Shown here piece after piece: positions 1 through 64,000 of a stretch of 64,000 nt of DNA (position 1 is its first letter; each line of letters opens with the position of its first letter). The DNA is taken from positions 310,001-374,000 of the forward strand of contig JALHQT010000004.1 of assembly GCA_022841825.1 (NCBI GenBank), in the 5' to 3' direction. This DNA is from Anaerolineae bacterium. GTDB taxonomy: Bacteria > Chloroflexota > Anaerolineae > Aggregatilineales > Phototrophicaceae. Under the pieces are notes generated by a model. The model searched no databases. It was not told where the DNA came from and saw only the letters and a list, made by a program, of their open reading frames with translations. A program made the translations under genes and the position numbers.

Positions 1-131
1 AACCCGCGCAGGAAGCGGGAAAGCCGCCGCAGCGGTTTGTTGCGCTGCTGAACGAGCGTCTCTTCGCCCTCCCACGAGTACTTACGACGGGGTTGATCAG
101 GGAGGACTGTCCCCGATTTGACGATACTCAT
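1..131 (-). CDS. Partial hypothetical protein (N-terminal 43 residues)
   Basis: The frame opens with ATG at 131 and runs off the left edge of the window, so only about 43 residues are visible. GAGGT lies about seven bases before the ATG, which supports this start. The visible part is polar and rich in Arg/Lys (RRKYSWEGEE, then KPLRRLSRFLRG), with no signal peptide or membrane segment yet. It could be the cytoplasmic lead of a membrane protein, but nothing identifies a family. The gene points the same way as the three genes that follow to the right. Confidence 0.5.
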   Translation of the reverse strand, partial: MSIVKSGTVLPDQPRRKYSWEGEETLVQQRNKPLRRLSRFLRG

Positions 132-188
132 CGTGATTACCTCATCCCATAACTCTGACGACAGGTGCTCCCTGGCATGGAAGCAGGA

Positions 189-845
189 CTAGCCCAGCAC
201 GTCTGGGGCATTGGCAGGTGTCATGAACATCGGGTGGTTCGGGCTGCCCTGGTAGAACTCGGCGGACGTTGGCTCGTCCACGCGCAGCTTGCCGTCCACG
301 ATGAGGTCCTGGAAGGTTTGCAGCGAAGTCTGCGAAATCGACAGATAAGCAGCGGCATCGGCGCGGTCAATGTCGAAGGAGAGCAGACGCTGACCCAGGA
401 AGCTGGGACCATTGTCGAGCGTCTCAATCGCCAGCGGTGCCAGGAACGTGACCTGGATCGTCTCGAGGTCGTTGATGTTCTGGGCGAGGACAGCGCGCCA
501 GGTCACTTCCGACGCGCGGCGAAGCTGATCGATCAGATCGCGCTGTGATTGGACGCCGGAGACATCAAAGATCATTTCGATGTCGAATGCGCCGTCGCCA
601 ATATCGCGGACTTCGATGACATCGACAGTGCGAAGTGCCGACTCGATCCGGTCGCCGAGGAGTAGAATGCTGGGATCGGTGCCGCCCGTCTTGTCCGCCA
701 TGACGAGGTCGATCGATTCTACTGTACGTTGGGGTTCAAGAGCATCCTGCTCGCCGGTGAGGACGCGCAAGCCGGGGAAGACGCTGCATCCGCTGATGGC
801 GAGCGCCGCGGAGAGGAACACTACCAATAAACGACGTGGAACCAT
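189..845 (-). CDS. Predicted lipoprotein of unknown function
   Basis: 218 residues. The N-terminus is a lipoprotein signal: two Arg, a hydrophobic stretch, then a lipobox with IS-G before Cys20, so the mature protein should be lipid-anchored on the outer face of the membrane. The rest is soluble alpha/beta-looking sequence without cysteines or recognisable catalytic motifs. A stretch around DLIDQLRRASEVTW recalls the way SecD-type head domains begin, but that is too weak to name a family. An AAGGAACGG box precedes the ATG. Upstream, two copies of CAAAATTC (920-927 and 933-940) sit 13 bases apart in the likely promoter region. Confidence 0.75.
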   Translation of the reverse strand: MVPRRLLVVFLSAALAISGCSVFPGLRVLTGEQDALEPQRTVESIDLVMADKTGGTDPSILLLGDRIESALRTVDVIEVRDIGDGAFDIEMIFDVSGVQSQRDLIDQLRRASEVTWRAVLAQNINDLETIQVTFLAPLAIETLDNGPSFLGQRLLSFDIDRADAAAYLSISQTSLQTFQDLIVDGKLRVDEPTSAEFYQGSPNHPMFMTPANAPDVLG

Positions 846-979
846 AGAAAACCGTTCCTTAACCCTGAGAATGCTGAAGACGATACATCTCCAACCTATC
901 TACTACATTAACACAGGCTCAAAATTCCGTCACAAAATTCACGGCATTTCTGAACATTTCCTTAAATTGCGGCAGGCGA

Positions 980-2071
980 TCAGATGCTGCTGAGGAGATC
1001 GAGCACCGTTCGCGCGAAAGCAATCAGGGTGGTGTCGCCATCACTTTCGTTCGTGAGCAGCGTGACGCGCGCCAGGATCGTGCCCTGTGCCCAGATCGCT
1101 TCATATGCCTGTGGGTTCCGCCCGAAGATGCCTGGCGAAGGAAATCCAGTCGGTTGGGTCTCAAAGGGCGTAAGGTTGAGTGCCGGGATTGCCTGTTCCA
1201 CGAGCGCGGCATAACGCGCCGCATCGCTGCCAAAGTAGACATTCAGGATCACTCGCTCGCCCGTATCGTTGGTCAGCAGCAGGGCGAGCGAGGCTTCCTC
1301 AGCCTGGTCGAATTGAAACTCCGGATCATCGGCAATCGTCCAGGCGATTTCGCCAACGAGGAATGGCTGCGGAAATGCCGCCAGGATGTCATCACGCCTT
1401 ACGCGCGCGTCACTGAGTGTTTGGGCGCTGGCAGACGGCGTCGCAGTTGGGGCAATGCGAGGGGTGGGTGGGATGCTTGTCACGTTCTGCGCGCTTGCCT
1501 CCGCCTCCGCAATCTGAGTCGCCATCGCCTGTATCTCTGCCTCCAGGGTGGCGATTGCGGCGGCATCTGCGGTGGCGGTGCGCTGAACGCTGGCGCTGGT
1601 CGCCTGTGCCTGCTGCAAGTCGGACTCTGCGCTGGCGATTTGAGTTGCCTGCCCCGCCTGGGTCGCCGCCGCTTGTGTGGCGAAGTCTACCTGGGCAGCA
1701 GCCGCGCTTTCGGCATCGGCAGCCTGGGCGCTGACGATCAGTGCCACGCCTTCCGCAGTCGTTTGCAGACCCTGGATTTCTGCCTCCAGCGCGATCCGCG
1801 TCCCAAGAGAGCCTGCCTGGAGGGTAGACGCAGCGCCCCGTACGTCGTCGATTTGCGCCTGTGCGCTCTCCCCGATGGCGGTCAGTGTTGCTTCCCCGCT
1901 GAGGGCGACCTCCAGCGACTGAGTGCCGAGCGCGGCTGCGGTGGCGTTGGCAGCGGCGGCGGCGTCCTGCGCGAGGTTGAAGCGTTCTGTTTGCTGGAAT
2001 GCAACGACGACTGCACCGACCGCGACGATGAGCAGAAGGAGGGTGACGGCGCGACCCGTATTGAGCTGCAT
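980..2071 (-). CDS. Membrane-anchored Ala-rich coiled-coil protein
   Basis: 363 residues. A single membrane segment lies at about residues 9-26. It is followed by some 170 residues that are very rich in Ala, Gln and Thr and patterned like a long coiled coil. A short Pro/Thr linker leads to a globular C-terminal domain of about 150 residues with no known motif. The topology suggests an extracytoplasmic stalk carrying a small domain. AAAGG lies nine bases before the ATG. Neighbours on the same strand are a lipoprotein and a secreted M23-like protein, so a cell-surface role is likely. The family is not recognised. Confidence 0.7.
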   Translation of the reverse strand: MQLNTGRAVTLLLLIVAVGAVVVAFQQTERFNLAQDAAAAANATAAALGTQSLEVALSGEATLTAIGESAQAQIDDVRGAASTLQAGSLGTRIALEAEIQGLQTTAEGVALIVSAQAADAESAAAAQVDFATQAAATQAGQATQIASAESDLQQAQATSASVQRTATADAAAIATLEAEIQAMATQIAEAEASAQNVTSIPPTPRIAPTATPSASAQTLSDARVRRDDILAAFPQPFLVGEIAWTIADDPEFQFDQAEEASLALLLTNDTGERVILNVYFGSDAARYAALVEQAIPALNLTPFETQPTGFPSPGIFGRNPQAYEAIWAQGTILARVTLLTNESDGDTTLIAFARTVLDLLSSI

Positions 2072-2137
2072 GAGGATGCCTTTTCAGAGGTGCGATGAGG
2101 TAGTGTACCTTTGGCGGGCAAAAAAGAAAACGCGCCG

Positions 2138-3754
2138 CTAACCCAGCAGGCACTCCGCATAGGCTTCGCCGCCCATCACGGTTCCGTCGAGCGCCAGCAG
2201 CGACAGAAAGCCCCCACCGACGAGGATACGTTCCTGCTCATCGGCGCGCAGCATCCGCGCCTGCGGTCGGTTGTTCTGCGCGCCTCCCGCGTATATCTGT
2301 ATCTGGTTGATCAGCGATCCATCGGAGGTGCTGAAGGTATTCAGCATCCCATCATCGTCGAGCGTATAGAGCAGGCAGCCCCCGCCGACGTCCATCAGCG
2401 GTGGAAGCTGGACGGTCGCCGGATACTGCGTTCGCCAGCGGGTTGTGCCATCAGGGTTCAGGGCGAGGAGTGTTCGCTGGCTGTCGGCGGCATACACATA
2501 GATGTTGCCAAGCGAGTCGCTCGCCAGAGCGCTGGCGCGCCCAGGGACTGCGCCCGTGCTGGCGAGGATGTTCGCGCCGCTGCCGTCGATGCGGAGCACG
2601 TCCATCCCGTCCAGCAGCAGCCATCCCGTCGCAATGGGCACAAAGAGCGGTGTGCGTTCAAAGGTCTGATCCCACACGACATTGCCGGCAGCATCGACGG
2701 CGCGCCAACGGGTGCGCCCGCTTTGACGATGCGCCAGCGCGAACCCCGCCGATCCTGACTGGAAGCCAACGATTCGCCCGCCTTCGCCATCGCCTTCTAC
2801 CTCCCACAGGGGTTGACCCAACGGCGTGAAGGCGGCAATTCCCGCGTCCAGCGTGACGAAGGCGACGGTTTCATTCCATACGGCGAACGGCTCGTCGCGC
2901 CCTTCCACCTGCCAGGTCGCAACAATGCGCCCATCCTGCATCTGGATCGCCTGCCCCCCGCGACCGTGCGCGATGACACGCCCGCCGGGCAGCGCTGCCA
3001 GTCCGGTCACAACGCCTTCCATCTGGACATTCCAGAGTGGGGTCGTGGGAGGCGTATAGGAATGCAGGATGTCTCCGCTGGCGATGACCACAAGTCCGGT
3101 ATCGAGCAGCATGGGCGGCAAGACCGGGTACTCCAGGAAAGTCGCGTAGCCGGTGGTTGCGGGGTTCAGTCGCGCGCGCCAGAGCAGCGTGAAGTCGAGA
3201 GGATGCTGCCAACCGAGCGTGAGTGGGTTGACCTGCGAATAGCCGGGACCGCCGTCGGTCGCCAGAAAGTCTCGCAGCTCATAATGCAGGTGGGGCAGCC
3301 CGCGCGAGGGCCAGCCAATCGTGCCGAGGATGCTGCCGCGCTCGACGCACGCGCCGACGAGCGGAAACAGGTAGTTGTTGCTCTGCTCCATGTGCCCGTA
3401 GAGGGAATAGTGAATGCTGCCATCCGGGAAGGTGTGTTCGACGATGACCACGCCCTTTTCCGTATCCCAGCCGTTCACGTCAGAATAGGTGACCTGCCCG
3501 CGTGCTGCCGCGCGGACAGGTTCCCCGCGCCGGTTGAATCCGATGTCGATCCCTGCGTGTAAGCCGCCGAAACGCGCGCGGAAGAGAGAGAAATCATCAT
3601 AGCCCTGTACGAGCGTGTCAGAGATGTCGATTGGATAGTCAATGCCCTCGACAATGCCGCATGGAGCTGCCTGCGCCTGAATGGTCTTGTGCGGAATCAA
3701 CCCAAGCAGCAGGACGCAGGCGATGGTCGTGATGACACTCTGGAGGGAGATCAT
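2138..3754 (-). CDS. Secreted M23-family peptidase fused to a beta-propeller
   Basis: 538 residues with a signal peptide (about 1-28). Residues ~50-165 form a LytM/M23 metallopeptidase domain. The expected zinc and catalytic residues are visible: His66 and Asp70 in HAGID, His121 in YGHM, and His155/His157 in HLH. M23 enzymes cut peptide cross-links of peptidoglycan or small glycine-rich peptides. From ~190 to the end the protein has repeats of about 40 residues of the PQQ-like/beta-propeller type (for example LDAGIAAFTPLGQPLWEV and LLALNPDGTTRW), which probably bind a partner or wall polymer. No clear Shine-Dalgarno precedes the start. The M23-plus-propeller order is uncommon in my knowledge of the family. 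Confidence 0.82.
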   Translation of the reverse strand: MISLQSVITTIACVLLLGLIPHKTIQAQAAPCGIVEGIDYPIDISDTLVQGYDDFSLFRARFGGLHAGIDIGFNRRGEPVRAAARGQVTYSDVNGWDTEKGVVIVEHTFPDGSIHYSLYGHMEQSNNYLFPLVGACVERGSILGTIGWPSRGLPHLHYELRDFLATDGGPGYSQVNPLTLGWQHPLDFTLLWRARLNPATTGYATFLEYPVLPPMLLDTGLVVIASGDILHSYTPPTTPLWNVQMEGVVTGLAALPGGRVIAHGRGGQAIQMQDGRIVATWQVEGRDEPFAVWNETVAFVTLDAGIAAFTPLGQPLWEVEGDGEGGRIVGFQSGSAGFALAHRQSGRTRWRAVDAAGNVVWDQTFERTPLFVPIATGWLLLDGMDVLRIDGSGANILASTGAVPGRASALASDSLGNIYVYAADSQRTLLALNPDGTTRWRTQYPATVQLPPLMDVGGGCLLYTLDDDGMLNTFSTSDGSLINQIQIYAGGAQNNRPQARMLRADEQERILVGGGFLSLLALDGTVMGGEAYAECLLG

Positions 3755-3815
3755 TGAGGTAGGAAGGGAGGAGCTTAAGCGAGCGTGCAGCCGCTGCGCG
3801 CCCGCTTCATGCGAC

Positions 3816-4046
3816 TCATAGACCCAGTTTATGCTCGTACATCGCCCGATGCTTGATGGATTCGCCGAAAATTGCGACGCCCGCGTTGAGCGTGATCAGG
3901 CTGAGTGTGCCCAGGATCAGCCACTGCCAGAAAGGCTTCTTCTGCGTCTTGAGGCTGGCGGAGTGCGCAAGCAGTGTCGCACCCAAACCGATAATCATCA
4001 GCCCACGCGGGGCGAGCGAACTCCACTGTTCGTAATGTTGATCCAT
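3816..4046 (-). CDS. Small two-helix membrane protein
   Basis: 76 residues with two predicted membrane helices, about residues 15-30 and 40-60, joined by a short basic loop (KTQKKPFWQW). Both termini are polar. There is no recognised family. It lies between the secreted M23 protein and tsaD on the same strand with gaps of about 60-75 bases, so it may be transcribed with either. The ribosome binding site is weak, and confidence rests mainly on the clean two-helix pattern. Confidence 0.55.
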   Translation of the reverse strand: MDQHYEQWSSLAPRGLMIIGLGATLLAHSASLKTQKKPFWQWLILGTLSLITLNAGVAIFGESIKHRAMYEHKLGL

Positions 4047-4119
4047 GAGGATGAGTCTCGCTGTCTTCGTTGCCTATATCTGAGAATCATACCGTGTCTG
4101 CGTTTCCATGCAACCCAAT

Positions 4120-5184
4120 TTACAGTCCATCGTAGGTCGCGCGATTGAGATGCCAGGTCGCCAGGGCGTCGAAATCCAGGGCGGTGCGCAGCCCTGCTTC
4201 CCACCGGTAATACGCCGCCGCCGCGATCATCGCTGCGTTGTCCGTGCAGAGGTTCAGCGGCGGGCAGCGAACGGGGAGTTCGGTTTCCGCGCGCATCGCC
4301 TGCCTGAGCGCGCTGTTGGCGCTGACGCCGCCTGCGATGAAGATTTCGGTTGCGCCAAATGCCTTGGCGGCTTTCGCTGTCTTTTCCACCAATGCGCCGA
4401 CGGCGGCTTTTTGGAAGCTCGCCGCAACGTCGGCAATCGAAACTTCCGCGCGCAGTTTGTGCTTGTCCGCGCCCGGCTCGCTCGCACGCGCGGCGGCGGA
4501 CGGCAGGACGGTCGCTTCGCGCATGACGGCGGTCTTTAGCCCGGAGAAGCTGAAGTCGTAGGCTTCGTCCGTCTTGGCGCGCGGAAAGCTAAAGGCGTCC
4601 GGGTTGCCGTACTGCGCCGCCTTTTCGATGTTGGGTCCGCCTGGGAAGGGCAGACTCAGCAGACGCCCGACTTTGTCGAAGGCTTCGCCTGCGGCGTCGT
4701 CGATCGTGCCGCCGAGCCGTTCATAATCGCCATGATCGCGCATCAGGAGCAGTTCAGTGTGCCCGCCGCTGACGATCAGGATGAGGACAGGGAAGACAGG
4801 TTCGCGGTAAGGGTCGGTCAGCCAGAGCGAATAGACATGACCTTCGATGTGGTTGATCCCCAGGAGCGGCTTATCGGTCGCCAGCGCCAGCCCCTTGGCG
4901 AAGTTGATGCCGACAAGCAGTGACCCCACCAAGCCCGGTCCGCGCGTGACTGCGATGATATCGATGTCGTCATAAGTGACACGCGCGTCCGTCAGCGCCT
5001 GTTCGACCACGGTGCTGATGGCTTCTGCATGGGCACGGGACGCGACCTCTGGGAAGACACCGCCGTACTTAGCGTGAAGGTCGATTTGTGATGCGATGAC
5101 ATTGGAAGTGGCGGTTTTGCCGTCGATGACGACTGCCGCCGCCGTTTCATCGCAGGAAGTTTCAATGCCGAGAATTGTTGTCAT
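4120..5184 (-). CDS. tsaD: tRNA N6-adenosine threonylcarbamoyltransferase TsaD
   Basis: 354 residues, full length for the family. TsaD transfers the threonylcarbamoyl group from TC-AMP to A37 of tRNAs that read ANN codons, working in the cytoplasm with TsaB and TsaE. The N-terminal LGIETSCDET motif is present. The metal-binding histidines are His112 and His116 in NHIEGH, and the C-terminal metal Asp is Asp315 in CTDNAAM. An ASKHA-type GGVSAN motif is at about 285-290. tsaB and tsaE are not next to it here. It is divergent from the nucleoside hydrolase, sharing a 74-base intergenic region. Confidence 0.97.
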   Translation of the reverse strand: MTTILGIETSCDETAAAVVIDGKTATSNVIASQIDLHAKYGGVFPEVASRAHAEAISTVVEQALTDARVTYDDIDIIAVTRGPGLVGSLLVGINFAKGLALATDKPLLGINHIEGHVYSLWLTDPYREPVFPVLILIVSGGHTELLLMRDHGDYERLGGTIDDAAGEAFDKVGRLLSLPFPGGPNIEKAAQYGNPDAFSFPRAKTDEAYDFSFSGLKTAVMREATVLPSAAARASEPGADKHKLRAEVSIADVAASFQKAAVGALVEKTAKAAKAFGATEIFIAGGVSANSALRQAMRAETELPVRCPPLNLCTDNAAMIAAAAYYRWEAGLRTALDFDALATWHLNRATYDGL

Positions 5185-5258
5185 GGCGTTATAATCGCGT
5201 TTGTGGATGCCGCTTGATTATCCACTCTGTGGCGTGCCTGTCAATTGAGGACTCAATC

Positions 5259-6224
5259 ATGTCTCAGCGCTCTATGATTATCGACACGGATACTGCATCT
5301 GATGACGCCGTCGCCATCATCATGGCGCTGCGCTGGGACGACATTGATGTTAAGGCGATCACGATTGTTTCCGGCAATGTTCCCGCCCAACAGGGTGCTG
5401 CCAATGCGCTCTATACCACTGAACTCTGCGGAAGCAGCGTGCCTGTCTATCTGGGCGCAGAGAAGCCGCTAATTCGCCCAAGGACTCATGCGCACTGGTT
5501 TCATGGCATCAACGGCTTGGGGGATGTTGATTACCCGCCTGCCAAGCGCTCACTGACCCCAGGGCACGGCGTGGATGCGATGATCGAGACGATCAAGGCG
5601 AACCCCGGCATCATCCTGGTCACGTTGGGTCCGCTGACGAATGTGGCGCTCGCCGTGAGCCAGGCACCCGAAATTGCCGCTCTGGTCAGCCGCTGCGTCG
5701 TCATGGGCGGCGCAGCCTGTACCATCGGCAATGTCGTGCCCGCCGCTGAGTACAACGTGTGGTGCGACCCGGAGGCGGCACGCATGGTCTTTCATGCCGG
5801 GCTGCCGATTGAGATGGTCGGTTGGGAGCTGTGCCGGGGCACTGCCAATGCTCTCCCGGAAGACATGGCGCATATCCGCTCGTTTGGGACAGTGCTGGGT
5901 GACTTCGCGGTTGATTCTAACCGCCGGGCATTTGAGGCGACCCAGAAGCAGTCGGGCGATCCTGGTCTGGGGCTGCCCGATCCGGTGGCGATGGCAATCG
6001 CGCTTGATCCCGCGGTCTGCACACGCAGCAGTCAGCACTATGTTGAGGTCGAGACACAGAGCGAACTGACGCGCGGCATGACGATTGTCGATCAGTTCGA
6101 TCTGACGACCGACGAACGCAACGTGGATCTTTGGCGGCAGGCACATGCGACAGGCAAGATCTCCGTCTGCTGGGAGATTGATGTGCCGCGCTGGAAAGCG
6201 ATGCTTTTCAACGCCTTGCGCTAA
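5259..6224 (+). CDS. Inosine/uridine-preferring nucleoside hydrolase family protein
   Basis: 321 residues. IU-nucleoside hydrolases cut the N-glycosidic bond of ribonucleosides for purine or pyrimidine salvage. The calcium and ribose-binding motif DTDTASDDAVAI (Asp9, Asp11, Asp15, Asp16) is at the N-terminus, the middle has the LGPLTNVA motif, and EYNVWCDPEAA matches the ligand-binding segment. The late His-Asp pair of classical enzymes appears as Pro-Asp (LPDPVAMA), so nucleoside specificity may differ. The ATG at 5259 was chosen because GAGG lies eight bases upstream; in-frame sequence further upstream has no good start. Its end overlaps the convergent gene by four bases. Confidence 0.93.
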   Translation: MSQRSMIIDTDTASDDAVAIIMALRWDDIDVKAITIVSGNVPAQQGAANALYTTELCGSSVPVYLGAEKPLIRPRTHAHWFHGINGLGDVDYPPAKRSLTPGHGVDAMIETIKANPGIILVTLGPLTNVALAVSQAPEIAALVSRCVVMGGAACTIGNVVPAAEYNVWCDPEAARMVFHAGLPIEMVGWELCRGTANALPEDMAHIRSFGTVLGDFAVDSNRRAFEATQKQSGDPGLGLPDPVAMAIALDPAVCTRSSQHYVEVETQSELTRGMTIVDQFDLTTDERNVDLWRQAHATGKISVCWEIDVPRWKAMLFNALR

Positions 6225-7372
6225 CCCACCGCGCCGGATTCGTCCACGGTGACCGACGGCATGGAAGGCTGCCCACTGGCGGTACTGCTGACGATGTTGA
6301 TCATGAATTCGACATAGCTTTGTGGTGCGTTCGCCTCGAAAACGATGGCGATGGGCTGCTGGCTGATCTCGTACAGAAATGGCAACCCGAATGTCTCGCC
6401 GCAGCGCAGCGTGGGCTGATAGGGTGAACCCCAGCGCAGGTATTCCGCGCCGACGCCCGTGCAGTTGACGGTGATGCTGAACTCGCGATAGTTGTTCGGG
6501 GCGAAGTTGTAGAGATTGATCGCGCGCACCCAGATCAGATCGCTGCTGTCTCCGTTGGGCGTCGAAAGTGCGTCACGCAGCATCCCCATCCCATCCCTAT
6601 CGACTTCGACCATGTAGACTTCGGGATCGAGCGGCGCGGACGGGATGATCGGATTGAGCAAGCGGGGCAGCGAATCGCAGGTGCCGACGAGCGCTGCGAC
6701 ATCCTGGGACATCCAACTCAGGCGCTCATTCAGGTTGACAGCGAACCAGCCATCATCGGTACGCCCCAGCACGGGCAGATAGCTGCCGGGCGCGAGCATG
6801 GTCAGAATTTCGTAGTCTCCATGCGGTGCGCTGCGGACAAGGGTGGATGATTGCGTGGACGGGGTGATTTGGCAGGGCGGCGCGGCTTTGCTGAGGATGG
6901 CGGCGGGTGGGTTGGACTGTGCGGAGACGGCGGCACCCAACGCAACATTGACGCTCCCGATGCTGCCATGCTGCGAAGAGAGCTTGATCTGGTAGCTGCC
7001 GTTGTGTGGCGCGAGCGAGAGCGCGGCGACCTGGAGACGGCTGTCAAACTCTGCGACCAGGTCGCCATGCTCGTCGGTGACCTGGGCGGCAAACGTGAAG
7101 CCTGGCGACCCGGCTTCCAGCGCGAGCAGGGTTGACTGTGCGGGGCTTGCATTGAAAGCGTACATCGGGCTTGTACTGCCGGGCAGGAGGCGCACTTCGG
7201 TGCTGCTGTTATCCGCCAGCCAGGTGAGCATGACCTCGGCAGGCGGCGTATCGAATACCGGACGCAGCAAAAGCATCATGAGCAACCCGAACATCAGGAG
7301 CAGCAAAACGACTGGGATTAGAAACAACAGGATATTTGATTTTGAGGGCGGGGTCTGCGATAGCACGGTCAT
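6221..7372 (-). CDS. Membrane-anchored protein with SH3-like domain
   Basis: 383 residues. One hydrophobic segment at about 16-36 anchors the protein, with the remainder probably outside. Residues ~165-235 resemble a bacterial SH3 domain (LVRSAPHGDYEILTMLAPG, then VLGRTDDGWFAVNL and a closing W), a fold often used to bind wall peptides. The flanking regions are beta-rich and unassigned. The last ~80 residues contain two spaced Cys (VNCTG, LRCGE). The gene is convergent with the nucleoside hydrolase. I infer a surface or wall-associated role; no enzymatic motif is seen. Confidence 0.7.
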   Translation of the reverse strand: MTVLSQTPPSKSNILLFLIPVVLLLLMFGLLMMLLLRPVFDTPPAEVMLTWLADNSSTEVRLLPGSTSPMYAFNASPAQSTLLALEAGSPGFTFAAQVTDEHGDLVAEFDSRLQVAALSLAPHNGSYQIKLSSQHGSIGSVNVALGAAVSAQSNPPAAILSKAAPPCQITPSTQSSTLVRSAPHGDYEILTMLAPGSYLPVLGRTDDGWFAVNLNERLSWMSQDVAALVGTCDSLPRLLNPIIPSAPLDPEVYMVEVDRDGMGMLRDALSTPNGDSSDLIWVRAINLYNFAPNNYREFSITVNCTGVGAEYLRWGSPYQPTLRCGETFGLPFLYEISQQPIAIVFEANAPQSYVEFMINIVSSTASGQPSMPSVTVDESGAVG

Positions 7373-7550
7373 CTTCTCGACCTCCTCGAACCGTCCGCCA
7401 TGTGGGACTTCAGTACTTCGTATCTGGACTAACCATACCTCTCGTTGCGTAAGCCTGTTGCACGGATGCCATACGCAAACCTGTCTTTAACCCTACGCAC
7501 TTTTGTGCTAACCTTTTGCCTACTGAACTTGGCTGGAGGAGATGCGCAAA

Positions 7551-8192
7551 ATGAGCGACCGCGCCGCACTGTTGGGGGAGATTGCCGCACAGGTTCGTAC
7601 CTGTACCTTGTGCGGCTTACATCGCGGACGCACCAGGACCGTGCCGGGCGCGGGCAACCCGAATGCCGAGATCATGTTCATTGGCGAAGGTCCGGGCTTT
7701 AACGAAGACCAGCAGGGGCTGCCATTCGTGGGGCGGTCTGGCGATTACCTGGTCAAGCTGCTCAAGTCCATCGGCTTGACACGCGATCAGGTCTTTATCG
7801 GCAATGTCGTCAAATGCCGACCGCCGGAAAACCGCGACCCGCTTCCGGACGAGATCACCACCTGTAAGCCGTATCTGGATCGTCAGATCGAGGTGATTGA
7901 CCCACTGGTGATTGTCACCCTGGGGCGCTTCAGCATGGCGCGCTATTTTCCGAATGGCAAGATCACGCAGATACATGGCAAGCCCAAGATCGAGGATGGG
8001 CGCGCATACTATCCGCTGTTCCATCCGGCGGCGGTGCTGCGTAACCCGGGCTTAGTGCCTCAGATGGATGCGGACTTTAAGCGGCTGCCCGACCTGGTCG
8101 CGCAGATGCGCGCACAACGCAGCGCGGGGGTGAAGCCGCCGGACGTCCCGAAAGACGATGATCCCCCCATGCAGCAGCTTCGCTTGTTCTGA
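7551..8192 (+). CDS. Family 4 uracil-DNA glycosylase (Fe-S)
   Basis: 213 residues. It removes uracil from DNA as the first step of base excision repair. The four cluster cysteines of family 4 are Cys18, Cys21, Cys89 and Cys105. The active-site motif GEGPG is at 45-49 and the HPAAVLRNP motif at about 157-165. I chose the ATG at 7551 because GGAGGAG is nine bases upstream; the ATG at 7542 would sit two bases from that box. The protein ends in MQQLRLF, which matches the bacterial sliding-clamp binding pentapeptide QLxLF and suggests docking on the replication clamp. Confidence 0.95.
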   Translation: MSDRAALLGEIAAQVRTCTLCGLHRGRTRTVPGAGNPNAEIMFIGEGPGFNEDQQGLPFVGRSGDYLVKLLKSIGLTRDQVFIGNVVKCRPPENRDPLPDEITTCKPYLDRQIEVIDPLVIVTLGRFSMARYFPNGKITQIHGKPKIEDGRAYYPLFHPAAVLRNPGLVPQMDADFKRLPDLVAQMRAQRSAGVKPPDVPKDDDPPMQQLRLF

Positions 8193-8208
8193 CGCCGGGA
8201 ATTCGTGC

Positions 8209-8916
8209 TTAACCAGCCGGCAGATACTCACCCATCCAGTCACTGATCAGGTCAATGACGAACAGATCTGGGTCGGTCAGGAGGGCTGTGCCGTGTAAGC
8301 TGCCGCTGTAAAGCTGTACACCCAGCTCACCCTTTGCGATGCCTGTGAACAGCTTGACCGCGTCGGAACTGGTCGTGTCATCCTGAGAGGCGACCAGCAG
8401 CACCGGGCGGTCTTCAAGACCCTCGATAGCGAATTCCGGCGTGATGCCGCCGTAGTCTAATCCGGGTGAGAGGGCGATCACCGTCGCACAACGCGCATCG
8501 GCGGCACAGCCGACCAGCACGAGATTGGCTCCGATGCTGCCGCCGATTAATGCGATCGGCGCTTCTGCGCTGGTCGGCTGTGCCATCAGCCAGTCCATCC
8601 AGGTCTGTACGTCGCGTTCTGCCAGCATCCAATCGCGCGCTCCGCCTGTATCGCCGTGCCCGCGCAAATCGACCGCCAGAACGTTGTAGCCCGCTTCGGT
8701 CAGGTTGGGCAGCAGGGGCTGCCATGCCGAGCGGCGGCTGCCGAGCATGTGCAGCAAAAGCACTGAGGGCGCGGAGTCCCGCGCGGCATAGAATTCTCCA
8801 ACCAGGGTCAAGCCATCGACGGCTTCGGCGGTGACGATTTCGGCGGCACTGTCGCGCTGTGCCTGGGTGGGCAGCACAAACAGGAAACACGCAATAATGA
8901 TGAGTAAATGCTTCAT
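8209..8916 (-). CDS. Secreted alpha/beta hydrolase (dienelactone hydrolase-like)
   Basis: 235 residues with a signal peptide ending near AQ at residue 20. The alpha/beta hydrolase triad is visible: a nucleophile Ser in IGGSIGAN at about residue 125, an acidic residue in VASQDDTT, and His in GSLHGTALL near the C-terminus. The oxyanion-side LLLHMLGS motif is at ~53-60. The substrate is unknown; extracytoplasmic ester hydrolysis is inferred. The ATG at 8916 is preferred over an in-frame TTG two codons earlier. It is convergent with the uracil-DNA glycosylase, 16 bases apart. Confidence 0.85.
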   Translation of the reverse strand: MKHLLIIIACFLFVLPTQAQRDSAAEIVTAEAVDGLTLVGEFYAARDSAPSVLLLHMLGSRRSAWQPLLPNLTEAGYNVLAVDLRGHGDTGGARDWMLAERDVQTWMDWLMAQPTSAEAPIALIGGSIGANLVLVGCAADARCATVIALSPGLDYGGITPEFAIEGLEDRPVLLVASQDDTTSSDAVKLFTGIAKGELGVQLYSGSLHGTALLTDPDLFVIDLISDWMGEYLPAG

Positions 8917-9059
8917 ATCCAACCCACTCTGGCGTGCTCGCCTCTACAATCGAACATGCGCCAGTATACTTCGCTGTACGCTTCATGGCGCAAATATGCC
9001 TTCATCTGCCGGGACAGACGACCCGGATGTTCAGCCGCAAAGACGAGGAATACCTGACG

Positions 9060-9455
9060 ATGCTGACCCCTGAAACGCGCGAATTCCTGGATCGTAAGCT
9101 GATTGCACGACTTGCCACCTTGGGCGCAGACGGCTACCCGCATAATGTGCCCATCTGGTACATGCTGGAAGGCGACGACATCGTCTTCATCAGCGACCGC
9201 AGCACACGCAAGACGAAGAACCTGGTTGCCAATAGCAAAGCGGCGGTCGTGATCGGCGGCGACCCGGATGACGGCACCGGCTATATGCTGCGCGGCGATG
9301 TCTCCATCGAAGAAGACCCGGAAAAGGCGATGACGAAACGCATGACCTATCGCTATGAGACCCGCGAGGAGGGCGACCGCCTGCTCGAACTCTGGAAGGA
9401 CGACGATATCATCATCATGCGGCTCAAGCTGAAGTCGGTCGTGAAGGTGTATTAG
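9060..9455 (+). CDS. PNPOx-like flavin/F420-binding protein
   Basis: 131 residues with the split-barrel fold of pyridoxamine 5'-phosphate oxidase-like proteins (FLDRKLIARLATLGADGYPHNVPIWYMLEGDDIVFISDRSTRKTKNL). Such proteins bind FMN, F420 or heme and often act as small reductases. The start at 9060 is preceded by GAGGA at a suitable distance. An alternative ATG at 9027 would add eleven residues but has a poorer ribosome binding site. Cofactor and substrate cannot be set from sequence alone. Confidence 0.85.
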   Translation: MLTPETREFLDRKLIARLATLGADGYPHNVPIWYMLEGDDIVFISDRSTRKTKNLVANSKAAVVIGGDPDDGTGYMLRGDVSIEEDPEKAMTKRMTYRYETREEGDRLLELWKDDDIIIMRLKLKSVVKVY

Positions 9456-9482
9456 GAGTGACGGGTAACAAGTCGCGTGTAG

Positions 9483-9502
9483 GGGCTTGGCATGCCAAGC
9501 CC
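9483..9502. repeat. 20-bp perfect palindrome in an intergenic gap
   Basis: GGGCTTGGCATGCCAAGCCC is a perfect palindrome in the 78-base gap between the flavoprotein gene and the convergent DUF309 gene. A second pair, CGGGTAAC at about 9467 and GTTACCCG at about 9533, brackets it. There is no T-run, so it is not a standard terminator, though it may stop or protect convergent transcripts. It resembles dispersed REP-like palindromes of many genomes; copy number cannot be judged from one window. Confidence 0.7.
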
Positions 9503-9533
9503 GTGAGCGGATGAGGATGCGGCACTGAATCGG

Positions 9534-10307
9534 TTACCCGCTGCGCGCGTCGTGTTTCACACCCTTCAATAGCGTTATGTCGAAGTCAGCCACGCCGTCG
9601 TCCCCGACGCGGTCGATTTCAGCGCGGACGGCGTCGGCGTCTCGGCGGAGTTGAGCGACATCGACGCCCTGACAGGTGTCGGGGAGCAGCGCCAGCCATG
9701 GGATGCTGCGCAGGAGCATCTTGCGCGCGCCGCGCATGTTGCCACGGGTGACCTGATAGTAGGCGATGCCGACCTGGAGGATGGCGCGATACAGGTCGCG
9801 CACGGGTCTCTGCTCGACCATCCACAGCGCCTCAAAGCGGTCATGCTGCTCGTAGTATTCGGCTGCGTTGAACTTCTCAAGCGCGAGCAGCCCCTCCTGC
9901 GGCATGGGTTCCTGGCACTGGCACTCAAGCTGCTCCAGGAGTGCGGTGTCTGGGATGCGAGCGAACGTTTTCGCAAGGGCGACACTGTCCTGCAGCAGCG
10001 TCGCCTGTGAGACGACACGATCCACCCCGCAGCGCGCTGCGGGCACCGCCAGCGTATTCGGGTCACCGACGACCAGAACCGGAATGCGACGGGTCGCCGG
10101 GCTGGTACGGGGTGTCGTCGCCCAGAATTCCCAATCATGGAGTGCGCCGTCGATCAGGATCAGCGATGCGAGGTCGTCAACGAGCTGAGACACGTAGCCC
10201 TGACGTTCCTCATATTGCTTGGTCGCAAAGCCCGCTGCTTGCAGTTGTGCGATAAGCGGGCGTGCCCACTCAGGGTCGCCGACGATGATAATGGGATGGG
10301 TGATCAT
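9534..10307 (-). CDS. Receiver-like domain fused to DUF309 protein
   Basis: 257 residues from the ATG at 10307 (AGGA just upstream). The N-terminal ~115 residues look like a response-regulator fold without the full acid pocket (IIIVGDPEWARPLIAQLQAAGF, LILIDGALHDW, VLVVGD). The C-terminal half carries the DUF309 signature FNxxxYYEQHxxFExxW and the helix GIAYYQVTRGNMRGARKML. DUF309 proteins are all-helical and of unknown function. An in-frame upstream extension to 10610 is possible but overlaps the next gene and has protein-like quality only in the other frame. The role is unknown; signal-dependent regulation is a guess. Confidence 0.75.
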   Translation of the reverse strand: MITHPIIIVGDPEWARPLIAQLQAAGFATKQYEERQGYVSQLVDDLASLILIDGALHDWEFWATTPRTSPATRRIPVLVVGDPNTLAVPAARCGVDRVVSQATLLQDSVALAKTFARIPDTALLEQLECQCQEPMPQEGLLALEKFNAAEYYEQHDRFEALWMVEQRPVRDLYRAILQVGIAYYQVTRGNMRGARKMLLRSIPWLALLPDTCQGVDVAQLRRDADAVRAEIDRVGDDGVADFDITLLKGVKHDARSG

Positions 10308-10344
10308 TATCCTGGTGCTTTCTCGGACGCCGCGCGCCTCGACG

Positions 10345-11142
10345 CTAGGTTTGTTCGATGTGGACGGACAAGAGCGAAAGGCTCTGCGGCTGATTGAGCG
10401 GGACGATTCCCGCGCCAAAGCTGCCGCGCGGCGAGGCAATGGCGTACTGGTTGTCGATCCAGGCGACGAAACCGCACGCACCGCGTGGCGCGAACGGTGT
10501 TTCGTAGATGACACGCTCATCGATACTGAATTGCGCGCCGTCGCGCTGCCAATCGAGCGCATAGGTGTGAGGCTCGGCGAGGAGCGCGTCATCGAGCGGG
10601 CATTCGCCAATGGCGAGCGCTCGTTGAATTCGGGGATAGAGTCGGTCGTAGAGCGGGCGAGCCTGCATCAGCATCACGGCTGGCAGCGCGAGGGGGATTA
10701 GCGCGAGCGCCGAAGGACGGCTTGCGTCGATCATACTGGCTTTCCAGCCGTGACCGGGGACGCCGTGCGCCAGGTTCATCGCGTTCGGCGGCGCGCCGAA
10801 GAAGAACCAGATCGCCTGAGGCAGCCGGATGCCGCGGTGAAAGTGCTCGACATCAGGCGAAAACGGATGATTCCAGAAGCCGAAACCCGCCGTCCCGCGC
10901 AGGACATCTCCACCAGCGGAGGCACACGCGGTTACGCGCATTCTGAGCGGCGGTTTCCAGCGAAAATCAAACGTTTTGTAGTCATAATCGGTGATCTGAG
11001 CATTGGTGTAGCGCCCGTCAACTGGCGGATTGTGGAGTGTCAGCCGTCCATCGCCAACGCTAACCTTGCTGTCGCCAACTTCCGTCACCGTCCATGCGGG
11101 ATGGAGTCTTCCAGAGAATGTATCGATGAGTGACTTGTTCAT
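10345..11142 (-). CDS. Concanavalin-like (GH16-like) fold protein, function unknown
   Basis: About 265 residues from ATG 11142. The pattern of strands (LIDTFSGRLHPAWTVTEVGDSKVSVGDGRLTLHNPP, then FGFWNHPF, HTYALDWQRDGAQFSIDERVIYETPFAP) matches the jelly-roll lectin/glucanase fold, in which a substrate-covering loop is followed by a DxxR/W strand. The GH16 catalytic ExDxxE motif is not evident, so it may bind rather than cleave. No signal peptide is seen. The start is uncertain: longer in-frame options exist upstream to 11217, and no good Shine-Dalgarno was found. Confidence 0.6.
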   Translation of the reverse strand: MNKSLIDTFSGRLHPAWTVTEVGDSKVSVGDGRLTLHNPPVDGRYTNAQITDYDYKTFDFRWKPPLRMRVTACASAGGDVLRGTAGFGFWNHPFSPDVEHFHRGIRLPQAIWFFFGAPPNAMNLAHGVPGHGWKASMIDASRPSALALIPLALPAVMLMQARPLYDRLYPRIQRALAIGECPLDDALLAEPHTYALDWQRDGAQFSIDERVIYETPFAPRGACGFVAWIDNQYAIASPRGSFGAGIVPLNQPQSLSLLSVHIEQT

Positions 11143-11237
11143 AGACCAGATGTTCGATCTGAGAATTGAATCGAAAGCCTGGGTTGAGTATAATCGAAGT
11201 TGAGTCGAAGTTGGCATCGGATAAAAGGAACGGGTCA

Positions 11238-11897
11238 GTGGAACTAACGTGGTATGGGCATAGCTGCTTCCGGATTGTCGAACGTGGGTATCTTACGGTC
11301 ATCACCGATCCGTTCTCGGATGCAATTGGGCTGCCTGCGCCCAAACTCAAGGGCGACCTTGTGACCGTGAGTCATGATGCCCCTGGGCATAACTACGTTG
11401 ATGCGGTCAAAGGGGCGCGCCAGACGATCTATCGCCCTGGCGAGTACGAGGTCGGCGATGTCTTCGTCACCGGGATTGCGCTGCATCAGATCACTGGAGA
11501 GAGCGTCCGCCAGAATATCGGATTCTTAATCGACTTTGACGGCATTAACGTACTCCACCTGGGCGATCTGGGACACGTTCCGCCGCAGTCGGTCATCGAG
11601 AACATTGGCGTAGTCCATGTGCTCCTCATCCCGGTTGGCGGTGGCAATGGGCTGAAGGCGGCGGAGGCGGCGGAAGTCGTGGCGTTGTTTGAGCCTAATT
11701 TTGTCATCCCGATGCACTACAGCCTGCCCGGCTTGAATATGGAACTCGATCACGTCGATAAGTTCCTCAAGGCGATGGGCATCGGCAAGCCGCATGAAGC
11801 CGAAACGCTCAAAGTGAGCGCGGCTGACCTGCCCGAACAAACACAGGTGGTTGTCCTTACGCCGCAGTTGCAGAGTCGTAACGGGGAAAACACATGA
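11238..11897 (+). CDS. Metallo-beta-lactamase fold hydrolase (Lactamase_B_3-like)
   Basis: 219 residues beginning at GTG 11238, with AAAGGAA eight bases upstream; MELTWYGHSCFRI is a typical start of this family. Motifs are the first HSCF segment, DPF, a modified metal motif SHDAPGHNY, LGDLGH, and a late MHY. UlaG-like members hydrolyse varied esters or lactones. The canonical HxHxDH is replaced by HDAPGH, so metal binding may be altered. The following gene overlaps it by four bases (ATGA), indicating co-translation. Confidence 0.88.
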   Translation: MELTWYGHSCFRIVERGYLTVITDPFSDAIGLPAPKLKGDLVTVSHDAPGHNYVDAVKGARQTIYRPGEYEVGDVFVTGIALHQITGESVRQNIGFLIDFDGINVLHLGDLGHVPPQSVIENIGVVHVLLIPVGGGNGLKAAEAAEVVALFEPNFVIPMHYSLPGLNMELDHVDKFLKAMGIGKPHEAETLKVSAADLPEQTQVVVLTPQLQSRNGENT

Positions 11898-12205
11898 CCG
11901 TCAAACTCCTGATGAACTGGGACATCAAGCCAGGACGCGATCAAGACTATTTCGAGTTCGTCGTTCGTGAGTGGGTGCCGGGGATACAACGACTTGGTCT
12001 GAAGCCGACAGGGGCATGGTACACGGTTTACAGCCGCGAAAAGGATTTGCCCCAGATCATGACCGAGGGCATCACCGATGATCTCGATACGATGCGCGAG
12101 ATTTTATCCAGCGATGAATGGTCGCAACTGTATGAAAAGTTGTCGGAGTTTGTGAGCAACTATCAGCAGAAGATCGTGCGCGCCAGTGGGGGTTTCCAGG
12201 TTTGA
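11894..12205 (+). CDS. Small protein, possible dimeric alpha/beta-barrel fold
   Basis: 103 residues, translationally coupled to the metallo-hydrolase by an ATGA overlap. The strand-helix pattern (VKLLMNWDIKPGRDQDYFEFVVREWVPGIQRLGL, then AWYTVYSREKDLPQIMTEGI) resembles NIPSNAP or EthD-type dimeric alpha/beta barrels. No catalytic residues can be assigned. The coupling suggests it acts with the hydrolase. A terminator hairpin follows about 70 bases later. Confidence 0.75.
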   Translation: MTVKLLMNWDIKPGRDQDYFEFVVREWVPGIQRLGLKPTGAWYTVYSREKDLPQIMTEGITDDLDTMREILSSDEWSQLYEKLSEFVSNYQQKIVRASGGFQV

Positions 12206-12271
12206 GGCAGAGGTCTTTGCACGAGAACCGCGAAGCCCCAGGCGTACAAACAACACTCCGATATAGAAGCA

Positions 12272-12345
12272 ACTGCAAAGAGCCGCTGTACGCGAAGAAT
12301 TTGCCCCAATCTTCGCGCGTCCCGCGTCTTTGCAGTTTTGTTTTA
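12272..12345 (+). terminator. Nested-stem terminator after the hydrolase pair
   Basis: AACTGCAAAGA (12272-12282) pairs with TCTTTGCAGTT (12328-12338), and an inner stem CGCGAAGA / TCTTCGCG lies between. The outer stem is followed by TTTTGTTTT. This fits a rho-independent terminator for the two-gene operon on the plus strand; the complement may also end nothing, since the next minus-strand gene reads towards it. Confidence 0.7.
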
Positions 12346-12362
12346 GTGACAGGTGTCCGTCG

Positions 12363-12698
12363 TTAGTCGGCAGCGGCGGCTTTGGTCGCTGCTGGGGGCG
12401 TTGTGCTGGACGTGTCCGATGCAGGAGCGGTAGAAGACGATGCAGCCGCTTCCGCTTTGGGCGCAGCGTCTGATTTCTCACCCGTTTCGGTCTTCTTGGG
12501 ACCATTGATGGTGGAATTGGTCTTGCCTCGGCTGTCATTCACATAAAAGCCGGAACCCTTAAAAATAATTGGGGCAGGCTGCACCACTCGCACCACGCTC
12601 TGACCGGTCTGCGGATCGACGGTGAGCGGATCGTCGTGGAAACCCTGACGAAGATCGAACGTGCTTCCATCCTCACGACGATACGTATAAAGTGGCAT
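12363..12698 (-). CDS. FmdB-like small protein lacking its zinc-ribbon cysteines
   Basis: 111 residues. The first 60 follow the FmdB family closely (MPLYTYRREDGSTFDL at the start and IIFKGSGFYVNDSRG at ~46-60), but the two CxxC knuckles that bind zinc in that family are absent: the positions read RREDG and DPQTG. The rest is a low-complexity Ala/Ser/Thr tail. FmdB proteins are regulators or of unknown role. A zinc-free variant is seen directly; its function is not known. Confidence 0.78.
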   Translation of the reverse strand: MPLYTYRREDGSTFDLRQGFHDDPLTVDPQTGQSVVRVVQPAPIIFKGSGFYVNDSRGKTNSTINGPKKTETGEKSDAAPKAEAAASSSTAPASDTSSTTPPAATKAAAAD

Positions 12699-12822
12699 AC
12701 GACTCCCTCATAGAGACTCAATACATTTGAATCGCTTTCGCCATATTACGACTGTTTGTGGTGGATGTCGAGGGGGACGCGGCAGATCTGATACACGTCT
12801 TACGCAGGTGGGGCATAGACAA

Positions 12823-12863
12823 GGGATGGGGAATGCGCTATCCGTAAGCACGTTCCCCATCCC
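12823..12863 (-). terminator. Hairpin downstream of tal-pgi
   Basis: GGGATGGGGAATG (12823-12835) pairs over 13 positions with CGTTCCCCATCCC (12851-12863), one of them G-U. It lies 25 bases past the end of the fused tal-pgi gene on the minus strand. The tract after it (TTGTCTATG) is only weakly T-rich, so termination is likely but may be partial. Confidence 0.55.
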
Positions 12864-12887
12864 CGATTACGCTTCGTGCTGCAGCGC

Positions 12888-15752
12888 TTAAAGCCTGCGC
12901 TCACCCGCCATATCCGCTGCCTCAATCAGCACGTTCAAGCCCGTTTTGAGGTCGCCGTGCAGGTGCAGGCGTAGACTGCGGCGCTCTTTGCTGACCAGCG
13001 CCTCCAGGTCGCCCGCTGCTTGTGCCGCCTTCAGGACGCCAAAGCTGTAAGGCTCGCCGGGTATGGCGATGTCCTGCGGGTCATCGCAGGTGATCTGGAT
13101 GAAGATGCCGTTGTTCGGTCCGCCCTTGTGGAGCTGACCCGTGCTGTGCAGGAAACGCGGTCCGAAGCCCAGGGTCGTCGCCCGGCGCGTGACGTGACGG
13201 ATACGTCGTCGTACATCGCTCAGGAGCGCTTCGATCTCTGGCTGCATGGGCAGATATGCCAGCAGAGCGAAGTAGTCTCCCGCGTTGGTCGCATTGATCT
13301 GCGTTGCCAGCAGCCCGACCAGGCTGGTTGGGTTTTGCTGCTGCGTGGCGGTATTGCGCAGTGTCGTGGCTAATGCGGGCGACATATACAGACTGACGCC
13401 GCCTTCAATGAGCAGTGGTTCGACCGACGGAAGTGCACCATGTGTTTTGTAGTGCTCCAACAGGCGTCCGGTGTTGTTCTTGCTCTCGGTGACGTTCGGT
13501 TCGTCGAACGGGTTAATGGCGAGCATCTTGCCCGCGACGGCGGTCGCAAACTCCCACCGGAAGAACTCGCCCGCAATCGCGGCTTTGTCCGGCAGCGTCA
13601 ATATGACACACGGATAGCCTGCCTGCTGAAGCGCGTTCATCCCCTCATCCAGCACCGCGTTGTCGTCCCCATCGACGCGGATTGACACGAACAAGCGGTC
13701 GGTGGCGAAATCGTGCGGTTTTCCCAGGGTCGCACCGACGACGGGGAGGATGCCGTATCCCTCTTTGCCGGTGCTTTCTGCGACAAGCTGTTCGATCCAG
13801 TCGCCCAGCCCGTTGATGGATGGACTGGTGTAGACACTCAGCTTATCGCGCCCATCCTTGGCGAGCGCGCCCATGATTGCACCGAGCGTGATTGCCGGAT
13901 GTTCCTTGCCTCGGATTTTCTTGCCGCACGCCTTCGCCATCGTCTCTGCGCTCGCCCACAGCGCGTCGATGTCCAACCCGGTCAGGGCGGCGGGCACCAG
14001 CCCGAAGTAGCTGAGAGCGCTGTAGCGACCGCCGATGTCGGTCGGATTGACGAAGACCTCGCGGAAGCCCTTTTCGTGCGCTTCTTTTTCCAGTGCGGTA
14101 TCGGCGTCTGTGATGGCGATAAAGTGCGCTCCATCGCTGCCCGTGCGGTCGTAGAAGTATTTGAAGAATGAGGCGGTTTCTATCGTGCCGCCGGACTTGC
14201 TGGCGACCAGGAAGACCGTACGCTTCAGGTCAATCTGGCTTTCCAGCGCCGCGATGTACGTGGGGTCGGTGCTGTCGAGCATCAGGAGTTGTGGGTAGCC
14301 GGGCTGCGCGCCGAATGCGCGTTTGAGGACTTCTGGCGCAAGGCTGCTGCCGCCCATGCCGAGCAGAACAACATGGTCAAATGCCCCATTGTAGGCAGCG
14401 GCTTTGAGCGCGCGCAGGCGATTGATGTCAATGGTTGAGAAGACATCAAGCCAGCCCAGTCGATTCTTGATCTTTTCGACGATGGCGGGGTGGTCTTTCC
14501 AAACGGTCGCATCTTTTTCCCAGATGCGTGCGTTGATATGTTGGGCGTCTAATTCCTTGATCGCCGCTTCCAGCGCGCCCTGCTGCGTGCCGAGGAAGAC
14601 GTTCTGACGCTTGATGACGCCGCTGGCGAGCACATTGCGCTTGGCATCCACCTGATCCAGCAGGCTGCGGAATGAATCGACGAACGATTCGACGCCGTCG
14701 ATCTGAAGCTGATGGGTGATCTGGTCCATATCGACGCCGACTTCCGCCAGCATGTCCATGGTCTGCCCGGCTTCTTCGAGGTTTTCCTCAAGCGTCGGCG
14801 CGGCGGTTCCGTGATCTTTGAAAGCCTTGAGCGTATCGGGCGGAACGGTATTGACCGTTTGCGGACCAATCAGTGCATCGACGTAGAGTGTATCTCCATA
14901 GGCTGGGTTCTTGACGCCTGTGGATGCCCACAAGGGGCGCTGCACCGCGCCACCTGCCTCATGCAGCGCGTGAAAGCGCGCACCATGAAAGATTTCGCGG
15001 AAGCGCTTGTAGGCGAGCTTCGCGTTGGCGATGGCGGCTTTGCCCTTGAGACGATTGTTCAGGGAGACGCGCCCGATGTCACGCCCCTGTGCCGCACGAA
15101 TGTTGTTGTCGAGCATTCGGTCAACCGCAGCATCGATGCGGCTGACGAAGAAGCTGGCGACGGATTGAATGCCCGTGACAGGTTTGCCCGCTGCCTTGCG
15201 TCGTTCCAACCCGCGAATATAGGCTTCCATGACCTGTTCATAATTTCTGACGCTGAAGATCAGTGTAACGTTGACGTTGATGCCTTCGGCGATGACTTCC
15301 TCGATGGCAGGGATGCCCGCTTCGGTCGCCGGAATCTTGATCATGGTGTTGGGTCGGTTGACTGCAGCGAACAGGCGCTTCGCCTCGCTGACGGTCTTCT
15401 CGGTGTCGTCGGCGATCAGCGGGGAGACTTCCAGGCTGACGAAGCCGTCACGTCCGTTTGTTCGGTCAAAAACGGGTCGGATGATGTCGAGGGCATGTTG
15501 AATGTCTTCGATGGCGAGCCGTTCGTAGATGTCATAGGGTTCGAGTTCCAGGAGATGCATCATGGCGGAATCGTAATCGCTTGAATCGCCAATTGCCTTC
15601 TGGAAGATGGTCGGGTTAGATGTGACGCCAAGGACACCATCTTCTTCGATCATGCGCTTCAGCTCGCCGCCTTCGATCAGGCTGCGACGAATATTGTCAT
15701 ACCAGATGCTTTGTCCGTATTGTTGAACGTCGACGGGTGGGTTACTGGACAT
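12888..15752 (-). CDS. tal-pgi: Bifunctional transaldolase / glucose-6-phosphate isomerase
   Basis: 954 residues, a fusion of two cytoplasmic sugar-phosphate enzymes. Residues 1-~370 are transaldolase: the TSNPTIF motif (44-50), Schiff-base Lys139 in MIKIPAT, and SVASFFVSRIDAAVD. Residues ~400-954 are phosphoglucose isomerase, with GMGGSSLAPEV (466-475) and ASKSGGTIETASFF (517-530). It links the non-oxidative pentose phosphate pathway to glycolysis. Such fusions are known in several bacterial phyla. It lies downstream of rpiB and tkt on the same strand, separated from rpiB by 132 bases, so it can have its own promoter. Both halves look intact. Confidence 0.96.
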   Translation of the reverse strand: MSSNPPVDVQQYGQSIWYDNIRRSLIEGGELKRMIEEDGVLGVTSNPTIFQKAIGDSSDYDSAMMHLLELEPYDIYERLAIEDIQHALDIIRPVFDRTNGRDGFVSLEVSPLIADDTEKTVSEAKRLFAAVNRPNTMIKIPATEAGIPAIEEVIAEGINVNVTLIFSVRNYEQVMEAYIRGLERRKAAGKPVTGIQSVASFFVSRIDAAVDRMLDNNIRAAQGRDIGRVSLNNRLKGKAAIANAKLAYKRFREIFHGARFHALHEAGGAVQRPLWASTGVKNPAYGDTLYVDALIGPQTVNTVPPDTLKAFKDHGTAAPTLEENLEEAGQTMDMLAEVGVDMDQITHQLQIDGVESFVDSFRSLLDQVDAKRNVLASGVIKRQNVFLGTQQGALEAAIKELDAQHINARIWEKDATVWKDHPAIVEKIKNRLGWLDVFSTIDINRLRALKAAAYNGAFDHVVLLGMGGSSLAPEVLKRAFGAQPGYPQLLMLDSTDPTYIAALESQIDLKRTVFLVASKSGGTIETASFFKYFYDRTGSDGAHFIAITDADTALEKEAHEKGFREVFVNPTDIGGRYSALSYFGLVPAALTGLDIDALWASAETMAKACGKKIRGKEHPAITLGAIMGALAKDGRDKLSVYTSPSINGLGDWIEQLVAESTGKEGYGILPVVGATLGKPHDFATDRLFVSIRVDGDDNAVLDEGMNALQQAGYPCVILTLPDKAAIAGEFFRWEFATAVAGKMLAINPFDEPNVTESKNNTGRLLEHYKTHGALPSVEPLLIEGGVSLYMSPALATTLRNTATQQQNPTSLVGLLATQINATNAGDYFALLAYLPMQPEIEALLSDVRRRIRHVTRRATTLGFGPRFLHSTGQLHKGGPNNGIFIQITCDDPQDIAIPGEPYSFGVLKAAQAAGDLEALVSKERRSLRLHLHGDLKTGLNVLIEAADMAGERRL

Positions 15753-15809
15753 CAGAAGATCCTCTGTTCCTATTTAGTGACCAGCGATTGGCGGGTTCAT
15801 GCTGCTTCT

Positions 15810-15868
15810 GGGTATATGCCATAGTCCTTGACCCGCCCTAAAGAAGCGTGCAATGTTCGCATATACCC
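15810..15868. promoter_or_regulatory. Spaced inverted repeat in the tal-pgi leader
   Basis: GGGTATATGC (15810-15819) and its exact complement GCATATACCC (15859-15868) flank a 39-base spacer, within the 132-base gap before the tal-pgi start. It may be a two-site operator or a long leader stem. A shorter ATATGC/GCATAT pair occurs in the promoter near 63040. No regulator can be named. Confidence 0.35.
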
Positions 15869-15884
15869 TGTGTGCGCAGTGTTC

Positions 15885-16334
15885 CTACGAACCGCTTTCG
15901 ATGGCGCGAATCTTGCCTACACGCCTCAGGTGCCGTTCCTCCTGGCTGGGGACGGCGCGCAGGAACGCGACTGCCAGCTCTTCCGCCACCGCGGTACCGA
16001 CGATCCGTGCGCCAATGCACAATACGTTCATCTGGTCATGTTCAACGCCCTGATGGGCGCTGTACGTGTCGTGGCAGACGCAGGCATAGAGTCCATCATG
16101 TTTGTTCGCCGCAATGCAGGCACCCACGCCGCTGCCACACGCCAGGATGCCGCGTTCGGCGTGTCCTGCGTGCATTGCTTCGGCGATGCGTGTGGCAGCG
16201 TCTGGATAATCAGAAGGTTCTGCATCGGTATAGACGCCCAGGTCGATTACCTCGTATCCCTGCGTGGGCAGCCAGGCGACCAGATGCTCCTTGAGCGGAA
16301 AACCCGCGTGATCGGCAGAAAGTGCGACTTTCAT
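15885..16334 (-). CDS. rpiB: Ribose-5-phosphate isomerase B
   Basis: 149 residues, normal length. RpiB interconverts ribose 5-phosphate and ribulose 5-phosphate. Family features are the N-terminal ALSADHAGFPLKE, catalytic Cys66 in GILACGSGVGACIAANK, His88 in VCHDTYSA, and the late NVLCIGAR. It starts four bases after the end of transketolase, so the two are co-transcribed and probably translationally linked. With tkt and tal-pgi it gives most of the non-oxidative pentose phosphate pathway. Confidence 0.95.
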   Translation of the reverse strand: MKVALSADHAGFPLKEHLVAWLPTQGYEVIDLGVYTDAEPSDYPDAATRIAEAMHAGHAERGILACGSGVGACIAANKHDGLYACVCHDTYSAHQGVEHDQMNVLCIGARIVGTAVAEELAVAFLRAVPSQEERHLRRVGKIRAIESGS

Positions 16335-16338
16335 CTGG

Positions 16339-18327
16339 TTAGCCTATCACTTTCCTGGCAGCCGCGACGACTGCCGCGCTGGTCAATCCGAATTCCTGAT
16401 AGAGGCGCTCGTAAGGCGCGCTGGCACCGAAGGTATTGACGCCGATGCATACCCCGTGCAGACCGACGAATCGTTCCCAACCCAGCGTGCGCCCGGCTTC
16501 GATGCTGACACGCGCCGTCACCGTGCTCGGCATGACGCTTTCGCGATAAGCGGCGTCCTGTTCCTCAAAGAGTTCCCAGCAAGGCATGGAGATGACGCGC
16601 GCCTTAATGCCTTCGTCCGCCAGCGCTTTGGCGGCTTCGTGGGCGATGTGAACCTCGCTGCCGCTGCCCATGAGCAGCACATCGGGCGTGCCTTCGCAGT
16701 CCGCGACGATATAGGCACCCCGAGCGACACCAGGACGCACATGGTCGCCGGTGAGCACAGGCAGGTTCTGGCGTGTGAATATCATCACAGCGGGCTTTTC
16801 GAGCTTCATCGCGGTGTGCCACGCGGCGGCGGTCTCGTTGGCATCGGCAGGACGGAAGACATACAGGTTAGGCATCAGGCGCAGGGACATCAGATGCTCG
16901 ACGGGTTGGTGCGTCGGTCCATCCTCTCCTAAGCCGATGCTGTCGTGCGTAAAGACATAGATCGGGTTGATCTCCATCAGCGCGCCAAGGCGCATTGCCG
17001 GGCGCATGTAATCGCTGAAGGTGAAGAAGGTCGCGCTGTAAGGTTTGATGATCCCGCCGTGCAGCGCCAAGCCATTGACGATGGCACCCATCGCATGTTC
17101 GCGGACACCAAAGCGGATGTTGCGCGCGGCAGCTTTGCCGGGACCGGTGTTCTCCGCGCCCTTGAGCAGCGTCTTAGTGCTGCCTGCCAGGTCAGCATCG
17201 CCGCCGATCATGAGCGGCACGCGCGCTGCGATGGCGTTCAGGACTTCGCCGGAGGCGTTGCGCGTGGCGATTTTCTTGTCAGCGCCGTAAGTGGGGATGT
17301 CGGCGTCCCACCCGTCAGGGAGCTGCCCCGCCTGCGCACGCTCGAAGTCGGCGGCGAGTTCGGGGTAGGCGGCACGGTAGGCGGAGAACTTCTCGTTCCA
17401 TTCGGCTTCAGCGGCAGCGCCTTTGTCAATCGCTTCGCGCCAGTGTTCCAGCGCTTCGCCAGGGACATAGAAGTCTTCCTGGGGCCATCCAAAGAATTCC
17501 TTGACCAGTTTGACTTCGTCTGCGCCAAGCGGTTCGCCATGCGCCTTGCTGGTCCCCTGCTTATTCGGGCTGCCATAGCCGATGATGGTCTTGATGGTGA
17601 TGAGCGTCGGTTTATCGGTGACTGCTTTTGCGGCGGCGATTGCCTGCGAAATCGCGGCGGCATCATTCCCATCTTCGACCGTGAGCGTGTGCCAGCCATA
17701 CGATTGGTAGCGCAGCGTGACATCTTCGGTGAAGGTCATTTCTGCCTTGCCGTCGAGCGTGATCGCATTGCTGTCGTAGAGATAGATTAGCTTGCCCAGC
17801 CCCCACGTACCGGCGATGGAGGCGGCTTCGGCGCTGATGCCTTCCATCAGGTCGCCATCGCTGACCAGCGCATAAGTATAGTGATCGACCAGGGTGTGTC
17901 CGGGGCGATTGAAGTAGGAGGCAAGATAGGCTTCTGCCAGCGCCATGCCGACCGCGTGGGCGGTACCCTGCCCAAGCGGTCCGGTCGTCACTTCGACGCC
18001 GGGCGTATGACCGTATTCGGGATGCCCGGCGGTTTTGCTGCCCCACTGACGGAAGTTCTTCAGCTCGTCCAGTGATACGTCGTATCCTGTCAGGTAGAGC
18101 AGAGCGTAGATGAGCATTGAGCCGTGCCCGGCGCTGAGGATGAAGCGGTCACGGTCCGCCCACTTGGGATTGCGTGGATTGTGCTTGAGGTGCTGCGTCC
18201 AAAGGGCATACGCCATCGGCGCAGCGCCCAGTGGCAGCCCAGGGTGCCCACTGTTTGCTTTTTGTACTGCGTCGATTGCCAGGGTGCGAACGGAATTGAT
18301 CGCCAGCGTTTGAAGATCGACAGCCAC
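16339..18327 (-). CDS. tkt: Transketolase
   Basis: About 662 residues from GTG 18327, chosen for AAGGAG eight bases upstream; the longer frame to 18420 has no support. Transketolase moves two-carbon units between sugar phosphates using thiamine diphosphate. Visible motifs are [16 protein letters not shown], the TPP motif [15 protein letters not shown]...[20 protein letters not shown], and the pyrimidine-domain [13 protein letters not shown]. Length and motif order are standard. It is the first gene of the tkt-rpiB-(tal-pgi) group. Confidence 0.96.
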
Positions 18328-18475
18328 GAAATATGCTCCTTGGATTGAATGACCATGACTGCTCACGATTATAGTCCGAGTCGGCGATGACGGGGGTGCA
18401 ACTTCTCCACAATCGCTCACGTAGATGCTTGTGAATGCCGCTACAATTTAGGCTGCATTGTGAGGAGTAACGTGT

Positions 18476-19273
18476 GTGTTGATTTTGATAGGTGTAGCAG
18501 CAGCAGTCCTTTTCCTGTTAAACGTCGTGCTGAAGACGCTTCTGCGGCGTGAACGTGTTGGCTTTATCGATTGGTCACTGGCAATTCTGACGACGGCGTT
18601 GCTGGTCGCGGCGGTGACTGGCACGCAGCTTCAGACCGCCGACGACCCGTCCTGGTCACAAATCGCATTGCTGACCGGGGGTTCTATCGCGCTTGTCGGC
18701 GTCGTAACCATGCTGGTCGAAGTGGTGCGCAAGCAGCGCATCCTGGCTTCACGCGGGCTTCTGACACTGGGCGTGGGAGCATTGGCGGCGCTTTCTACTT
18801 TTAGCGTACCGTTCACGGCGGACACGCTGGCGTACCCGACTTCGACACCGATTCAGGTCGCGCAGCTCAGTGTGGCGGCGGCGACTGGGCAGCCCAGCCC
18901 GACACGCGCATCGGCGACGCGCGTGTCCGCGACGGCGACGACGACGCCCGTCACACTGACCCCGTTTCCGTCGCCAACCCCGCGACCGACAGCGACCCCC
19001 TGGACGTTCGTCACCCGCACGCCGCTGCCCACGGCGACCGATGTCACGCCGTGCCTGGTCACGACCGATTTCAATCTGCGGTTACGCACCGCGCCGGATC
19101 GTGAGGCGGAGACGCTGGCGGTGATCCCATTTGGCACGGTGCTGACTGCCTACGGTCGCAATGAGGGTTCGACCTGGTGGTATATCGACTTTGAGGACAG
19201 TCGTGGTTGGGTGGATGGCGAATTTCTGACGCGCAGCGCGAACTGTGATGCGCTGCCGCTGCGCGAAGGCTGA
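18476..19273 (+). CDS. Membrane protein with C-terminal SH3-like domain
   Basis: 265 residues starting at GTG 18476 with GAGGAG eight bases upstream. Four membrane helices fill about residues 1-125 (MLILIGVAAAVLFLL; SLAILTTALLVAAV; IALLTGGSIALVGVV; LLTLGVGALAALSTF). A Pro/Thr linker (about 140-185) leads to an SH3-type domain at ~190-255 (NLRLRTAPDREAETLAVIPFGTVLTAYGRNEGSTWWYIDF, closing GWVDGEFL). The SH3 part is probably outside and may bind wall peptides. It is divergent from tkt. Confidence 0.78.
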   Translation: MLILIGVAAAVLFLLNVVLKTLLRRERVGFIDWSLAILTTALLVAAVTGTQLQTADDPSWSQIALLTGGSIALVGVVTMLVEVVRKQRILASRGLLTLGVGALAALSTFSVPFTADTLAYPTSTPIQVAQLSVAAATGQPSPTRASATRVSATATTTPVTLTPFPSPTPRPTATPWTFVTRTPLPTATDVTPCLVTTDFNLRLRTAPDREAETLAVIPFGTVLTAYGRNEGSTWWYIDFEDSRGWVDGEFLTRSANCDALPLREG

Positions 19274-19276
19274 GGA

Positions 19277-19299
19277 GTGTGTGTCCGCATTGCGGACAC
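19277..19299. terminator. Perfect hairpin between convergent genes
   Basis: GTGTGTCCGC-ATT-GCGGACACAC is a perfect 10-bp stem placed just after the SH3 membrane protein and before the end of the convergent small gene. It lacks a T-run, so its strength as a terminator is uncertain. Confidence 0.45.
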
Positions 19300-19310
19300 A
19301 CCGGGTTGAG

Positions 19311-19562
19311 TTACTGCTTCTTGGGCTGTACGCCTTCGCCGCCCTGCGTGCGAACCGCGTCATCATCCGCCTGCTTTGCTTTGTCCATTCCCTCGACAGG
19401 GAGTTTCGTGATGAACCCGGTGATGCTCATCGGATCACCTTCCGGGAATTCGGGCAGTGTGAGCGGCTGCGGCGGTTCAAACTGCTCACTGCCCACGCCG
19501 TCCATGCGTGGAATGGCTCCAGTCTTTCTGTCCATTGCTGATGGTTTCTTCTCGTCCGTCAT
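19311..19562 (-). CDS. Small hydrophilic hypothetical protein
   Basis: 83 residues from ATG 19562, preceded by GGGGGTG. The sequence is polar and Pro-rich (MTDEKKPSAMDRKTGAIPRMDG, LTLPEFPEGDP, ending QPKKQ), with no signal peptide, membrane helix or Cys. It looks partly disordered. The family is not recognised, and it stands alone between an SH3 membrane protein and a lipoprotein gene. Confidence 0.55.
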   Translation of the reverse strand: MTDEKKPSAMDRKTGAIPRMDGVGSEQFEPPQPLTLPEFPEGDPMSITGFITKLPVEGMDKAKQADDDAVRTQGGEGVQPKKQ

Positions 19563-19638
19563 ATTGACACCCCCACGATACACGCTGTCCAGTGTAGAAC
19601 AGAAGGGCTAGAAATGGCAAGTGAGAAAACGGGCACTC

Positions 19639-21624
19639 TCAGTCGCTGAGCCACTCGACGGCAACTGCCCCGCCGACCTCTGGCGTGATGCGCCGTACCT
19701 CGCCGCTGACAAGCGCAATCCAATACTCTGCTGCACCGTTCTCGACAGTCACCACCAGTACAGCGCTGCGATCCGGACTCCAGGCAACACGGACGGGCGG
19801 GGCTGTGCCGATCTCGCTGGTGAGCGCGACGCCATCGTTCGTGAACAGGCGCATTGGGCTTGCACTGCCCAGCGGGCTGCCGAGCATGACGATCTGCCCA
19901 TTCGGGCGCTGGACAGCATTCTGCAGCCAGCTTAAGCCGATTTGCCCGGCGTCTTGAAGCTGCGGGTCGCTGCCGTCGCGGTTGACTGAGCCGACCACGA
20001 CTCGACCATCGGGCGCGCGCCCGCTGACGATGATCCGCCCTCCATCATTCGGCCAACTGCCATAGTCATAGCGCAGGACGGGGGGGCGCGTTTGCGAGGT
20101 GGCAGCGCCGACTTCGGGCGAGACCAGTGTGATGCCTCGTCGTCCCTCTTCGGGCAGGTCAAGTTCGACCAGCAGCGCATCTCCTGAAGGACTCCAGGCG
20201 AAGCTGAGGCTTCGGTAGCGGTAGGGCGCATCCGGGCGGTTGACGATGACGCATCCGGGTTCGGGCGGGCAATCGCGCAGGAGCATGACAGCACCGCCGA
20301 CGGGCTGCCCGCTTCCCGGATCGACGGGCAGCACATAGACGCCATCGTTGCTGCTGTCGTTATCACCTGTGTTGTCCGCCTCCGTATCGACCAGGAAGGC
20401 GACCCAGATGCTGTTGGGCGCGTAGGCGACCTGAACGACGCGCGCCTGGTTGGTTTCGGCATTGGCGGGTTCGGGGAACGAAAACGGCGATGTCTCGATA
20501 CGCGCGCCCTGACGCCCGACGAAGTCACTGAAGATGAACAGCAGCCCGCGCGCATCCACCAGGGCGACGTGATTAGGGTTATTCGGGTCGCTGGCGAGCG
20601 TGATCGTCCCGCCCGGCATCTCCTGAATGCCCCCGCTGAATCCGCCGTTCGTACTGAGCGTGAAGGCGAGGTTGGGGATGCTGCCGGGTTGGATGACGGG
20701 CGGTGCGGCGATAGGCGTGGGGGGAAGCTGCGCGGTCGGCGCGCCCAGCGGCGGTTGTGTCGGGAAGACCGTCAGTGCGAGCGGCAGCGCGGTAAACGTC
20801 GGCGGGAGCGGCGTGACATTGGCTGGAAGCTCGCCCGCCTGCGCGGTGACGAAGGTCGGCGTCACGTCCAAGGTCGCGGGCGGGTCGGTCGGTCGCTCGC
20901 CGATGGGCGCAAACGCGGCGGGTGTGCTGCTGGGGGCAGGCATTGCGGTCACCGTCGGACGCGGCGTTGGCGAGGCGCTTGGCGTCGGCGTTGCGCTGGG
21001 CGCGGGTGTGGGCGTGCGCGTCGGACCGAGGGTCGGCAGCGGGGTAACGGTCGGTCGCACCGTCGGGCGCGGCGTTTGTGATGGGACGGGTGACGGCGTG
21101 GATGAGGGGGAGGGTGTGATGCTGGGCGTGGTGGACGCGCTGGCGGTTGGTGACAGCGTGGCGCTGGAGGTCTGCGTCGCACTTGGCGAAGGCGAGGCAG
21201 TGAGGGTGTTCGTCGCCGATGGGATGGGCGTGAATGAGGGGGCGGGGGTGTGACTGTTTGTCGGCGATGCGGAGGGTGTTGCCGAGGCGCTGCTCGTCAT
21301 ACTTGGCGTCCAGGTGGCGCTTGCCGTTTGGGTGGGCGATGGACTGGCGGTTAACCATGGCGAGGGGGTAACGCTCGGCGTGCGGGATGGTGTAATGGAT
21401 GGGGGCGGCGTTGCGCTGGCGGGCGGCGTATGGGTTGCGCTGGGCAGCAGGGCGATGATCGTCGGCGTGTGCGTGGTGGTGGGCGTACTGGTCGGCAGGA
21501 CGAGGGGTGTTTGGCTCGGCGTGCGGGTCGGGGCAATGGTCGGCGTCGCCTGTGGGATGGTCAGGTTGCACGCCGTCATGAAGAGTGCGCTCAATGCCAG
21601 ACCGAAAGTCGCGCTGCGCCGCAT
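19639..21624 (-). CDS. Lipoprotein with long Pro/Thr/Ser linker and beta-propeller
   Basis: About 661 residues. The signal ends in a lipobox (FMTA before Cys). Residues ~20-320 are an extreme low-complexity stretch of Pro, Thr, Ser and Ala in TPTxTPS-like units, a probable extended and possibly glycosylated stalk. From about 330 the protein has WD/TolB-like propeller blades (DARGLLFIFSDF, LLVELDLPEEGRRGITLVS, RVAWSPDRSAVLVVTVENG). It should be tethered outside the membrane. GGGGGA lies near two adjacent ATGs, 21627 and 21624; either may be used. The base composition of the linker is strongly skewed, as the repeat dictates. Confidence 0.8.
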   Translation of the reverse strand: MRRSATFGLALSALFMTACNLTIPQATPTIAPTRTPSQTPLVLPTSTPTTTHTPTIIALLPSATHTPPASATPPPSITPSRTPSVTPSPWLTASPSPTQTASATWTPSMTSSASATPSASPTNSHTPAPSFTPIPSATNTLTASPSPSATQTSSATLSPTASASTTPSITPSPSSTPSPVPSQTPRPTVRPTVTPLPTLGPTRTPTPAPSATPTPSASPTPRPTVTAMPAPSSTPAAFAPIGERPTDPPATLDVTPTFVTAQAGELPANVTPLPPTFTALPLALTVFPTQPPLGAPTAQLPPTPIAAPPVIQPGSIPNLAFTLSTNGGFSGGIQEMPGGTITLASDPNNPNHVALVDARGLLFIFSDFVGRQGARIETSPFSFPEPANAETNQARVVQVAYAPNSIWVAFLVDTEADNTGDNDSSNDGVYVLPVDPGSGQPVGGAVMLLRDCPPEPGCVIVNRPDAPYRYRSLSFAWSPSGDALLVELDLPEEGRRGITLVSPEVGAATSQTRPPVLRYDYGSWPNDGGRIIVSGRAPDGRVVVGSVNRDGSDPQLQDAGQIGLSWLQNAVQRPNGQIVMLGSPLGSASPMRLFTNDGVALTSEIGTAPPVRVAWSPDRSAVLVVTVENGAAEYWIALVSGEVRRITPEVGGAVAVEWLSD

Positions 21625-21711
21625 CATCCTTCCCCCTGTTCGCTGGAAATGATTATAGAGCGTGACCCATCGGCGCATCGGGCGGCAAGACACCGCCTCC
21701 CCTACGGCGGC

Positions 21712-23046
21712 TCATGAATAATCGCGGGCGCAGCGGAAGCCGTCGTAGATGTTGAAGTAGTCCGGTACGTTGTTATTGCGAAATGATGTCGACAGGAATG
21801 CCTCACCACCGCTGTCATACGCCCCTCCGCGTATGACGCGGTAATCACCCTCCTCGTTGGCAGGGAGATCGCGACCATCTTCGTGGTCATAGGGATAGTC
21901 TCTGTACTTCGTGTTGACCCACTCCCAGATATTTCCGCTCATGTCATACGCTCCGACCCATGACACACCCTCCGGGCGAGAGCCGACAGGCAGAGATTCC
22001 TGCTCGGTATTGTCATCCCAGGCGGCATTCTCCTCGATCCACTCGTTGCCCCAGGGAAAGCGCAGGTTATCAGGTCCGCTCGCCGCATATTCCCATTCGG
22101 CTTCGCTCGGCAGGCGTGCGCCGCGCACCAGACAGAATCCACGCGCTTCGTACCAGGTGATGTTATCGCGCGGTTGGTCATCGTCGGCTGAATTTGGCTC
22201 TCGCTCTGCCTGCCCGTCGAAGCGCCAGAACTGCCCGTTGGTGACCTCGAATTTGTCAATCCAGAACGGCTCGTTGAAGCACAGTTCCACCGTCGGGCGT
22301 TCGTCGTCCGAGCCATCTTCGCTGCCCATCATGAAGCAGCCCGCAGGCACAAGCACCATTGGAACGCCGTCGAAGTCCTCGCTCCATACGCTCCAGTCGG
22401 CGTTGCGCGTGATTCGTGTGAAGCCGAGGGCGGTTTCGTCCGCAACAGGGGTTGTTTCGTCGGTTGCGGGCACCGTTGGCGAGGGCAGTGAGGTGTTTTC
22501 GGGGGTGTCCGCAGCAGGAGCATTCCGTAAGGTGAGCTGTGCCGCCGCGAATACGCCCCCGGCAATCAGTATCATCAGCGCCGTCAGCAATAGAGAGGTG
22601 GTTCTTTTGATGCCTCTGCGAGGAACTGACTTTCGAATCATTTTGGCGAGATCTTCAATCGCCTGATCGACATAAACATTCCGCACGTCGAGGATTTGGA
22701 TGCCGTCTGACTGGAGCAGTTGGTCAACGGCGGGGGTCGGCGCAGACTCTGGGGGGTTGTACTGCTCCTGAAAGATGGGGATCATCGTCTTGTGATGGGC
22801 GGCGGCGTGCTCGATTTCGTTCCTCACCCAGGTCGAATCGAGTGTCGTGGCACCCAGCAGGCAGACGAACAGATCGCTCGTTTCGATGGCGCGGCGCAGG
22901 CGGTCGGGGAAAGGTCCACCCCCATCCGTGTTGCGCGTGTCTACAAAGGCGTCAATGTCGTATTCGTTCTTGAGCGTGACTGCGATCAACGTCGCAAGGG
23001 CAGCGCTGTCGAGACGGCGGTATGAAATAAATGCGCGCGGCATCAT
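21712..23046 (-). CDS. TIR domain - TM - FGE-sulfatase-like domain protein
   Basis: 444 residues in three parts. Residues 1-~140 form a TIR domain: RAFISYRRLDSAALA, a LRRAIETSDLFVCLLG core, and Glu77 in WVRNEIEHA, which matches the catalytic Glu of NAD-cleaving TIRs. A membrane helix spans ~151-173, followed by a Thr/Pro linker. Residues ~228-444 match the formylglycine-generating enzyme/SUMF fold (PMVLVPAGCFMMGSEDG, ARLPSEAEWEYAA, GNIWEWV, YRVIRGGAYD). The two catalytic Cys of true FGE near the RGG motif are absent, so this half is probably a ligand-binding module. I infer an outside sensor joined to an inside TIR effector. No partner gene adjoins it. Confidence 0.88.
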   Translation of the reverse strand: MMPRAFISYRRLDSAALATLIAVTLKNEYDIDAFVDTRNTDGGGPFPDRLRRAIETSDLFVCLLGATTLDSTWVRNEIEHAAAHHKTMIPIFQEQYNPPESAPTPAVDQLLQSDGIQILDVRNVYVDQAIEDLAKMIRKSVPRRGIKRTTSLLLTALMILIAGGVFAAAQLTLRNAPAADTPENTSLPSPTVPATDETTPVADETALGFTRITRNADWSVWSEDFDGVPMVLVPAGCFMMGSEDGSDDERPTVELCFNEPFWIDKFEVTNGQFWRFDGQAEREPNSADDDQPRDNITWYEARGFCLVRGARLPSEAEWEYAASGPDNLRFPWGNEWIEENAAWDDNTEQESLPVGSRPEGVSWVGAYDMSGNIWEWVNTKYRDYPYDHEDGRDLPANEEGDYRVIRGGAYDSGGEAFLSTSFRNNNVPDYFNIYDGFRCARDYS

Positions 23047-23125
23047 CGTCGCATTTCACGCAGGAGGGTATCATCAAGTGTCAGCATTATGAACCTGTGC
23101 GGCTTTGGATGCAAATGGTGATGTA

Positions 23126-24379
23126 ATGGTCAAGAGGGTCGAACTGGAAATCGAAGCAATGACACAAGGTGGCTACGGGCTGGCGCGCCAGCGCGGGAAG
23201 AGCATCTATGTGCCATATACGATCCCTGGCGAGCGCCTGCACGCGCGGGTTGTTCGTTCGGACGAGCGCGCGACTTATGCGGAAGGCGTGCATCTGCTCG
23301 ATGCATCAGCAGACCGCGTGTATCCACGCTGCCCGCATTTCGGTCCTGGGCGCTGCTGGCGCTGCCAGTGGCAGCATATCGATTATCCGGTACAGCTTCT
23401 TCTCAAGCAGGATGTGCTGGCGGAACATCTGGAACGCCTGGGCGGGGTGCGCGACGATGTCGTGCAGTCGGTCGTCGCCAGTCCCGAAGCGTACGGCTAT
23501 GCCTATCACATGACGTTCCTGCCGCTCGCCTCCGGGGGTTTCGCGCTCCCTGATGCGAAAGAGCAGCCTGTTCCGATTGAAGTCTGTCATGTGCTGCATC
23601 CCGACCTGCTCGACCTGGTTGCGCGATTGGATATGACACTGCCGGCGCTCAAGCGCCTGAAGCTTCAGCTTGGCAGCGCTGGCGAACGCATGATCGTCCT
23701 CTATATGAGCGATGAGAGCGCGCCAGAGTTGGAGACGGATCTGGATGCCAGCATCAACCTGCTGCTGCCAGACAATGAGCCGATGAACCTGGTGGGCGAA
23801 TCGCATGTCCGCTATCGCATCCATGACCGCAGCTTCCGGGTGACGGCAGGCAGCTACTACCGTGCCAACGCCGCGTTGGTGCCCGCCCTTGTGGATGCAG
23901 TTGTGATGCTGCTCGCGCCACAGCCTGACGAATACATCCTCGATCTGTATTCTGGCGTTGGGGTCTTTGGCGCGTTCCTTGCGCCGCGCGCGAAACTGGT
24001 CACCGTCGTGGAGAGTTACCCTCCGGCGGCGACGGATGCGGAGATCAACCTCGCTGACCTGGACAATGTCGATGTCATCGAAGGCACGGTCGAAGAAACG
24101 TTGGGTGAATTAGACGGGCGCTACGATGCGGCAGTGATCGATCCGTCAGCAGCACTCAGCGAAGATGCTCTGAAAGGAATCATGGATTTAGGCATCACGC
24201 GCCTGGTGTACGTCAGCGGCGACAGCGCGACACTGGCGCGGGATACGAAGCGATTGCTCAAGCTTGGCTTTCGCCTTGTGCGGGCGCAACCGTTCGATTT
24301 TGCCCCACAAACCTATCATATTGAGACGGCTGCATTGTTCGCGCGGAGCGGCGAAAACCCGCCTGAGAAAGCAGGATAG
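23126..24379 (+). CDS. TrmA/RlmD-like RNA methyltransferase homologue lacking the catalytic Cys
   Basis: 417 residues from ATG 23126. It has an N-terminal TRAM-like segment (1-~60), four Cys of the type that bind a 4Fe-4S cluster (Cys69, Cys77, Cys80, Cys154), and a Rossmann SAM domain (ILDLYSGVGVFGAFLA at ~271-286). Members make 5-methyluridine in rRNA or tRNA via a Cys nucleophile in YVSCxPxTLARD. Here the motif reads YVSGDSATLARD, with Gly365 in place of Cys. The DPPRxG motif reads DPSAAL, and the QxN SAM motif reads YYRANAA. The late Glu400 is kept. It is probably not an m5U enzyme; RNA binding or another reaction is possible. Confidence 0.88.
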   Translation: MVKRVELEIEAMTQGGYGLARQRGKSIYVPYTIPGERLHARVVRSDERATYAEGVHLLDASADRVYPRCPHFGPGRCWRCQWQHIDYPVQLLLKQDVLAEHLERLGGVRDDVVQSVVASPEAYGYAYHMTFLPLASGGFALPDAKEQPVPIEVCHVLHPDLLDLVARLDMTLPALKRLKLQLGSAGERMIVLYMSDESAPELETDLDASINLLLPDNEPMNLVGESHVRYRIHDRSFRVTAGSYYRANAALVPALVDAVVMLLAPQPDEYILDLYSGVGVFGAFLAPRAKLVTVVESYPPAATDAEINLADLDNVDVIEGTVEETLGELDGRYDAAVIDPSAALSEDALKGIMDLGITRLVYVSGDSATLARDTKRLLKLGFRLVRAQPFDFAPQTYHIETAALFARSGENPPEKAG

Positions 24380-24409
24380 AATTGTGCGCACATTTGGTAC
24401 GAGTATTAC

Positions 24410-24438
24410 TTGACAACCCTGGTTTCTGCGCTTAAACT
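24410..24438 (+). promoter_or_regulatory. Sigma70-type promoter of the cold-shock gene
   Basis: TTGACA (24410-24415), a 17-base spacer and TAAACT (24433-24438). The -35 is a perfect consensus and the -10 matches four of six positions. Transcription would start near 24445, leaving a 5' leader of about 75 bases before the cold-shock ATG. The repeat GGTTTCTG appears at 24421 and again at about 24474 in this leader. Confidence 0.75.
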
Positions 24439-24519
24439 GCCGTTAACCCGCATGGGAAAGTTGTCACAAACGGTTTCTGTGGGAAGCGTATAGCACCAGC
24501 AGCACGGAGTTTTTCGAAA

Positions 24520-24738
24520 ATGTCAGATCGTATGCGTGGCACGGTGAAGTGGTTCAGCGCCGAAAAAGGTTACGGGTTTATCACCCCTGAAGATGGCGCA
24601 GATGTCTTTGTACACTACTCTGCAATCGAATCCGCCGGCTATCGCAAGCTTGAAGCGGGCGAAATGGTTGAGTTTGAAATTGTCGATGGACAAAAGGGTA
24701 AACAGGCGAGCAACGTTCGCGCGCTGAAGGATGCATAA
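24520..24738 (+). CDS. Cold-shock protein (CspA family)
   Basis: 72 residues, typical length. The single OB-fold cold-shock domain has the RNP1 motif KGYGFI and RNP2-like VFVHY, with the start [17 protein letters not shown]. These proteins bind single-stranded RNA or DNA and melt RNA structure. ACGGAG lies about 11 bases upstream. The gene is monocistronic, with its own promoter and a strong terminator. The leader of about 75 bases could carry temperature- or growth-dependent control, as in other csp genes. Confidence 0.96.
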
Positions 24739-24761
24739 TCCCCCAGTCACGAGTCGATCAG

Positions 24762-24787
24762 AAGCCCCTCGCAGCAGGGGCTTTATT
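24762..24787 (+). terminator. Rho-independent terminator of the cold-shock gene
   Basis: AAGCCCC, a loop TCGCAGCA and GGGGCTT form a 7-bp GC-rich stem followed by TATT. It lies 23 bases past the stop codon. The convergent SDR gene ends 16 bases further on. Confidence 0.85.
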
Positions 24788-24802
24788 CTGCAAATACAAT
24801 TT

Positions 24803-25600
24803 TCAGTAGGCTGTCGAACTGCCGCCCGCCGTATTGCCGCCATCGACGATCAAGAGCTGACCGGTCATGTAGCTGGAGTCGTCGGATGCCAGAAACAGGA
24901 CGGCACTGGCAATTTCATCCACCTGTCCCACGCGCCCCATCGGGATGTTTTCCCCTAAGCCTTCCAGGTACGCTTCAAAATCCGCGTCGCTCTTACCCGA
25001 ACCGCGCATATTCGTTCGCCAGCGTTCGACCAGCGTGTCGCCGGGACAAACGGCGTTGACACGAATCCCTTGCCGCGCGTGGTCAAGCGCCATTGACCGG
25101 GTCAACTGTACGACCGCGCCTTTGGTCGCCGCGTAGGCTGCCGCGTTTTGCGCGCCGACGACCGCCCAGTCCGAGGCGTTATTGATGATGACGCCGCGTC
25201 CCTGGTCGATCATGGTGGGGAGGACAGCACGACTCAGGTAGAACATGCCGTGTACATTGATGGCGAACGCATCCACCCAGGTCTCGGTGCTGGTCGTGAG
25301 GACGGTACCATAGGGGACTACCCCCGCGTTGTTGAAGAGGATGTGAATGCTGCCAAACGCATCGAGCGCGAAATTCGCCGCCTGCTGACACTCGTCGGGT
25401 GAGCGTACATCGCACGGGAAGAAGCGCGCCTCACCGCCCATGTCTGCGATTTCGCGCAAGACCTCATGTGCCTTTTCAGGATTTCGGGCGGCGATGACGA
25501 TGCGCGCACCTTCCGCAGCGAAGCGCAGGGCCGTCGCTCTGCCAATCCCCGAATTGCCCCCGCTGATAAGCGCAACCCGCCCCTCAAGGCGTTTTGTCAT
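24803..25600 (-). CDS. Short-chain dehydrogenase/reductase
   Basis: 265 residues, classical SDR. The nucleotide motif SGGNSGIG is at 13-20, NNAG at 90-93, and the catalytic Ser143, Tyr156 and Lys160 (YAATK) are all present. The C-terminus has the usual MTGQLLIVDGG. A basic residue in AARN after the second strand favours NADP(H), as inference. The substrate is unknown. The gene overlaps the upstream 112-residue gene by four bases (ATGA), so they are translated together, and the group seems to continue back to the CAP/LysM protein. Confidence 0.93.
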   Translation of the reverse strand: MTKRLEGRVALISGGNSGIGRATALRFAAEGARIVIAARNPEKAHEVLREIADMGGEARFFPCDVRSPDECQQAANFALDAFGSIHILFNNAGVVPYGTVLTTSTETWVDAFAINVHGMFYLSRAVLPTMIDQGRGVIINNASDWAVVGAQNAAAYAATKGAVVQLTRSMALDHARQGIRVNAVCPGDTLVERWRTNMRGSGKSDADFEAYLEGLGENIPMGRVGQVDEIASAVLFLASDDSSYMTGQLLIVDGGNTAGGSSTAY

Positions 25601-25935
25601 GCGCTCTGTTCCAGAAGTTCGGCGGCGAGATCGTCGAGCGTCAGATCATTTGCGCGTTGGCGTGCATCCGCCACCACACGCGGACAGAGCTGGAATTCCA
25701 GATCGTCCAGCAGCATATCGACATTCGCGACCATGGCACCGTGCAGGGGATATTGGGCGACGAGGTTCAGGATTTCGAAGGCGCGTGCTTTTTCGCCTTC
25801 TCCCGCCAGCACGTCGGCGATTTCATACAGTGTATGCAGCATCTGCGAGATCAGCTCGGCGCGACAGGAGAAATCCAGGCTGTCCAGCAGTTCACGCATC
25901 CTGGGATGCGAACTGGGTTGTGTCAGGCTGTTCAT
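25597..25935 (-). CDS. Small helical protein resembling a TPR-regulator tail
   Basis: 112 residues, all helical. The segment from about 45 to the end (KARAFEILNLVAQYPLHGAMVANVD..., ending DARQRANDLTLDDLAAELLEQ) follows the pattern seen at the C-terminal end of large TPR-containing transcriptional regulators of Chloroflexota and actinobacteria (recalled, not searched). Here it stands alone with its own start. It is coupled to the SDR gene by an ATGA overlap. It could be a detached protein-interaction module. Its function is unknown. Confidence 0.65.
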   Translation of the reverse strand: MNSLTQPSSHPRMRELLDSLDFSCRAELISQMLHTLYEIADVLAGEGEKARAFEILNLVAQYPLHGAMVANVDMLLDDLEFQLCPRVVADARQRANDLTLDDLAAELLEQSA

Positions 25936-25998
25936 GATGGTTCTTTCTACATCTCCATACCAGTATACGCAAAAACTGCGCTCTTGGCAGCGCGAAGA

Positions 25999-26469
25999 TC
26001 AGTCCCGAACAGAAGCATCTGCGGTGTCATCGTCAGCGGGCGGGATCGCGGCGAGATGATCGCGCAGGGTTGCCAGCGCATCACGCACCGAGGAGGGTAG
26101 TATGTCTGCCTCGGCAAAGCGCGTCGCCAGATACTGATCGTTGAGGTTGCTCGCCTGGATCGCCATGACGCTGAAGCGCGTGTAGTGCTTGAGCATATAG
26201 GGATATTCGGTCGTCAGATGATGGCGGATGGTTTGCAGCGTGGTCTCCAGCGAGATGTCGCGCTTGTCGATACGCAGTGTAAGCGCTCTGCGTTCTTCCA
26301 GTGCGATGCCCGTGCGATCCTGCGCCGCATGGACGGCATCGACACAGCGAACGCCAGCGCGCAGCCATTCATGCAGCCGGGGCTGGCGCAGCGATGTGCC
26401 TGCGATGGTTTCGCCTCGAAGGGTCATCCGCAGCGCTTTCCAAAAGGCGCGCACGTATCGTTGTATCAT
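25999..26469 (-). CDS. Helical hypothetical protein in the CAP/LysM operon
   Basis: 156 residues, predicted mainly helical, basic at the N-terminus (MIQRYVRAFWKALRMTLRG). No signal peptide is convincing, although the first 20 residues could be amphipathic and membrane-associated. It contains no Cys and no known motif. It begins within the stop of the upstream CAP/LysM gene (ATGA), so the two are translationally coupled, which suggests a common task at the membrane. Confidence 0.65.
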   Translation of the reverse strand: MIQRYVRAFWKALRMTLRGETIAGTSLRQPRLHEWLRAGVRCVDAVHAAQDRTGIALEERRALTLRIDKRDISLETTLQTIRHHLTTEYPYMLKHYTRFSVMAIQASNLNDQYLATRFAEADILPSSVRDALATLRDHLAAIPPADDDTADASVRD

Positions 26470-27557
26470 CGTTTCTTCCTTCGGAAGAATTCAATGCCAG
26501 CGCCGATCAGGATTATGACCTGCAATCCCAACCCAATGACGAGCCAGGTCGGGAGCGCTTGCGTACTCATGGCGGTCGGTGTCGCGGATGGCGCTGGCGT
26601 CGTCAGCAGGGCGATTTCGGTCTGGGCGGTCGTAGGGGATGGGGATGGCGATAGCGCGACGGCGGCGATCAACAGGCTTTCGGGGATGGCGGCTGCGGTC
26701 GCAATGCCCATCGGCGTCGGTGATGATGTGGGGGTGATCAGCATCGGGTCTTCTGGGAAGGGCGTCGGGAACTGCGCGGTCGCGGTCGGCGGCGTGGTGG
26801 GTTCGCCTGGCGTCGGGGTAAAGGTTCCCGACTGCGATGGCACTTTGAGTAGCGTCCCAACTTCCAGATCGCGCACATCGGCGATGCCGTTGATGCTCAT
26901 CAGGTAGGGGAGTTCGTCCCAGGTGTAGCCGTAGATCAGGAGGATGTCGCCCAGCGTGTCGCCCTGCTGGACTTCGTGCAGGATGTTGCCCTGTTCGTCT
27001 AGACCGCGCACATAAGAAGGCTGCTGAGGCGGTGCAGACGCCGCGCCACCCGCTGTTCCACCGCTGCCCCCAGCCGCAGGCGGCGGCGCGGGCGGCGGTC
27101 CGCCAGGATTGCCAAAGACGAGGACAAACGCCGCGCCCCATCCGCCGCGCGCGATGCCAATGCCGATCTCCTGATACCGTTCATTGACCAATCCTCGATA
27201 GTGAATTCCGGAATTGACCCAGAATGACCAGGCATCCCCGACGCCTGCGCTGCCGCCGCCGTAGATATTCTCGCTGACGTCGTTGGTTGGATAGCCAAAT
27301 GCCAGGGCGCGGCTGCGGACGCCATTGCCGTCTGGTCGGGTGTGGGCGACCGTGCCTGTGTTGACGATCCACTGTGCCTGATCCTGCGCGGCGGCGCTGA
27401 GGGACCCATTCAGCGTGTAAGCGGGACGCCCGACGCTGGCGCGCAGGTTGTTGATGCGCCCTAATAGATCACTCACCTCGCCCTGGGCTGAGACCCAGGA
27501 GATGGGGAGTAAAGTCAGGATGAGAAGGGTGAATACCCTCAGGCTTGTTCGTTTCAT
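26466..27557 (-). CDS. Membrane-anchored CAP (SCP-like) and LysM protein
   Basis: About 363 residues from ATG 27557. A signal peptide (~1-25) is followed by a CAP/SCP-like domain at ~28-150 (LLGRINNLRASVGRPAYTLNGSLSAAAQDQAQWI, VAHTRPDG, DVSENIYGGG, HYRGLVNERYQEIGIGI). A LysM domain lies at ~185-240 (HEVQQGDTLGDILLIYGYTWDELPYLM), then a Pro/Thr linker and a C-terminal membrane helix ending in RRKKR. It should sit on the outside of the membrane and bind peptidoglycan through LysM. Longer in-frame starts upstream lack support. It heads the operon with the 156- and perhaps 112-residue and SDR genes. Confidence 0.88.
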   Translation of the reverse strand: MKRTSLRVFTLLILTLLPISWVSAQGEVSDLLGRINNLRASVGRPAYTLNGSLSAAAQDQAQWIVNTGTVAHTRPDGNGVRSRALAFGYPTNDVSENIYGGGSAGVGDAWSFWVNSGIHYRGLVNERYQEIGIGIARGGWGAAFVLVFGNPGGPPPAPPPAAGGSGGTAGGAASAPPQQPSYVRGLDEQGNILHEVQQGDTLGDILLIYGYTWDELPYLMSINGIADVRDLEVGTLLKVPSQSGTFTPTPGEPTTPPTATAQFPTPFPEDPMLITPTSSPTPMGIATAAAIPESLLIAAVALSPSPSPTTAQTEIALLTTPAPSATPTAMSTQALPTWLVIGLGLQVIILIGAGIEFFRRKKR

Positions 27558-27679
27558 GGGCGCGATTTTAGCACACTCGGCAGCGCTCTCCAGCCTGTGT
27601 GCGTCCATTTCTTTCTCACGCGGAAAACGCGGCATGGGTGACTTGGGCAACCTTTGTGGGTTTTCCATTCACCGTCACG

Positions 27680-27685
27680 TATAAT
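27680..27685 (+). promoter_or_regulatory. Possible -10 element of plsY
   Basis: A perfect TATAAT lies 55 bases before the plsY ATG in an AT-richer stretch. No good -35 is found at 16-18 bases (the nearest is TTGTGG at a 20-base spacing), so this is a weak or activator-dependent candidate. Confidence 0.35.
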
Positions 27686-27739
27686 TTCTTTTGAATTACA
27701 AAATGTTTCACCAGGGCAATGGGGAGGGAGTAGACTCAG

Positions 27740-28378
27740 ATGGAAATGGATTGGCTGCTGATCGCTGTGGTCATCTTGATGGGGTATTTCTTTGGGTCGA
27801 TTCCGACCGCTTATCTTATTGGCAGGCTGCGCAATATTAACATTTTTGAGGTGGGCAGCGGCAACATGGGCGCGACCAACATTTCGCGCTCGATGGGATT
27901 GGGCTGGGGAATCCTGACATGGTTTCTCGACAGCGCCAAAGGAATTGTCGCGATCCTGCTTTCTCATCTGATCATGCCCAACAATATCGCCCTGGCGACG
28001 ACGTTGGCGGCGATTGCTGCCGTGATCGGGCACAACTGGTCGGCGGTTGTCGCGGTGATTACGGGCACGCTGCGCGGCGGCAAGGGCGCGGCGACCGCTT
28101 TCGGCACCCTGTTGTTCATCGCTCCCGTTCAGGCGCTGGTCGGAATTGGCGTTGCGATTGCCATCGTCCTGGTCACGCGCTTCGTTTCGCTCGGCGTCCT
28201 CGTCATGTTCGCGCTGGCGACCGTCTGGACGCTCGCGCGGATCGCCAGTGGGACGATGGAGGCGACCTACGCCCTGTATTCGGTCGCCATTGCGCTGCTG
28301 ATCTTCGTCCGCTTTCGCGAAAACATTCGCCAGCTTCTGGCAGGCACCGAGCGTAAGCTTGGCGAGCGCGTCAGGTGA
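27740..28378 (+). CDS. plsY: Glycerol-3-phosphate acyltransferase PlsY
   Basis: 212 residues, integral membrane enzyme. PlsY acylates the sn-1 position of glycerol 3-phosphate from acyl-phosphate, the first step of phospholipid synthesis in most bacteria. The three conserved cytoplasmic motifs are visible: GSIPTAYLIGRL (~19-30), GSGNMGATN (~39-47), and GGKGAATAFG in the middle. Membrane helices occupy most of the rest. GGGAGG lies about 12 bases upstream. The gene overlaps the convergent aminotransferase-like gene by eight bases at their ends. plsX is not in the window. Confidence 0.96.
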   Translation: MEMDWLLIAVVILMGYFFGSIPTAYLIGRLRNINIFEVGSGNMGATNISRSMGLGWGILTWFLDSAKGIVAILLSHLIMPNNIALATTLAAIAAVIGHNWSAVVAVITGTLRGGKGAATAFGTLLFIAPVQALVGIGVAIAIVLVTRFVSLGVLVMFALATVWTLARIASGTMEATYALYSVAIALLIFVRFRENIRQLLAGTERKLGERVR

Positions 28379-29576
28379 CGAATGCCCGCTGCGTGTGTGA
28401 CTGCCAGCTCCCATCGCTCAGGATGCTGCTGATTTCTCCCATTGCCCGGTCGATTTCGGCATCGCTGGTATAGAAGTGCGGCGCGATGCGAATACCTGCC
28501 CCTTCGCGATAGTCAATGACAATATTGCGCTTGAGCATTTCGCGTGAAACCTCGTAGGCGTGAGGCGGCTGCACGGTCACGGTGCCACCGCGCGTTTCTG
28601 TGCTGCGCGGGGATGTGACCGGATAGCCTGCCGCCTCCGCCGCCGCGATGATGCGCGCGGTCTGCCGAATAGACTTGGCGCGGATTGCTTCGACGCCGAC
28701 GGCACGGATCACTTCGACACCTGGCTGTACGGCGTAGAGCGATGCGATTCCGGGCGTTCCATTTGCCAGGCGATAGATGTCATCGCGTAGTTCAAGTTCA
28801 CCCTCGAAGCTGAAGGGGGATTTGTGCGCGAACCAGCCTGTAATGCGCGGGTTGAGTGTTGGCAGCAGGTCGGGGCGCACATACATGAAGATGCCGCCAG
28901 GACCGCCACACAGCCACTTGAGCGTTCCACCGATGTAATACTCGATTCCCAGCGTCGTGACATCGACCGGGATCACCCCCACGCTGTGATAACCGTTGAA
29001 CAGCACTTGAGCGCCGACGCGCTGTGCCTTCGCCGCGATTTCGGCTGCGGGCATGATGTATGCGCTGCGGAACAGGACATGGCTGGTCGAGACCAACCGC
29101 GTTCGCTCGTCAATCGCCGCGAGCATCGCATCCGTGTCGATTGTGATGCCATCAGCGCTGCGCACGACTTCCAGTCGTATATGAGGCGGCAGCATTGCCT
29201 GAAGACTGTAGGTGTCTGATGGGAAGTCGAGATCGGTGACGACGACTTTGTCGCGGCGCGTATCGCTCCAATCCAGTGCGCTCAGGAGGATGGCGTTGGC
29301 GATGCTGGCGTTCTCCTGCATCAGCACGCTGCCCGGCGGCGCGCCGAGGAGCGGCGCGATCAGGTCGCCCACCGTGCGTTTGAGATCCCACCAACCCGCG
29401 CTGCCCCAGGCGCGGACACCCAGGCTTCCCCAATCATCGGCGTAGGCGTGCAGCTTGTCATAGACGGCACGCGGCATGGCACCAAGCGAATTGCTGATCA
29501 GATAGGTGCAGGTTTCCAGGATCGGGAATTGGTCACGCCAGGAAAGCAAACGGTCTGCGTCCGAATTTGATGTCAT
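28371..29576 (-). CDS. Class V aminotransferase/kynureninase-like PLP enzyme
   Basis: 401 residues from ATG 29576 (AAGGACG nine bases upstream). The fold-type I pattern is clear: an N-terminal FPILETCTYLISNSLGAMPRAV, the PLP Lys in GGTLKWLCGGPGG, and a C-terminal GIRIAPHFY. It resembles kynureninase-like and PvdN-like members. The residue that pairs with the PLP ring nitrogen is usually Asp in DxxHS; here it reads FNGYHSVG, with Asn. That could change the chemistry or mark a non-aminotransferase role. The substrate is unknown. Confidence 0.85.
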   Translation of the reverse strand: MTSNSDADRLLSWRDQFPILETCTYLISNSLGAMPRAVYDKLHAYADDWGSLGVRAWGSAGWWDLKRTVGDLIAPLLGAPPGSVLMQENASIANAILLSALDWSDTRRDKVVVTDLDFPSDTYSLQAMLPPHIRLEVVRSADGITIDTDAMLAAIDERTRLVSTSHVLFRSAYIMPAAEIAAKAQRVGAQVLFNGYHSVGVIPVDVTTLGIEYYIGGTLKWLCGGPGGIFMYVRPDLLPTLNPRITGWFAHKSPFSFEGELELRDDIYRLANGTPGIASLYAVQPGVEVIRAVGVEAIRAKSIRQTARIIAAAEAAGYPVTSPRSTETRGGTVTVQPPHAYEVSREMLKRNIVIDYREGAGIRIAPHFYTSDAEIDRAMGEISSILSDGSWQSHTQRAFVT

Positions 29577-29695
29577 GATGGCAGCGTCCTTCGCAAAAGC
29601 ACACGGTTGACTATAGCACACTCGGCGGGGGGCGACCCTCCAAAGGTCGGAGCCGCGTCATCCTCCGACTGAAGAATCAGAAGGAGTGACTTACG

Positions 29696-29743
29696 ATGGG
29701 CGACAGCTTCGAGGGAGTCGCCTACGATGGTGGCATCTTGTAA
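29696..29743 (+). CDS. Possible 15-residue micro-ORF before the LysM gene
   Basis: ATG at 29696 encodes MGDSFEGVAYDGGIL and stops at 29743. AAGGAGTGA lies nine bases upstream, a better ribosome binding site than most genes here. The LysM gene starts 16 bases after the stop with its own AGGAG. It may be a leader peptide that controls the LysM gene, or chance. No amino-acid run typical of attenuator peptides is present. Confidence 0.35.
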   Translation: MGDSFEGVAYDGGIL

Positions 29744-29758
29744 ACAGGAGTAGATGAG

Positions 29759-30202
29759 ATGAACGTTCGTAAGGCTTTCCGACGCATTGCAGTGGCGACG
29801 ACTCTCGCCGCCGCGACTGTGGGCTTGACCGCTTCGCTGGCTCTTGGCACTTCGCCCGCTCATGCGCAGACGAGCGTGACCTGCGTGCAATCGCATGTTG
29901 TCCAGCGCGGCGAGACGCTCTACCGCATCGCGCGTATGTACAACAGCAGCGTTTCGACTCTGCAATCGATCAACGGCATTTCGAATGCCAACCGCATCTA
30001 TGCTGGACAGACGCTGTGCGTCAACCAGACGGTCAGCGGCGGTACGCGCTATGTGGTGCAGGCGGGCGACCGCCTGGGCGCGATTGCCCGCCGCTATGGT
30101 GTTGACCTGGTGGTGCTGGCGCGCGTCAACGGCATTGCCAACATCAACCGCATCTATGTTGGGCAGGTCTTGGTCATCCCGGATTTCACCATCCAGGGTT
30201 AA
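29759..30202 (+). CDS. Secreted protein with two LysM domains
   Basis: 147 residues. A signal peptide ends at about AHAQ (residue 36). Two LysM domains follow: HVVQRGETLYRIARMYNSSV (about 43-88) and YVVQAGDRLGAIARRYGVDL (about 97-142). There is no catalytic domain, so it should bind peptidoglycan and nothing more. Two Cys flank the first LysM and may form a disulphide. AGGAG lies close upstream, and a short open frame with a strong ribosome binding site precedes it. Confidence 0.9.
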   Translation: MNVRKAFRRIAVATTLAAATVGLTASLALGTSPAHAQTSVTCVQSHVVQRGETLYRIARMYNSSVSTLQSINGISNANRIYAGQTLCVNQTVSGGTRYVVQAGDRLGAIARRYGVDLVVLARVNGIANINRIYVGQVLVIPDFTIQG

Positions 30203-30255
30203 GCGACGGACATTGGAGGGGCGCGCGGTACAGCGCCTCTCCTGTCCGCAGCGCT

Positions 30256-31458
30256 CTACTCCAGGTTGCGGAAGTAGGTGGTTTCGTGGTCAGGCAGCAG
30301 GTCAGGATGCAAGATGGAAATGAGATCTGCCAGCACGCCTGATGGATTGGTGACGCCCGTCTCGAAGTAGTCCCAACCGCCATTCGGATTGGCGCGCTTG
30401 TCATTGTTCCAGACGCTGCGGTTTTCGACCGCCGCGAAGTCGGCATAGCGTGCATCGGTGGCGACGAAGCTCGCCAAATCGGTCACGCCGAACGCGATGG
30501 GCACCCACACGTCCGCGCCAATTCCCGCGTCATAGACAGTCTCAAAGTCGAATAGGGCGCTGCCCGTGAGTGCTGCGGCATCCGGCGAATCGCTAAGGAC
30601 GAGCGTTCCGCCTGCATCATCGAGCAGGCGCGCGATGTAGCTTTGCCCGCCGGGGATCGCCCAGGAATCGCTGAAGAAGCTGCTCCACAGCACAGACGGG
30701 CGTTCGTCAGTGGGGATGTCTGCCGCCAGCTCCGCCAGCGAGAAATAACGCTCCGCTTCCGCGCTGAAGACCTCGTTTGCTCTGGCTTCCGCATTGAAGA
30801 ATGCCGCCGTGAACCTGATCCATTCGGCGCGCCCAAGCGGTGTCGTTTCCGACCAATCGCCATTCAGAACGACCGGGATGCCTGCTTCGACCAGGACTGG
30901 GTGGGCGTCGAAGTCGGGCGACCCGCTGCCATAGGTCATGACAAGGTCGGGTTCCGCGTCAAGCGCGATTTCGACATTGACGCTGCTGCCGAAGCCGACT
31001 TCAACCAGCTCGCCTGCCTCGCCCTTCTCTACGACTTCGGGCGTATTGGCGAACATCAGGCTGTCTACGCCGACGAGTTGATCCAGCAGGTCGAGCTGGG
31101 CAATATGCGGCAGGTAGGACGTGGACATGGCGATCATGCGGTTGGCGGGGATTTCGAGCATGGTCGCGGCGTCATAGCCCTCCGGCGCGGGCGCGCCACA
31201 CTGCACCAGGACATATTGAAAGCCGTCAGTTTCAGAAGCGCCGGGCCAGGGGCTGGTCACCGTCAGGACTTTGTAGTGGTTGAAGTATTCAATGCTGAAG
31301 CCGCTGGCGTACTCGACCTCAGACTTATCCTGGAAGTAATCCACTGTCGGATCGTAATCGGTGATACAAGCGGGCAGCGCGGTATCCTGCGCGGCGCTAG
31401 GGGCGACGCCGAGCGCAAAGATAAAGGCGATGAGCCATAAAACAGAACGAGAGTGCAT
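30256..31458 (-). CDS. ABC-type cobalamin/iron-complex binding protein (BtuF/FecB-like)
   Basis: 400 residues from ATG 31458 (GGAGG eight bases upstream), with a signal peptide ending in APSAAQ. It has the class III periplasmic-binding fold (IPANRMIAMSTSYLPHIAQLDLLDQLVGVD, EIALDAEPDLVMTYG, a long connecting helix, LSDSPDAAAL). Such proteins deliver B12, heme or iron chelates to a BtuCD-type transporter. A cobalamin riboswitch in its leader makes vitamin B12 or a cobinamide the probable ligand. No lipobox is seen. The permease and ATPase genes are not next to it, so partners must lie elsewhere. Confidence 0.9.
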   Translation of the reverse strand: MHSRSVLWLIAFIFALGVAPSAAQDTALPACITDYDPTVDYFQDKSEVEYASGFSIEYFNHYKVLTVTSPWPGASETDGFQYVLVQCGAPAPEGYDAATMLEIPANRMIAMSTSYLPHIAQLDLLDQLVGVDSLMFANTPEVVEKGEAGELVEVGFGSSVNVEIALDAEPDLVMTYGSGSPDFDAHPVLVEAGIPVVLNGDWSETTPLGRAEWIRFTAAFFNAEARANEVFSAEAERYFSLAELAADIPTDERPSVLWSSFFSDSWAIPGGQSYIARLLDDAGGTLVLSDSPDAAALTGSALFDFETVYDAGIGADVWVPIAFGVTDLASFVATDARYADFAAVENRSVWNNDKRANPNGGWDYFETGVTNPSGVLADLISILHPDLLPDHETTYFRNLE

Positions 31459-31601
31459 GGGGTTCCTCCGCGAGAACTTGGACGAGTGTTCGCAGCCTTC
31501 GCGGAATTGCGGGAACATGCAGTTGTGGCGCACAAGATGCAGTTTGTACGGGCGACATGCTCGTTTCCCTCATTCCACGAAGGACGTCACGAGCTAAAGG
31601 A

Positions 31602-31712
31602 GCAGGCGGGTATTCGGACTTTCCTCTACAGGACTACCGTTGCGGGACAGTGCCGGACTTTGACCGGGCTTCCCCCATTGTGTGCTGCACATCCGGGTGC
31701 TGGCACACCTGC
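31602..31712 (-). promoter_or_regulatory. Cobalamin riboswitch
   Basis: The minus strand shows the conserved core in order: a GGGAA box, CCGGTCAAAGTCCGG stem, GCACTGTCCCGCAACGGTAG (the B12 box), then AGTCCGAATACCCGCCTGC. GCAGG at 31712-31708 pairs with CCTGC at 31606-31602 as the closing stem. It is about 143 bases before the ATG of the B12-type binding protein, leaving room for an expression platform. The aptamer is on the short side for the family. Confidence 0.92.
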
Positions 31713-31731
31713 GCTTTAGATTGTGGTGCGA

Positions 31732-31803
31732 TGAGCCCGGCAGGATTCGAACCTGCGACCATGAACTTAAAAGGTTCCTGCTCTGCCACTGAGCTACGGG
31801 CCC
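31732..31803 (-). tRNA. trnK: tRNA-Lys (anticodon TTT)
   Basis: A 72-base cloverleaf fits: acceptor GGGCCCG/CGGGCTC with one G-U, D-arm GCTC...GAGC, anticodon loop CTTTTAA giving TTT, and T-arm GCAGG-TTCGAAT-CCTGC. The outermost anticodon pair is G-A, a mismatch. CCA is not encoded. The cobalamin riboswitch begins 20 bases downstream on the same strand without a terminator between them. Confidence 0.95.
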
Positions 31804-31815
31804 TCAGCGCCCCCC

Positions 31816-31843
31816 ATTGTAACGAAGAAAGCGGACAAAGCAA
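31816..31843 (-). promoter_or_regulatory. Probable promoter of tRNA-Lys
   Basis: On the minus strand TTGCTT and TACAAT are separated by 16 bases, and transcription would start about 6-8 bases before the tRNA. The -10 matches five of six positions. The -35 overlaps no gene; the permease gene upstream ends at 31847. Confidence 0.55.
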
Positions 31844-31846
31844 CCG

Positions 31847-34417
31847 TTATTCCGCTCGCAGCGCCCGCGCGGTGACGATCTGCGTCAGGCGGTGGGCAGG
31901 ATAAACCCCCGCCAGCAGCGCGGCGACGATGGCGACGCCGAGCGCCGTCAGGAACTCGTCAGGCGTCAGAGTGAGCTGCATCGTCCACCCGAATGATCGC
32001 ACGTTGATGACGAAGATCAGCACCACCGCCAGCGCCAGACCAATCGGCAGCGCCAGGATGCCCGCCGTCGCGCCCATCAGCCCCGTCTGGATCAGGGTGT
32101 AGTTCCAAAGCTGGCGCGGCGTCAGACCGATGGCGCGCATTGTGCCGTACTGCCGCGTTTGTTCCAGTTGCAGCGAGAGCAGTGCGCTAAGGATGCCAAT
32201 GAAGGCGACGACGGTCGCCAGCAGGCGCAGTGCAATCGTGATCGAGAAGGCGCGCTCGAAGACCTCGAACACGCTGGCGCGCAGGTCGCTGTTGCTTTGA
32301 GCACGCAGATCCGTGCCTGCCAGCGCCTGACGGATGCTTTCGAGCACGGCGGATCGATCAGCGTCGGGAGCGACGAATACTGCAATGTTCGAGATGAAAC
32401 GATCGTTATAGAACTGGCGATAGATGGGATCAGTCATGAAGACCGTCCCCTGATCGACGGCATAGTCATAGAAGATGCCGATGACTTCAAAGGTCTGCTC
32501 GCCCTGGTCTGTCAGCAGCGTCAGTCGGTTCTTCTCTGGGGTGATGCCGCGCCGGATCGCGAACGGTTCGCTGACCATGACTGCGCCGTCCATCAGGCGC
32601 TGCCAGTACTGCTCGCGGGGTACGCCGAGCCATGCGAAGGTGCGCCGCTGCGTGACGTCAGCATCGGCGATGGAGAGGTTGACGGGAGGAAGGTTGGGGT
32701 AATCGGGCGCGCTGACAGTCGTTTGCCTGCCTGTCACAACCGAAGCGATGCCGGGAACTGCCCGAACGACCTCTGCAAGCGCCGGATCGACATCCGCCGT
32801 AATGCGCGTGGCAGTCACGGTTGGCGGCGAGATGTAGATGTCTGCGCCCAGCGTCGTATCCAGCCAGTCCGCCACCGTGGTGCGGAAGCTGGTGATCATG
32901 ATGCTGACGCCGACGATGACGCTGATCGCGATGGTGAGTGCGGCGACGGCGACGGCTGTGCGGCTGAGGGAGCGCGAAACGGCGCGGGGTGCCATGCGAC
33001 CGAGGACGCCGAATGGGCGCTCGAAAATGGCTGGCGCGACACGCATGAACGCGACGAGCACCGCCGGGGTGAAAAGCGCGCCGCCGATGACGATTGCGAA
33101 CAAACCGAGGAACGCGACGACGATGTTGAGGGTGGGCAGCAGGAGCAGCACAGCGCCGAGTACACAGAATACGACAGCCGCGAGCGTGAGCAGTGGCAGC
33201 AGCCGACGCGTACTCTGTTCCGCTTCGGAACGTCGCATACTGCCGACTGGGGGCGTGCGCGTCGCATCAAACGAGGGTACGAGCGCAGCGCCGAGGCTGG
33301 CGAGTAATCCGACGCCCGCGCCTTTGAGCAGCGTGAACGGCATGACCGTGACGCGCTGGACATCAACCGAGAAATAGAGGTCGGAGATGGTTTGCGCCAC
33401 CAGACCTACCGCTGCGCGTCCGAAGATGATCCCCAATCCCAATCCAAGCGCGATACCGATCACGCTGAGGAGGAGTGCTTCGCTGAGGATCAGCGTGAAG
33501 ATCTGGTGCCGCGTTGCTCCCAATGCGCGCAGGATGCCGATGATCGGGCGGCGCTGTACGACGCTGAATGTGACGGTGTTGTAGATGAGGAACAAGCCGA
33601 CGACCAGCGCCAAGAGGCTGAGTGCCTGGAGGTTCAGCTCGAAGGCGGCGGTCATTTGCTGCACCGCGCCGTTCTGCTCGGCGGGCGTCGTGATGGTCGC
33701 GCCTGGGGGCAGGATCGCCTCGATGGCAGCCAGGTCGTAGCCTTCCGGCAGGATCAGGTCAATGCGGCTGATCGTGCCGGGCTGTCCCACAAGCTCCTGC
33801 GCAGTGGCGATGTCGGTCAGAACCAGCGTTTCGAGCGCCTGCGCGCTCGTCTCGTTCTCCGCCGCGATCAGCCCTGCGACGCGCACCAGGGTGTCGCGCC
33901 CTTTGGGGCGCAGGGTGATCCTATCGCCCGGCTGAACGCCATAGCGTTCGGCTAATGTCTGGCTGATGAGGACGGTATTCGGCTCGGCGATAAAGGTGTT
34001 GAGCGCCTCGAAGGCGGTTTGTTCATCCCCTTCGACATTCACAGTCGTCAGGTAAGCGCGGAAGGGCGGTTCTGCGAAGGGATCGACCCCCAGAAGGAGC
34101 AAGGGCTGGTCTCCGACATCAACACCGGTGACGTACTCTTCTATGATAGGCGCAGCCTCGCGGATGCCGAGTTCCAGGCGGATGCGCTCGTAGACTTCGG
34201 TCGGCAGCCCGCCCGTGCCGCCAATGATCTGGTGGGTCGCTCTGCCGGTTACCGTCTGAGTACTGAGTCCGAAAGCGCGGCTGGCGCTGCCGTTGGCGAT
34301 ATCGATGGCGATGACAACGGCGACGCCAAGGGCAACGCCGAGGACAAACAGGATGCTTTGAAGCAGTCGGCGGCTGATATAGCGCCCAGCCAGGCGCAGG
34401 ATGATCGGTTGGGGCAT
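31847..34417 (-). CDS. MacB/FtsX-type ABC transporter permease
   Basis: 856 residues. An N-terminal helix (~17-38) leads into an extracytoplasmic MacB-like domain. The first FtsX module has helices at about 275-300, 312-340 and 365-385. A second set begins at ~415-460, followed by another large outside domain and a final module of three helices at ~740-850, ending in AGVYPAHR. This double-FtsX layout is typical of lipoprotein- or peptide-handling mechanotransmission transporters. No ATPase is joined. An ABC ATPase lies 0.7 kb upstream, but a terminator separates them. AGAGG lies 11 bases before the ATG. Confidence 0.93.
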   Translation of the reverse strand: MPQPIILRLAGRYISRRLLQSILFVLGVALGVAVVIAIDIANGSASRAFGLSTQTVTGRATHQIIGGTGGLPTEVYERIRLELGIREAAPIIEEYVTGVDVGDQPLLLLGVDPFAEPPFRAYLTTVNVEGDEQTAFEALNTFIAEPNTVLISQTLAERYGVQPGDRITLRPKGRDTLVRVAGLIAAENETSAQALETLVLTDIATAQELVGQPGTISRIDLILPEGYDLAAIEAILPPGATITTPAEQNGAVQQMTAAFELNLQALSLLALVVGLFLIYNTVTFSVVQRRPIIGILRALGATRHQIFTLILSEALLLSVIGIALGLGLGIIFGRAAVGLVAQTISDLYFSVDVQRVTVMPFTLLKGAGVGLLASLGAALVPSFDATRTPPVGSMRRSEAEQSTRRLLPLLTLAAVVFCVLGAVLLLLPTLNIVVAFLGLFAIVIGGALFTPAVLVAFMRVAPAIFERPFGVLGRMAPRAVSRSLSRTAVAVAALTIAISVIVGVSIMITSFRTTVADWLDTTLGADIYISPPTVTATRITADVDPALAEVVRAVPGIASVVTGRQTTVSAPDYPNLPPVNLSIADADVTQRRTFAWLGVPREQYWQRLMDGAVMVSEPFAIRRGITPEKNRLTLLTDQGEQTFEVIGIFYDYAVDQGTVFMTDPIYRQFYNDRFISNIAVFVAPDADRSAVLESIRQALAGTDLRAQSNSDLRASVFEVFERAFSITIALRLLATVVAFIGILSALLSLQLEQTRQYGTMRAIGLTPRQLWNYTLIQTGLMGATAGILALPIGLALAVVLIFVINVRSFGWTMQLTLTPDEFLTALGVAIVAALLAGVYPAHRLTQIVTARALRAE

Positions 34418-34439
34418 CGAATGGCTGCCTCTACAGCGT

Positions 34440-34472
34440 TTTGTGAATTCAGTTTGTTCTGAATATCACAAA
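34440..34472. promoter_or_regulatory. 33-bp operator-like dyad before the permease
   Basis: TTTGTGAATTCAG (34440-34452) and CTGAATATCACAAA (34459-34472) are inverted copies that differ by one inserted base, around a six-base centre. The site lies 23-55 bases before the permease ATG. The outer arms TGTGA/TCACA recall CRP-type half-sites, though the spacing is far too wide for one CRP site. An AT-rich dyad like this is more likely an operator than a terminator. Confidence 0.45.
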
Positions 34473-34528
34473 TGGTAGCCGGAGATGCTTAGTCGCGCAT
34501 GAATGAGAGCGAGGTGGATAGAGGGAGC

Positions 34529-34558
34529 AAAAACAGAGGTTGACACAGACAACCTCTG
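34529..34558 (-). terminator. Terminator between the HEAT gene and the permease
   Basis: On the minus strand CAGAGGTTG, loop TCTGTGT and CAACCTCTG form a 9-bp stem followed directly by TTTTT. It ends the ATPase-HEAT unit 29 bases past the HEAT stop codon, so the permease is probably transcribed separately. Confidence 0.85.
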
Positions 34559-34586
34559 CGAATTTGCATCATTGGGCGAGTGCGGG

Positions 34587-35030
34587 TCAGGACTCTTGAA
34601 TTTGCGTCTCAGGTTCTGGCTCCGTGTCGTCGCAGTAGCCGAGGCGACGCAGCGACTGGAGCGCGGTATCACGAAATTTGTCGTGATCGGAGTTGAGCAG
34701 TCGGCGGAGCGCAGGGATAGCGCGCGCATCTCCGAGCTTGCCAAGCGCCTCTGCCGCATAGAGAGGCGTCTGATAGCCAGGCGCGTGCAGTGCCTGAATG
34801 AGCGGCTCGACTGCGCGAGCATCGCCCAGCATCCCGAGCATGAGCGCTGCGCGACCGCGCGCTATGGTGTCTTCGTTCTGGTTCGTGACGACGAAGATGA
34901 GGTTGCGGATCGCTTCTTCGCCCCCGATCATGCCGAGCTTCATGATGGCTGTGCGACGTCGATCCTTGTTGACATCGCGCAGCTCGGCGAGGACTTGTCT
35001 GAGGTTAGGAACCGGGTCTGGCATGATCAA
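34587..35030 (-). CDS. HEAT-repeat protein
   Basis: 147 residues built from HEAT/PBS-lyase-type helical repeats (RRRTAIMKLGMIGGEEAIRNLI; GRAALMLGMLGDARAVEPLIQAL; AAEALGKLGDARAIPALRRLL), with an acidic tail ending ETQIQES. Such repeats mediate protein binding. TTG at 35030 has AAAGG at good spacing; an ATG two codons later (35024) is the alternative. It follows the ABC ATPase on the same strand within about 120 bases and is closed by a terminator, so it may regulate or scaffold that ATPase. Confidence 0.82.
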   Translation of the reverse strand: MIMPDPVPNLRQVLAELRDVNKDRRRTAIMKLGMIGGEEAIRNLIFVVTNQNEDTIARGRAALMLGMLGDARAVEPLIQALHAPGYQTPLYAAEALGKLGDARAIPALRRLLNSDHDKFRDTALQSLRRLGYCDDTEPEPETQIQES

Positions 35031-35045
35031 ATGCCCAACCTTTCA

Positions 35046-35150
35046 TTAATCCCCACAACCCAAAAAACGGGCTGGGGCTTGCGACACTGTCGTAGAACTG
35101 TCAAGCGCAACGAGCAGAGGCGGCGCATGATAAAGAGGCTGCGCCGTCAT
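35046..35150 (-). CDS. Possible 34-residue ORF overlapping the ATPase stop
   Basis: Its ATG (35150-35148) overlaps the TGA of the ABC ATPase as ATGA, with GGAGGGGG just upstream inside the ATPase. It reads 34 codons and stops at 35046, before the HEAT gene. The sequence has no clear domain (a few Pro and one Cys). Overlap coupling favours translation, but composition is neutral and chance is possible. Confidence 0.3.
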
Positions 35151-35899
35151 GCCCCCTCCAATACTGGCAGAGGTGTGTGCTGCAAAACTGCGACTCTGCC
35201 TGATGTGATTTCGAGCTTTCCTTCGTGAATGCGGCAGACGCGGTCTGCAAGCGGCACAATTTCCGGGTTGTGCGTCGCCATAACGAGCGTGCGACCCGCA
35301 CTGCGAGTCAATTCCAGCAGCAGTTGTGTGATTGACTCTCCGGTGTCCTCGTCAAGGTTGCCGGTCGGCTCATCGGCAAGGATGATCGCTGGCTCATGCA
35401 CGAGCGCGCGGGCGATGGCGATTCGCTGCTGCTCGCCACCACTGAGGCGATCCGGAAACGCTGCGGCACGCCCATCCAACCCGACACGTTCCAGCAGCGC
35501 GTGCCCACGTTTCGCCGCGCTTGCTTTTGCTTCGCCGCGCAGTTCCAGGGGGAGCGTGATGTTTTCCAGCACGGTTAGGGTGGGGATGAGGTTGAAGAAC
35601 TGGAAGACAATGCCAATGTGGTCGCGGCGAAATAACGTCAGTTGTCGCTCATCGAGTGTGGTGACATTCGTACCGCCGATGAGAATGCTCCCAGAGTCGG
35701 CTTTGTCGATGCCACTGATGAGGTTGAGAAGGGTGCTCTTGCCGCTGCCGCTCTTGCCGAGAATGACGAAGAATTCGCCTTCATGAATATCGAGGTCAAC
35801 ACTATCGAGGACGACACGGGTGCGACCCCCTTCAGCGTAGACCTTATGCAGCCCCCGAATTTGGAGCAGAGACGAGTTCTGGAGACTATCGATATTCAT
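35147..35899 (-). CDS. ABC transporter ATP-binding protein (LolD/MacB type)
   Basis: 250 residues. Walker A is GKSGSGKST, the Q-loop region [16 protein letters not shown] matches the LolD/FtsE group, the signature is LSGGEQQR, and Walker B is IILADEPT followed by the H-loop ATHNPE. Proteins of this type power MacB/FtsX permeases. The nearest FtsX permease is downstream at 31847-34417, and I infer they pair, although a terminator makes them separate transcripts. All catalytic motifs are intact. Confidence 0.95.
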
Positions 35900-36108
35900 A
35901 CGAACATTGTACCTGTGTCTTCTTCCAATTGCGATGCATGACTTGTATTGTTCCGAATTTCACAGATACATCATAAAAACGGTCCATGAGCGCACAATGA
36001 TAGACTCCTATGGAGACTATAGTGCTTACGCCACATTTCGAGGAGCTAACAATTCGACAGAACTGCTTCCCACATAATTGTCAGGTTTTTACAAGGGATT
36101 GCGACTGG

Positions 36109-36139
36109 AAAAAAGTACGGCTGCATCGGGCAGCCGTAC
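36109..36139 (-). terminator. Terminator of the ParB-like gene
   Basis: On the minus strand GTACGGCTGC, loop CCGAT and GCAGCCGTAC make a perfect 10-bp stem followed by TTTTTT. It begins four bases after the ParB-like stop codon. Confidence 0.92.
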
Positions 36140-36143
36140 GCTG

Positions 36144-36584
36144 TTAGTTCCAACAGGGGGTCCGAAGCTCGATCACGGACGCTTCAATGTACTGCTGACC
36201 ATGATAGCGCATGACCGAGATGCGGTGGTGACCATCGACGACGTAGTACTGGTCTCCAAACTTGTAGAGTTGTACCGGGGGGAGGTATTCGCCTTGCAGA
36301 TAAGCGAGGTGGATAGCGATCCAGCGATCCTGAACATAATCGACGCGGGGGAGAAAGTCCGCGTTGAAGTCATTGCTGCGGTCGAGGCTGCCAACAATCC
36401 GGCTCAGTTCAATCGTCTGAACGCCGCGATCAATCCGGTCATAGATGGGGCATTCGGTCGGGCTGAATATGCGCAGGTGGCTGGGTTTGGCGGTCAACTT
36501 GCGGCTGACACTGCGCCACCAGGCTGCCGTGCGGGCGTGCTGAAATTCGTGTGCGGCTGCAATTCGTGAGTGATTCTGGGACAT
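36144..36584 (-). CDS. ParB/sulfiredoxin-fold domain protein
   Basis: 146 residues from ATG 36584. The C-terminal part carries the ParB N-domain/sulfiredoxin signature: LPPVQLYKFGDQYYVVDGHHRISVMRYHG, where GHHR stands at the CTP/ATP-binding GERR position. The N-terminal ~50 residues are basic and helical (RTAAWWRSVSRKLTAKPSH). No HTH domain or ParA neighbour is present, so chromosome partition is unlikely. Stand-alone members are known as small nucleotide-binding or nuclease-like proteins of unclear role. A 60-residue gene lies 64 bases upstream on the same strand, so the two form a probable pair. Confidence 0.82.
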   Translation of the reverse strand: MSQNHSRIAAAHEFQHARTAAWWRSVSRKLTAKPSHLRIFSPTECPIYDRIDRGVQTIELSRIVGSLDRSNDFNADFLPRVDYVQDRWIAIHLAYLQGEYLPPVQLYKFGDQYYVVDGHHRISVMRYHGQQYIEASVIELRTPCWN

Positions 36585-36648
36585 GATGCCTGTCTCCACG
36601 TACCAATCTCATTGGAGAGTGGGGGTGAGGCGCATGTGCCCCACCCGA

Positions 36649-36831
36649 TTAGTTGTCGTAGACGCTGATTTCGGGAACCTGCATCTGCGCGCGCTGCTCG
36701 CTTTCGTTCTGCGAGTCCTGCTTGATCCAGCGGATGATCTGGCTGACAAAACGCTCACGTTCTGCCTGTGCGATCATGTCCTGCTGCTTTTGCCGGGCGA
36801 GCATTTGCTCGGTGTATGGGTGGTTCATCAT
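36649..36831 (-). CDS. Small helical protein upstream of the ParB-like gene
   Basis: 60 residues, polar and strongly helical (TEQMLARQKQQDMIAQAERERFVSQIIRWIKQDSQNESEQ). GGGAGAAAG lies about 8-14 bases before the ATG. No family is recognised. It leads the ParB-like gene by 64 bases on the same strand and is probably co-transcribed with it. Confidence 0.6.
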   Translation of the reverse strand: MMNHPYTEQMLARQKQQDMIAQAERERFVSQIIRWIKQDSQNESEQRAQMQVPEISVYDN

Positions 36832-37036
36832 GGTTGCTTTCTCCCTGAGTAATCACATTTGACACCCTCAGTAAACCATATTCGCGGTTTAGCATCATCA
36901 TGCGCGCGGCGGGTTTTCGCCCCGCCTTTTGGCGGAGACGATTCTCTGCCTATCGCACAGGATTGATGTTTGAATTCCGCAACACTGGTTTTGGCTGTAC
37001 AATGATTGATGACCTGACCTGAGAAAGATCGGCGTA

Positions 37037-38275
37037 ATGCTGACAGTAGACCAGGCGATTGCCATCATTGTGCGCTTTCAGGCGGCAGCCCCGCCTGCGG
37101 CAGCCGAAAAATTGCAGGAAGTGACGGATTTGCTGCGGCATCTCGAGTCTGAGGTGAAGTCTCTCAACACGCAGCTAGAAGATGCTATGGCGACGGCGAC
37201 ATTGAGCGCCAACCAGCTTGCCTTATTCACCAGTGGGGCGGCTGGCGAATCGCGCTCTCGCATGAATGGGCACGACCGCAGCGTGACCGACCAGCTCGCC
37301 GATATCTTTGATGCGATTACGACTGCGGAGACAGTGAGCGCTTTTTCACATGGCGCTTCGAGCCTGGGGATTGGCGATCGGGTCATCGAGTATCCAGCAC
37401 TTTCCGGTCTTTCCGCTGCTGACACGCCACAGACTGCCGAATCATCGATTGTGCAGAGCAGCGATCCTTCAGATCCGTTGAACTGGCTGAAGGAAGCCCT
37501 GCCACAGCTCTTGCTGTCGGACGACGAGCAGGAAATGCTCGAATCGGAAGTTCGAATGGCGAGTTCGCGCAAAGAAACCGCGCCCATTCTTGATCTGCTT
37601 TCTCCGCTTCAGGAGTCTCTGCGCCCCGCGATGCTGATGGTGCGTGCCCAGTCAGAACGTCTGCAATCGGGCAAGATGGGACGTCTGACCACCGAACAAT
37701 CGGCGTCCCTGCGGTCTATCCGCGACCATGCGGACAGCGCGCTGAGTCTGGTCGATTCGGTCGGACAGGTGCTGGCGGTACATCATGGTCGGCTGAGAGT
37801 CGATCTCTCGACTCTCGATGTTTCCCAGTTGATCCAGCGCGCGGTCGGGATGATGCAGCCGACGGCGCGCACCCGCGACCACCAACTCATTTTCACCAAG
37901 TCGGAAAAGTCGCTGCTGGCATATGGCGATTTCGAAATCGCCTTGATGATCCTGATCGACTTGCTGGACAACGCGATACGCTATTCACCGGTCGGCGGCG
38001 TGACGCGGATTACGATTAACGAGTTAGGCTCGCACCTTCTTGTGAATGTGGCAGACAGCGGGGTTGGTTTGACTGAGACAGATTACTTGAATGTCGGCAG
38101 ACCCTTCTGGCGGGCGACCTATCAACCGATTGTGCGGGATAACCCCGGCAGCGGGCTGCGCCTGTATCTGGCGCAGCGCCTCCTGGCGCTGCAAAACGGC
38201 GAATTGATCTTCTCTGGCGAAGCGGGTATCGGAAGCACCTTCAGTTTTACATTGCCCGCCGTTGGCGAGGTCTAA
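37037..38275 (+). CDS. Histidine-kinase-like ATPase without the phosphoacceptor His
   Basis: 412 residues, cytoplasmic. The C-terminal HATPase_c domain is complete: N-box LLDNAIRYSP (~315), G1 DSGVGL, G2 GSGLRLYLAQRLLAL, and a final GIGSTFSFTLP. The dimerisation helix reads PLQESLRPAMLMVRAQSERL where kinases have SHELRTPL, so Gln replaces the phosphoacceptor His. The N-terminal ~110 residues contain a short coiled coil. It may be a phosphatase, a kinase on a non-His partner, or a pseudo-kinase. There is no response regulator next to it. TACAAT at 36998-37003 may be part of its promoter. Confidence 0.85.
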   Translation: MLTVDQAIAIIVRFQAAAPPAAAEKLQEVTDLLRHLESEVKSLNTQLEDAMATATLSANQLALFTSGAAGESRSRMNGHDRSVTDQLADIFDAITTAETVSAFSHGASSLGIGDRVIEYPALSGLSAADTPQTAESSIVQSSDPSDPLNWLKEALPQLLLSDDEQEMLESEVRMASSRKETAPILDLLSPLQESLRPAMLMVRAQSERLQSGKMGRLTTEQSASLRSIRDHADSALSLVDSVGQVLAVHHGRLRVDLSTLDVSQLIQRAVGMMQPTARTRDHQLIFTKSEKSLLAYGDFEIALMILIDLLDNAIRYSPVGGVTRITINELGSHLLVNVADSGVGLTETDYLNVGRPFWRATYQPIVRDNPGSGLRLYLAQRLLALQNGELIFSGEAGIGSTFSFTLPAVGEV

Positions 38276-38410
38276 GCCAGTATTGTTTCAACGGACGGCA
38301 TTCATGCCGTCCGTGCACGCTCATCGCCGTTGAGCGAGATAGTGCACCATTCCTCGTGCCACGATTCGCCAGTAACGAAGTTATCCATAGTTATCCATCA
38401 TCACGTGTGA

Positions 38411-39085
38411 CTACTGCTGCTGCTCGATGGCGACAGCGGTCGCGGTCGCTGCCACGAAGGGGCGAATGCGAGTCGGCACCGCCTGGAGGGTCGCAGGATA
38501 TTCCGCAGCCTGTTCTATGCTGCCGGGAAGGTAGCGCAGATAGCCTTCGAGCGTCGGGGCAATCAGCAGGTCGCGCGTCTGTGCGACTTCGGTATCGACC
38601 AGGTTGTATTCTTCGAGGGGTGCCTCGATATTGAATACCGCAATGCCCAGGATGCCTGCCATGAACATCCCAAAGGCAGCTAAGCCGACCACCAGACCCG
38701 CACGCGCGTTGGAGCGGCGCGTGGCAGGCGTAAGGACTTTCAGACCGAGTCCGGCGTCTGGTCGGAGCGCGGTTTCCAGGTGCTGCCGCAGTTCTTCGAT
38801 GGCGGTGTCATCCTGAAGGCAGATCGGCGTGAGGTGATCGATTTCCCTGGGCAGCGTCATGGCTGTGGTGGTGACGGGGATGATAGGATGCCCGGAATCG
38901 AGCGCTGCGTAAAGCTGCTGCATCAGGCTGTTGTCATGGAGTGCATCCGGCGAGAACAGCGCAATGACCGGTGCCTTGCGCGTGCCCAGTGCCTCCTGCG
39001 CGGTATCGCCCATTGCCGCCAACTGTTGACGAAGCGCCGCGGCAGCGGCGGCATCGCGGTCACTGTGAATGAGTGAGAATGTCAT
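38411..39085 (-). CDS. TIR-like domain membrane protein (degenerate)
   Basis: 224 residues. The first ~115 align with TIR domains (MTFSLIHSDRDAAAAAALRQQL, APVIALFSPDALHD, GHPIIPV). Set against the TIR-FGE protein at 21712-23046, the catalytic Glu position reads Gln57 (SLMQQLYAAL), so NAD cleavage is not expected. A membrane helix lies at ~128-150. The C-terminal ~75 residues are outside and of unknown fold. It could bind or restrain an active TIR protein by TIR-TIR contact. The assignment to TIR is by fold pattern and is moderately sure. Confidence 0.65.
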   Translation of the reverse strand: MTFSLIHSDRDAAAAAALRQQLAAMGDTAQEALGTRKAPVIALFSPDALHDNSLMQQLYAALDSGHPIIPVTTTAMTLPREIDHLTPICLQDDTAIEELRQHLETALRPDAGLGLKVLTPATRRSNARAGLVVGLAAFGMFMAGILGIAVFNIEAPLEEYNLVDTEVAQTRDLLIAPTLEGYLRYLPGSIEQAAEYPATLQAVPTRIRPFVAATATAVAIEQQQ

Positions 39086-39239
39086 GGCAATCCTTCAGAA
39101 GCGGATGAGGTTTCACACTGCTCGGCTGAGTGCGTTAGAATGAACACTGCGAAACACGATAAAACGATCATAGCAGGCTTGGATGAGTAGAGACAGAGAG
39201 TCTCCGATACCAGCCTGAAGAAGAGAAGAGGGTAGAGTG

Positions 39240-40247
39240 ATGGCTGCGATACAGGTAGCGGTACTGGGCTTGGGGCGATTGGGTTCGTCGATAGGATTGG
39301 GGCTGCGCCGCTACAGCAAGACCAAAGACGCGCGACAAGAGTTCGCAGTCAGCGCCTATGATCCGCGTGCTGTGATGATGAGCAGTGCCGAGGGGCGCGC
39401 GGTCGCTGATCGCTTTGTGCGTTCGCCGCAGGACGCTGTCAAAGATAAGGATGTCGTCGTGATGGCGCTGCCGTATGCCGAAGTTCAGGCGACCTACCGG
39501 GCGATTGCTTCGGCGCTGCGCCAGGACGCAGTGCTGCTCGATTTCTCGCCACTCAAGCTGCCGTCGCAGGACTGGACGCAAAAGTACCTGCCAGAGACCG
39601 TGCATGTTGTGGGCGTGACGGCGATCCTGAATGCGAAGTACCTCTATGACGGCTTGGATGACGCGACGCACGCGGCGGAAGATCTTTTCGACGACGGCGG
39701 CTTCCTCCTGATGCCGGGCACGAGCGCCAACCCGGATGCTGTACAGCTTGCCGCAGACTTCGGCACGATCCTGGGTGCAACACCTCATTTTGTCGATGTG
39801 GCGGAGCATGATGGACTGGCGGCGGCGCTTGAAGGACTTCCTGCGTTGTTGGGTGTGGCGATGTTCCAGATGCTCCTGCGCAGCGCTGGCTGGAATGACG
39901 CGCGACGGGCTGGGAATCCGGCACTGGGACAGCTCATCCACCATCTTCATGACGCACACCCCGACGATCTGCGCGATTTGCTGCTGCTCAATCGTGAAAA
40001 CACGCTGCGGTACCTGAGCGAGTATATTGACGTGCTTGAAGGCTTCCGAGACGCACTTGGGCGTGGGGATCGTGGGGCGTTGGAAGAGGCGATGGTGCGC
40101 AGTGAGGCGGCATACCGCGAATGGATTCTCAAGCGCGCGAACAATCGATGGGAAGGGGGCAGTGAGCCGGACGTGTCCGCGCCATCGATGATGGAGGGAT
40201 TGTTCGGCGGCTTTCTCTCAAAGCGGATGCGCGGTGGCAAGCGGTAG
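39240..40247 (+). CDS. TyrA-like NAD(P)-binding dehydrogenase
   Basis: 335 residues from ATG 39240 (AGAGG nine bases upstream). The N-terminal Rossmann motif VLGLGRLGSSIGLGLRR and the helical dimerisation domain that follows match prephenate dehydrogenase-like and related 3-hydroxyacid-type reductases. VVVMALPYAEV and HVVGVTAIL are in the expected places. The TyrA catalytic His in the GxHPM motif is not clear here (the segment reads HVVGVTAILN), so prephenate may not be the substrate. A C-terminal basic tail (KRMRGGKR) is present. Confidence 0.82.
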   Translation: MAAIQVAVLGLGRLGSSIGLGLRRYSKTKDARQEFAVSAYDPRAVMMSSAEGRAVADRFVRSPQDAVKDKDVVVMALPYAEVQATYRAIASALRQDAVLLDFSPLKLPSQDWTQKYLPETVHVVGVTAILNAKYLYDGLDDATHAAEDLFDDGGFLLMPGTSANPDAVQLAADFGTILGATPHFVDVAEHDGLAAALEGLPALLGVAMFQMLLRSAGWNDARRAGNPALGQLIHHLHDAHPDDLRDLLLLNRENTLRYLSEYIDVLEGFRDALGRGDRGALEEAMVRSEAAYREWILKRANNRWEGGSEPDVSAPSMMEGLFGGFLSKRMRGGKR

Positions 40248-40364
40248 CAGTTTACGCTCTGTTTACATGGATTTTACCGGGACATGATGATTGGCGAAGC
40301 CATTCGCGTTACCCTGATTTGTGACTGAGCACTGCTTTGAGTCACGCTTTGGAGAGAGACACGT

Positions 40365-41198
40365 ATGAAACGCCAACCCCTTCGTTCAGCCTTGATGATC
40401 GGTCTTCTACTGCTGGTATCGCTTGGCTTTGCTGCGATTGTGGGCGCGCAGAACCCTCCACACCGCGGCGAGGATCGCCCCTTCCTGGGCATTCGTCTGG
40501 AGCAAACTGCGGAGGGTGCCCTCATCGTGGATGTCCTGCCGGAATCGCCCGCGGAACAGGCGGACGTTCAGCCAGATGACATTCTGACTGCCATCAATGG
40601 TGAATCGGTCGAGTCCGCACGCGAGGCGGTGCGTGCGCTGCGTGGGTTCAATCCCGGTGACACGGTGACTCTGGACGTGACGCGCGGCGAAGAGACTCTG
40701 TCGCTGGAGGCGACGCTTGGCTCCATGCACGATGTGGCGATGGGCGCGCTGCCAGAGATGCCAATGATGCCTGGTGGCATGGGTCCATTCAACTTTGAAG
40801 TCATGCTTGGGATGAACGGGCGTCTCGGCGTGGCATTCGAGACGCTGACTGAGGATATGGCGTCAGAACTGGATGTGAGTGTCACTGACGGCGCAGTCGT
40901 GCGCGAGGTGGCGGAAGACAGCCCCGCAGCGGAAGCCGGTTTGCAGGTGGATGACATCATCACGGCGGTCAACGGCGAGCCGGTCGATGCAGAACGAACC
41001 CTGCGCGACCGCATGATTGCCTACGAGCCGGGTGATGTCGTCACGTTGTCCGTGCTGCGAGGGGGCGAGACCCTCGAAATCGAGGCGACCCTTGCGGAAC
41101 CCATCATGCCTGAAATGTGGGGCATGTTCGAGGGGCACGGACGCGGCGAGGGTTGGGGACAACCTCCCCTCGTACCGCCGGCAGGTGCAAGCCTCTAA
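40365..41198 (+). CDS. Secreted protein with two PDZ domains
   Basis: 277 residues with a signal peptide ending at about GAQ (residue 29). PDZ1 is at ~38-118 (PFLGIRLEQTAEGALIVDVLPESPAEQADVQPDDILTAINGES). PDZ2 is at ~145-240 (GRLGVAFETL...VREVAEDSPAAEAGLQVDDIITAVNGEP). No protease domain of HtrA or Ctp type is present, so it probably binds the C-termini of other exported proteins as an adaptor. A Gly/Pro-rich tail ends the protein. GGAGAG lies 8-13 bases upstream, and a strong terminator follows. Confidence 0.9.
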   Translation: MKRQPLRSALMIGLLLLVSLGFAAIVGAQNPPHRGEDRPFLGIRLEQTAEGALIVDVLPESPAEQADVQPDDILTAINGESVESAREAVRALRGFNPGDTVTLDVTRGEETLSLEATLGSMHDVAMGALPEMPMMPGGMGPFNFEVMLGMNGRLGVAFETLTEDMASELDVSVTDGAVVREVAEDSPAAEAGLQVDDIITAVNGEPVDAERTLRDRMIAYEPGDVVTLSVLRGGETLEIEATLAEPIMPEMWGMFEGHGRGEGWGQPPLVPPAGASL

Positions 41199-41228
41199 CC
41201 TTACAACGACAGAAAATTCCCTCCCCTG

Positions 41229-41265
41229 AAAGCTCGCCCGGTCTTCCCCGCTGGGCGAGCTTTTT
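41229..41265 (+). terminator. Terminator of the PDZ gene
   Basis: AAAGCTCGCCC, a 13-base loop and GGGCGAGCTTT form an 11-bp stem followed by TT and A. It lies 30 bases past the stop codon and before the nucleotidyltransferase gene on the same strand. Confidence 0.88.
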
Positions 41266-41330
41266 ATGTATCAGCATGGTTGTCATGTATGATGAAGGGA
41301 TGGTGATTGTTTTTGTCGAAAGGTCTCTCC

Positions 41331-42404
41331 ATGAAGGGTGTGATACTCGCTGCTGGACAAGGGACGCGCCTGCGCCCTGTGACGTTGACGATGCCGAAGC
41401 CGCTTGTTCCGGTCGCCAACAAACCATTGATAGGATATGCGTTGGATGTGCTGAAAAGCGCCGGAATTGACGAGATCGCCATTATCGTCAACGACCTCTC
41501 GTCGCCTGTCGCGGGAGCCATCGGCGATGGCGCGGCGTATGGAGTCCGCGTTGAGTACATCGTACAGGAGAAGCAGCTTGGGCTGGCACACGCCATCGGG
41601 ATGAGTCAGCCGTTTGTCGGCGATGAGCCATTCTGTGTACTGCTGGGTGACAACATCTTCCAGGACAAAATGACATCGCTGCTCAAGAGTTTCCCTGAGT
41701 CTAAGGTCGAATCGACAATTGCCCTGATCGAAGTCCCCGACCCGGAACGCTTTGGCGTTGCCGTCGTGGACAATGGCAAGATCGTCCGGCTGATGGAAAA
41801 ACCGAACCCTGCGCCGACAAACCTCGCGATTTCCGGGGCATACCTGTTTCGCAAGTCGATCTTTGATGCGATTGCGAACATCAAGCCGTCCAAGCGCGGC
41901 GAGCTAGAAATCACGGATGCTATCCAATACCTGGTCGAGTCTGGGCAGCCCGTCAGCCCCTATGTTCTTCAGGGATGGTGGATCGACGCGGGGAAGCCAG
42001 ATGCTATCATTCAGGCAAATCAGCTTGTCATGGGCGATATGCCGTATACCCCGCCGCCGAATGGGGCATCGATGATCGTGGGCAAATGCGATATTTCGCA
42101 CCGCGTGATCATCGGCGAAGGCACACAGATCATCGACAGCGTCATTCGCGGACCGGTCATCATCGGCAATAATGTGACGATCAGGAACAGTTTTGTGGGT
42201 CCCTACAGCGCTATTGGCGACAACGTCATCATCGAGAGCAGCGAGATCGACTCCAGCATCGTCATGAAGAACTGCACAGTTCGCCACATTGAAGGGCGCA
42301 TCGATGCCAGTCTGATGGCGGATAACTCGACTCTGACCTCGGATGGGCACGTTCCGGCATCGCACCGCTTTATCCTGGCTGAAAACAGCTACGTACAACT
42401 GTAA
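41331..42404 (+). CDS. Sugar-phosphate nucleotidyltransferase (RmlA-like) with left-handed beta-helix
   Basis: 357 residues from ATG 41331 (AAAGG nine bases upstream). The nucleotidyl-transfer motif is LAAGQGTRLRPVTLTMPKPLVPV (~7-29), and LLGDNIF is at ~104-110. After the catalytic domain, from ~245, hexapeptide repeats (IGEGTQIIDSVIRGPVIIGNNVTIRNS, then IGDNVIIESS) form a left-handed beta-helix. It probably makes dTDP- or UDP-glucose-type donors from sugar 1-phosphate for surface glycans. The exact nucleotide and sugar cannot be read. The sulfite-oxidase-like gene begins five bases after its stop codon. Confidence 0.9.
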   Translation: MKGVILAAGQGTRLRPVTLTMPKPLVPVANKPLIGYALDVLKSAGIDEIAIIVNDLSSPVAGAIGDGAAYGVRVEYIVQEKQLGLAHAIGMSQPFVGDEPFCVLLGDNIFQDKMTSLLKSFPESKVESTIALIEVPDPERFGVAVVDNGKIVRLMEKPNPAPTNLAISGAYLFRKSIFDAIANIKPSKRGELEITDAIQYLVESGQPVSPYVLQGWWIDAGKPDAIIQANQLVMGDMPYTPPPNGASMIVGKCDISHRVIIGEGTQIIDSVIRGPVIIGNNVTIRNSFVGPYSAIGDNVIIESSEIDSSIVMKNCTVRHIEGRIDASLMADNSTLTSDGHVPASHRFILAENSYVQL

Positions 42405-42408
42405 GCTC

Positions 42409-43494
42409 ATGATACTGCCGCAAGGAAAACGGGACGATCTCCTGATCCGTGAGGAGCGTCCCTTCAATGCAGGACCATCGCCGCAACAGATGGATGGCAC
42501 CCTGATCACCACGACTGATCGCTTTTTCGTGCGCAACCACGGCGATGTTCCAGAGGTCGATCCTGAAGCCTATCGTCTCTCCGTCGGCGGCATGGTGGCG
42601 CAGCCGCTCGAGCTGACGTTGCGCGATCTTCAGGCGTTCCCGGCACATCACCTCATTGCGACTTTGCAATGCGCGGGCAACCGCCGCCGCGAGCTGGCGC
42701 AGATCGCGCCGATCCCGAATGAGCTGGAATGGGATATGGAGGCGATCAGTACTGCGGAATGGCGCGGCGCGCGTCTGCGAGATGTGCTGGATGCCGCGGG
42801 GGTACAAGCGGACGCGGCGCATGTCGCGTTTCTGGGCGCGGATCGCATCGAAAAACAGGGCGAGGTGATCGGGCTGGGCGGCTCTATCCCGCTGGAGAAA
42901 GCGCTGCACCCCGATACCCTGCTCGCTTACGCGATGAATGGTGCGCCTCTGCTGCCGACGCATGGCTATCCTGTGCGCGCGCTGATTCCCGGCTACATTG
43001 GCGCGCGCAGTGTCAAATGGCTGACGGAAATTGTCGTCCAGGGGGAGCCGTCCGCCAACTACTACCAGTCTCACGCCTATCGCCTGTATTCCGCGACTGC
43101 CTCACCGGAAGACCAGGGGATCGAAAGCGGCGTGATGCTGGGGGAAGTGCCGGTCTCCAGCGTGATCACTTCGCCGGAACCTGGGGCTGTGCTGCCCCCA
43201 GGAGACTGCCTCGTCTCCGGCTATGCGTTGGGAGGCACGCGCGAAATCGTGCGCGTGGAGGTTTCTCCGGATGATGGCAGAAGTTGGCAGCTTGCGACCC
43301 TGCGTGGCGAGTCTCTGCCGTATGCCTGGCGCTGGTGGGATGCGCGCCTTGCTTTGTCGCCAGGGCAGCACATGCTGGTCGTGCGCGCCTGGGACAGCAG
43401 CGCCAACACACAGCCGGAGCGCATCGAGACGGTCTGGAATGTCAAAGGCTACATGAATAACGCCTGGCATCGCGTGCCCATCACTGCGCGATAG
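42409..43494 (+). CDS. Sulfite-oxidase-family molybdopterin enzyme (cytoplasmic form)
   Basis: 361 residues from ATG 42409. The oxidoreductase molybdopterin-binding domain has the Moco ligand Cys88 in TLQCAGNRR, with DRFFVRNH and GYIGARSVKWLTEI as further family marks. The C-terminal ~110 residues match the Mo-co dimerisation (Ig-like) domain (VEVSPDDGRSWQLA, WRWWDARL). There is no signal peptide, unlike most family members, so a cytoplasmic or unconventional location is likely. It follows the nucleotidyltransferase by four bases, an odd pairing. A perfect terminator follows. Confidence 0.92.
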   Translation: MILPQGKRDDLLIREERPFNAGPSPQQMDGTLITTTDRFFVRNHGDVPEVDPEAYRLSVGGMVAQPLELTLRDLQAFPAHHLIATLQCAGNRRRELAQIAPIPNELEWDMEAISTAEWRGARLRDVLDAAGVQADAAHVAFLGADRIEKQGEVIGLGGSIPLEKALHPDTLLAYAMNGAPLLPTHGYPVRALIPGYIGARSVKWLTEIVVQGEPSANYYQSHAYRLYSATASPEDQGIESGVMLGEVPVSSVITSPEPGAVLPPGDCLVSGYALGGTREIVRVEVSPDDGRSWQLATLRGESLPYAWRWWDARLALSPGQHMLVVRAWDSSANTQPERIETVWNVKGYMNNAWHRVPITAR

Positions 43495-43500
43495 GGGTGA

Positions 43501-43536
43501 AACAAAAACGGGGAGCTTCGGCTCCCCGTTTTTGTT
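43501..43536. terminator. Bidirectional terminator
   Basis: A perfect 16-bp stem from 43501-43516 to 43521-43536 with a TTCG tetraloop. It has A-runs before and T-runs after the GC core CGGGGAGC, so it works on both strands. It separates the sulfite-oxidase-like gene from the convergent BMP-FAS1 gene. Confidence 0.96.
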
Positions 43537-43548
43537 TGTGGCTTTAAC

Positions 43549-45021
43549 CTACGGGATCAGCACGTTGTCGATCACATGGATGATGCCGTTGGAGGCGGGA
43601 ATATCAACCGCGATGACGTTGGTGTTGCCGTTGAGGACAACGCCGCCATCGACGACTTCGATGGTGACGTCGCTACCATTGACGGTCGTGACCGAGGTCA
43701 TGCCGACGACCATCTCAGACGACGCGGCGACGCCAGCGACGACATGGTAGGTCAGGACGCTGGTGAGGAGTTCAGTATCCGCCAGAACCTGTTCAGCGGT
43801 GACGCCGAGGGCTTCGAGGGTTGCAGCGAAGGCTTCATCGGTCGGCGCGAAGACGGTGAAGGGACCCGGACCCGCCAGGGTTTCGACCAGACCCGCCGCC
43901 TGAACTGCTGCGAGCAGGGTGGTGAACTGCGGTGCTTCCGCTTCGGTCGCCGCGACGACGACTTCCGGGATGCTGCCGAGCAGCGCACCATTAACAGGGT
44001 CAACGCCGGTCACAATCGTGCCAGCCTTGAGACCGTCGAGGATCGCCTGAACCTGAGCGGTGATTTCTTCAGAGACATCCGAGTCGTGGGGCGGGGCAAA
44101 GGCGACGCCATCGTTCAGCGCGCTGTAGATCTTGATGCCGGGGAAGCCGGAGAAATCCGTGCCGCCGACGAGCAACTCAATCGCCTGATAGACTGCGTTA
44201 TCGACGCGCTTCTGGGCGCTGCTGATCAGGTTTTCTGCGCCGGGGGTTTCGCCGCTGCCGAAGGTGGTGAAGTACTCATCCTGGTCAACGCCAATCACCT
44301 GGACGCCAGCCTGCGCTGCGAAGGTGATACCGCCCGACCCGGTCGGTCCGCCCGCGCCGAAGATCACGTCCGCGCCTTCGCCGATGAACTGTTCAGCGGC
44401 TGCCGCTCCGCGATCCGGAGCAAGGAAGTCGTCAATGTACACGCCGAGGGTTTCGACTTCCGGGTTAATGTAGCGGACGCCCTGTTCGAAACCATTGCGG
44501 AACTTGACGACGGGCGGGATGTTGATGCCATAGACGCCGCCGACGGTGCCACTCTCGGTCACCAGCGCAGCCAGCGCGCCGACGACGAAGCCTGCCTGAT
44601 CTTCACGGAACTGGAGACCAACGAGGTTCGGCAGCGCTTGATCCGGCGCGTAGAACTGGTCAACGCCGATGAAGTATACGTCAGGATTTTCGGTCGCGGC
44701 GGCGAGGGTCGCATCGGCAATCAGGAAACCGACGGTGATGATGGCGTCGAATTCTTCCGAGAGGCAGGTCTGAATATTGTTGGCGTAGTCGGTCTGCGCC
44801 TGGGTTTCGATGAAGGTGCTGTCCAGACCGAGGTCTTCTGACGCACGGACCATGCCATCATAGGCGTACTGGTTAAACGTACCATCGTTGATGCGACCGA
44901 CATCGGTCACGAGGCAGACCGATTCAATCAGCGGGTCCTGAGCGGCGACCATTGGGGCGATCCCCATCGAGACGAGCGCCAGGATGCCAAAGGCAAGGAT
45001 CAATTTACGACTCAACTTCAT
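43549..45021 (-). CDS. BMP-family substrate-binding protein fused to a FAS1 domain
   Basis: 490 residues from ATG 45021 (AGGAG nine bases upstream) with a cleavable signal peptide (APMVAAQ). Residues ~30-350 match the BMP/PnrA family that binds purine nucleosides or related ligands for ABC uptake (CLVTDVGRINDGTFNQYAYDGMVRA, VDQDEYF, VYQAIELLVGG). From ~360 to the end is a fasciclin (FAS1) domain (LAAVQAAGLVETLAGPGPFTVFAPTDEAFAATL, LTYHVVAG, IHVIDNVLIP). BMP proteins are usually lipoproteins; this one has no lipobox and may instead be held by FAS1 adhesion. No transporter gene is adjacent. Confidence 0.92.
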   Translation of the reverse strand: MKLSRKLILAFGILALVSMGIAPMVAAQDPLIESVCLVTDVGRINDGTFNQYAYDGMVRASEDLGLDSTFIETQAQTDYANNIQTCLSEEFDAIITVGFLIADATLAAATENPDVYFIGVDQFYAPDQALPNLVGLQFREDQAGFVVGALAALVTESGTVGGVYGINIPPVVKFRNGFEQGVRYINPEVETLGVYIDDFLAPDRGAAAAEQFIGEGADVIFGAGGPTGSGGITFAAQAGVQVIGVDQDEYFTTFGSGETPGAENLISSAQKRVDNAVYQAIELLVGGTDFSGFPGIKIYSALNDGVAFAPPHDSDVSEEITAQVQAILDGLKAGTIVTGVDPVNGALLGSIPEVVVAATEAEAPQFTTLLAAVQAAGLVETLAGPGPFTVFAPTDEAFAATLEALGVTAEQVLADTELLTSVLTYHVVAGVAASSEMVVGMTSVTTVNGSDVTIEVVDGGVVLNGNTNVIAVDIPASNGIIHVIDNVLIP

Positions 45022-45080
45022 GTGAGCATCTCCTAATTCAGCAAGAATGCGGTGTGAGATAGAACTTCCCACGCTCAGGT

Positions 45081-45089
45081 ACTATAACA
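45081..45089 (-). promoter_or_regulatory. Extended -10 promoter of the BMP-FAS1 gene
   Basis: On the minus strand TGTTATAGT gives the extended -10 form TGnTATAGT. Transcription would begin near 45073 and leave a leader of about 52 bases. No clear -35 is seen, as is common with extended -10 promoters. Confidence 0.45.
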
Positions 45090-45214
45090 TACGCTCAACG
45101 CGCGGGCTATTCTGTCTGTATGAATCATATGAATCTCTGGTGAGATTTACTTGTCGCGGCTGATGCGTACGAGCCACAGGAACATGCTCCAGACATAGAC
45201 GAACTGGATGGGTA

Positions 45215-46567
45215 TCAGGCAGCGTAAGGCATTGTTGGTGGGGCGTCTGGCGGGTCATGCAAACGCACCAGGGCGATGGCGAAGAGCAGCCCCAAAAAGG
45301 CGCCGCCGATCAAGAATGGCGACGCAGCGCCGACGAACTGGAACAGACTGCCACCGACGGCGGGGGTGATCGCGTTGGCGGCGCTGGTCAGCGAGGAGCT
45401 GATGCCGAGGATGCCGCCCGCCTGTGCCGCTGCGCGTTTGGTCAGCAGGCTGTTGATGCTGGGCGAGAGGATGCTCGCGCCGACGCTCATGGGGATCATG
45501 GCGACGGTCAGCCAGAGGATACCCGCCCAGCCGAGATTCTCGTCGGCGGGCAGTTCCACAGAAACCACCTCCGATCCGGTGGGAGCGCTGCGCGCGGCGG
45601 TCAGCTCGCCAGTCATTTCGGCGCGCGAGTACCAGGGCACCGGCTGCGATGGGGTGACGGCGATCATCAAGCCGCTGATGGCGAGCAGCGCCAGCCCGGC
45701 ATAGATGAGCCTGCGCTCGCCAAAGCGCGCGGTCAGCTTGCCGATCAGCCCGCCTTGCACGATGACCAGGATCACGCCGATAAAGGCGAACAAGAACGCA
45801 TTGCCGCCTGCGTTCAAGCCCAGGCGTTGAAGATTGAAGAGTGCGAGCAGATTTTCGTAGCCTCCGAAGATGAGCTGCTGCGAAAACATCAACACCAGCA
45901 GAATTCCGGTCGCGGGATTGGCGAAGGCGCGTGCGACGCGCGTCAGCGTTGGAACGCGGGGAGCGGCTTGCTGCGCCCGCTGCTCGTCGGGATGATGGGT
46001 TTCGCGCAACCAGAAGGCGGAGAGCAGGATCGACGCAAGCGAGAAACCCGCCGCGATAAGCGCCGGGACGTGATAATTGTTGTCTGTCAGCGCCAGCGAA
46101 ACACCGGCGATGACAGGACCGATGGTGAAGCCTAAGCCGAATGCTGCGCCGATCAAGCCTAAGCCCTGCGAGCGCGTCTTGGGCGTGGTCACGTCCGAGA
46201 TGGCAGCCTGTGCCGCGACGATGTTTCCGCCGGAAAGACCATCGATCATGCGCGAGAGGAAGAGGAGCGGCAGGCTGTTGGCGACTGCGAGCAGGATGAA
46301 GCCTGCGAAGGTGCCAATCTGGCTGACGATCAGGACAGGTCTGCGTCCGATCCGATCAGAGAGACTGCCCAGGATGGGCGCTGCAAGGAAGGTCATGAGC
46401 GGATAGACGGTGTTGACCAGTCCGATCATGAACGGATCTGCGCCGAAGGATGCGGCATAGAGCGGAAGGAGCGGGATAATGATCGTCAACCCCAGCAGGT
46501 CCACGAGGACGATCACGAACAGCGGGAAGACACGTTTGAAGTCGAGCTTTTCGGCTTGTTCAGCCAT
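45215..46567 (-). CDS. MFS transporter (DHA1-like)
   Basis: 450 residues with about 12 membrane helices. Motif A is present after TM2 (GSLSDRIGRRPVLI), and the TM5 region GLGFTIGPVIAG resembles the antiporter motif of drug-exporting DHA1 members (TetA/Bmr type). A large loop between TM8 and TM9 (~305-345) includes a polar stretch with Pro and Glu. The substrate is unknown; drug or metabolite efflux is the usual role. It follows a small four-helix membrane gene by 36 bases on the same strand. Confidence 0.92.
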   Translation of the reverse strand: MAEQAEKLDFKRVFPLFVIVLVDLLGLTIIIPLLPLYAASFGADPFMIGLVNTVYPLMTFLAAPILGSLSDRIGRRPVLIVSQIGTFAGFILLAVANSLPLLFLSRMIDGLSGGNIVAAQAAISDVTTPKTRSQGLGLIGAAFGLGFTIGPVIAGVSLALTDNNYHVPALIAAGFSLASILLSAFWLRETHHPDEQRAQQAAPRVPTLTRVARAFANPATGILLVLMFSQQLIFGGYENLLALFNLQRLGLNAGGNAFLFAFIGVILVIVQGGLIGKLTARFGERRLIYAGLALLAISGLMIAVTPSQPVPWYSRAEMTGELTAARSAPTGSEVVSVELPADENLGWAGILWLTVAMIPMSVGASILSPSINSLLTKRAAAQAGGILGISSSLTSAANAITPAVGGSLFQFVGAASPFLIGGAFLGLLFAIALVRLHDPPDAPPTMPYAA

Positions 46568-46603
46568 GATTGCACCCCGGTTGATACCGACGTGGAACGA
46601 GCG

Positions 46604-47038
46604 TTACGCAGGCAGGTAGAAGCGCCATTGTATCGCGGCGGGCAGCACAAAGATGCCTGCGACGACGAGGACGAGCACTCCGACCATCAGCAGCAGACCG
46701 TTGCGCCAGCGGCGAGCATCCGGCATTTCGCGCCGACGCCAGGCGTGGTGAACGTGGGCGACGATCAGGACGACGGTCATTGTGACCAGGTGTTCCCATT
46801 GGTGACGGATGCCGAACCCTGCCGGGATCTGATAGAGAATAAAGAGGACGAGTCCGAGTATCCACTGCAAGCCGACCAAGCCGCTGAATGCGCTCAGAAG
46901 AGTCTGTCCCTGCTTGACCCAGGGCTTGCTTTGAACTAGCCCCATGATGAAGTAGACGACCGCAATTACGGCGACGACCAGGAAGATCCAGCGCGTCCAG
47001 GAATGGAGGAACTGGATAATGGGGATCAGGCTTGCCAT
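46604..47038 (-). CDS. Four-helix membrane protein with conserved-looking His
   Basis: 144 residues with four membrane helices (~15-33, 42-66, 78-96, 113-135). Several His lie at helix ends (FLHSWTRW, RHQWEHLVTM, VAHVHHAWRR), a pattern like small b-type cytochrome or heme-binding membrane proteins. That is only a resemblance. It lies directly upstream of the MFS gene on the same strand and is probably co-transcribed. It diverges from the DUF3352-like gene. Confidence 0.75.
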   Translation of the reverse strand: MASLIPIIQFLHSWTRWIFLVVAVIAVVYFIMGLVQSKPWVKQGQTLLSAFSGLVGLQWILGLVLFILYQIPAGFGIRHQWEHLVTMTVVLIVAHVHHAWRRREMPDARRWRNGLLLMVGVLVLVVAGIFVLPAAIQWRFYLPA

Positions 47039-47164
47039 CGTTGAGATTTCCTTTTGTGATAACTGTCACAGGTGGGATTATATCGCAGCAAGACGATTTA
47101 TCGGTTACTTAGGGTTCATCACATTTTCAATGGTATAGTCTCTTCATCTCTTGCTGTATTTCCG

Positions 47165-48877
47165 ATGGACACCACCATGCTACGCTTGCTTAGTCTTTTG
47201 CTGATCGTCCTCCTCGCTTTCCCCGCCCACGCGCAGGAAACGCCCTCGCTGCCCGGCGACCTGGGGGTCTTCATCCCCGCAAATGCCGCCGGTTTTGTTG
47301 CGGTGCGTCAGGATGAGCTGATGCTGCCCAGCTTAGGTGCGGCGCTGCAAACGGCGGGTGTGCTCCAGCCGACGCGTGTCAATCTGGGAAGTCAAATCAG
47401 CTTCGGGACGTTCTTTCCGCTGGCGCAGTTCGACCTGGAAGCTGCGAGTTGGACTGAACTGATCCAGCCCTGGGTGGGCGATGAGATCGTCTATGTCTAC
47501 CGCCAGCTTTCACCGTTCTTCACAGCAGAGGCAGAAGACGCGCTGCTCATCCTGGAGACGCGCGATAACTTTTCCGCGTTGGCGACAATGGGTGCGGTTC
47601 TACGCGAACAGGACTTACTGCGTGAATCCAGTTTAGGCGATGTGACGATCTACCAGGGGGATCTGACGTCGTTTGCGTTCCCCCCCGGCGCGGTCATGAT
47701 CGGCACGCCGACACTGATCGCGTGGGCGCTGGACGCGGCGGATGGTCAATCGGCGCGCCTGGTGGATGATCCTCTCTATGCTGCCGTGCGAGGGCAAACC
47801 TCCGACGACGACCGCATCTATATCCATATGAATGGAGAGACTGCGGCACAGGGCTTCTCCACGTTGATGGGCGCGTGCAGCATCAGCCGTGACCTGTTTG
47901 CGTCACTGGGCGAAGCGGTCGGGCAGTATGACAGCCGCGAAACGTTGGAATCTGCGCTGCTTAACGGCGCGGTCGATGGCGTCGGCGTGACTATTGCGCT
48001 GCCCGGCGGCGACCCGGCATCGGTGCGCGCAGAAGCACGAGTCCATACGACCCTGCGGACGCCGGTCGATGTCGCGGATGCGGCGGGGGCAGTGCTCGAT
48101 TTCATTCCACGCAGCGCTGCCGCCGTGCAGACCGGGGCGGACGCTGGCAACAGCGCCTATCTGCCCGCGCTGGGGCTGCCGCTAGCGAACTTCGCTGGCT
48201 GCGCGCTAGGCGGGTTTCCGTTCCCGTTCACGCCCGGCTTGCAGACGCTGCCGCTGCCGGAAGCGGATGATTTGGTGGCGGCGTTCGAGTCGCTCGCAGC
48301 CGCGCTCCAGGAAGCCAGCGCGCTGGATGTTCGCAACGATCTGCTGGGGCAGCTTGACGGCAGCTATGCGCTGGCGCTCATCCCACGCCCGAATGCGCCG
48401 ACACCGTTCTTCAACACGCCCTACGATCTGCTGCTGGTCGCACAGGTGAGTGATGCGGACAGCGCACGGGCGGGGACCCTGGAGCTCATCCAGAGCTTCC
48501 TGCCTGCGGAAGCATTCACCGAGGTGACATTCTCCGACGTGGGGTTCGATGTGGTGCGCATCCCGGATACCGACAACTACATCCTTGGCGTGGGAACCGT
48601 CGGTAATGTGCTGATCGTCGGGACGGGAAACGCGGCACGTCAGGCGGCGGCGGCTTATCGAGGGGACAATCGCCTGATCGAGATGCCGCGTTGGGAAGCC
48701 CTTGGCGAATCCGGCATCCCCACGATTTACCTGGACATCAACCCGATCTACAGCACCTTCCTGGCGCAGGCAGCGGCGAACGGGCGTCTCCCCGCCGAAC
48801 AGGTCGGGATTACCACCGACTATCTCGGCGAGGGAACCTACCAGATCTCGCTGACGATGACGCTGCCGAGTCAGTAA
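47165..48877 (+). CDS. Secreted DUF3352-like protein
   Basis: About 570 residues. A signal peptide ends near AHAQ (residue ~24). The body resembles DUF3352 proteins: LPGDLGVFIPANAAGFVAVRQDEL, an EAASWTELIQPWVGDEIVYVY segment, and a repeat of the DNFSALATMGAVLREQDLL kind. This family is exported, alpha/beta-rich and of unknown function. ATG 47177 is an alternative start four codons later. It is divergent from the small membrane gene and convergent with serS, and the serS-side gap has a long hairpin. Confidence 0.78.
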   Translation: MDTTMLRLLSLLLIVLLAFPAHAQETPSLPGDLGVFIPANAAGFVAVRQDELMLPSLGAALQTAGVLQPTRVNLGSQISFGTFFPLAQFDLEAASWTELIQPWVGDEIVYVYRQLSPFFTAEAEDALLILETRDNFSALATMGAVLREQDLLRESSLGDVTIYQGDLTSFAFPPGAVMIGTPTLIAWALDAADGQSARLVDDPLYAAVRGQTSDDDRIYIHMNGETAAQGFSTLMGACSISRDLFASLGEAVGQYDSRETLESALLNGAVDGVGVTIALPGGDPASVRAEARVHTTLRTPVDVADAAGAVLDFIPRSAAAVQTGADAGNSAYLPALGLPLANFAGCALGGFPFPFTPGLQTLPLPEADDLVAAFESLAAALQEASALDVRNDLLGQLDGSYALALIPRPNAPTPFFNTPYDLLLVAQVSDADSARAGTLELIQSFLPAEAFTEVTFSDVGFDVVRIPDTDNYILGVGTVGNVLIVGTGNAARQAAAAYRGDNRLIEMPRWEALGESGIPTIYLDINPIYSTFLAQAAANGRLPAEQVGITTDYLGEGTYQISLTMTLPSQ

Positions 48878-48892
48878 CCAGCTCAAGATCGA

Positions 48893-48946
48893 AAGTCAGA
48901 AGTAGGAGCGTCGGCTGGCAGCGTCCTCCTTCTGACTTCCTCTTTT
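48893..48946. terminator. Long hairpin between convergent DUF3352-like and serS genes
   Basis: AAGTCAGAAG (from 48893) pairs with CTTCTGACTT (to 48938), and the inner AGGA/TCCT extends the stem with one mismatch. The plus-strand side is followed by CCTCTTTTAG, and the minus side by GATCTTGAGC. It should end the plus-strand transcript and perhaps serS. Confidence 0.7.
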
Positions 48947-50363
48947 AGCTCAGAACCGCTATCCGCTCGTCCCCTCCCATGTACGGGCGCAGCGCCTCAG
49001 GAATCACGACACTGCCGTCCGCCTGCTGATAATTCTCCAGGATCGCGATGATGACACGCGGCGTCGCCAAGCCGCTGCCGTTGAGCGTGTGGACGAACTG
49101 TGTCCGCTTGCCTTCGGTTGGGCGGTATTTGATGTTTGAACGGCGCGCCTGGAACGCCTCGGTATTGCTGCAAGAGCTGACTTCCAGCCATTCGCCCACG
49201 CCAGGAGACCAGACTTCCAGGTCATACTTCTTGGTCGCACTGAAGCCGAGATCGCCCGTGACAATTTCGAGGCGGCGGAAGCGCAGCTTGAGCGCGCGCA
49301 GCACGTCAGACGCCGCTTCCGTCAGGCTCTCTAACTCCGCGTAGCTGGTCTCTGGCGTCGTGAACTTGTACAGCTCCACCTTTTCGAACTGGTGCACACG
49401 CTTGATGCCGCGCACGTCGCGCCCCGCCGCGGCTTTCTCTCTGCGGAAACAGGGCGTGTGCGCCGCGTAGTAGAGCGGAAGCTGCGCTTCGTCCAGGATT
49501 TCGTCGCGATGCAGGTTTGTGATCGCGATCTCCGCGGTCGGCAGCATATAGACTTCCGCATCCGGATCGTTGTAGACGACATCGCGGAACTTGGGGAACT
49601 GCCCTGCGCCGTACATCATCTCCTCGCGCACCATGTACGGCACATACAACTCGGTGAAACCATGTGCACGCGCGCTGTCGAGGAACAGGCTGATGAGCGC
49701 CCGTTGCAAGCGCGCCCCCATCCCTTTGAGCACATAAGCGCGGCTGCCGCTCATGCGCACGCCGCGTTCAAAGTCGATGATGCCGAGCGCCGGACCGATC
49801 TCCCAATGCGGCTTAACGTCAAAATCGTAGGTGCGTACCTCGCCTGCGGGGGGGTGGGCGATGTTGGCGGCTTCGCTTTCTGCGACTGGCACGCTGTCAT
49901 GCGGCAGGTTCGGAATCCAGAGCTGGTTCTCCAGCAGCGCGGCATCGACTTCGGCGATTTGCGCGTTGAGCGTCTCAACCCGTTCACCCATGCCTTTGAG
50001 CGCGTTCATCATTTCGTCCATCGCGTTCCCAGCGACTTCCCCGCTCACGCTGGCGGGCTGTTCGCCATCCATGACCTTTGCGGCGAGGTCGTATTCACCC
50101 TGGCGCACGAGCAGGGCGATGGCGGCAGCGCGCATGTTGCGGGTCGCGTCGTCGATCGTCTTGCTGCCGCGCAGCATTCCGACACCTTTGTTGAGCTTGT
50201 TGCGCGCTGCCTGGATCGTTTCGGATTCTGCCAGCAGCGTGCGACGCCGTCTGTCGAGATCGACGATGCTGTCGATGCGGGAGAGCGCGGCGCTGTCGAA
50301 TAATTTGCCGAGCTGGGTCTTCACCCCTTCAGGGTTGTCACGGATCAGATTGATGTCGATCAT
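48945..50363 (-). CDS. serS: Seryl-tRNA synthetase
   Basis: 472 residues. The N-terminal ~110 residues are the long helical tRNA-binding arm (a coiled coil with an insert relative to E. coli). The class II core follows: motif 2 FRREKAAAGRDVRGIKRVHQFEKVE, VSSCSNTEAFQARRSNIKYR, and motif 3 NGSGLATPRVIIAILENYQ. It charges tRNA-Ser and tRNA-Sec. GGAGG lies ten bases before the start, inside the end of the small upstream gene, which ends two bases earlier. No T-box is present. Confidence 0.97.
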   Translation of the reverse strand: MIDINLIRDNPEGVKTQLGKLFDSAALSRIDSIVDLDRRRRTLLAESETIQAARNKLNKGVGMLRGSKTIDDATRNMRAAAIALLVRQGEYDLAAKVMDGEQPASVSGEVAGNAMDEMMNALKGMGERVETLNAQIAEVDAALLENQLWIPNLPHDSVPVAESEAANIAHPPAGEVRTYDFDVKPHWEIGPALGIIDFERGVRMSGSRAYVLKGMGARLQRALISLFLDSARAHGFTELYVPYMVREEMMYGAGQFPKFRDVVYNDPDAEVYMLPTAEIAITNLHRDEILDEAQLPLYYAAHTPCFRREKAAAGRDVRGIKRVHQFEKVELYKFTTPETSYAELESLTEAASDVLRALKLRFRRLEIVTGDLGFSATKKYDLEVWSPGVGEWLEVSSCSNTEAFQARRSNIKYRPTEGKRTQFVHTLNGSGLATPRVIIAILENYQQADGSVVIPEALRPYMGGDERIAVLS

Positions 50364-50365
50364 GG

Positions 50366-50515
50366 TTATTTTTCCTCCTGGCGGCGGCGATTTCCGGGTA
50401 AGGGGCGATTAAAGTCTGCATACAGGCGTACGCCTGCGGCTGCCAGACCGATGACGATGACGACCAAAATGACGGTATCAAAGAACTCCGGACTCAGGCT
50501 GCGTAAGAACTCCAT
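50366..50515 (-). CDS. 49-residue single-pass membrane protein upstream of serS
   Basis: ATG at 50515 is preceded by GGAGGTGA at good spacing, one of the best ribosome binding sites in the window. The protein has a helix at ~14-31 (DTVILVVIVIGLAAAGVRLY) and a basic tail (NRPLPGNRRRQEEK). It ends two bases before serS, and its last codons contain the serS Shine-Dalgarno, so translation is linked. The function is unknown; a membrane-associated regulator or simple translational leader is possible. Confidence 0.75.
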   Translation of the reverse strand: MEFLRSLSPEFFDTVILVVIVIGLAAAGVRLYADFNRPLPGNRRRQEEK

Positions 50516-50575
50516 CGTAAGTCACCTCCAGGTATGCAAGCGATGGGTGCCATGCTGCTGATGACTCATCGCGCT

Positions 50576-50613
50576 AAAAACAAAAACGCCTCGCCTGAGA
50601 AATCGGCGAGGCG
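50576..50613 (-). terminator. Terminator of the PAS kinase gene
   Basis: CGCCTCGCC (50587-50595) and GGCGAGGCG (50605-50613) form a 9-bp stem. On the minus strand it is followed by TTTTTGTTTTT. It ends the lysS-kinase transcript 37 bases after the stop codon. Confidence 0.93.
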
Positions 50614-50650
50614 CAGTCAACACTGGCTCACAGCACTCAGGCGGTGGGCG

Positions 50651-51781
50651 TTAGGGCGACGACGACTGGTCAGGGGTGGATTCTTCGCGCCATGCGGGCA
50701 GGCGCAGGCTGAATGTCGTCCCGCTTCCCTCATGACTTTCGAACCACAATTGACCGTTCATCGCTTCAATCTCGTATCTGCACAGGTAGAGGCTCAAGCC
50801 ATACCCAAATTCGCTGATGATCTGCGGCTGGCGCGCACGTTCAAACGGCGCAAATACGCGCTCTAATTCGCTCGTGCGTACCCCGTACCCCTCGTCGGTG
50901 ATGTCAATCTGCACGGTTGAGTCGCGCTGACCCGCAAATGCAACGATCTTAATCGGGGTGCCACGCATGCTGTACATAATAGCATTGCGCAAAATGTCAC
51001 GCAAGGTGAGCGTGAGGTAGTGCTGCGAGGCAGCGACAGACAGGTGTGGCGGGATAATCCGCTTGATGCGGGCGCGAAAGCCGTCGGTCTCGGTTTCCGG
51101 GTCGATCAGCGGCGTTTCGTCGAGCGCTTCCAGAAAATCCTCGAAGAAGTCGCTCAGGACAATGGCGCGCTGATCGGCGCTGATCAGTTCACGGATGCGC
51201 CCTGTGCGGATGTTCTGCAATCGGGCGGTCATGTTCGTCAGGCTGCCCAGGCGGAACATATGCACGCCGATGATCCGTGCGAAACCGCTGATTCGGCGCG
51301 CAAGCTGTTCCGGGTTTTGCCCTGGTTTGGCGGCGCTCTTGAGGATCAGGTCGGCGTGTCCGTTGGTCGCCGTAATCGCGTCGTCCACTTCTTTCAGGTA
51401 ATGCCCCATGATGTCGTTGAGCGCCGTCCAGTCCGGGATCTCGATGGTGATCATGGTATAGACTTCGCCCGTTCTACCATGAAGCGCCGCCGCCCATCCC
51501 GAGATCAGCTCGCCGCTGCGAACGAGATGAAAGCGCTCCGCGCGTTCCCCCGTCAGCGCACGCGCCCGGATCGCATCAAGCTCGCCGTCACCCTGCACTA
51601 AGTACCGCTCGAAATAGCTGGATGCTGCACGCCAGCCTTCGGCTCGGATCATGCGCATATCCGTGCCGAGAAACGTGCGGGCGGACTGATTCATCATGAC
51701 AAGGCGGTTGGCACTGTCAAAGATCAGCGTCGGCTGTCGCATTCCTTCGAGGGTGACCTGGATGTCAAGATCGCGGTTCAT
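50651..51781 (-). CDS. PAS-domain sensor kinase-like protein
   Basis: 376 residues, cytoplasmic. An N-terminal PAS-like domain (~8-115: TLEGMRQPTLIFDSANRLVMMNQSARTFLGTD) is followed by a helical segment with a possible phosphoacceptor His in GHYLKEVDDAI, and then HATPase_c with N-box ILRNAIMYS, G1 DEGYGV and G2 FGYGLSLYLCRY, ending GSGTTFSLRLP. It begins seven bases after lysS on the same strand and is closed by a terminator, so it is expressed from the lysS transcript. No response regulator adjoins it. The kinase substrate is unknown. Confidence 0.88.
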   Translation of the reverse strand: MNRDLDIQVTLEGMRQPTLIFDSANRLVMMNQSARTFLGTDMRMIRAEGWRAASSYFERYLVQGDGELDAIRARALTGERAERFHLVRSGELISGWAAALHGRTGEVYTMITIEIPDWTALNDIMGHYLKEVDDAITATNGHADLILKSAAKPGQNPEQLARRISGFARIIGVHMFRLGSLTNMTARLQNIRTGRIRELISADQRAIVLSDFFEDFLEALDETPLIDPETETDGFRARIKRIIPPHLSVAASQHYLTLTLRDILRNAIMYSMRGTPIKIVAFAGQRDSTVQIDITDEGYGVRTSELERVFAPFERARQPQIISEFGYGLSLYLCRYEIEAMNGQLWFESHEGSGTTFSLRLPAWREESTPDQSSSP

Positions 51782-51788
51782 GTCCTCA

Positions 51789-53318
51789 TCACTTCTGTTC
51801 CGCACGCAGGTGCGGATAGAGCAGCACATCGCGGATGCTGTCCTGGTCGGTCAGCAGCATGACCAAGCGGTCAATCCCCATGCCAAAACCTCCATTGGGC
51901 GGCATCCCGTAGCGCATGGCGCGCAGGTAGTCCTCATCGAGCGGTGTCTCGTCGTCATCCCCCTGGCGGAAGGTCGTCGCCATCTCCAGAAAGCGGGCTT
52001 CCTGGTCGCGCGGGTCGTTCAGCTCGGTGAAGGCGTTGCCCATTTCCATGCCCGCGATGTAGAACTCGAAGCGTTCGACATGCAGGTCGTCGTACGCCAC
52101 GCGCTTGGCGAAGGGCGAAATATCGCGCGGGTAGTCCATGATGATGGTCGGCTGAATGAGCTTAGGCTCGACCGACTCGCCAAGCAGATGCTCGACCAGC
52201 TTGCCCCAGGGCTGCCCCGGTTTGACGGTGATGCCGCGCTCACGCATGACGGTTTCCAGCGCGTCGCGCTTACGGTAGTCCATATAATCGATGCCCGTCT
52301 CTTCGCGGATGGCATCGCGCATGGTGATGCGCTTCCAGGGTGGCGTGAAGTCGATAGCGTGACCGCGCCAGGTCGTCTGCATCGTTCCGTTGACCTGCTG
52401 CGCGGTATGCGATACGAACTGCTCCGTGAGTTCCATGACATCCTGATAATCGATATATGCCTTATAGAACTCTAGCATCGTAAACTCAGTATTGTGCTTA
52501 AAGCTCACGCCTTCGTTGCGAAAGTCGCGTCCGATTTCGTACACCGCGTCGAATCCGCCGACGAGCAGGCGCTTGAGATACAGCTCAAAGCTGATGCGCA
52601 GGTACAGATCCTGGTCGAGCTGATTGTGATGGGTGATGAATGGGCGGGCGGCGGCACCCCCATAGACGGGTTGAAGAATGGGGGTTTCGACTTCCAGGAA
52701 CCCGCGCGCATCGAAGAACTGGCGCAGCGCCTGCATCACCTTCGCACGCTTCTGAAAGACCGCGCGCACGTTCTGATTGACGGCGAGGTCGGCGTAGCGC
52801 TGGCGGTAGCGTGCTTCGACATCGGTGAATTCGCCGTATTCGACGACGCTGCCATCCTCAAGCTCCTGGCGTTTGATGACCGGCAACGGGCTGAGGGATT
52901 TCGCCAGCAGGGTCAGGCTCGACGCGCGCACACTGATTTCGCCCGCCTGGGTGCGCATCATCGTCCCGCTCGCCTGGACGAAGTCGTCGCTATCGATTAA
53001 CTTGTCCTTGACCAGATCGTAGGTGGCATCACCCAGCTCGTTGACGCGCAGGAACAACTGCACACGAGCCGTCTCGTCTTCGATGTGCATGAACGACACT
53101 TTGCCCTTCAGGTTGACGCGTCGAATGCGCCCACAGACCGTCACTTCGACAGGTGCTGCTGCTTCGCCGAGCGCCTCCTGCGCCTCGTATGCCGCCACCG
53201 CCTGCGCCGCCGTATGGGTGCGCTGGACGCGCGCGGGGAAAGGTTCGATATTTCGGGCTTCGAGCGCTTGGACTCTTTCCAGGCGGTCCACTTCCAGACG
53301 ATTCGGTTCCCAGACCAT
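51789..53318 (-). CDS. lysS: Lysyl-tRNA synthetase, class II
   Basis: 509 residues from ATG 53318. The N-terminal OB-fold ([33 protein letters not shown], ~65-100) binds the Lys anticodon. The class II catalytic core has motif 2 [30 protein letters not shown] and motif 3 [19 protein letters not shown]. Length and motifs are standard. greA lies upstream behind a terminator, and the PAS kinase gene lies seven bases downstream. Confidence 0.97.
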
Positions 53319-53340
53319 CACGATCCTCGATTGCGGTACA

Positions 53341-53374
53341 AATAAAAACCCCGCAGGACATTCTACGGGGTTTT
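53341..53374 (-). terminator. Terminator of greA
   Basis: AAAACCCCG (53345-53353) pairs with CGGGGTTTT (53366-53374). On the minus strand it is followed by TTTTATTTG. It lies 28 bases past the greA stop and before the lysS start at 53318, so lysS needs its own start or read-through. Confidence 0.85.
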
Positions 53375-53402
53375 GAGCGCTTAGCAATGTTCAGCCGGGG
53401 CG

Positions 53403-53879
53403 TTAGTGGATCGCCTTGATTGCGAAGACGATTTCGCCTGCCGGGGCGTTTACTTTCACGTGGTCGCCGACTTTGGCACCGATCAGTGCCTTGCCGAGTG
53501 GGCTTTCCACGGAAATCTTGCCTTCGGACGGGTCTGCTTCTGCCGAGCCGACAAGATAATAGATTTCCTTGTCGCTGGTGCCTTTTTCCTGCACCGTCAC
53601 GCGCGCGCCGACCGCGACGACATCCTTCTTGCCGGAGGCATGTTCGATGATCTCCGCGCTGCTGAGGATACCCTCCAGGCGCAGAATTTCGCCCTCGACG
53701 AACGCCTGCTCATTTTTGGCGTCCTCGTACTCGGCATTCTCGCTCAGATCGCCGCCTTCTTCCATCGCCATACGCAGACGGTCCGCGACTTCAGAGCGGC
53801 GAACCTCACGCAGATGCTTCAGGCGGTTATCAAGCTCCTTGTAGCCTTCGGGCGTTAGATACTCTGTCTGGTTGCTCAT
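53403..53879 (-). CDS. greA: Transcription elongation factor GreA
   Basis: 158 residues, normal length. GreA enters the secondary channel of RNA polymerase and stimulates cleavage of backtracked RNA. The N-terminal coiled coil carries LSENAEYEDAKNEQ with the acidic tip residues Asp and Glu. The C-terminal FKBP-like domain has ISVESPLGKALIGAKVGDHVKVNAPAG. GGGAG lies upstream of the ATG. Confidence 0.97.
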   Translation of the reverse strand: MSNQTEYLTPEGYKELDNRLKHLREVRRSEVADRLRMAMEEGGDLSENAEYEDAKNEQAFVEGEILRLEGILSSAEIIEHASGKKDVVAVGARVTVQEKGTSDKEIYYLVGSAEADPSEGKISVESPLGKALIGAKVGDHVKVNAPAGEIVFAIKAIH

Positions 53880-54217
53880 GCCCGTGCGTCTCCCTACGAA
53901 ATATTCCTTAACGCTTATGCCCTAAAACCACAAAGACACAGCTTTTGCTGTGCCGCACAACTCGCGCAGACGGGTTAGGGGGATAAGGTCGCTCGTGAGG
54001 GGAAAGGTAACACACATTAAGGCGAAAGTAAAGACCATCGCCTCCTAAAAGTGACAAAAATCGTGTTCATGAGCGTCACCGCGCACAGGCTGGACATCCA
54101 CTCAATTCCTCCCCTTACTTCGCGCGCGGATCGTGAGCGGGCGACCTCGTGCCTCATGCGAGAAGACCTGGGTTATCATGAGTGGGTTGGAACGCAGGCT
54201 GTCGGGGGTGATCACGC
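53880..54217. other. 338-base gap between divergent greA and YfhO-like genes
   Basis: I see no convincing gene here. A small stem CACAGC-TTTT-GCTGTG lies near 53940, and GGGGGTGA before the YfhO-like ATG serves as its ribosome binding site. The open frame at 54051-54242 overlaps the next gene start and has no protein-like features. Promoters for both genes must lie here, but no strong -35/-10 pair stands out. Confidence 0.5.
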
Positions 54218-56305
54218 ATGTCGGAGCGAAGCCTTGCTGTAACGCCCAAGCTGGTCACGGCGGCTGAGTTAGCGCTGATCGTGTTTGCGGCGCTCACGCT
54301 GCACTGGAACATGATCGCTGCACCTCCTGGGGAGCGCCTGTTCGGGCATGAGACGGAATGGCTGACGAGTTCGGTTCATCTAGCGCACCTGTCGCTGCGC
54401 GATTATGGCTATCTCCCGCTGTGGCAGCCCTACAATGAGTTTGGCGAGCCGCTGATCGACAGCCCTTTTTCGTTCATCTTAAATCCACTGAGTGCCGTTC
54501 CGTCGCTACTGATGGGTGGCAATCTCGGCATTCGCGTGAGTGTCGTACTTTACGCGGTGTTCGCCGGGATGGGCGGTTGGTTTCTGGCACGTCTTCTAAA
54601 CTTTGGCGTGCTGGCACGGCTGCTGCTGGCGCTGCTGATGGTCGGCAAGGGGAACATGGTGGCGGCAACGGGGATGGGCTTCTTTCAGCTCGGCGTTGCA
54701 CAGGCATATTTCCCGTGGATCGTCGGCGCGGCAATCGCGACCCTGCGTATTCCCCACGCACGTTGGCATGTCGCCCTGCTTGCGGTGCTGCTCACGCTGC
54801 TGTTCTGGGCAGGCAACATCTGGTATACGCTGCCGATTTTGTTCACGCTGCTGCTGCTGACCATCCTTCACATTCTGCCAGGTGCACGCGGGCGCTGGGA
54901 CTTCGCTGCGCTGCGCAGGATGTTTGTGGCGGGGATGCTCACGCTTGGGCTATCGGCGGCGACGCTGCTCCCGATCTTCGTCCAGCGCGACTTCATCGGG
55001 GAGCATAAGCCGGAGGCAGAGGCGGGCGCGGTGGTCGATCCGATCACGATTGCCCGCCTTTTCTTCGCGGACGGCGCAGACTTGTTCGACGAAGAAGAGC
55101 TGTTGTACGTCCCGCAGTTCTACTATTCCTACGTGATGCCGTTCTGGTTCTTTGCCCTGGCGATGGCACTGCTCCCGCCGATTGGCGCGCTTCGCGCTTT
55201 TCAGCGCTCTGGTGTTCCTGAGGCATGGCGCATTACCTTGCCTGCATTGATCTTGCTGATCGGCACGTTTATCTGGGGGGTAGGGGGAAATCCGCTGGTG
55301 GTTTGGCTGTACGATGTTGTGCCCGGTCTGGCGCGCTGGCGGTTTGTCGGACGGGCGCTCGCCCTGACTTCGTTCTGGCTAATCCTCCTGGTCGCCATGC
55401 GCGTTGACAACGTCTGGAAGGTACTGCTGGATGCGGATTGGCTTCAGTCACGTCTGCCGCCTGCCCAGGTGCGGGCTGTACAACGCAATCTTGCCTTGAT
55501 CATGTCTGTGGTCGCGCTGGCTGCCATCGTGCCTGTATTCACGGCTGCCCGCGAATATACTCAGACGCGCCCATTGAACCCGCATGAAAGCGTCTGCCTC
55601 GGCTGGCTGCGCATGCAGTATCCCAGCCGTGAACTTGCGGTCTGGCGTTTCGGCTATGAAGTGACCACGCCTTTCCTCGACAACCGGATTCGCCAGGTCG
55701 ATATTGAGGCAGACTATGCAGCGCTGCCGATGGCGTGGACGATAGGGCAGATCGATCTCACACAGTCACCCGCTGAATTTGGAATCGACTGGTTTGAAGA
55801 TGACGCTGCAACCCTGGAAGAACGCGGTTATCGCCCTGTCGTAGACAGTCTGCGATCAATGGGGCATTCGTGCCTCTATCGTCTGCCGGACGCGCTTCCC
55901 TACGCCTATTCGATACCGTTGGAGACGATTGGATCGGTCTCAGGCGAGGCGCTTGACGCGCGGCTGACAACGCCTCTGACAAGCGTGCAGCGTTATCCTG
56001 ACCGCATCCGGGTCTATTCCGCTGCCGATTCTGCCCGCGCGCTGGTCGTCACGTTACAGGAACGCGCGTATCCTGGCTGGCAGGTGGAGGTGGATGGACG
56101 ACCTGCACAACTGGAGTCGGTTGGGGGGCAGGTGGGTGTCGTGCTGCCGCCGGGGGATGCCATTCACGCAATCACCTTCGCCTACCGCCCGCCGCTCTTT
56201 TTTGTCGGCGGCGGGATTACGCTTGCTAGTGCGCTCATTTGCGCTGGCTACCTCCTGCGTTGGGACAAGCGATTTCGAACCCGGCGCAAGTCTGACGTTC
56301 CGTAA
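54218..56305 (+). CDS. YfhO-like polytopic membrane protein
   Basis: 695 residues with about 11-12 membrane helices over ~15-480 and again at the end. PLWQPYNEFGEPLIDSPFSFILNPLSAVPSLL recalls the first outer loop of GT-C-like and YfhO proteins, and the tail LQERAYPGWQVEVDGRPAQLE followed by a last helix is typical of YfhO. YfhO in Bacillus is needed for lipoteichoic acid glycosylation, and a role in surface glycan assembly is therefore possible here. The start ATG 54218 has GGGGGTGA upstream. No nucleotide-sugar transferase lies beside it. Confidence 0.85.
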   Translation: MSERSLAVTPKLVTAAELALIVFAALTLHWNMIAAPPGERLFGHETEWLTSSVHLAHLSLRDYGYLPLWQPYNEFGEPLIDSPFSFILNPLSAVPSLLMGGNLGIRVSVVLYAVFAGMGGWFLARLLNFGVLARLLLALLMVGKGNMVAATGMGFFQLGVAQAYFPWIVGAAIATLRIPHARWHVALLAVLLTLLFWAGNIWYTLPILFTLLLLTILHILPGARGRWDFAALRRMFVAGMLTLGLSAATLLPIFVQRDFIGEHKPEAEAGAVVDPITIARLFFADGADLFDEEELLYVPQFYYSYVMPFWFFALAMALLPPIGALRAFQRSGVPEAWRITLPALILLIGTFIWGVGGNPLVVWLYDVVPGLARWRFVGRALALTSFWLILLVAMRVDNVWKVLLDADWLQSRLPPAQVRAVQRNLALIMSVVALAAIVPVFTAAREYTQTRPLNPHESVCLGWLRMQYPSRELAVWRFGYEVTTPFLDNRIRQVDIEADYAALPMAWTIGQIDLTQSPAEFGIDWFEDDAATLEERGYRPVVDSLRSMGHSCLYRLPDALPYAYSIPLETIGSVSGEALDARLTTPLTSVQRYPDRIRVYSAADSARALVVTLQERAYPGWQVEVDGRPAQLESVGGQVGVVLPPGDAIHAITFAYRPPLFFVGGGITLASALICAGYLLRWDKRFRTRRKSDVP

Positions 56306-56369
56306 AGTCTCGATGCGCATGGGGACGCGCCTGGCGCATCCCCAACACAACTGCCGTTCAGAAATTTGC

Positions 56370-58049
56370 TCAATTCACCCCTGGAAATGGTGCCGGGGTC
56401 CCGCTGATGGTCAAGCCGTTTTCCGTGACTGAGTGGTGACCCGTCGCGCCGCGCGGTCGAACACCTTCAACCGCTTCGATCTGCGGCGAGCCATCGCCTT
56501 CGACGCAGCGCACGGAAAAAGTATGGTCGCCTTCTGCGAAAGCCCAGTCAAAGCGCCATATCGTCCAGGTGCGGTCGCCGATCGGGGCGCGCAGTTGTGC
56601 GGGCTGCCATTCGCCCTCATCCACACTCACTTCGACCGCCGAGACTCCGCGATCTCCCGACCAGGCGATGCCGCCGATGGGGATACGCACCTCGTCGCCC
56701 AGGCTGTAGGCAGCTTCGACCGCGACGGTATCGATCACTGAAGTGGCACGCACGCGCGCTACTTTGTCCCAGCCGCGTCGTACCCAGTAACCTTCCTGGT
56801 CTTCCGCGAGGATCTCGATGCCGGTGATCCACTTGGGCTGCTTCATGCCATAGAGGTCAGGAATATGAATGCGGATGGGGAAACCATGCTCGGTCGTCAG
56901 GGGTTTTTCTTCCCAGTAGTAGGCGAGCATGATGCGCGGATCATTGTTGATTTGCTCCAGCGAGATCGTCTCGTCAAAGCCGTCTGCAGAGGTGATCTTG
57001 AGGTATGCCGCGTTTTCTGGCAGCGGGACATCCTGCAAGAGCGTCTGCATCCGTACGCCCGTCCATTTGGTCGTGCTGATCAGGTCCCCCGCGACGCGGT
57101 TGGAAATGCACGACATGGTGATAAATGCCTCGACCGCATCGTATCCTTTGATCTCGTCGAGCGTGAACTCTGCCAGGACTTCCTGGCTGCCGCCCAGGCT
57201 GCTGGTGAAGGGCAGTACCCAGTCTTCCTCCTTGATCGTGGGGGGAATCAGGCTGATGTCGATGCGATAGTGGTCTTCGACGGGCGTGACTTCCGGGCGC
57301 GTGCCGGGCGCGGGCTGCACGGGATCATTCGCATTGGGAAGCGTGGGGTCGCTCACTGCCTGCGCGACAGCCTGCGCTTCAACAGGCGTGGAGGGTGCGG
57401 TATCGCGGTTGAGGAGTGCGTTCAGACCCGCGCCGACGACCGTCAAAGTCGCCGATGCGGTGCCGAGGGTGACGAGGAATTGGCGGCGGTCAATCCGGAC
57501 GACATCATCGGTTGTGCTCTTTTCGTCTCGGCTTGCCAGCAGCCTGCCGTAGACCCAGGCGTGCGCGATTCCCCAGCCGACGAACAGGAGGAGCAGCCAG
57601 AGCGCGCCGACAATCTTCGGTTCGACGGTGGTCGTCACGCCGAATGCCTGGCTGATGAGCGCCATGGGGATGCCGACGATCAACCCGCCGATGATACCGG
57701 CGGTTGGCAAGGTGCGGCGCTCAACTCGGTTGAATACCCAGAAGAAAATGACGCCTGAGATGATGCCGATGATGAAGATCAATCCGACTGCCATCGCCGT
57801 TTCGACCTGCTTGGCGACCTCGTCAACACGACCGAGATTGAGACCGATGATGACATCGACCATGCGCTGAATTGTGAAGACCAGAAGTTCGCCGGGCGTC
57901 AGATCGCGCACGGGGTTGAAGAAGTCGGAAGGCAGGAAAGGCAGCCCTGCCAGGCGTTGACCAAGCGTGATGATCGCCAACAGGGGGGCAGTCAACAGCG
58001 CGCCGACAAGCGCACCGAGCAACAGACTGGGTTTGCGTGACATAGACAT
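56370..58049 (-). CDS. Polytopic sulfite-oxidase-fold Moco protein with internal Tat motif
   Basis: About 559 residues from ATG 58049 (GAGG six bases upstream). Four membrane helices (~8-30, 87-105, 115-135, 146-168) precede DRRQFLV at 187-193, a twin-arginine motif, and a fifth helix (~193-212). The Moco domain at ~255-450 has ligand Cys314 in TMSCISN, and a dimerisation-like Ig domain closes the protein (VSVDEGEWQPAQLR). The likely reading is insertion of helices 1-4 by Sec and export of the folded Moco domain by Tat, as reported for actinobacterial Rieske and Moco proteins. The electron partner and substrate are unknown. Confidence 0.92.
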   Translation of the reverse strand: MSMSRKPSLLLGALVGALLTAPLLAIITLGQRLAGLPFLPSDFFNPVRDLTPGELLVFTIQRMVDVIIGLNLGRVDEVAKQVETAMAVGLIFIIGIISGVIFFWVFNRVERRTLPTAGIIGGLIVGIPMALISQAFGVTTTVEPKIVGALWLLLLFVGWGIAHAWVYGRLLASRDEKSTTDDVVRIDRRQFLVTLGTASATLTVVGAGLNALLNRDTAPSTPVEAQAVAQAVSDPTLPNANDPVQPAPGTRPEVTPVEDHYRIDISLIPPTIKEEDWVLPFTSSLGGSQEVLAEFTLDEIKGYDAVEAFITMSCISNRVAGDLISTTKWTGVRMQTLLQDVPLPENAAYLKITSADGFDETISLEQINNDPRIMLAYYWEEKPLTTEHGFPIRIHIPDLYGMKQPKWITGIEILAEDQEGYWVRRGWDKVARVRATSVIDTVAVEAAYSLGDEVRIPIGGIAWSGDRGVSAVEVSVDEGEWQPAQLRAPIGDRTWTIWRFDWAFAEGDHTFSVRCVEGDGSPQIEAVEGVRPRGATGHHSVTENGLTISGTPAPFPGVN

Positions 58050-58180
58050 AATGTCCTCAGATAGAGAGAGTGTTTGGCAGGACTGTACAAGCGCAAGATT
58101 ACACGCAGATGACACGCCGATGCGCATTTGGTTGGTTTTTTGGCATTTCCGCTCTAGAATCTCCTGCTGGCTTTTCTCAT

Positions 58181-59281
58181 ATGTTTGATAAACCCATGAC
58201 TTCTCCATTGCTCGTCGTCGATGCTCATCAGGACATCGCCTACAACTACCTTGCATTCGGACGCGATTACCGCGAAAGCGCCTTCACCAAGCGTGAACGC
58301 GAAGGGGTATATGTGCAGCAGCAGCGCAGCGGGTCTGCGACCCTTGGGCTGCCGGATGCGCTGCTGGGGCGTGTGGCGCTGGTCTTTTCGACCTTGTTCG
58401 TCGCCCCGCGTAAGCGGACCAGCTTGTATGAAACCGTTACCTACACGACGCCGCAAGAGGCATACACGATTGCCACTCGTCAGTGGGATTACTATCAGCG
58501 CCTGGCGGATGAGGACGCGCGCCTTCGCCTGGTGTCTCGTCAGGCGGATCTGGATGCGGTGCTGGCGACCTGGGCGGATGGGCGACCGCTGGAGAACGCG
58601 CAGCAGGGACTTGTCCTGCTGATGGAGGGGGCAGACCCGATCCTCGAACCTAAGCAGTTCGAGGAATGGTACGAGCGTGGCGTGCGCGCGGTGGGGCTTG
58701 CCTGGGAACGCACGCGCTACGCGGGGGGCACGAACGCCCCCGGTGGCTTGACGTCGCTGGGGCGCGAACTGTTGGAGGTGATGGCGTCGTTCAATGTGCT
58801 GCTCGACCTCTCGCACATGGCAGAGGAAGCCTACATGGAGGCGCTTGATCGTTATGAAGGCAAATCGATTATCGCCAGCCATAGCAATCTACGTCGCTTC
58901 GTGGATACGGATCGCCAGCTCTCCGATGTGATGGTCAGCCGACTTGCCGAGCGGGATGGCGTCATCGGGGTGGTCTTCTATAACCATTTTCTCAATCGTG
59001 ACTGGAGAACGGGCGAACCCCGGTCTCGTGTGCCATTGAGCCGCGTCATTGATATCATCGATGCGATCTGCCAGATGACTGGCAGTGCTGCGCATGTCGG
59101 TATCGGCACGGATCTTGACGGCGGCTTTGGCGTCGAAGATGCTCCTGAGGGTATCAACAGCGTCATGGATCTGTACAGCGGCATCAGCGGGGGGCTGCGC
59201 AGTCGCGGATTTGCCGAGCAGGACATCGCGGCGATCCTGGGTGGTAACATGCTGCGCAAGGTGCGGGAAGTCCTGCCCTGA
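58181..59281 (+). CDS. Membrane dipeptidase (peptidase M19) family protein
   Basis: 366 residues from ATG 58181; ATG 58196 is an alternative. The binuclear zinc site of renal dipeptidase is visible: His16 and Asp18 in DAHQD, Glu149 in LLMEGADP, His212 in LSHM, His234 in ASHSN, and a late GTDLDGG. The family hydrolyses dipeptides, including D-amino acid forms, and some members act on beta-lactams. No signal peptide is seen, so it is probably cytoplasmic. The following membrane gene starts about ten bases after the stop, indicating co-transcription. Confidence 0.94.
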   Translation: MFDKPMTSPLLVVDAHQDIAYNYLAFGRDYRESAFTKREREGVYVQQQRSGSATLGLPDALLGRVALVFSTLFVAPRKRTSLYETVTYTTPQEAYTIATRQWDYYQRLADEDARLRLVSRQADLDAVLATWADGRPLENAQQGLVLLMEGADPILEPKQFEEWYERGVRAVGLAWERTRYAGGTNAPGGLTSLGRELLEVMASFNVLLDLSHMAEEAYMEALDRYEGKSIIASHSNLRRFVDTDRQLSDVMVSRLAERDGVIGVVFYNHFLNRDWRTGEPRSRVPLSRVIDIIDAICQMTGSAAHVGIGTDLDGGFGVEDAPEGINSVMDLYSGISGGLRSRGFAEQDIAAILGGNMLRKVREVLP

Positions 59282-59291
59282 GAGGGTCATG

Positions 59292-59726
59292 ATGGTCAGA
59301 GCGACTCAATTGGGCGTAGCGCTGGGGGCATTGGGCTTCATCCTGACGCTGATGGGGTTGTTCCCCGGCGTAACCGGGATCATCCCTGGGCGTGGCGTGG
59401 GGGCGATTCAGTTCCTGGTCGTGTGGGTCGGTTTCTTTCTACTGATCCTCGGTGCCATCATTTACGTGAAGTATGCGTATTTTCCGCATGATCCGTCCAA
59501 CCTGTCGCAGCAGGTTGGCATTCGTCTGGCGTGGACAGGATTGATCCTGACGGGGATGTCGGGACTCGCGGATTTTCTCGGATTTGGCTCGCAGATCCCA
59601 TCGCCAGAAACCGTCCCCGTTTTTGGGGAATTGCAGCTTCTGGGGGTCGTGGGCGGATTCCTGATGTCTGCGCTGGGCGTCATGTTGTATGCCCTGGCGG
59701 GGATGCCGCGCAGCCCACAGCGCTGA
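59292..59726 (+). CDS. Four-helix membrane protein
   Basis: 144 residues with four membrane helices (~7-28, 38-58, 76-95, 112-135). GAGAGGG precedes two successive ATGs (59289 and 59292). No catalytic motif is seen; GIIPGRGVGAIQFLVVWVGFFLLILGAIIYVKYAYFP is a typical short helical pair. It follows the dipeptidase gene closely and is ended by a terminator. Family unknown. Confidence 0.78.
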   Translation: MVRATQLGVALGALGFILTLMGLFPGVTGIIPGRGVGAIQFLVVWVGFFLLILGAIIYVKYAYFPHDPSNLSQQVGIRLAWTGLILTGMSGLADFLGFGSQIPSPETVPVFGELQLLGVVGGFLMSALGVMLYALAGMPRSPQR

Positions 59727-59728
59727 GG

Positions 59729-59768
59729 GAGTAAGACTCAGCGTATTCTTACTCGGTTTTTCGTTTTT
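59729..59768 (+). terminator. Terminator after the dipeptidase operon
   Basis: GAGTAAGA, loop CTCAGCGTAT and TCTTACTC form an 8-bp stem followed by GGTTTTTCGTTTTT, three bases after the stop codon of the membrane gene. Confidence 0.88.
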
Positions 59769-59894
59769 GGCGTGGCGTTGTCAGGACTTTTGGGGTATTG
59801 TTTACGTCTGAATTCGTCATCATGTGCCACATTCGCAATCAAACCTCGTGGCTACCGTGCTGGCGTTGAGAGAACTCTCTTTAGGAGGATACGA

Positions 59895-61001
59895 ATGCGC
59901 AAGTTCATGACCGTACTTACCGTGCTGGCGCTGGTGGTGCTTGTCGCCGCGCCTGCAATGGCACAAGATCGCCCCTCATTGGCGGATTTCCTTGTAAATG
60001 ATGGTCGCTTTAATACCCTGCTGGCGGCAGTTGGCGCGGCTGGATTGACGGATGCACTCGGCACCGAAGGTCCTATCACTGTGCTCGCTCCGACCGACGA
60101 CGCCTTTGCTGCGCTGCCTTTCGGCGCAGTCGATTATTTGGTGCGTAATCCCGAAGTACTCGCCGGTGTTCTGACCACCCATGTCATCCCCGGTGAAGCC
60201 TATACCCTGCGCGAAATCGCGGGCGGTGCGACGGTCGATTCCTTCAGCGGCGAGCCTGTCACTTTCGCGCTTGCCGATGGCGTGCTAACCGCAAACGGTG
60301 CCACGATCAGTTCGGTGGATAAGCTGGTTGCGAACGGCGTCGTTCACATTCTCGACAGCGTCATCATCCCGACAGCGGCAGCGGAAGCCCTGGCAGCGGC
60401 GACAACTCAGGTGCGCGTTGCCCACTTCTCGCCCGATGGCGGTCCGGTTGATGTCGCCGTCGAAGGCACGAAAGTGCTCGAAGGTGTGACGTTCGGCACC
60501 ATCAGCGACTGGCTGCCGCTGGTCGAGGGTGTCTACACGATCGAAGTATTCGCGGCGGGCGAAGCCAATCCCTTCCGTACGGTGACCACTCGCGTTCCTG
60601 GTGGTGCACATATCACCGTCGCGGCGCGTGGTATCGTCGCGACCAGCGACTTTGCGCTCCAGTTCATTCCGGAAGACTACAGCGAAATCGGCGATGGTCT
60701 CGCGCGTGTGACGGTTCTTCATGCCATCCAGAATGCGCCTTCGGTGGACGTCTGGGCGAATGGTGCGGTGTTGATCAGCAACCTGGGCTATCCTGGCTCG
60801 CTCGGCGATAACGACGGCGTGGATACAGTGAACGTGGCTGCCGCGACGTACAACATTCAGGTTGTACCGTTCGGCGCGACCGAACCGGTCATCCTCGATC
60901 TGCCTGGCGTGACATTTGCCCCGAACACCAACTACTTTGTCGCAGCCATCGGCACACCGACCAATCCATCGTACGCCCTGTCGGCGACCCCTGGCAGCTA
61001 G
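59895..61001 (+). CDS. Secreted FAS1 - DUF4397 protein
   Basis: 368 residues from ATG 59895 (AGGAGG six bases upstream) with a signal peptide ending at about AMAQ (residue 24). A fasciclin domain spans ~27-160 (LLAAVGAAGLTDALGTEGPITVLAPTDDAFAALP, LTTHVIPGE, VVHILDSVIIP). From ~175 a DUF4397-type region with two similar repeats follows (QVRVAHFSPDGGPVDVAVEGTKVL and RVTVLHAIQNAPSVDVWANGAVL). FAS1 domains mediate adhesion. There is no membrane anchor, so it is released or wall-bound. Confidence 0.92.
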   Translation: MRKFMTVLTVLALVVLVAAPAMAQDRPSLADFLVNDGRFNTLLAAVGAAGLTDALGTEGPITVLAPTDDAFAALPFGAVDYLVRNPEVLAGVLTTHVIPGEAYTLREIAGGATVDSFSGEPVTFALADGVLTANGATISSVDKLVANGVVHILDSVIIPTAAAEALAAATTQVRVAHFSPDGGPVDVAVEGTKVLEGVTFGTISDWLPLVEGVYTIEVFAAGEANPFRTVTTRVPGGAHITVAARGIVATSDFALQFIPEDYSEIGDGLARVTVLHAIQNAPSVDVWANGAVLISNLGYPGSLGDNDGVDTVNVAAATYNIQVVPFGATEPVILDLPGVTFAPNTNYFVAAIGTPTNPSYALSATPGS

Positions 61002-61037
61002 AGGCTTTCGCCCGAAGCTGTTGTAAACCCGCAAGTT

Positions 61038-61073
61038 ATCGAGGTTGGGCATACGCCCGACCTCGATTTGTTT
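61038..61073 (+). terminator. Hairpin between the two FAS1 genes
   Basis: ATCGAGGTtGGGC and GCCCgACCTCGAT form a 12-bp stem with one mismatch, followed by TTGTTTA. It is 37 bases past the first FAS1 stop and 20 before the second FAS1 start; it may give only part termination. Confidence 0.7.
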
Positions 61074-61093
61074 ACCCACAAGGAGACTGCATC

Positions 61094-61498
61094 ATGACCA
61101 AAATCCTTGATGTTGCGATGGCAGATGGTCGGTTTTACACCCTGATTGATGCGCTCAAAGCCGCAAACCTGATCGAGACGCTCGAACAGACGTCACCCTT
61201 TACGCTGCTGGCACCGACCGACGAGGCGTTTGCGCTGCTTCAGCCACAGGGCGTGTCGGCACTCCTCGCGGACACCGTGCTGCTGAACAGGATTCTTGCG
61301 CATCATGTGATCGCGGGGAAGTACTCGGCAGCCGAACTCCTCTTACTGCCGCCGCGCAGCTCGCTCGTCGGACAACCGCTGTCTGCCCGCATCGCGGAAG
61401 ATGTGCTTTACATCGAGGATTCGCGTGTGCTCATGCGTGATATCGAAGGCGACGACGGCATTATGCACGCGCTGGATAAACTGCTTATTCCAGTGTAG
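61094..61498 (+). CDS. Single FAS1-domain protein without signal peptide
   Basis: 134 residues, one fasciclin domain and nothing else (ALKAANLIETLEQTSPFTLLAPTDEAFALLQPQGVSALL, ILAHHVIAGKYSAAELL, DDGIMHALDKLLIPV). AAGGAG lies ten bases before the ATG. Without a signal peptide it should remain in the cytoplasm, unusual for this adhesion fold; some bacterial cytosolic FAS1 proteins are known. It lies 92 bases after the secreted FAS1 gene on the same strand, across a hairpin. Its end overlaps the convergent gene by 14 bases. Confidence 0.9.
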   Translation: MTKILDVAMADGRFYTLIDALKAANLIETLEQTSPFTLLAPTDEAFALLQPQGVSALLADTVLLNRILAHHVIAGKYSAAELLLLPPRSSLVGQPLSARIAEDVLYIEDSRVLMRDIEGDDGIMHALDKLLIPV

Positions 61499-62987
61499 GT
61501 TTTTCTGCGGCTGCCGCTTCTGCCAGATCGACGCGCGGAACAGAAAGGGATGTCGCGGCGGCTTCCGGCGGCGGGATTGGGATGGGCTGCGAGGGCGCGG
61601 TGTCTCCCGTCTTCACCGTCGGCTCGCCAGGCTTGCCCTGATAAATCATTGTCTTCAGAGCGCTGTGCAGGTCCTCTTGCAAACGCGCGCGAAATCCCTT
61701 GAGCGTTTCTCCCTGGCGTTTGCCGAGGAGCGTATAGGTGAAATTCTCCTGAATTGCCCCGCTGACCACTGTCATTTCCGGTTCCCAGTGGTCAATTTGC
61801 ATGAAACTGCCGTTCACCACCTGATACAACTCAAAGATGATGCGGACTTCGCCGTGCGTGCCTCGAAATCTCAGATCTGCTGCGATGGGCAGCATCATGC
61901 TTCGGCGATTGACGTTCTTGAGAAATGCACTGGTCAGCTTGCGCGCAATCGGACGCACCCACTTGTCGGCGTCTGCTTCACTCAGCGTGCTGCTGCGGCG
62001 TACCGCGCGGTCGAGACGGCGCAGGATACCCGCTGCCGCCAATGTCTGGCTGCGTGCGACGCGCCCATAAATGTCGTACTGACTCAGCCGTAAGCCGCGC
62101 ACTCGCCAGCCAGAGAGGGCTTTGCCGTCTATGCCCACCAGTACTTTGCGGATGTGATACTGTCCTTCGATCCTCGGAACGTTGAGCGTGTCGCTTTGCG
62201 CGTTGTGCTGCCAAAGCTGGCGTCTGCCGGCAAGCGTGTTGGGATCATGCGGGGGTACCGCAGCATAAGGCGGTTGCCAGATTTCAAACATGCGAGGTGG
62301 TCGGAAGACCAACCGTAAGATGACCGTCAACACCCAAAGCAGGATCAATGCCACACCGAGCAGTGCGACGATCCCTGCAATCGTCAGCGGATTTGCGAAA
62401 TCAAGCGCCGCGAGATCGATACTGAAAGGCAACCCCTCAATGCTGATCGTTGAAGGTGCCGGAGTGGTAGTTGGCGGAAGCGGTGTCGCTTCAAGCGTTG
62501 CTGCCTGCGCCGGGACGGCAGTCTGCGGGGATAGAGTCGGCACACCGGGCGCGCGCGTGGGGCGTGGCGCGGTCAGTGTCGGGACCAGGTAGCCGACGCG
62601 CGCGATATTGTTGCCTGTGGTCTGACTTTCGGCAGGTTCGATATCGCCAATCCCAACTTCCAGGCGGAAATCGACGTTGCCACCGGGAATGTCGTCCAGC
62701 GCGACGTCAAAGGTCAGGATCTCGATGTCGGGACTGGCGGCGAGGGCGCGTACTGGCTGGGTCGCCACCAGCCGTTCGCCGTCGGTCTCCAGGTAGAGAT
62801 TGGCGTCGGTGGATGTGGTGGCAGCGCCGCCAAGATTAAACACGCTGAACTGGAGGACAAGTGTGGTGCCGTCGGCGCTGACTTCGCGATTGGTGACAGC
62901 GACCTGGTAATCCGGAGAATCAGATTGCGCATAGACCGCAGTAGCGAGTGACAGTAGCACGATGAAGGTGGTCAGCGCCTGGCGCAT
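61485..62987 (-). CDS. Single-pass membrane protein with CARDB-like outer domain
   Basis: 500 residues with a signal peptide (~1-20). Residues ~25-135 resemble a CARDB/immunoglobulin-like domain (VTNREVSADGTTLVLQFSVFNLGGAATT, LTFDVALDDIPGG). A Pro/Thr linker leads to a membrane helix at ~200-228. The ~270 residues after it are inside and of unknown fold (RIEGQYHIRKVLVGIDGKALSGWRVRGLRLSQYDIYGR), ending with a Pro/Ala tail. The layout resembles a surface sensor with a cytoplasmic domain. A good promoter lies upstream at 63029-63057. Confidence 0.75.
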   Translation of the reverse strand: MRQALTTFIVLLSLATAVYAQSDSPDYQVAVTNREVSADGTTLVLQFSVFNLGGAATTSTDANLYLETDGERLVATQPVRALAASPDIEILTFDVALDDIPGGNVDFRLEVGIGDIEPAESQTTGNNIARVGYLVPTLTAPRPTRAPGVPTLSPQTAVPAQAATLEATPLPPTTTPAPSTISIEGLPFSIDLAALDFANPLTIAGIVALLGVALILLWVLTVILRLVFRPPRMFEIWQPPYAAVPPHDPNTLAGRRQLWQHNAQSDTLNVPRIEGQYHIRKVLVGIDGKALSGWRVRGLRLSQYDIYGRVARSQTLAAAGILRRLDRAVRRSSTLSEADADKWVRPIARKLTSAFLKNVNRRSMMLPIAADLRFRGTHGEVRIIFELYQVVNGSFMQIDHWEPEMTVVSGAIQENFTYTLLGKRQGETLKGFRARLQEDLHSALKTMIYQGKPGEPTVKTGDTAPSQPIPIPPPEAAATSLSVPRVDLAEAAAAEKPTLE

Positions 62988-63028
62988 AGCTTTTCTCTAA
63001 AGGTAACAACGGATACAACCACAGTCTA

Positions 63029-63057
63029 ACTATATGCCTAAAAGCGCATATCTCCAA
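63029..63057 (-). promoter_or_regulatory. Promoter of the CARDB-like gene with internal inverted repeat
   Basis: On the minus strand TTGGAG and TATAGT are separated by exactly 17 bases. The spacer contains ATATGC and GCATAT (63032-63037 and 63046-63051 in plus-strand coordinates), which form an inverted repeat lying between -35 and -10 as an operator would. The -10 matches five of six positions. Confidence 0.6.
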
Positions 63058-63208
63058 GACAAGTTATCGGCGGTTGCCCTTCGCGCAGTCGCCGTTCTGG
63101 CAACGTGTCCGCTTTGAGTCCGAATCACCGCCGCTTTCCCCCACAATGACCCCCTGAATATGAAATCGTGTGTGTATCGACCGAGAAGTTCAAAAGGGAG
63201 ATACCACG

Positions 63209-63256
63209 ATGTTCGGTTACGATGGTCCGCGCCCGCCCACACCCTGGGGTCCATAG
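63209..63256 (+). CDS. Possible 15-residue micro-ORF (Pro/Gly-rich)
   Basis: ATG 63209 encodes MFGYDGPRPPTPWGP and stops at 63256. AAAAGGGAG lies eight bases upstream. Sixteen bases after the stop a perfect 15-bp hairpin follows. The peptide has a short Pro/Gly/Trp pattern with no signal. It is the only candidate gene on the plus strand in the 354 bases between two minus-strand genes. Whether it is translated cannot be told. Confidence 0.35.
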   Translation: MFGYDGPRPPTPWGP

Positions 63257-63272
63257 TCCCGGCAGTGGCACA

Positions 63273-63307
63273 ACGAAGAACGGCTCTCCTGCAGAGCCGT
63301 TCTTCGT
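63273..63307. terminator. Perfect 15-bp hairpin after the micro-ORF
   Basis: ACGAAGAACGGCTCT, loop CCTGC and AGAGCCGTTCTTCGT. The stem is perfect but not followed by a T-run on either strand. It lies between the micro-ORF and the convergent TPR-gene end, so it may serve either or act as an RNA element. Confidence 0.6.
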
Positions 63308-63341
63308 GTCTGGATTGCGGCGAAGAAATCAAGAAATCTCT

Positions 63342-64000
63342 TCAGGGAGAAAAGCCCTGGGCATCCCAGGCGTCCCCGATTTTCCTCGCTTCGTCCGCGA
63401 TGCTGTCTTCCAGAATATGGCGGATGTCTTTGTTATCGATTTTTTCTGCTGCTGCTGATGCCTGCGAAAGCAATAGCATCGCCCCAAGCAGATTCCCACT
63501 CATCCGTTCCAGATAAGTCTGTGCGATCTGGATGTCGATCAGACGAAACCCGGCACCGAGTCTTCGCCAGATGCGTCGTGCCTTGGCAAGATGGCGTTTC
63601 GCCTTGCGCACCTCATTGTGCGCCCCATAAGTAAGCGCGAGGGAGTGATCGCAATTGGCGACCATCGGCAGGGTCAATACCTTCTGAAATTTCTCGCGCG
63701 CGTCTGACCAGTCACGAATCGCCTGTTCGACATGACTCTGTTCAAGTGCGCCTGCCGCACGGGTGTAGAGCAGGTAGCCATGGAGAAGCAGAGTTCCGTT
63801 TGAGCAAACATGGTTCTCCAGGATCTTCAGGACGCGGTTCACCTGGTGGTAGCGCTGCTCGGTCCGCGCATTGTGCGCGCGGATGACGGCACAGTCGATT
63901 TTGCCGCGCAGGTTACCCATCCGCTTCCAGAGGCGCAAAGCACTTCGCAGGTACGAGTTGCTGGCGCGCAGGTTGTGGCGATAGGCGTAGAAAGCGGCGA
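63342..64000 (-). CDS. C-terminal part of a TPR-like helical protein (partial)
   Basis: The frame stays open to the right edge; the visible ~219 residues are all helical with TPR-like spacing (AFYAYRHNLRASNSYLRSALRLWKRMG, HVEQAIRDWSDAREKFQKVL, HNEVRKAKRHLAKARRIWRRLG). No upstream start can be seen, so the protein begins outside the window. It may be the tail of a large TPR-containing regulator, but no DNA-binding or NTPase part is visible. A Cys (NHVCSN) and two Trp are the only special residues. Confidence 0.7.
   Translation of the reverse strand, partial: AAFYAYRHNLRASNSYLRSALRLWKRMGNLRGKIDCAVIRAHNARTEQRYHQVNRVLKILENHVCSNGTLLLHGYLLYTRAAGALEQSHVEQAIRDWSDAREKFQKVLTLPMVANCDHSLALTYGAHNEVRKAKRHLAKARRIWRRLGAGFRLIDIQIAQTYLERMSGNLLGAMLLLSQASAAAEKIDNKDIRHILEDSIADEARKIGDAWDAQGFSP

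Follow-up and report, generated by a model that had tools for sequence, protein, structure and literature searches.

The window analysed here, a stretch of 64,000 nucleotides from an Anaerolineae (Chloroflexota) genome, carries a gene for a protein related to RlmD/RumA, the enzyme that makes m5U1939 in 23S rRNA, from which the catalytic cysteine is missing (Table 1). A TTG codon at 23105 offers a possible alternative start, but most homologues recovered in the homologue search begin their alignment at about residue 3-8 of the window protein. Scored alone, the window protein reaches 181.3 bits against TIGR00479 (rumA), under the curated cut-off of 183.55, passes the gathering score of 23 for PF05958 (tRNA_U5-meth_tr superfamily) with 29.6 bits over residues 233-407, and scores 28.3 bits against TIGR02143 (TrmA, tRNA m5U54), not reaching the cut-off of 334.65. 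Its top solved relative in phmmer is E. coli RumA (1uwv, E 5.4e-36). An AlphaFold model built from a 19-sequence alignment has a mean pLDDT of 91.1 and a pTM of 0.90 (pLDDT of the control model of a canonical protein, L053, 87.7), and VIA-align superposes it on RumA 2bh2 (Z 42.3, 2.4 Å over 391 residues, 27% identity) and on RlmCD 5zq0 (Z 42.3, 2.2 Å over 407 residues), followed by other m5U methyltransferases and then by unrelated structures with Z below 20. The predicted model and its fold matches indicate a TRAM domain, a central domain and a SAM-methyltransferase fold, with a weak PyTRAM match at residues 4-48 (E 0.005).

Table 1. Features of the RlmD-like gene, its product and neighbouring open reading frames, in window coordinates; residue numbers are those of the window protein.
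Feature	Position	Strand	Remarks
Open reading frame of 684 aa	19639-21693	-	N-terminal half a long Thr/Ser/Pro-rich low-complexity stretch, by eye
TIR/FGE-sulfatase gene	21712-23046	-	N-terminal TIR and C-terminal FGE-sulfatase (formylglycine-generating) domains, by eye a membrane-segment-like stretch between them; oriented divergently from the RlmD-like gene
Cys-less RlmD/RumA-like protein	23126-24379	+	417 aa plus stop; ATG at 23126, stop ends at 24379
N-terminal TRAM (OB-fold) domain, about residues 1-60	23126-23305	+	From the strand pattern of the model and the RumA 2bh2 16-431 alignment
Cys69, first Fe-S-type cysteine (RumA Cys81)	23330-23332	+	79/81 clade rows, 60/60 canonical rows
Cys77-Trp-Arg-Cys80, second and third Fe-S-type cysteines	23354-23365	+	Cys in 79/81 and 77/81 clade rows
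Ala126, replacing an RNA-contacting Arg (RumA R128)	23501-23503	+	Arg in 60/60 canonical rows; Asn in 52/81 clade rows
Cys154, fourth Fe-S-type cysteine	23585-23587	+	81/81 clade rows
YYRAN (for FxQVN), residues 244-248	23855-23869	+	Arg246 where the uracil-contacting Gln stood
SAM motif I, LDLYSGVGVF, residues 272-281	23939-23968	+	D273 in 77, Y275 in 81, G277 in 80 and G279 in 81 of 81 clade rows
Motif IV, DPSAAL (canonical DPPRxG), residues 339-344	24140-24157	+	Asp339 kept, Arg lost
Nucleophile motif YVSGDSATLARD, residues 362-373	24209-24244	+	Gly365 (24218-24220) at the Cys position
Glu400, general-base position	24323-24325	+	Glu in 60/60 canonical rows
CAP/LysM gene	26466-27668	-	CAP and LysM domains; Thr/Pro-rich stretch by eye

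Searches of the window's genome (95.7% complete) with the protein, TIGR00479 and PF05958 found no other RlmD/TrmA homologue, and thus none of the second intact copies whose existence the initial annotation had considered; the remaining matches are weak and partial and look like other Rossmann methyltransferases. The same genome contains one TrmFO match (640.3 bits over cut-off), so tRNA m5U54 probably has another maker there. A missing target does not account for the lost cysteine, because U1939 is intact (GCGAAATTCC) in the Rfam-verified 23S genes of three relatives (G058, G061 and G020) whose one RlmD-type match each is Cys-less; G058 is a one-contig genome with this single match. The region is likewise intact in the Rfam-verified 23S genes of G050 and G115, which carry both the Cys-less and the canonical form. 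A pattern search of the window's genome returned a candidate U1939-to-C change (GCGAAACTCC), rejected as a chance match with no Rfam match around it; no other match to the U1939 region within two mismatches was present, and the 23S gene seems absent from the assembly.

No general conserved gene partner was found across 19 related loci plus the window. The short-chain dehydrogenase gene downstream is common to three of these 20 loci (the window, L040 and L041), an aminotransferase-like gene occurs in six, at differing distances, and four share a neighbourhood with prfA-, prmC-, rsgA- and dnaX-like genes, recognised from sequence alone.

Sites were compared between 81 non-redundant rows of the Cys-less clade and 60 canonical rows, near-identical rows and fragments having been removed before the site table and the trees were made, among them clade row L076, which has a gap at the Cys column. 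Window residues were matched by alignment to E. coli RumA, Gly365 corresponding to Cys389, Arg246 to Gln265, Asp339 to Asp363 and Glu400 to Glu424, while RlmCD equivalences were counted by hand, from the phmmer alignment where it covers the site. By our own count, the position of Ala126 would be that of R127 in RlmCD. Translation and the RumA alignment bear out the initial annotation that the nucleophile cysteine is missing and that DPPRxG reads DPSAAL. The nucleophile column of the clade holds Ser in 34 rows, Gly in 32, Asp in 9, Ala in 3, Gln in 2 and one other residue, with Cys in none; Gly365 itself is therefore not conserved, as had been thought possible, and it is the absence of Cys that is clade-wide. 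The clade alignment places no other Cys at the nucleophile position, and, the Fe-S columns apart, Cys stays below 20% of the 81 rows everywhere, column 374 (16/81) lying just under this limit. The Cys-dependent m5U mechanism is thus excluded for the window protein, in line with the argument that the known chemistry needs this residue, and the change is old and maintained.

Most of the uracil pocket has changed as well. Arg246 occupies the QxN position in 78 of 81 clade rows, where 59 of 60 canonical rows have Gln. The reported change at QxN therefore stands, but its description as SAM-binding needs some correction, the Gln being chiefly a base contact, since the equivalent Q283 of RlmCD hydrogen-bonds the flipped uracil (PMC6235398). 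In motif IV the Asp is kept in 77 of 81 clade rows, whereas the Arg (RumA R366) remains in 5 of 81, versus 60 of 60 canonical rows. The initial annotation was right that all four Fe-S-type cysteines are kept, and right about Glu400 in the window protein, but not clade-wide, position 400 being Asp in 52 rows, Thr in 12, Ser in 7 and Glu in only 4 of 81. The two glycines of CGGC (positions 78 and 79), present in 60 of 60 canonical rows, are replaced in the window protein, and Tyr244 stands at the position of RumA Phe263. Other pocket changes in the clade, in RumA numbering, are F417A (56/81) and H422Y (48/81), and the residue set of the clade includes Asn248 (76), Ala393 (56), Tyr398 (48) and Asp400 (52 of 81). 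The SAM region retains, beyond motif I, Glu296 (67 rows, with Asp in 13), Asp304 and Asn308 (both 81 of 81).

Mean column entropy in the clade is 0.05 for the Fe-S cysteines, 0.16 for the SAM motif and 1.56 for the methyltransferase domain, and for the uracil- and RNA-contact columns it is 1.70 (R246 and D339 included) versus 0.04 in canonical rows. Among 82 columns conserved in at least 95% of canonical rows, 15 are kept in fewer than half of the clade rows (21, 50, 78, 79, 126, 244, 245, 246, 252, 341, 365, 369, 393, 398 and 400). Six of these (126, 244, 246, 341, 365 and 400) are contact or catalytic positions, as judged from the nucleophile motif and the papers on RlmCD; column 398 is that of the phosphate-contacting His, and 245, 369 and 393 adjoin contact or catalytic positions in sequence. 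A single new residue accounts for half or more of the clade rows at 126 (Asn), 246 (Arg), 393 (Ala), 398 (Tyr) and 400 (Asp). All three clade rows that lack Arg246 also lack Asp339, and one more row loses the Asp alone (Fisher 4.7e-5, uncorrected for kinship and reflecting only two or three events); apart from these two positions, none of the 98 columns with at least 90% conservation differs in all three rows. The link is not strict, as L189, L190 and L213, outside the clade, lack both Arg and Gln yet keep the Asp, and five rows of the second Cys-less group (f39) keep the Gln and lose the Asp. Linked changes tested on the tree gave no significance, the events being too few.

Among genomes at least 85% complete from the family and order of the window genome, a match was found in 93 of 98 family genomes and 129 of 133 order genomes. 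The 92 typed family genomes, which are drafts, comprise 71 with the Cys-less form only, 15 with both forms, one with the canonical form only, one with the Cys-less form plus a fragment, two with the canonical form plus unreadable fragments and two with only unreadable copies; G087 was left out of this tally by a script filter, and its sequence (L125) has Gly at the Cys column. In the other families of the order, 38 of 43 matching genomes were typed on fetched copies, giving 26 canonical, 9 Cys-less (families f2, f3, f4 and f8), 2 with both forms and 1 unreadable, a count that leaves out the second matches of G106, G108, G110, G111, G116-G118, G122, G123, G130 and G140. Within f4, G115 and G119 carry both forms, and G116, G117 and G118 have a second match. 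A class-level search gave a match in 350 of 396 genomes. The first class sample of 20 loci contained 18 with the Cys and one without (L136), the remaining one being removed because it duplicates L053, a Cys-bearing sequence. The second added 20 loci, 15 of them from f39, the family of L136: 14 of these 15 were readable, and together with L136 all 15 readable rows lack the Cys, with Ser in 12 and Ala in 3; the five loci from other families all keep it. In f39, Asn267 is replaced by Ser and Asp363 by Asn or His, each in 14 of 15 rows. L136 and L213-L227 thus form a second, independent Cys-less group in another order, whose pattern is unlike that of the main clade, indicating that the two groups departed in different ways.

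In a tree of 148 rows built without the catalytic columns, the main Cys-less clade comprises 71 rows including the window protein (SH-aLRT 99) and the f39 clade 12 rows (support 99), with single Cys losses in L106, L119 and L189. At least five changes of Cys state are needed on this tree, four of them forced by well-supported branches, and five are needed on a second tree of 155 rows as well; in the first tree, of 118 rows, the main clade had 65 rows with support 98. It spans two bacterial families, and no readable row in it has the Cys. All trees come from quick searches and were rooted on RumA, whose branch is very long; neither a root nor a vertical paralogue is claimed from them. One canonical-looking RlmD (L103, genome G110) keeps the Cys but already has Arg for the QxN Gln (FFRAN), possibly an intermediate state.

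The window protein resembles RlmD/RumA in its three-domain architecture, four Fe-S cysteines, SAM motif and ATLARD segment, but lacks the nucleophile Cys, the uracil-contact Gln, the DPPR Arg and the RNA-contact Arg. With RlmCD (SP_1029) of S. pneumoniae it shares the fold and the equivalents of E333 and D381, whereas those of F281, Q283, R384 and R127 are changed; RlmCD differs further in its activity on both U747 and U1939 and, in the phmmer alignment, in lacking Cys at each of the three N-terminal Fe-S positions, where the window protein has it. The RlmCD passages of PMC5614603 and PMC6235398 assign base contacts to F281, Q283 and D381, a ribose contact to R384, a contact with the SAM ribose to E333 and the role of general base to E443. 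F281, which borders the entrance to the SAH homocysteine pocket, is needed for most activity (PMC5614603), R127A costs about 92% and 98% of activity, and Q283A and D381A lose activity without severely losing RNA binding (PMC6235398). Cysteine loss has a precedent in bovine mitochondrial TRMT2B, an m5U methyltransferase homologue that, according to PMC7237155, has Tyr for the Cys, is conserved in other respects, keeps its SAM site, makes no mitochondrial m5U54 and is proposed to be an RNA chaperone. In contrast to TRMT2B, whose loss concerns mainly Bovinae (the rat protein is also apparently inactive), the present case involves two bacterial clades in which the uracil pocket is altered beyond the Cys. 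The TrmFO-like proteins of Mollicutes are likewise m5U methyltransferase paralogues, with both catalytic Cys replaced by Tyr (PMC7226160), but belong to an unrelated flavin/folate enzyme family. Judged by titles and abstract openings, our search of the open-licence literature returned no paper on a Cys-less RlmD in Chloroflexota.

A decaying gene or a sequence error is the least credible explanation, even though the genome is a draft, many canonical motifs are changed at once and a few clade rows are worn, such as L076 with its motif gap. The frame is full-length in the window and in most fetched relatives, and Nei-Gojobori dN/dS is well below 1, at 0.025-0.265 for close Cys-less pairs and 0.060-0.305 for canonical pairs, two saturated pairs being without a value; with the matches in 93 of 98 family genomes, this agrees with the earlier view of an intact gene. 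A local error behind Gly365 is excluded because the nearest relatives (64-65% identity), from other genomes, share the Gly. An intact, clade-wide protein under purifying selection without the Cys likely has a changed function, as the initial annotation proposed. Its further suggestion of an inactive partner to a true enzyme elsewhere, here widened to a regulator of a coexisting canonical RlmD, would suit the 15 family genomes with both forms, and G115 and G119 of f4, but fails as a general explanation and is improbable: 71 of the 92 family genomes show the Cys-less form only, where draft gaps could hide some canonical copies but hardly most, and the window's genome has none. It is slightly less probable still that m5U is made by an unconventional route, with another nucleophile or none. 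Asp or Ser does stand at the nucleophile column in 9 and 34 of 81 rows, U1939 persists in Cys-less-only relatives, and RlmCD Q283A retains about 50% activity on U1939 RNA, so that on this RNA the loss of the Gln does not by itself settle the matter (PMC6235398). However, Gly (32) and Ala (3) also fill the column, the Arg that contacts the ribose is lost as well, as is, in most rows, the general base, and on U747 RNA only about 8% of activity is left in Q283A and about 2% in D381A (PMC6235398).

A more serious contender, although a tentative one, is a neofunctionalised methyltransferase that still uses SAM but methylates another base or atom by a non-covalent route, such as a guanine N held and deprotonated by Arg246, Asp339 and Asp/Glu400. 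Trm5 offers a parallel in its Arg/carboxylate chemistry. Such an enzyme would account for the conserved SAM motif (D273, G277, G279, E/D296, D304 and N308), for the coherent new set that is common in the clade (Arg246, Asn248, Asp339, Ala393, Tyr398 and Asp400) and for the joint loss of Arg246 and Asp339; the m1G37 enzyme Trm5 and the m1A58 enzyme TrmI are among the lower fold matches, as any class I methyltransferase would be. Against it, pocket positions 244, 341 and 365 vary freely, 19 of 81 rows carry Thr or Ser at position 400, and the equivalent of RlmCD F281 is not kept. The second Cys-less group has mostly Asn or His for the motif-IV Asp, including five rows that keep Gln246 and lose the Asp, L189, L190 and L213 retain the Asp with neither Arg nor Gln, and the Arg/Asp link reflects two or three events. 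The fuller proposal is slightly less likely still: here the clade would form a new family of RNA methyltransferases, derived from RlmD by giving up the covalent uracil-C5 mechanism and re-specifying the pocket, in which Arg246 and Asp339 would together serve base recognition and proton transfer, and f39 would have departed independently.

We rank above these a non-catalytic role, to which we give about an even chance: a Cys-less RlmD descendant, unable to make m5U, would be kept as an RNA-binding folding or assembly factor. The protein may still bind structured RNA (rRNA or tRNA) through its TRAM and Fe-S domains, while the methyltransferase domain may hold SAM or SAH and Arg246 may pair with Asp339 where the uracil pocket used to be; it may act in folding or in ribosome or tRNA maturation. 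This role would resemble the non-catalytic one reported for TrmA and TruB, which are tRNA chaperones, and inferred for yeast Trm2, whose inactive form rescues (review PMC11301382). That catalysis was lost repeatedly while the protein itself persisted in every case is in keeping with a retained second function and, with the free variation at 244, 341 and 365, favours the folding-factor reading. However, the near-canonical conservation of the SAM motif and the new Arg fixed in 78 of 81 rows are more than a pure scaffold should need, and Arg246 and Asp339 are lost together in all three rows concerned, as though the two still had some use. It is also doubtful that the protein binds the former RNA site, since most rows have lost the RNA-contact Arg and the R127A mutant of RlmCD lost activity. 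The Cys-less clade protein probably does a job other than textbook m5U1939 methylation.

For annotation these results carry a warning, as the window protein lies within three bits of the RlmD cut-off and is easily misread as an m5U1939 maker. If the new-family proposal is true, its members methylate rRNA or tRNA at some other base or atom, and another bacterial family has departed comparably and independently, with different pocket residues. The changes of Cys state, at least five in number and two of them common to whole sampled clades, amount to natural experiments on rRNA m5U methyltransferases, bearing on what such an enzyme is kept for once uracil methylation is gone, a question hitherto argued from TrmA, Trm2 and bovine TRMT2B.
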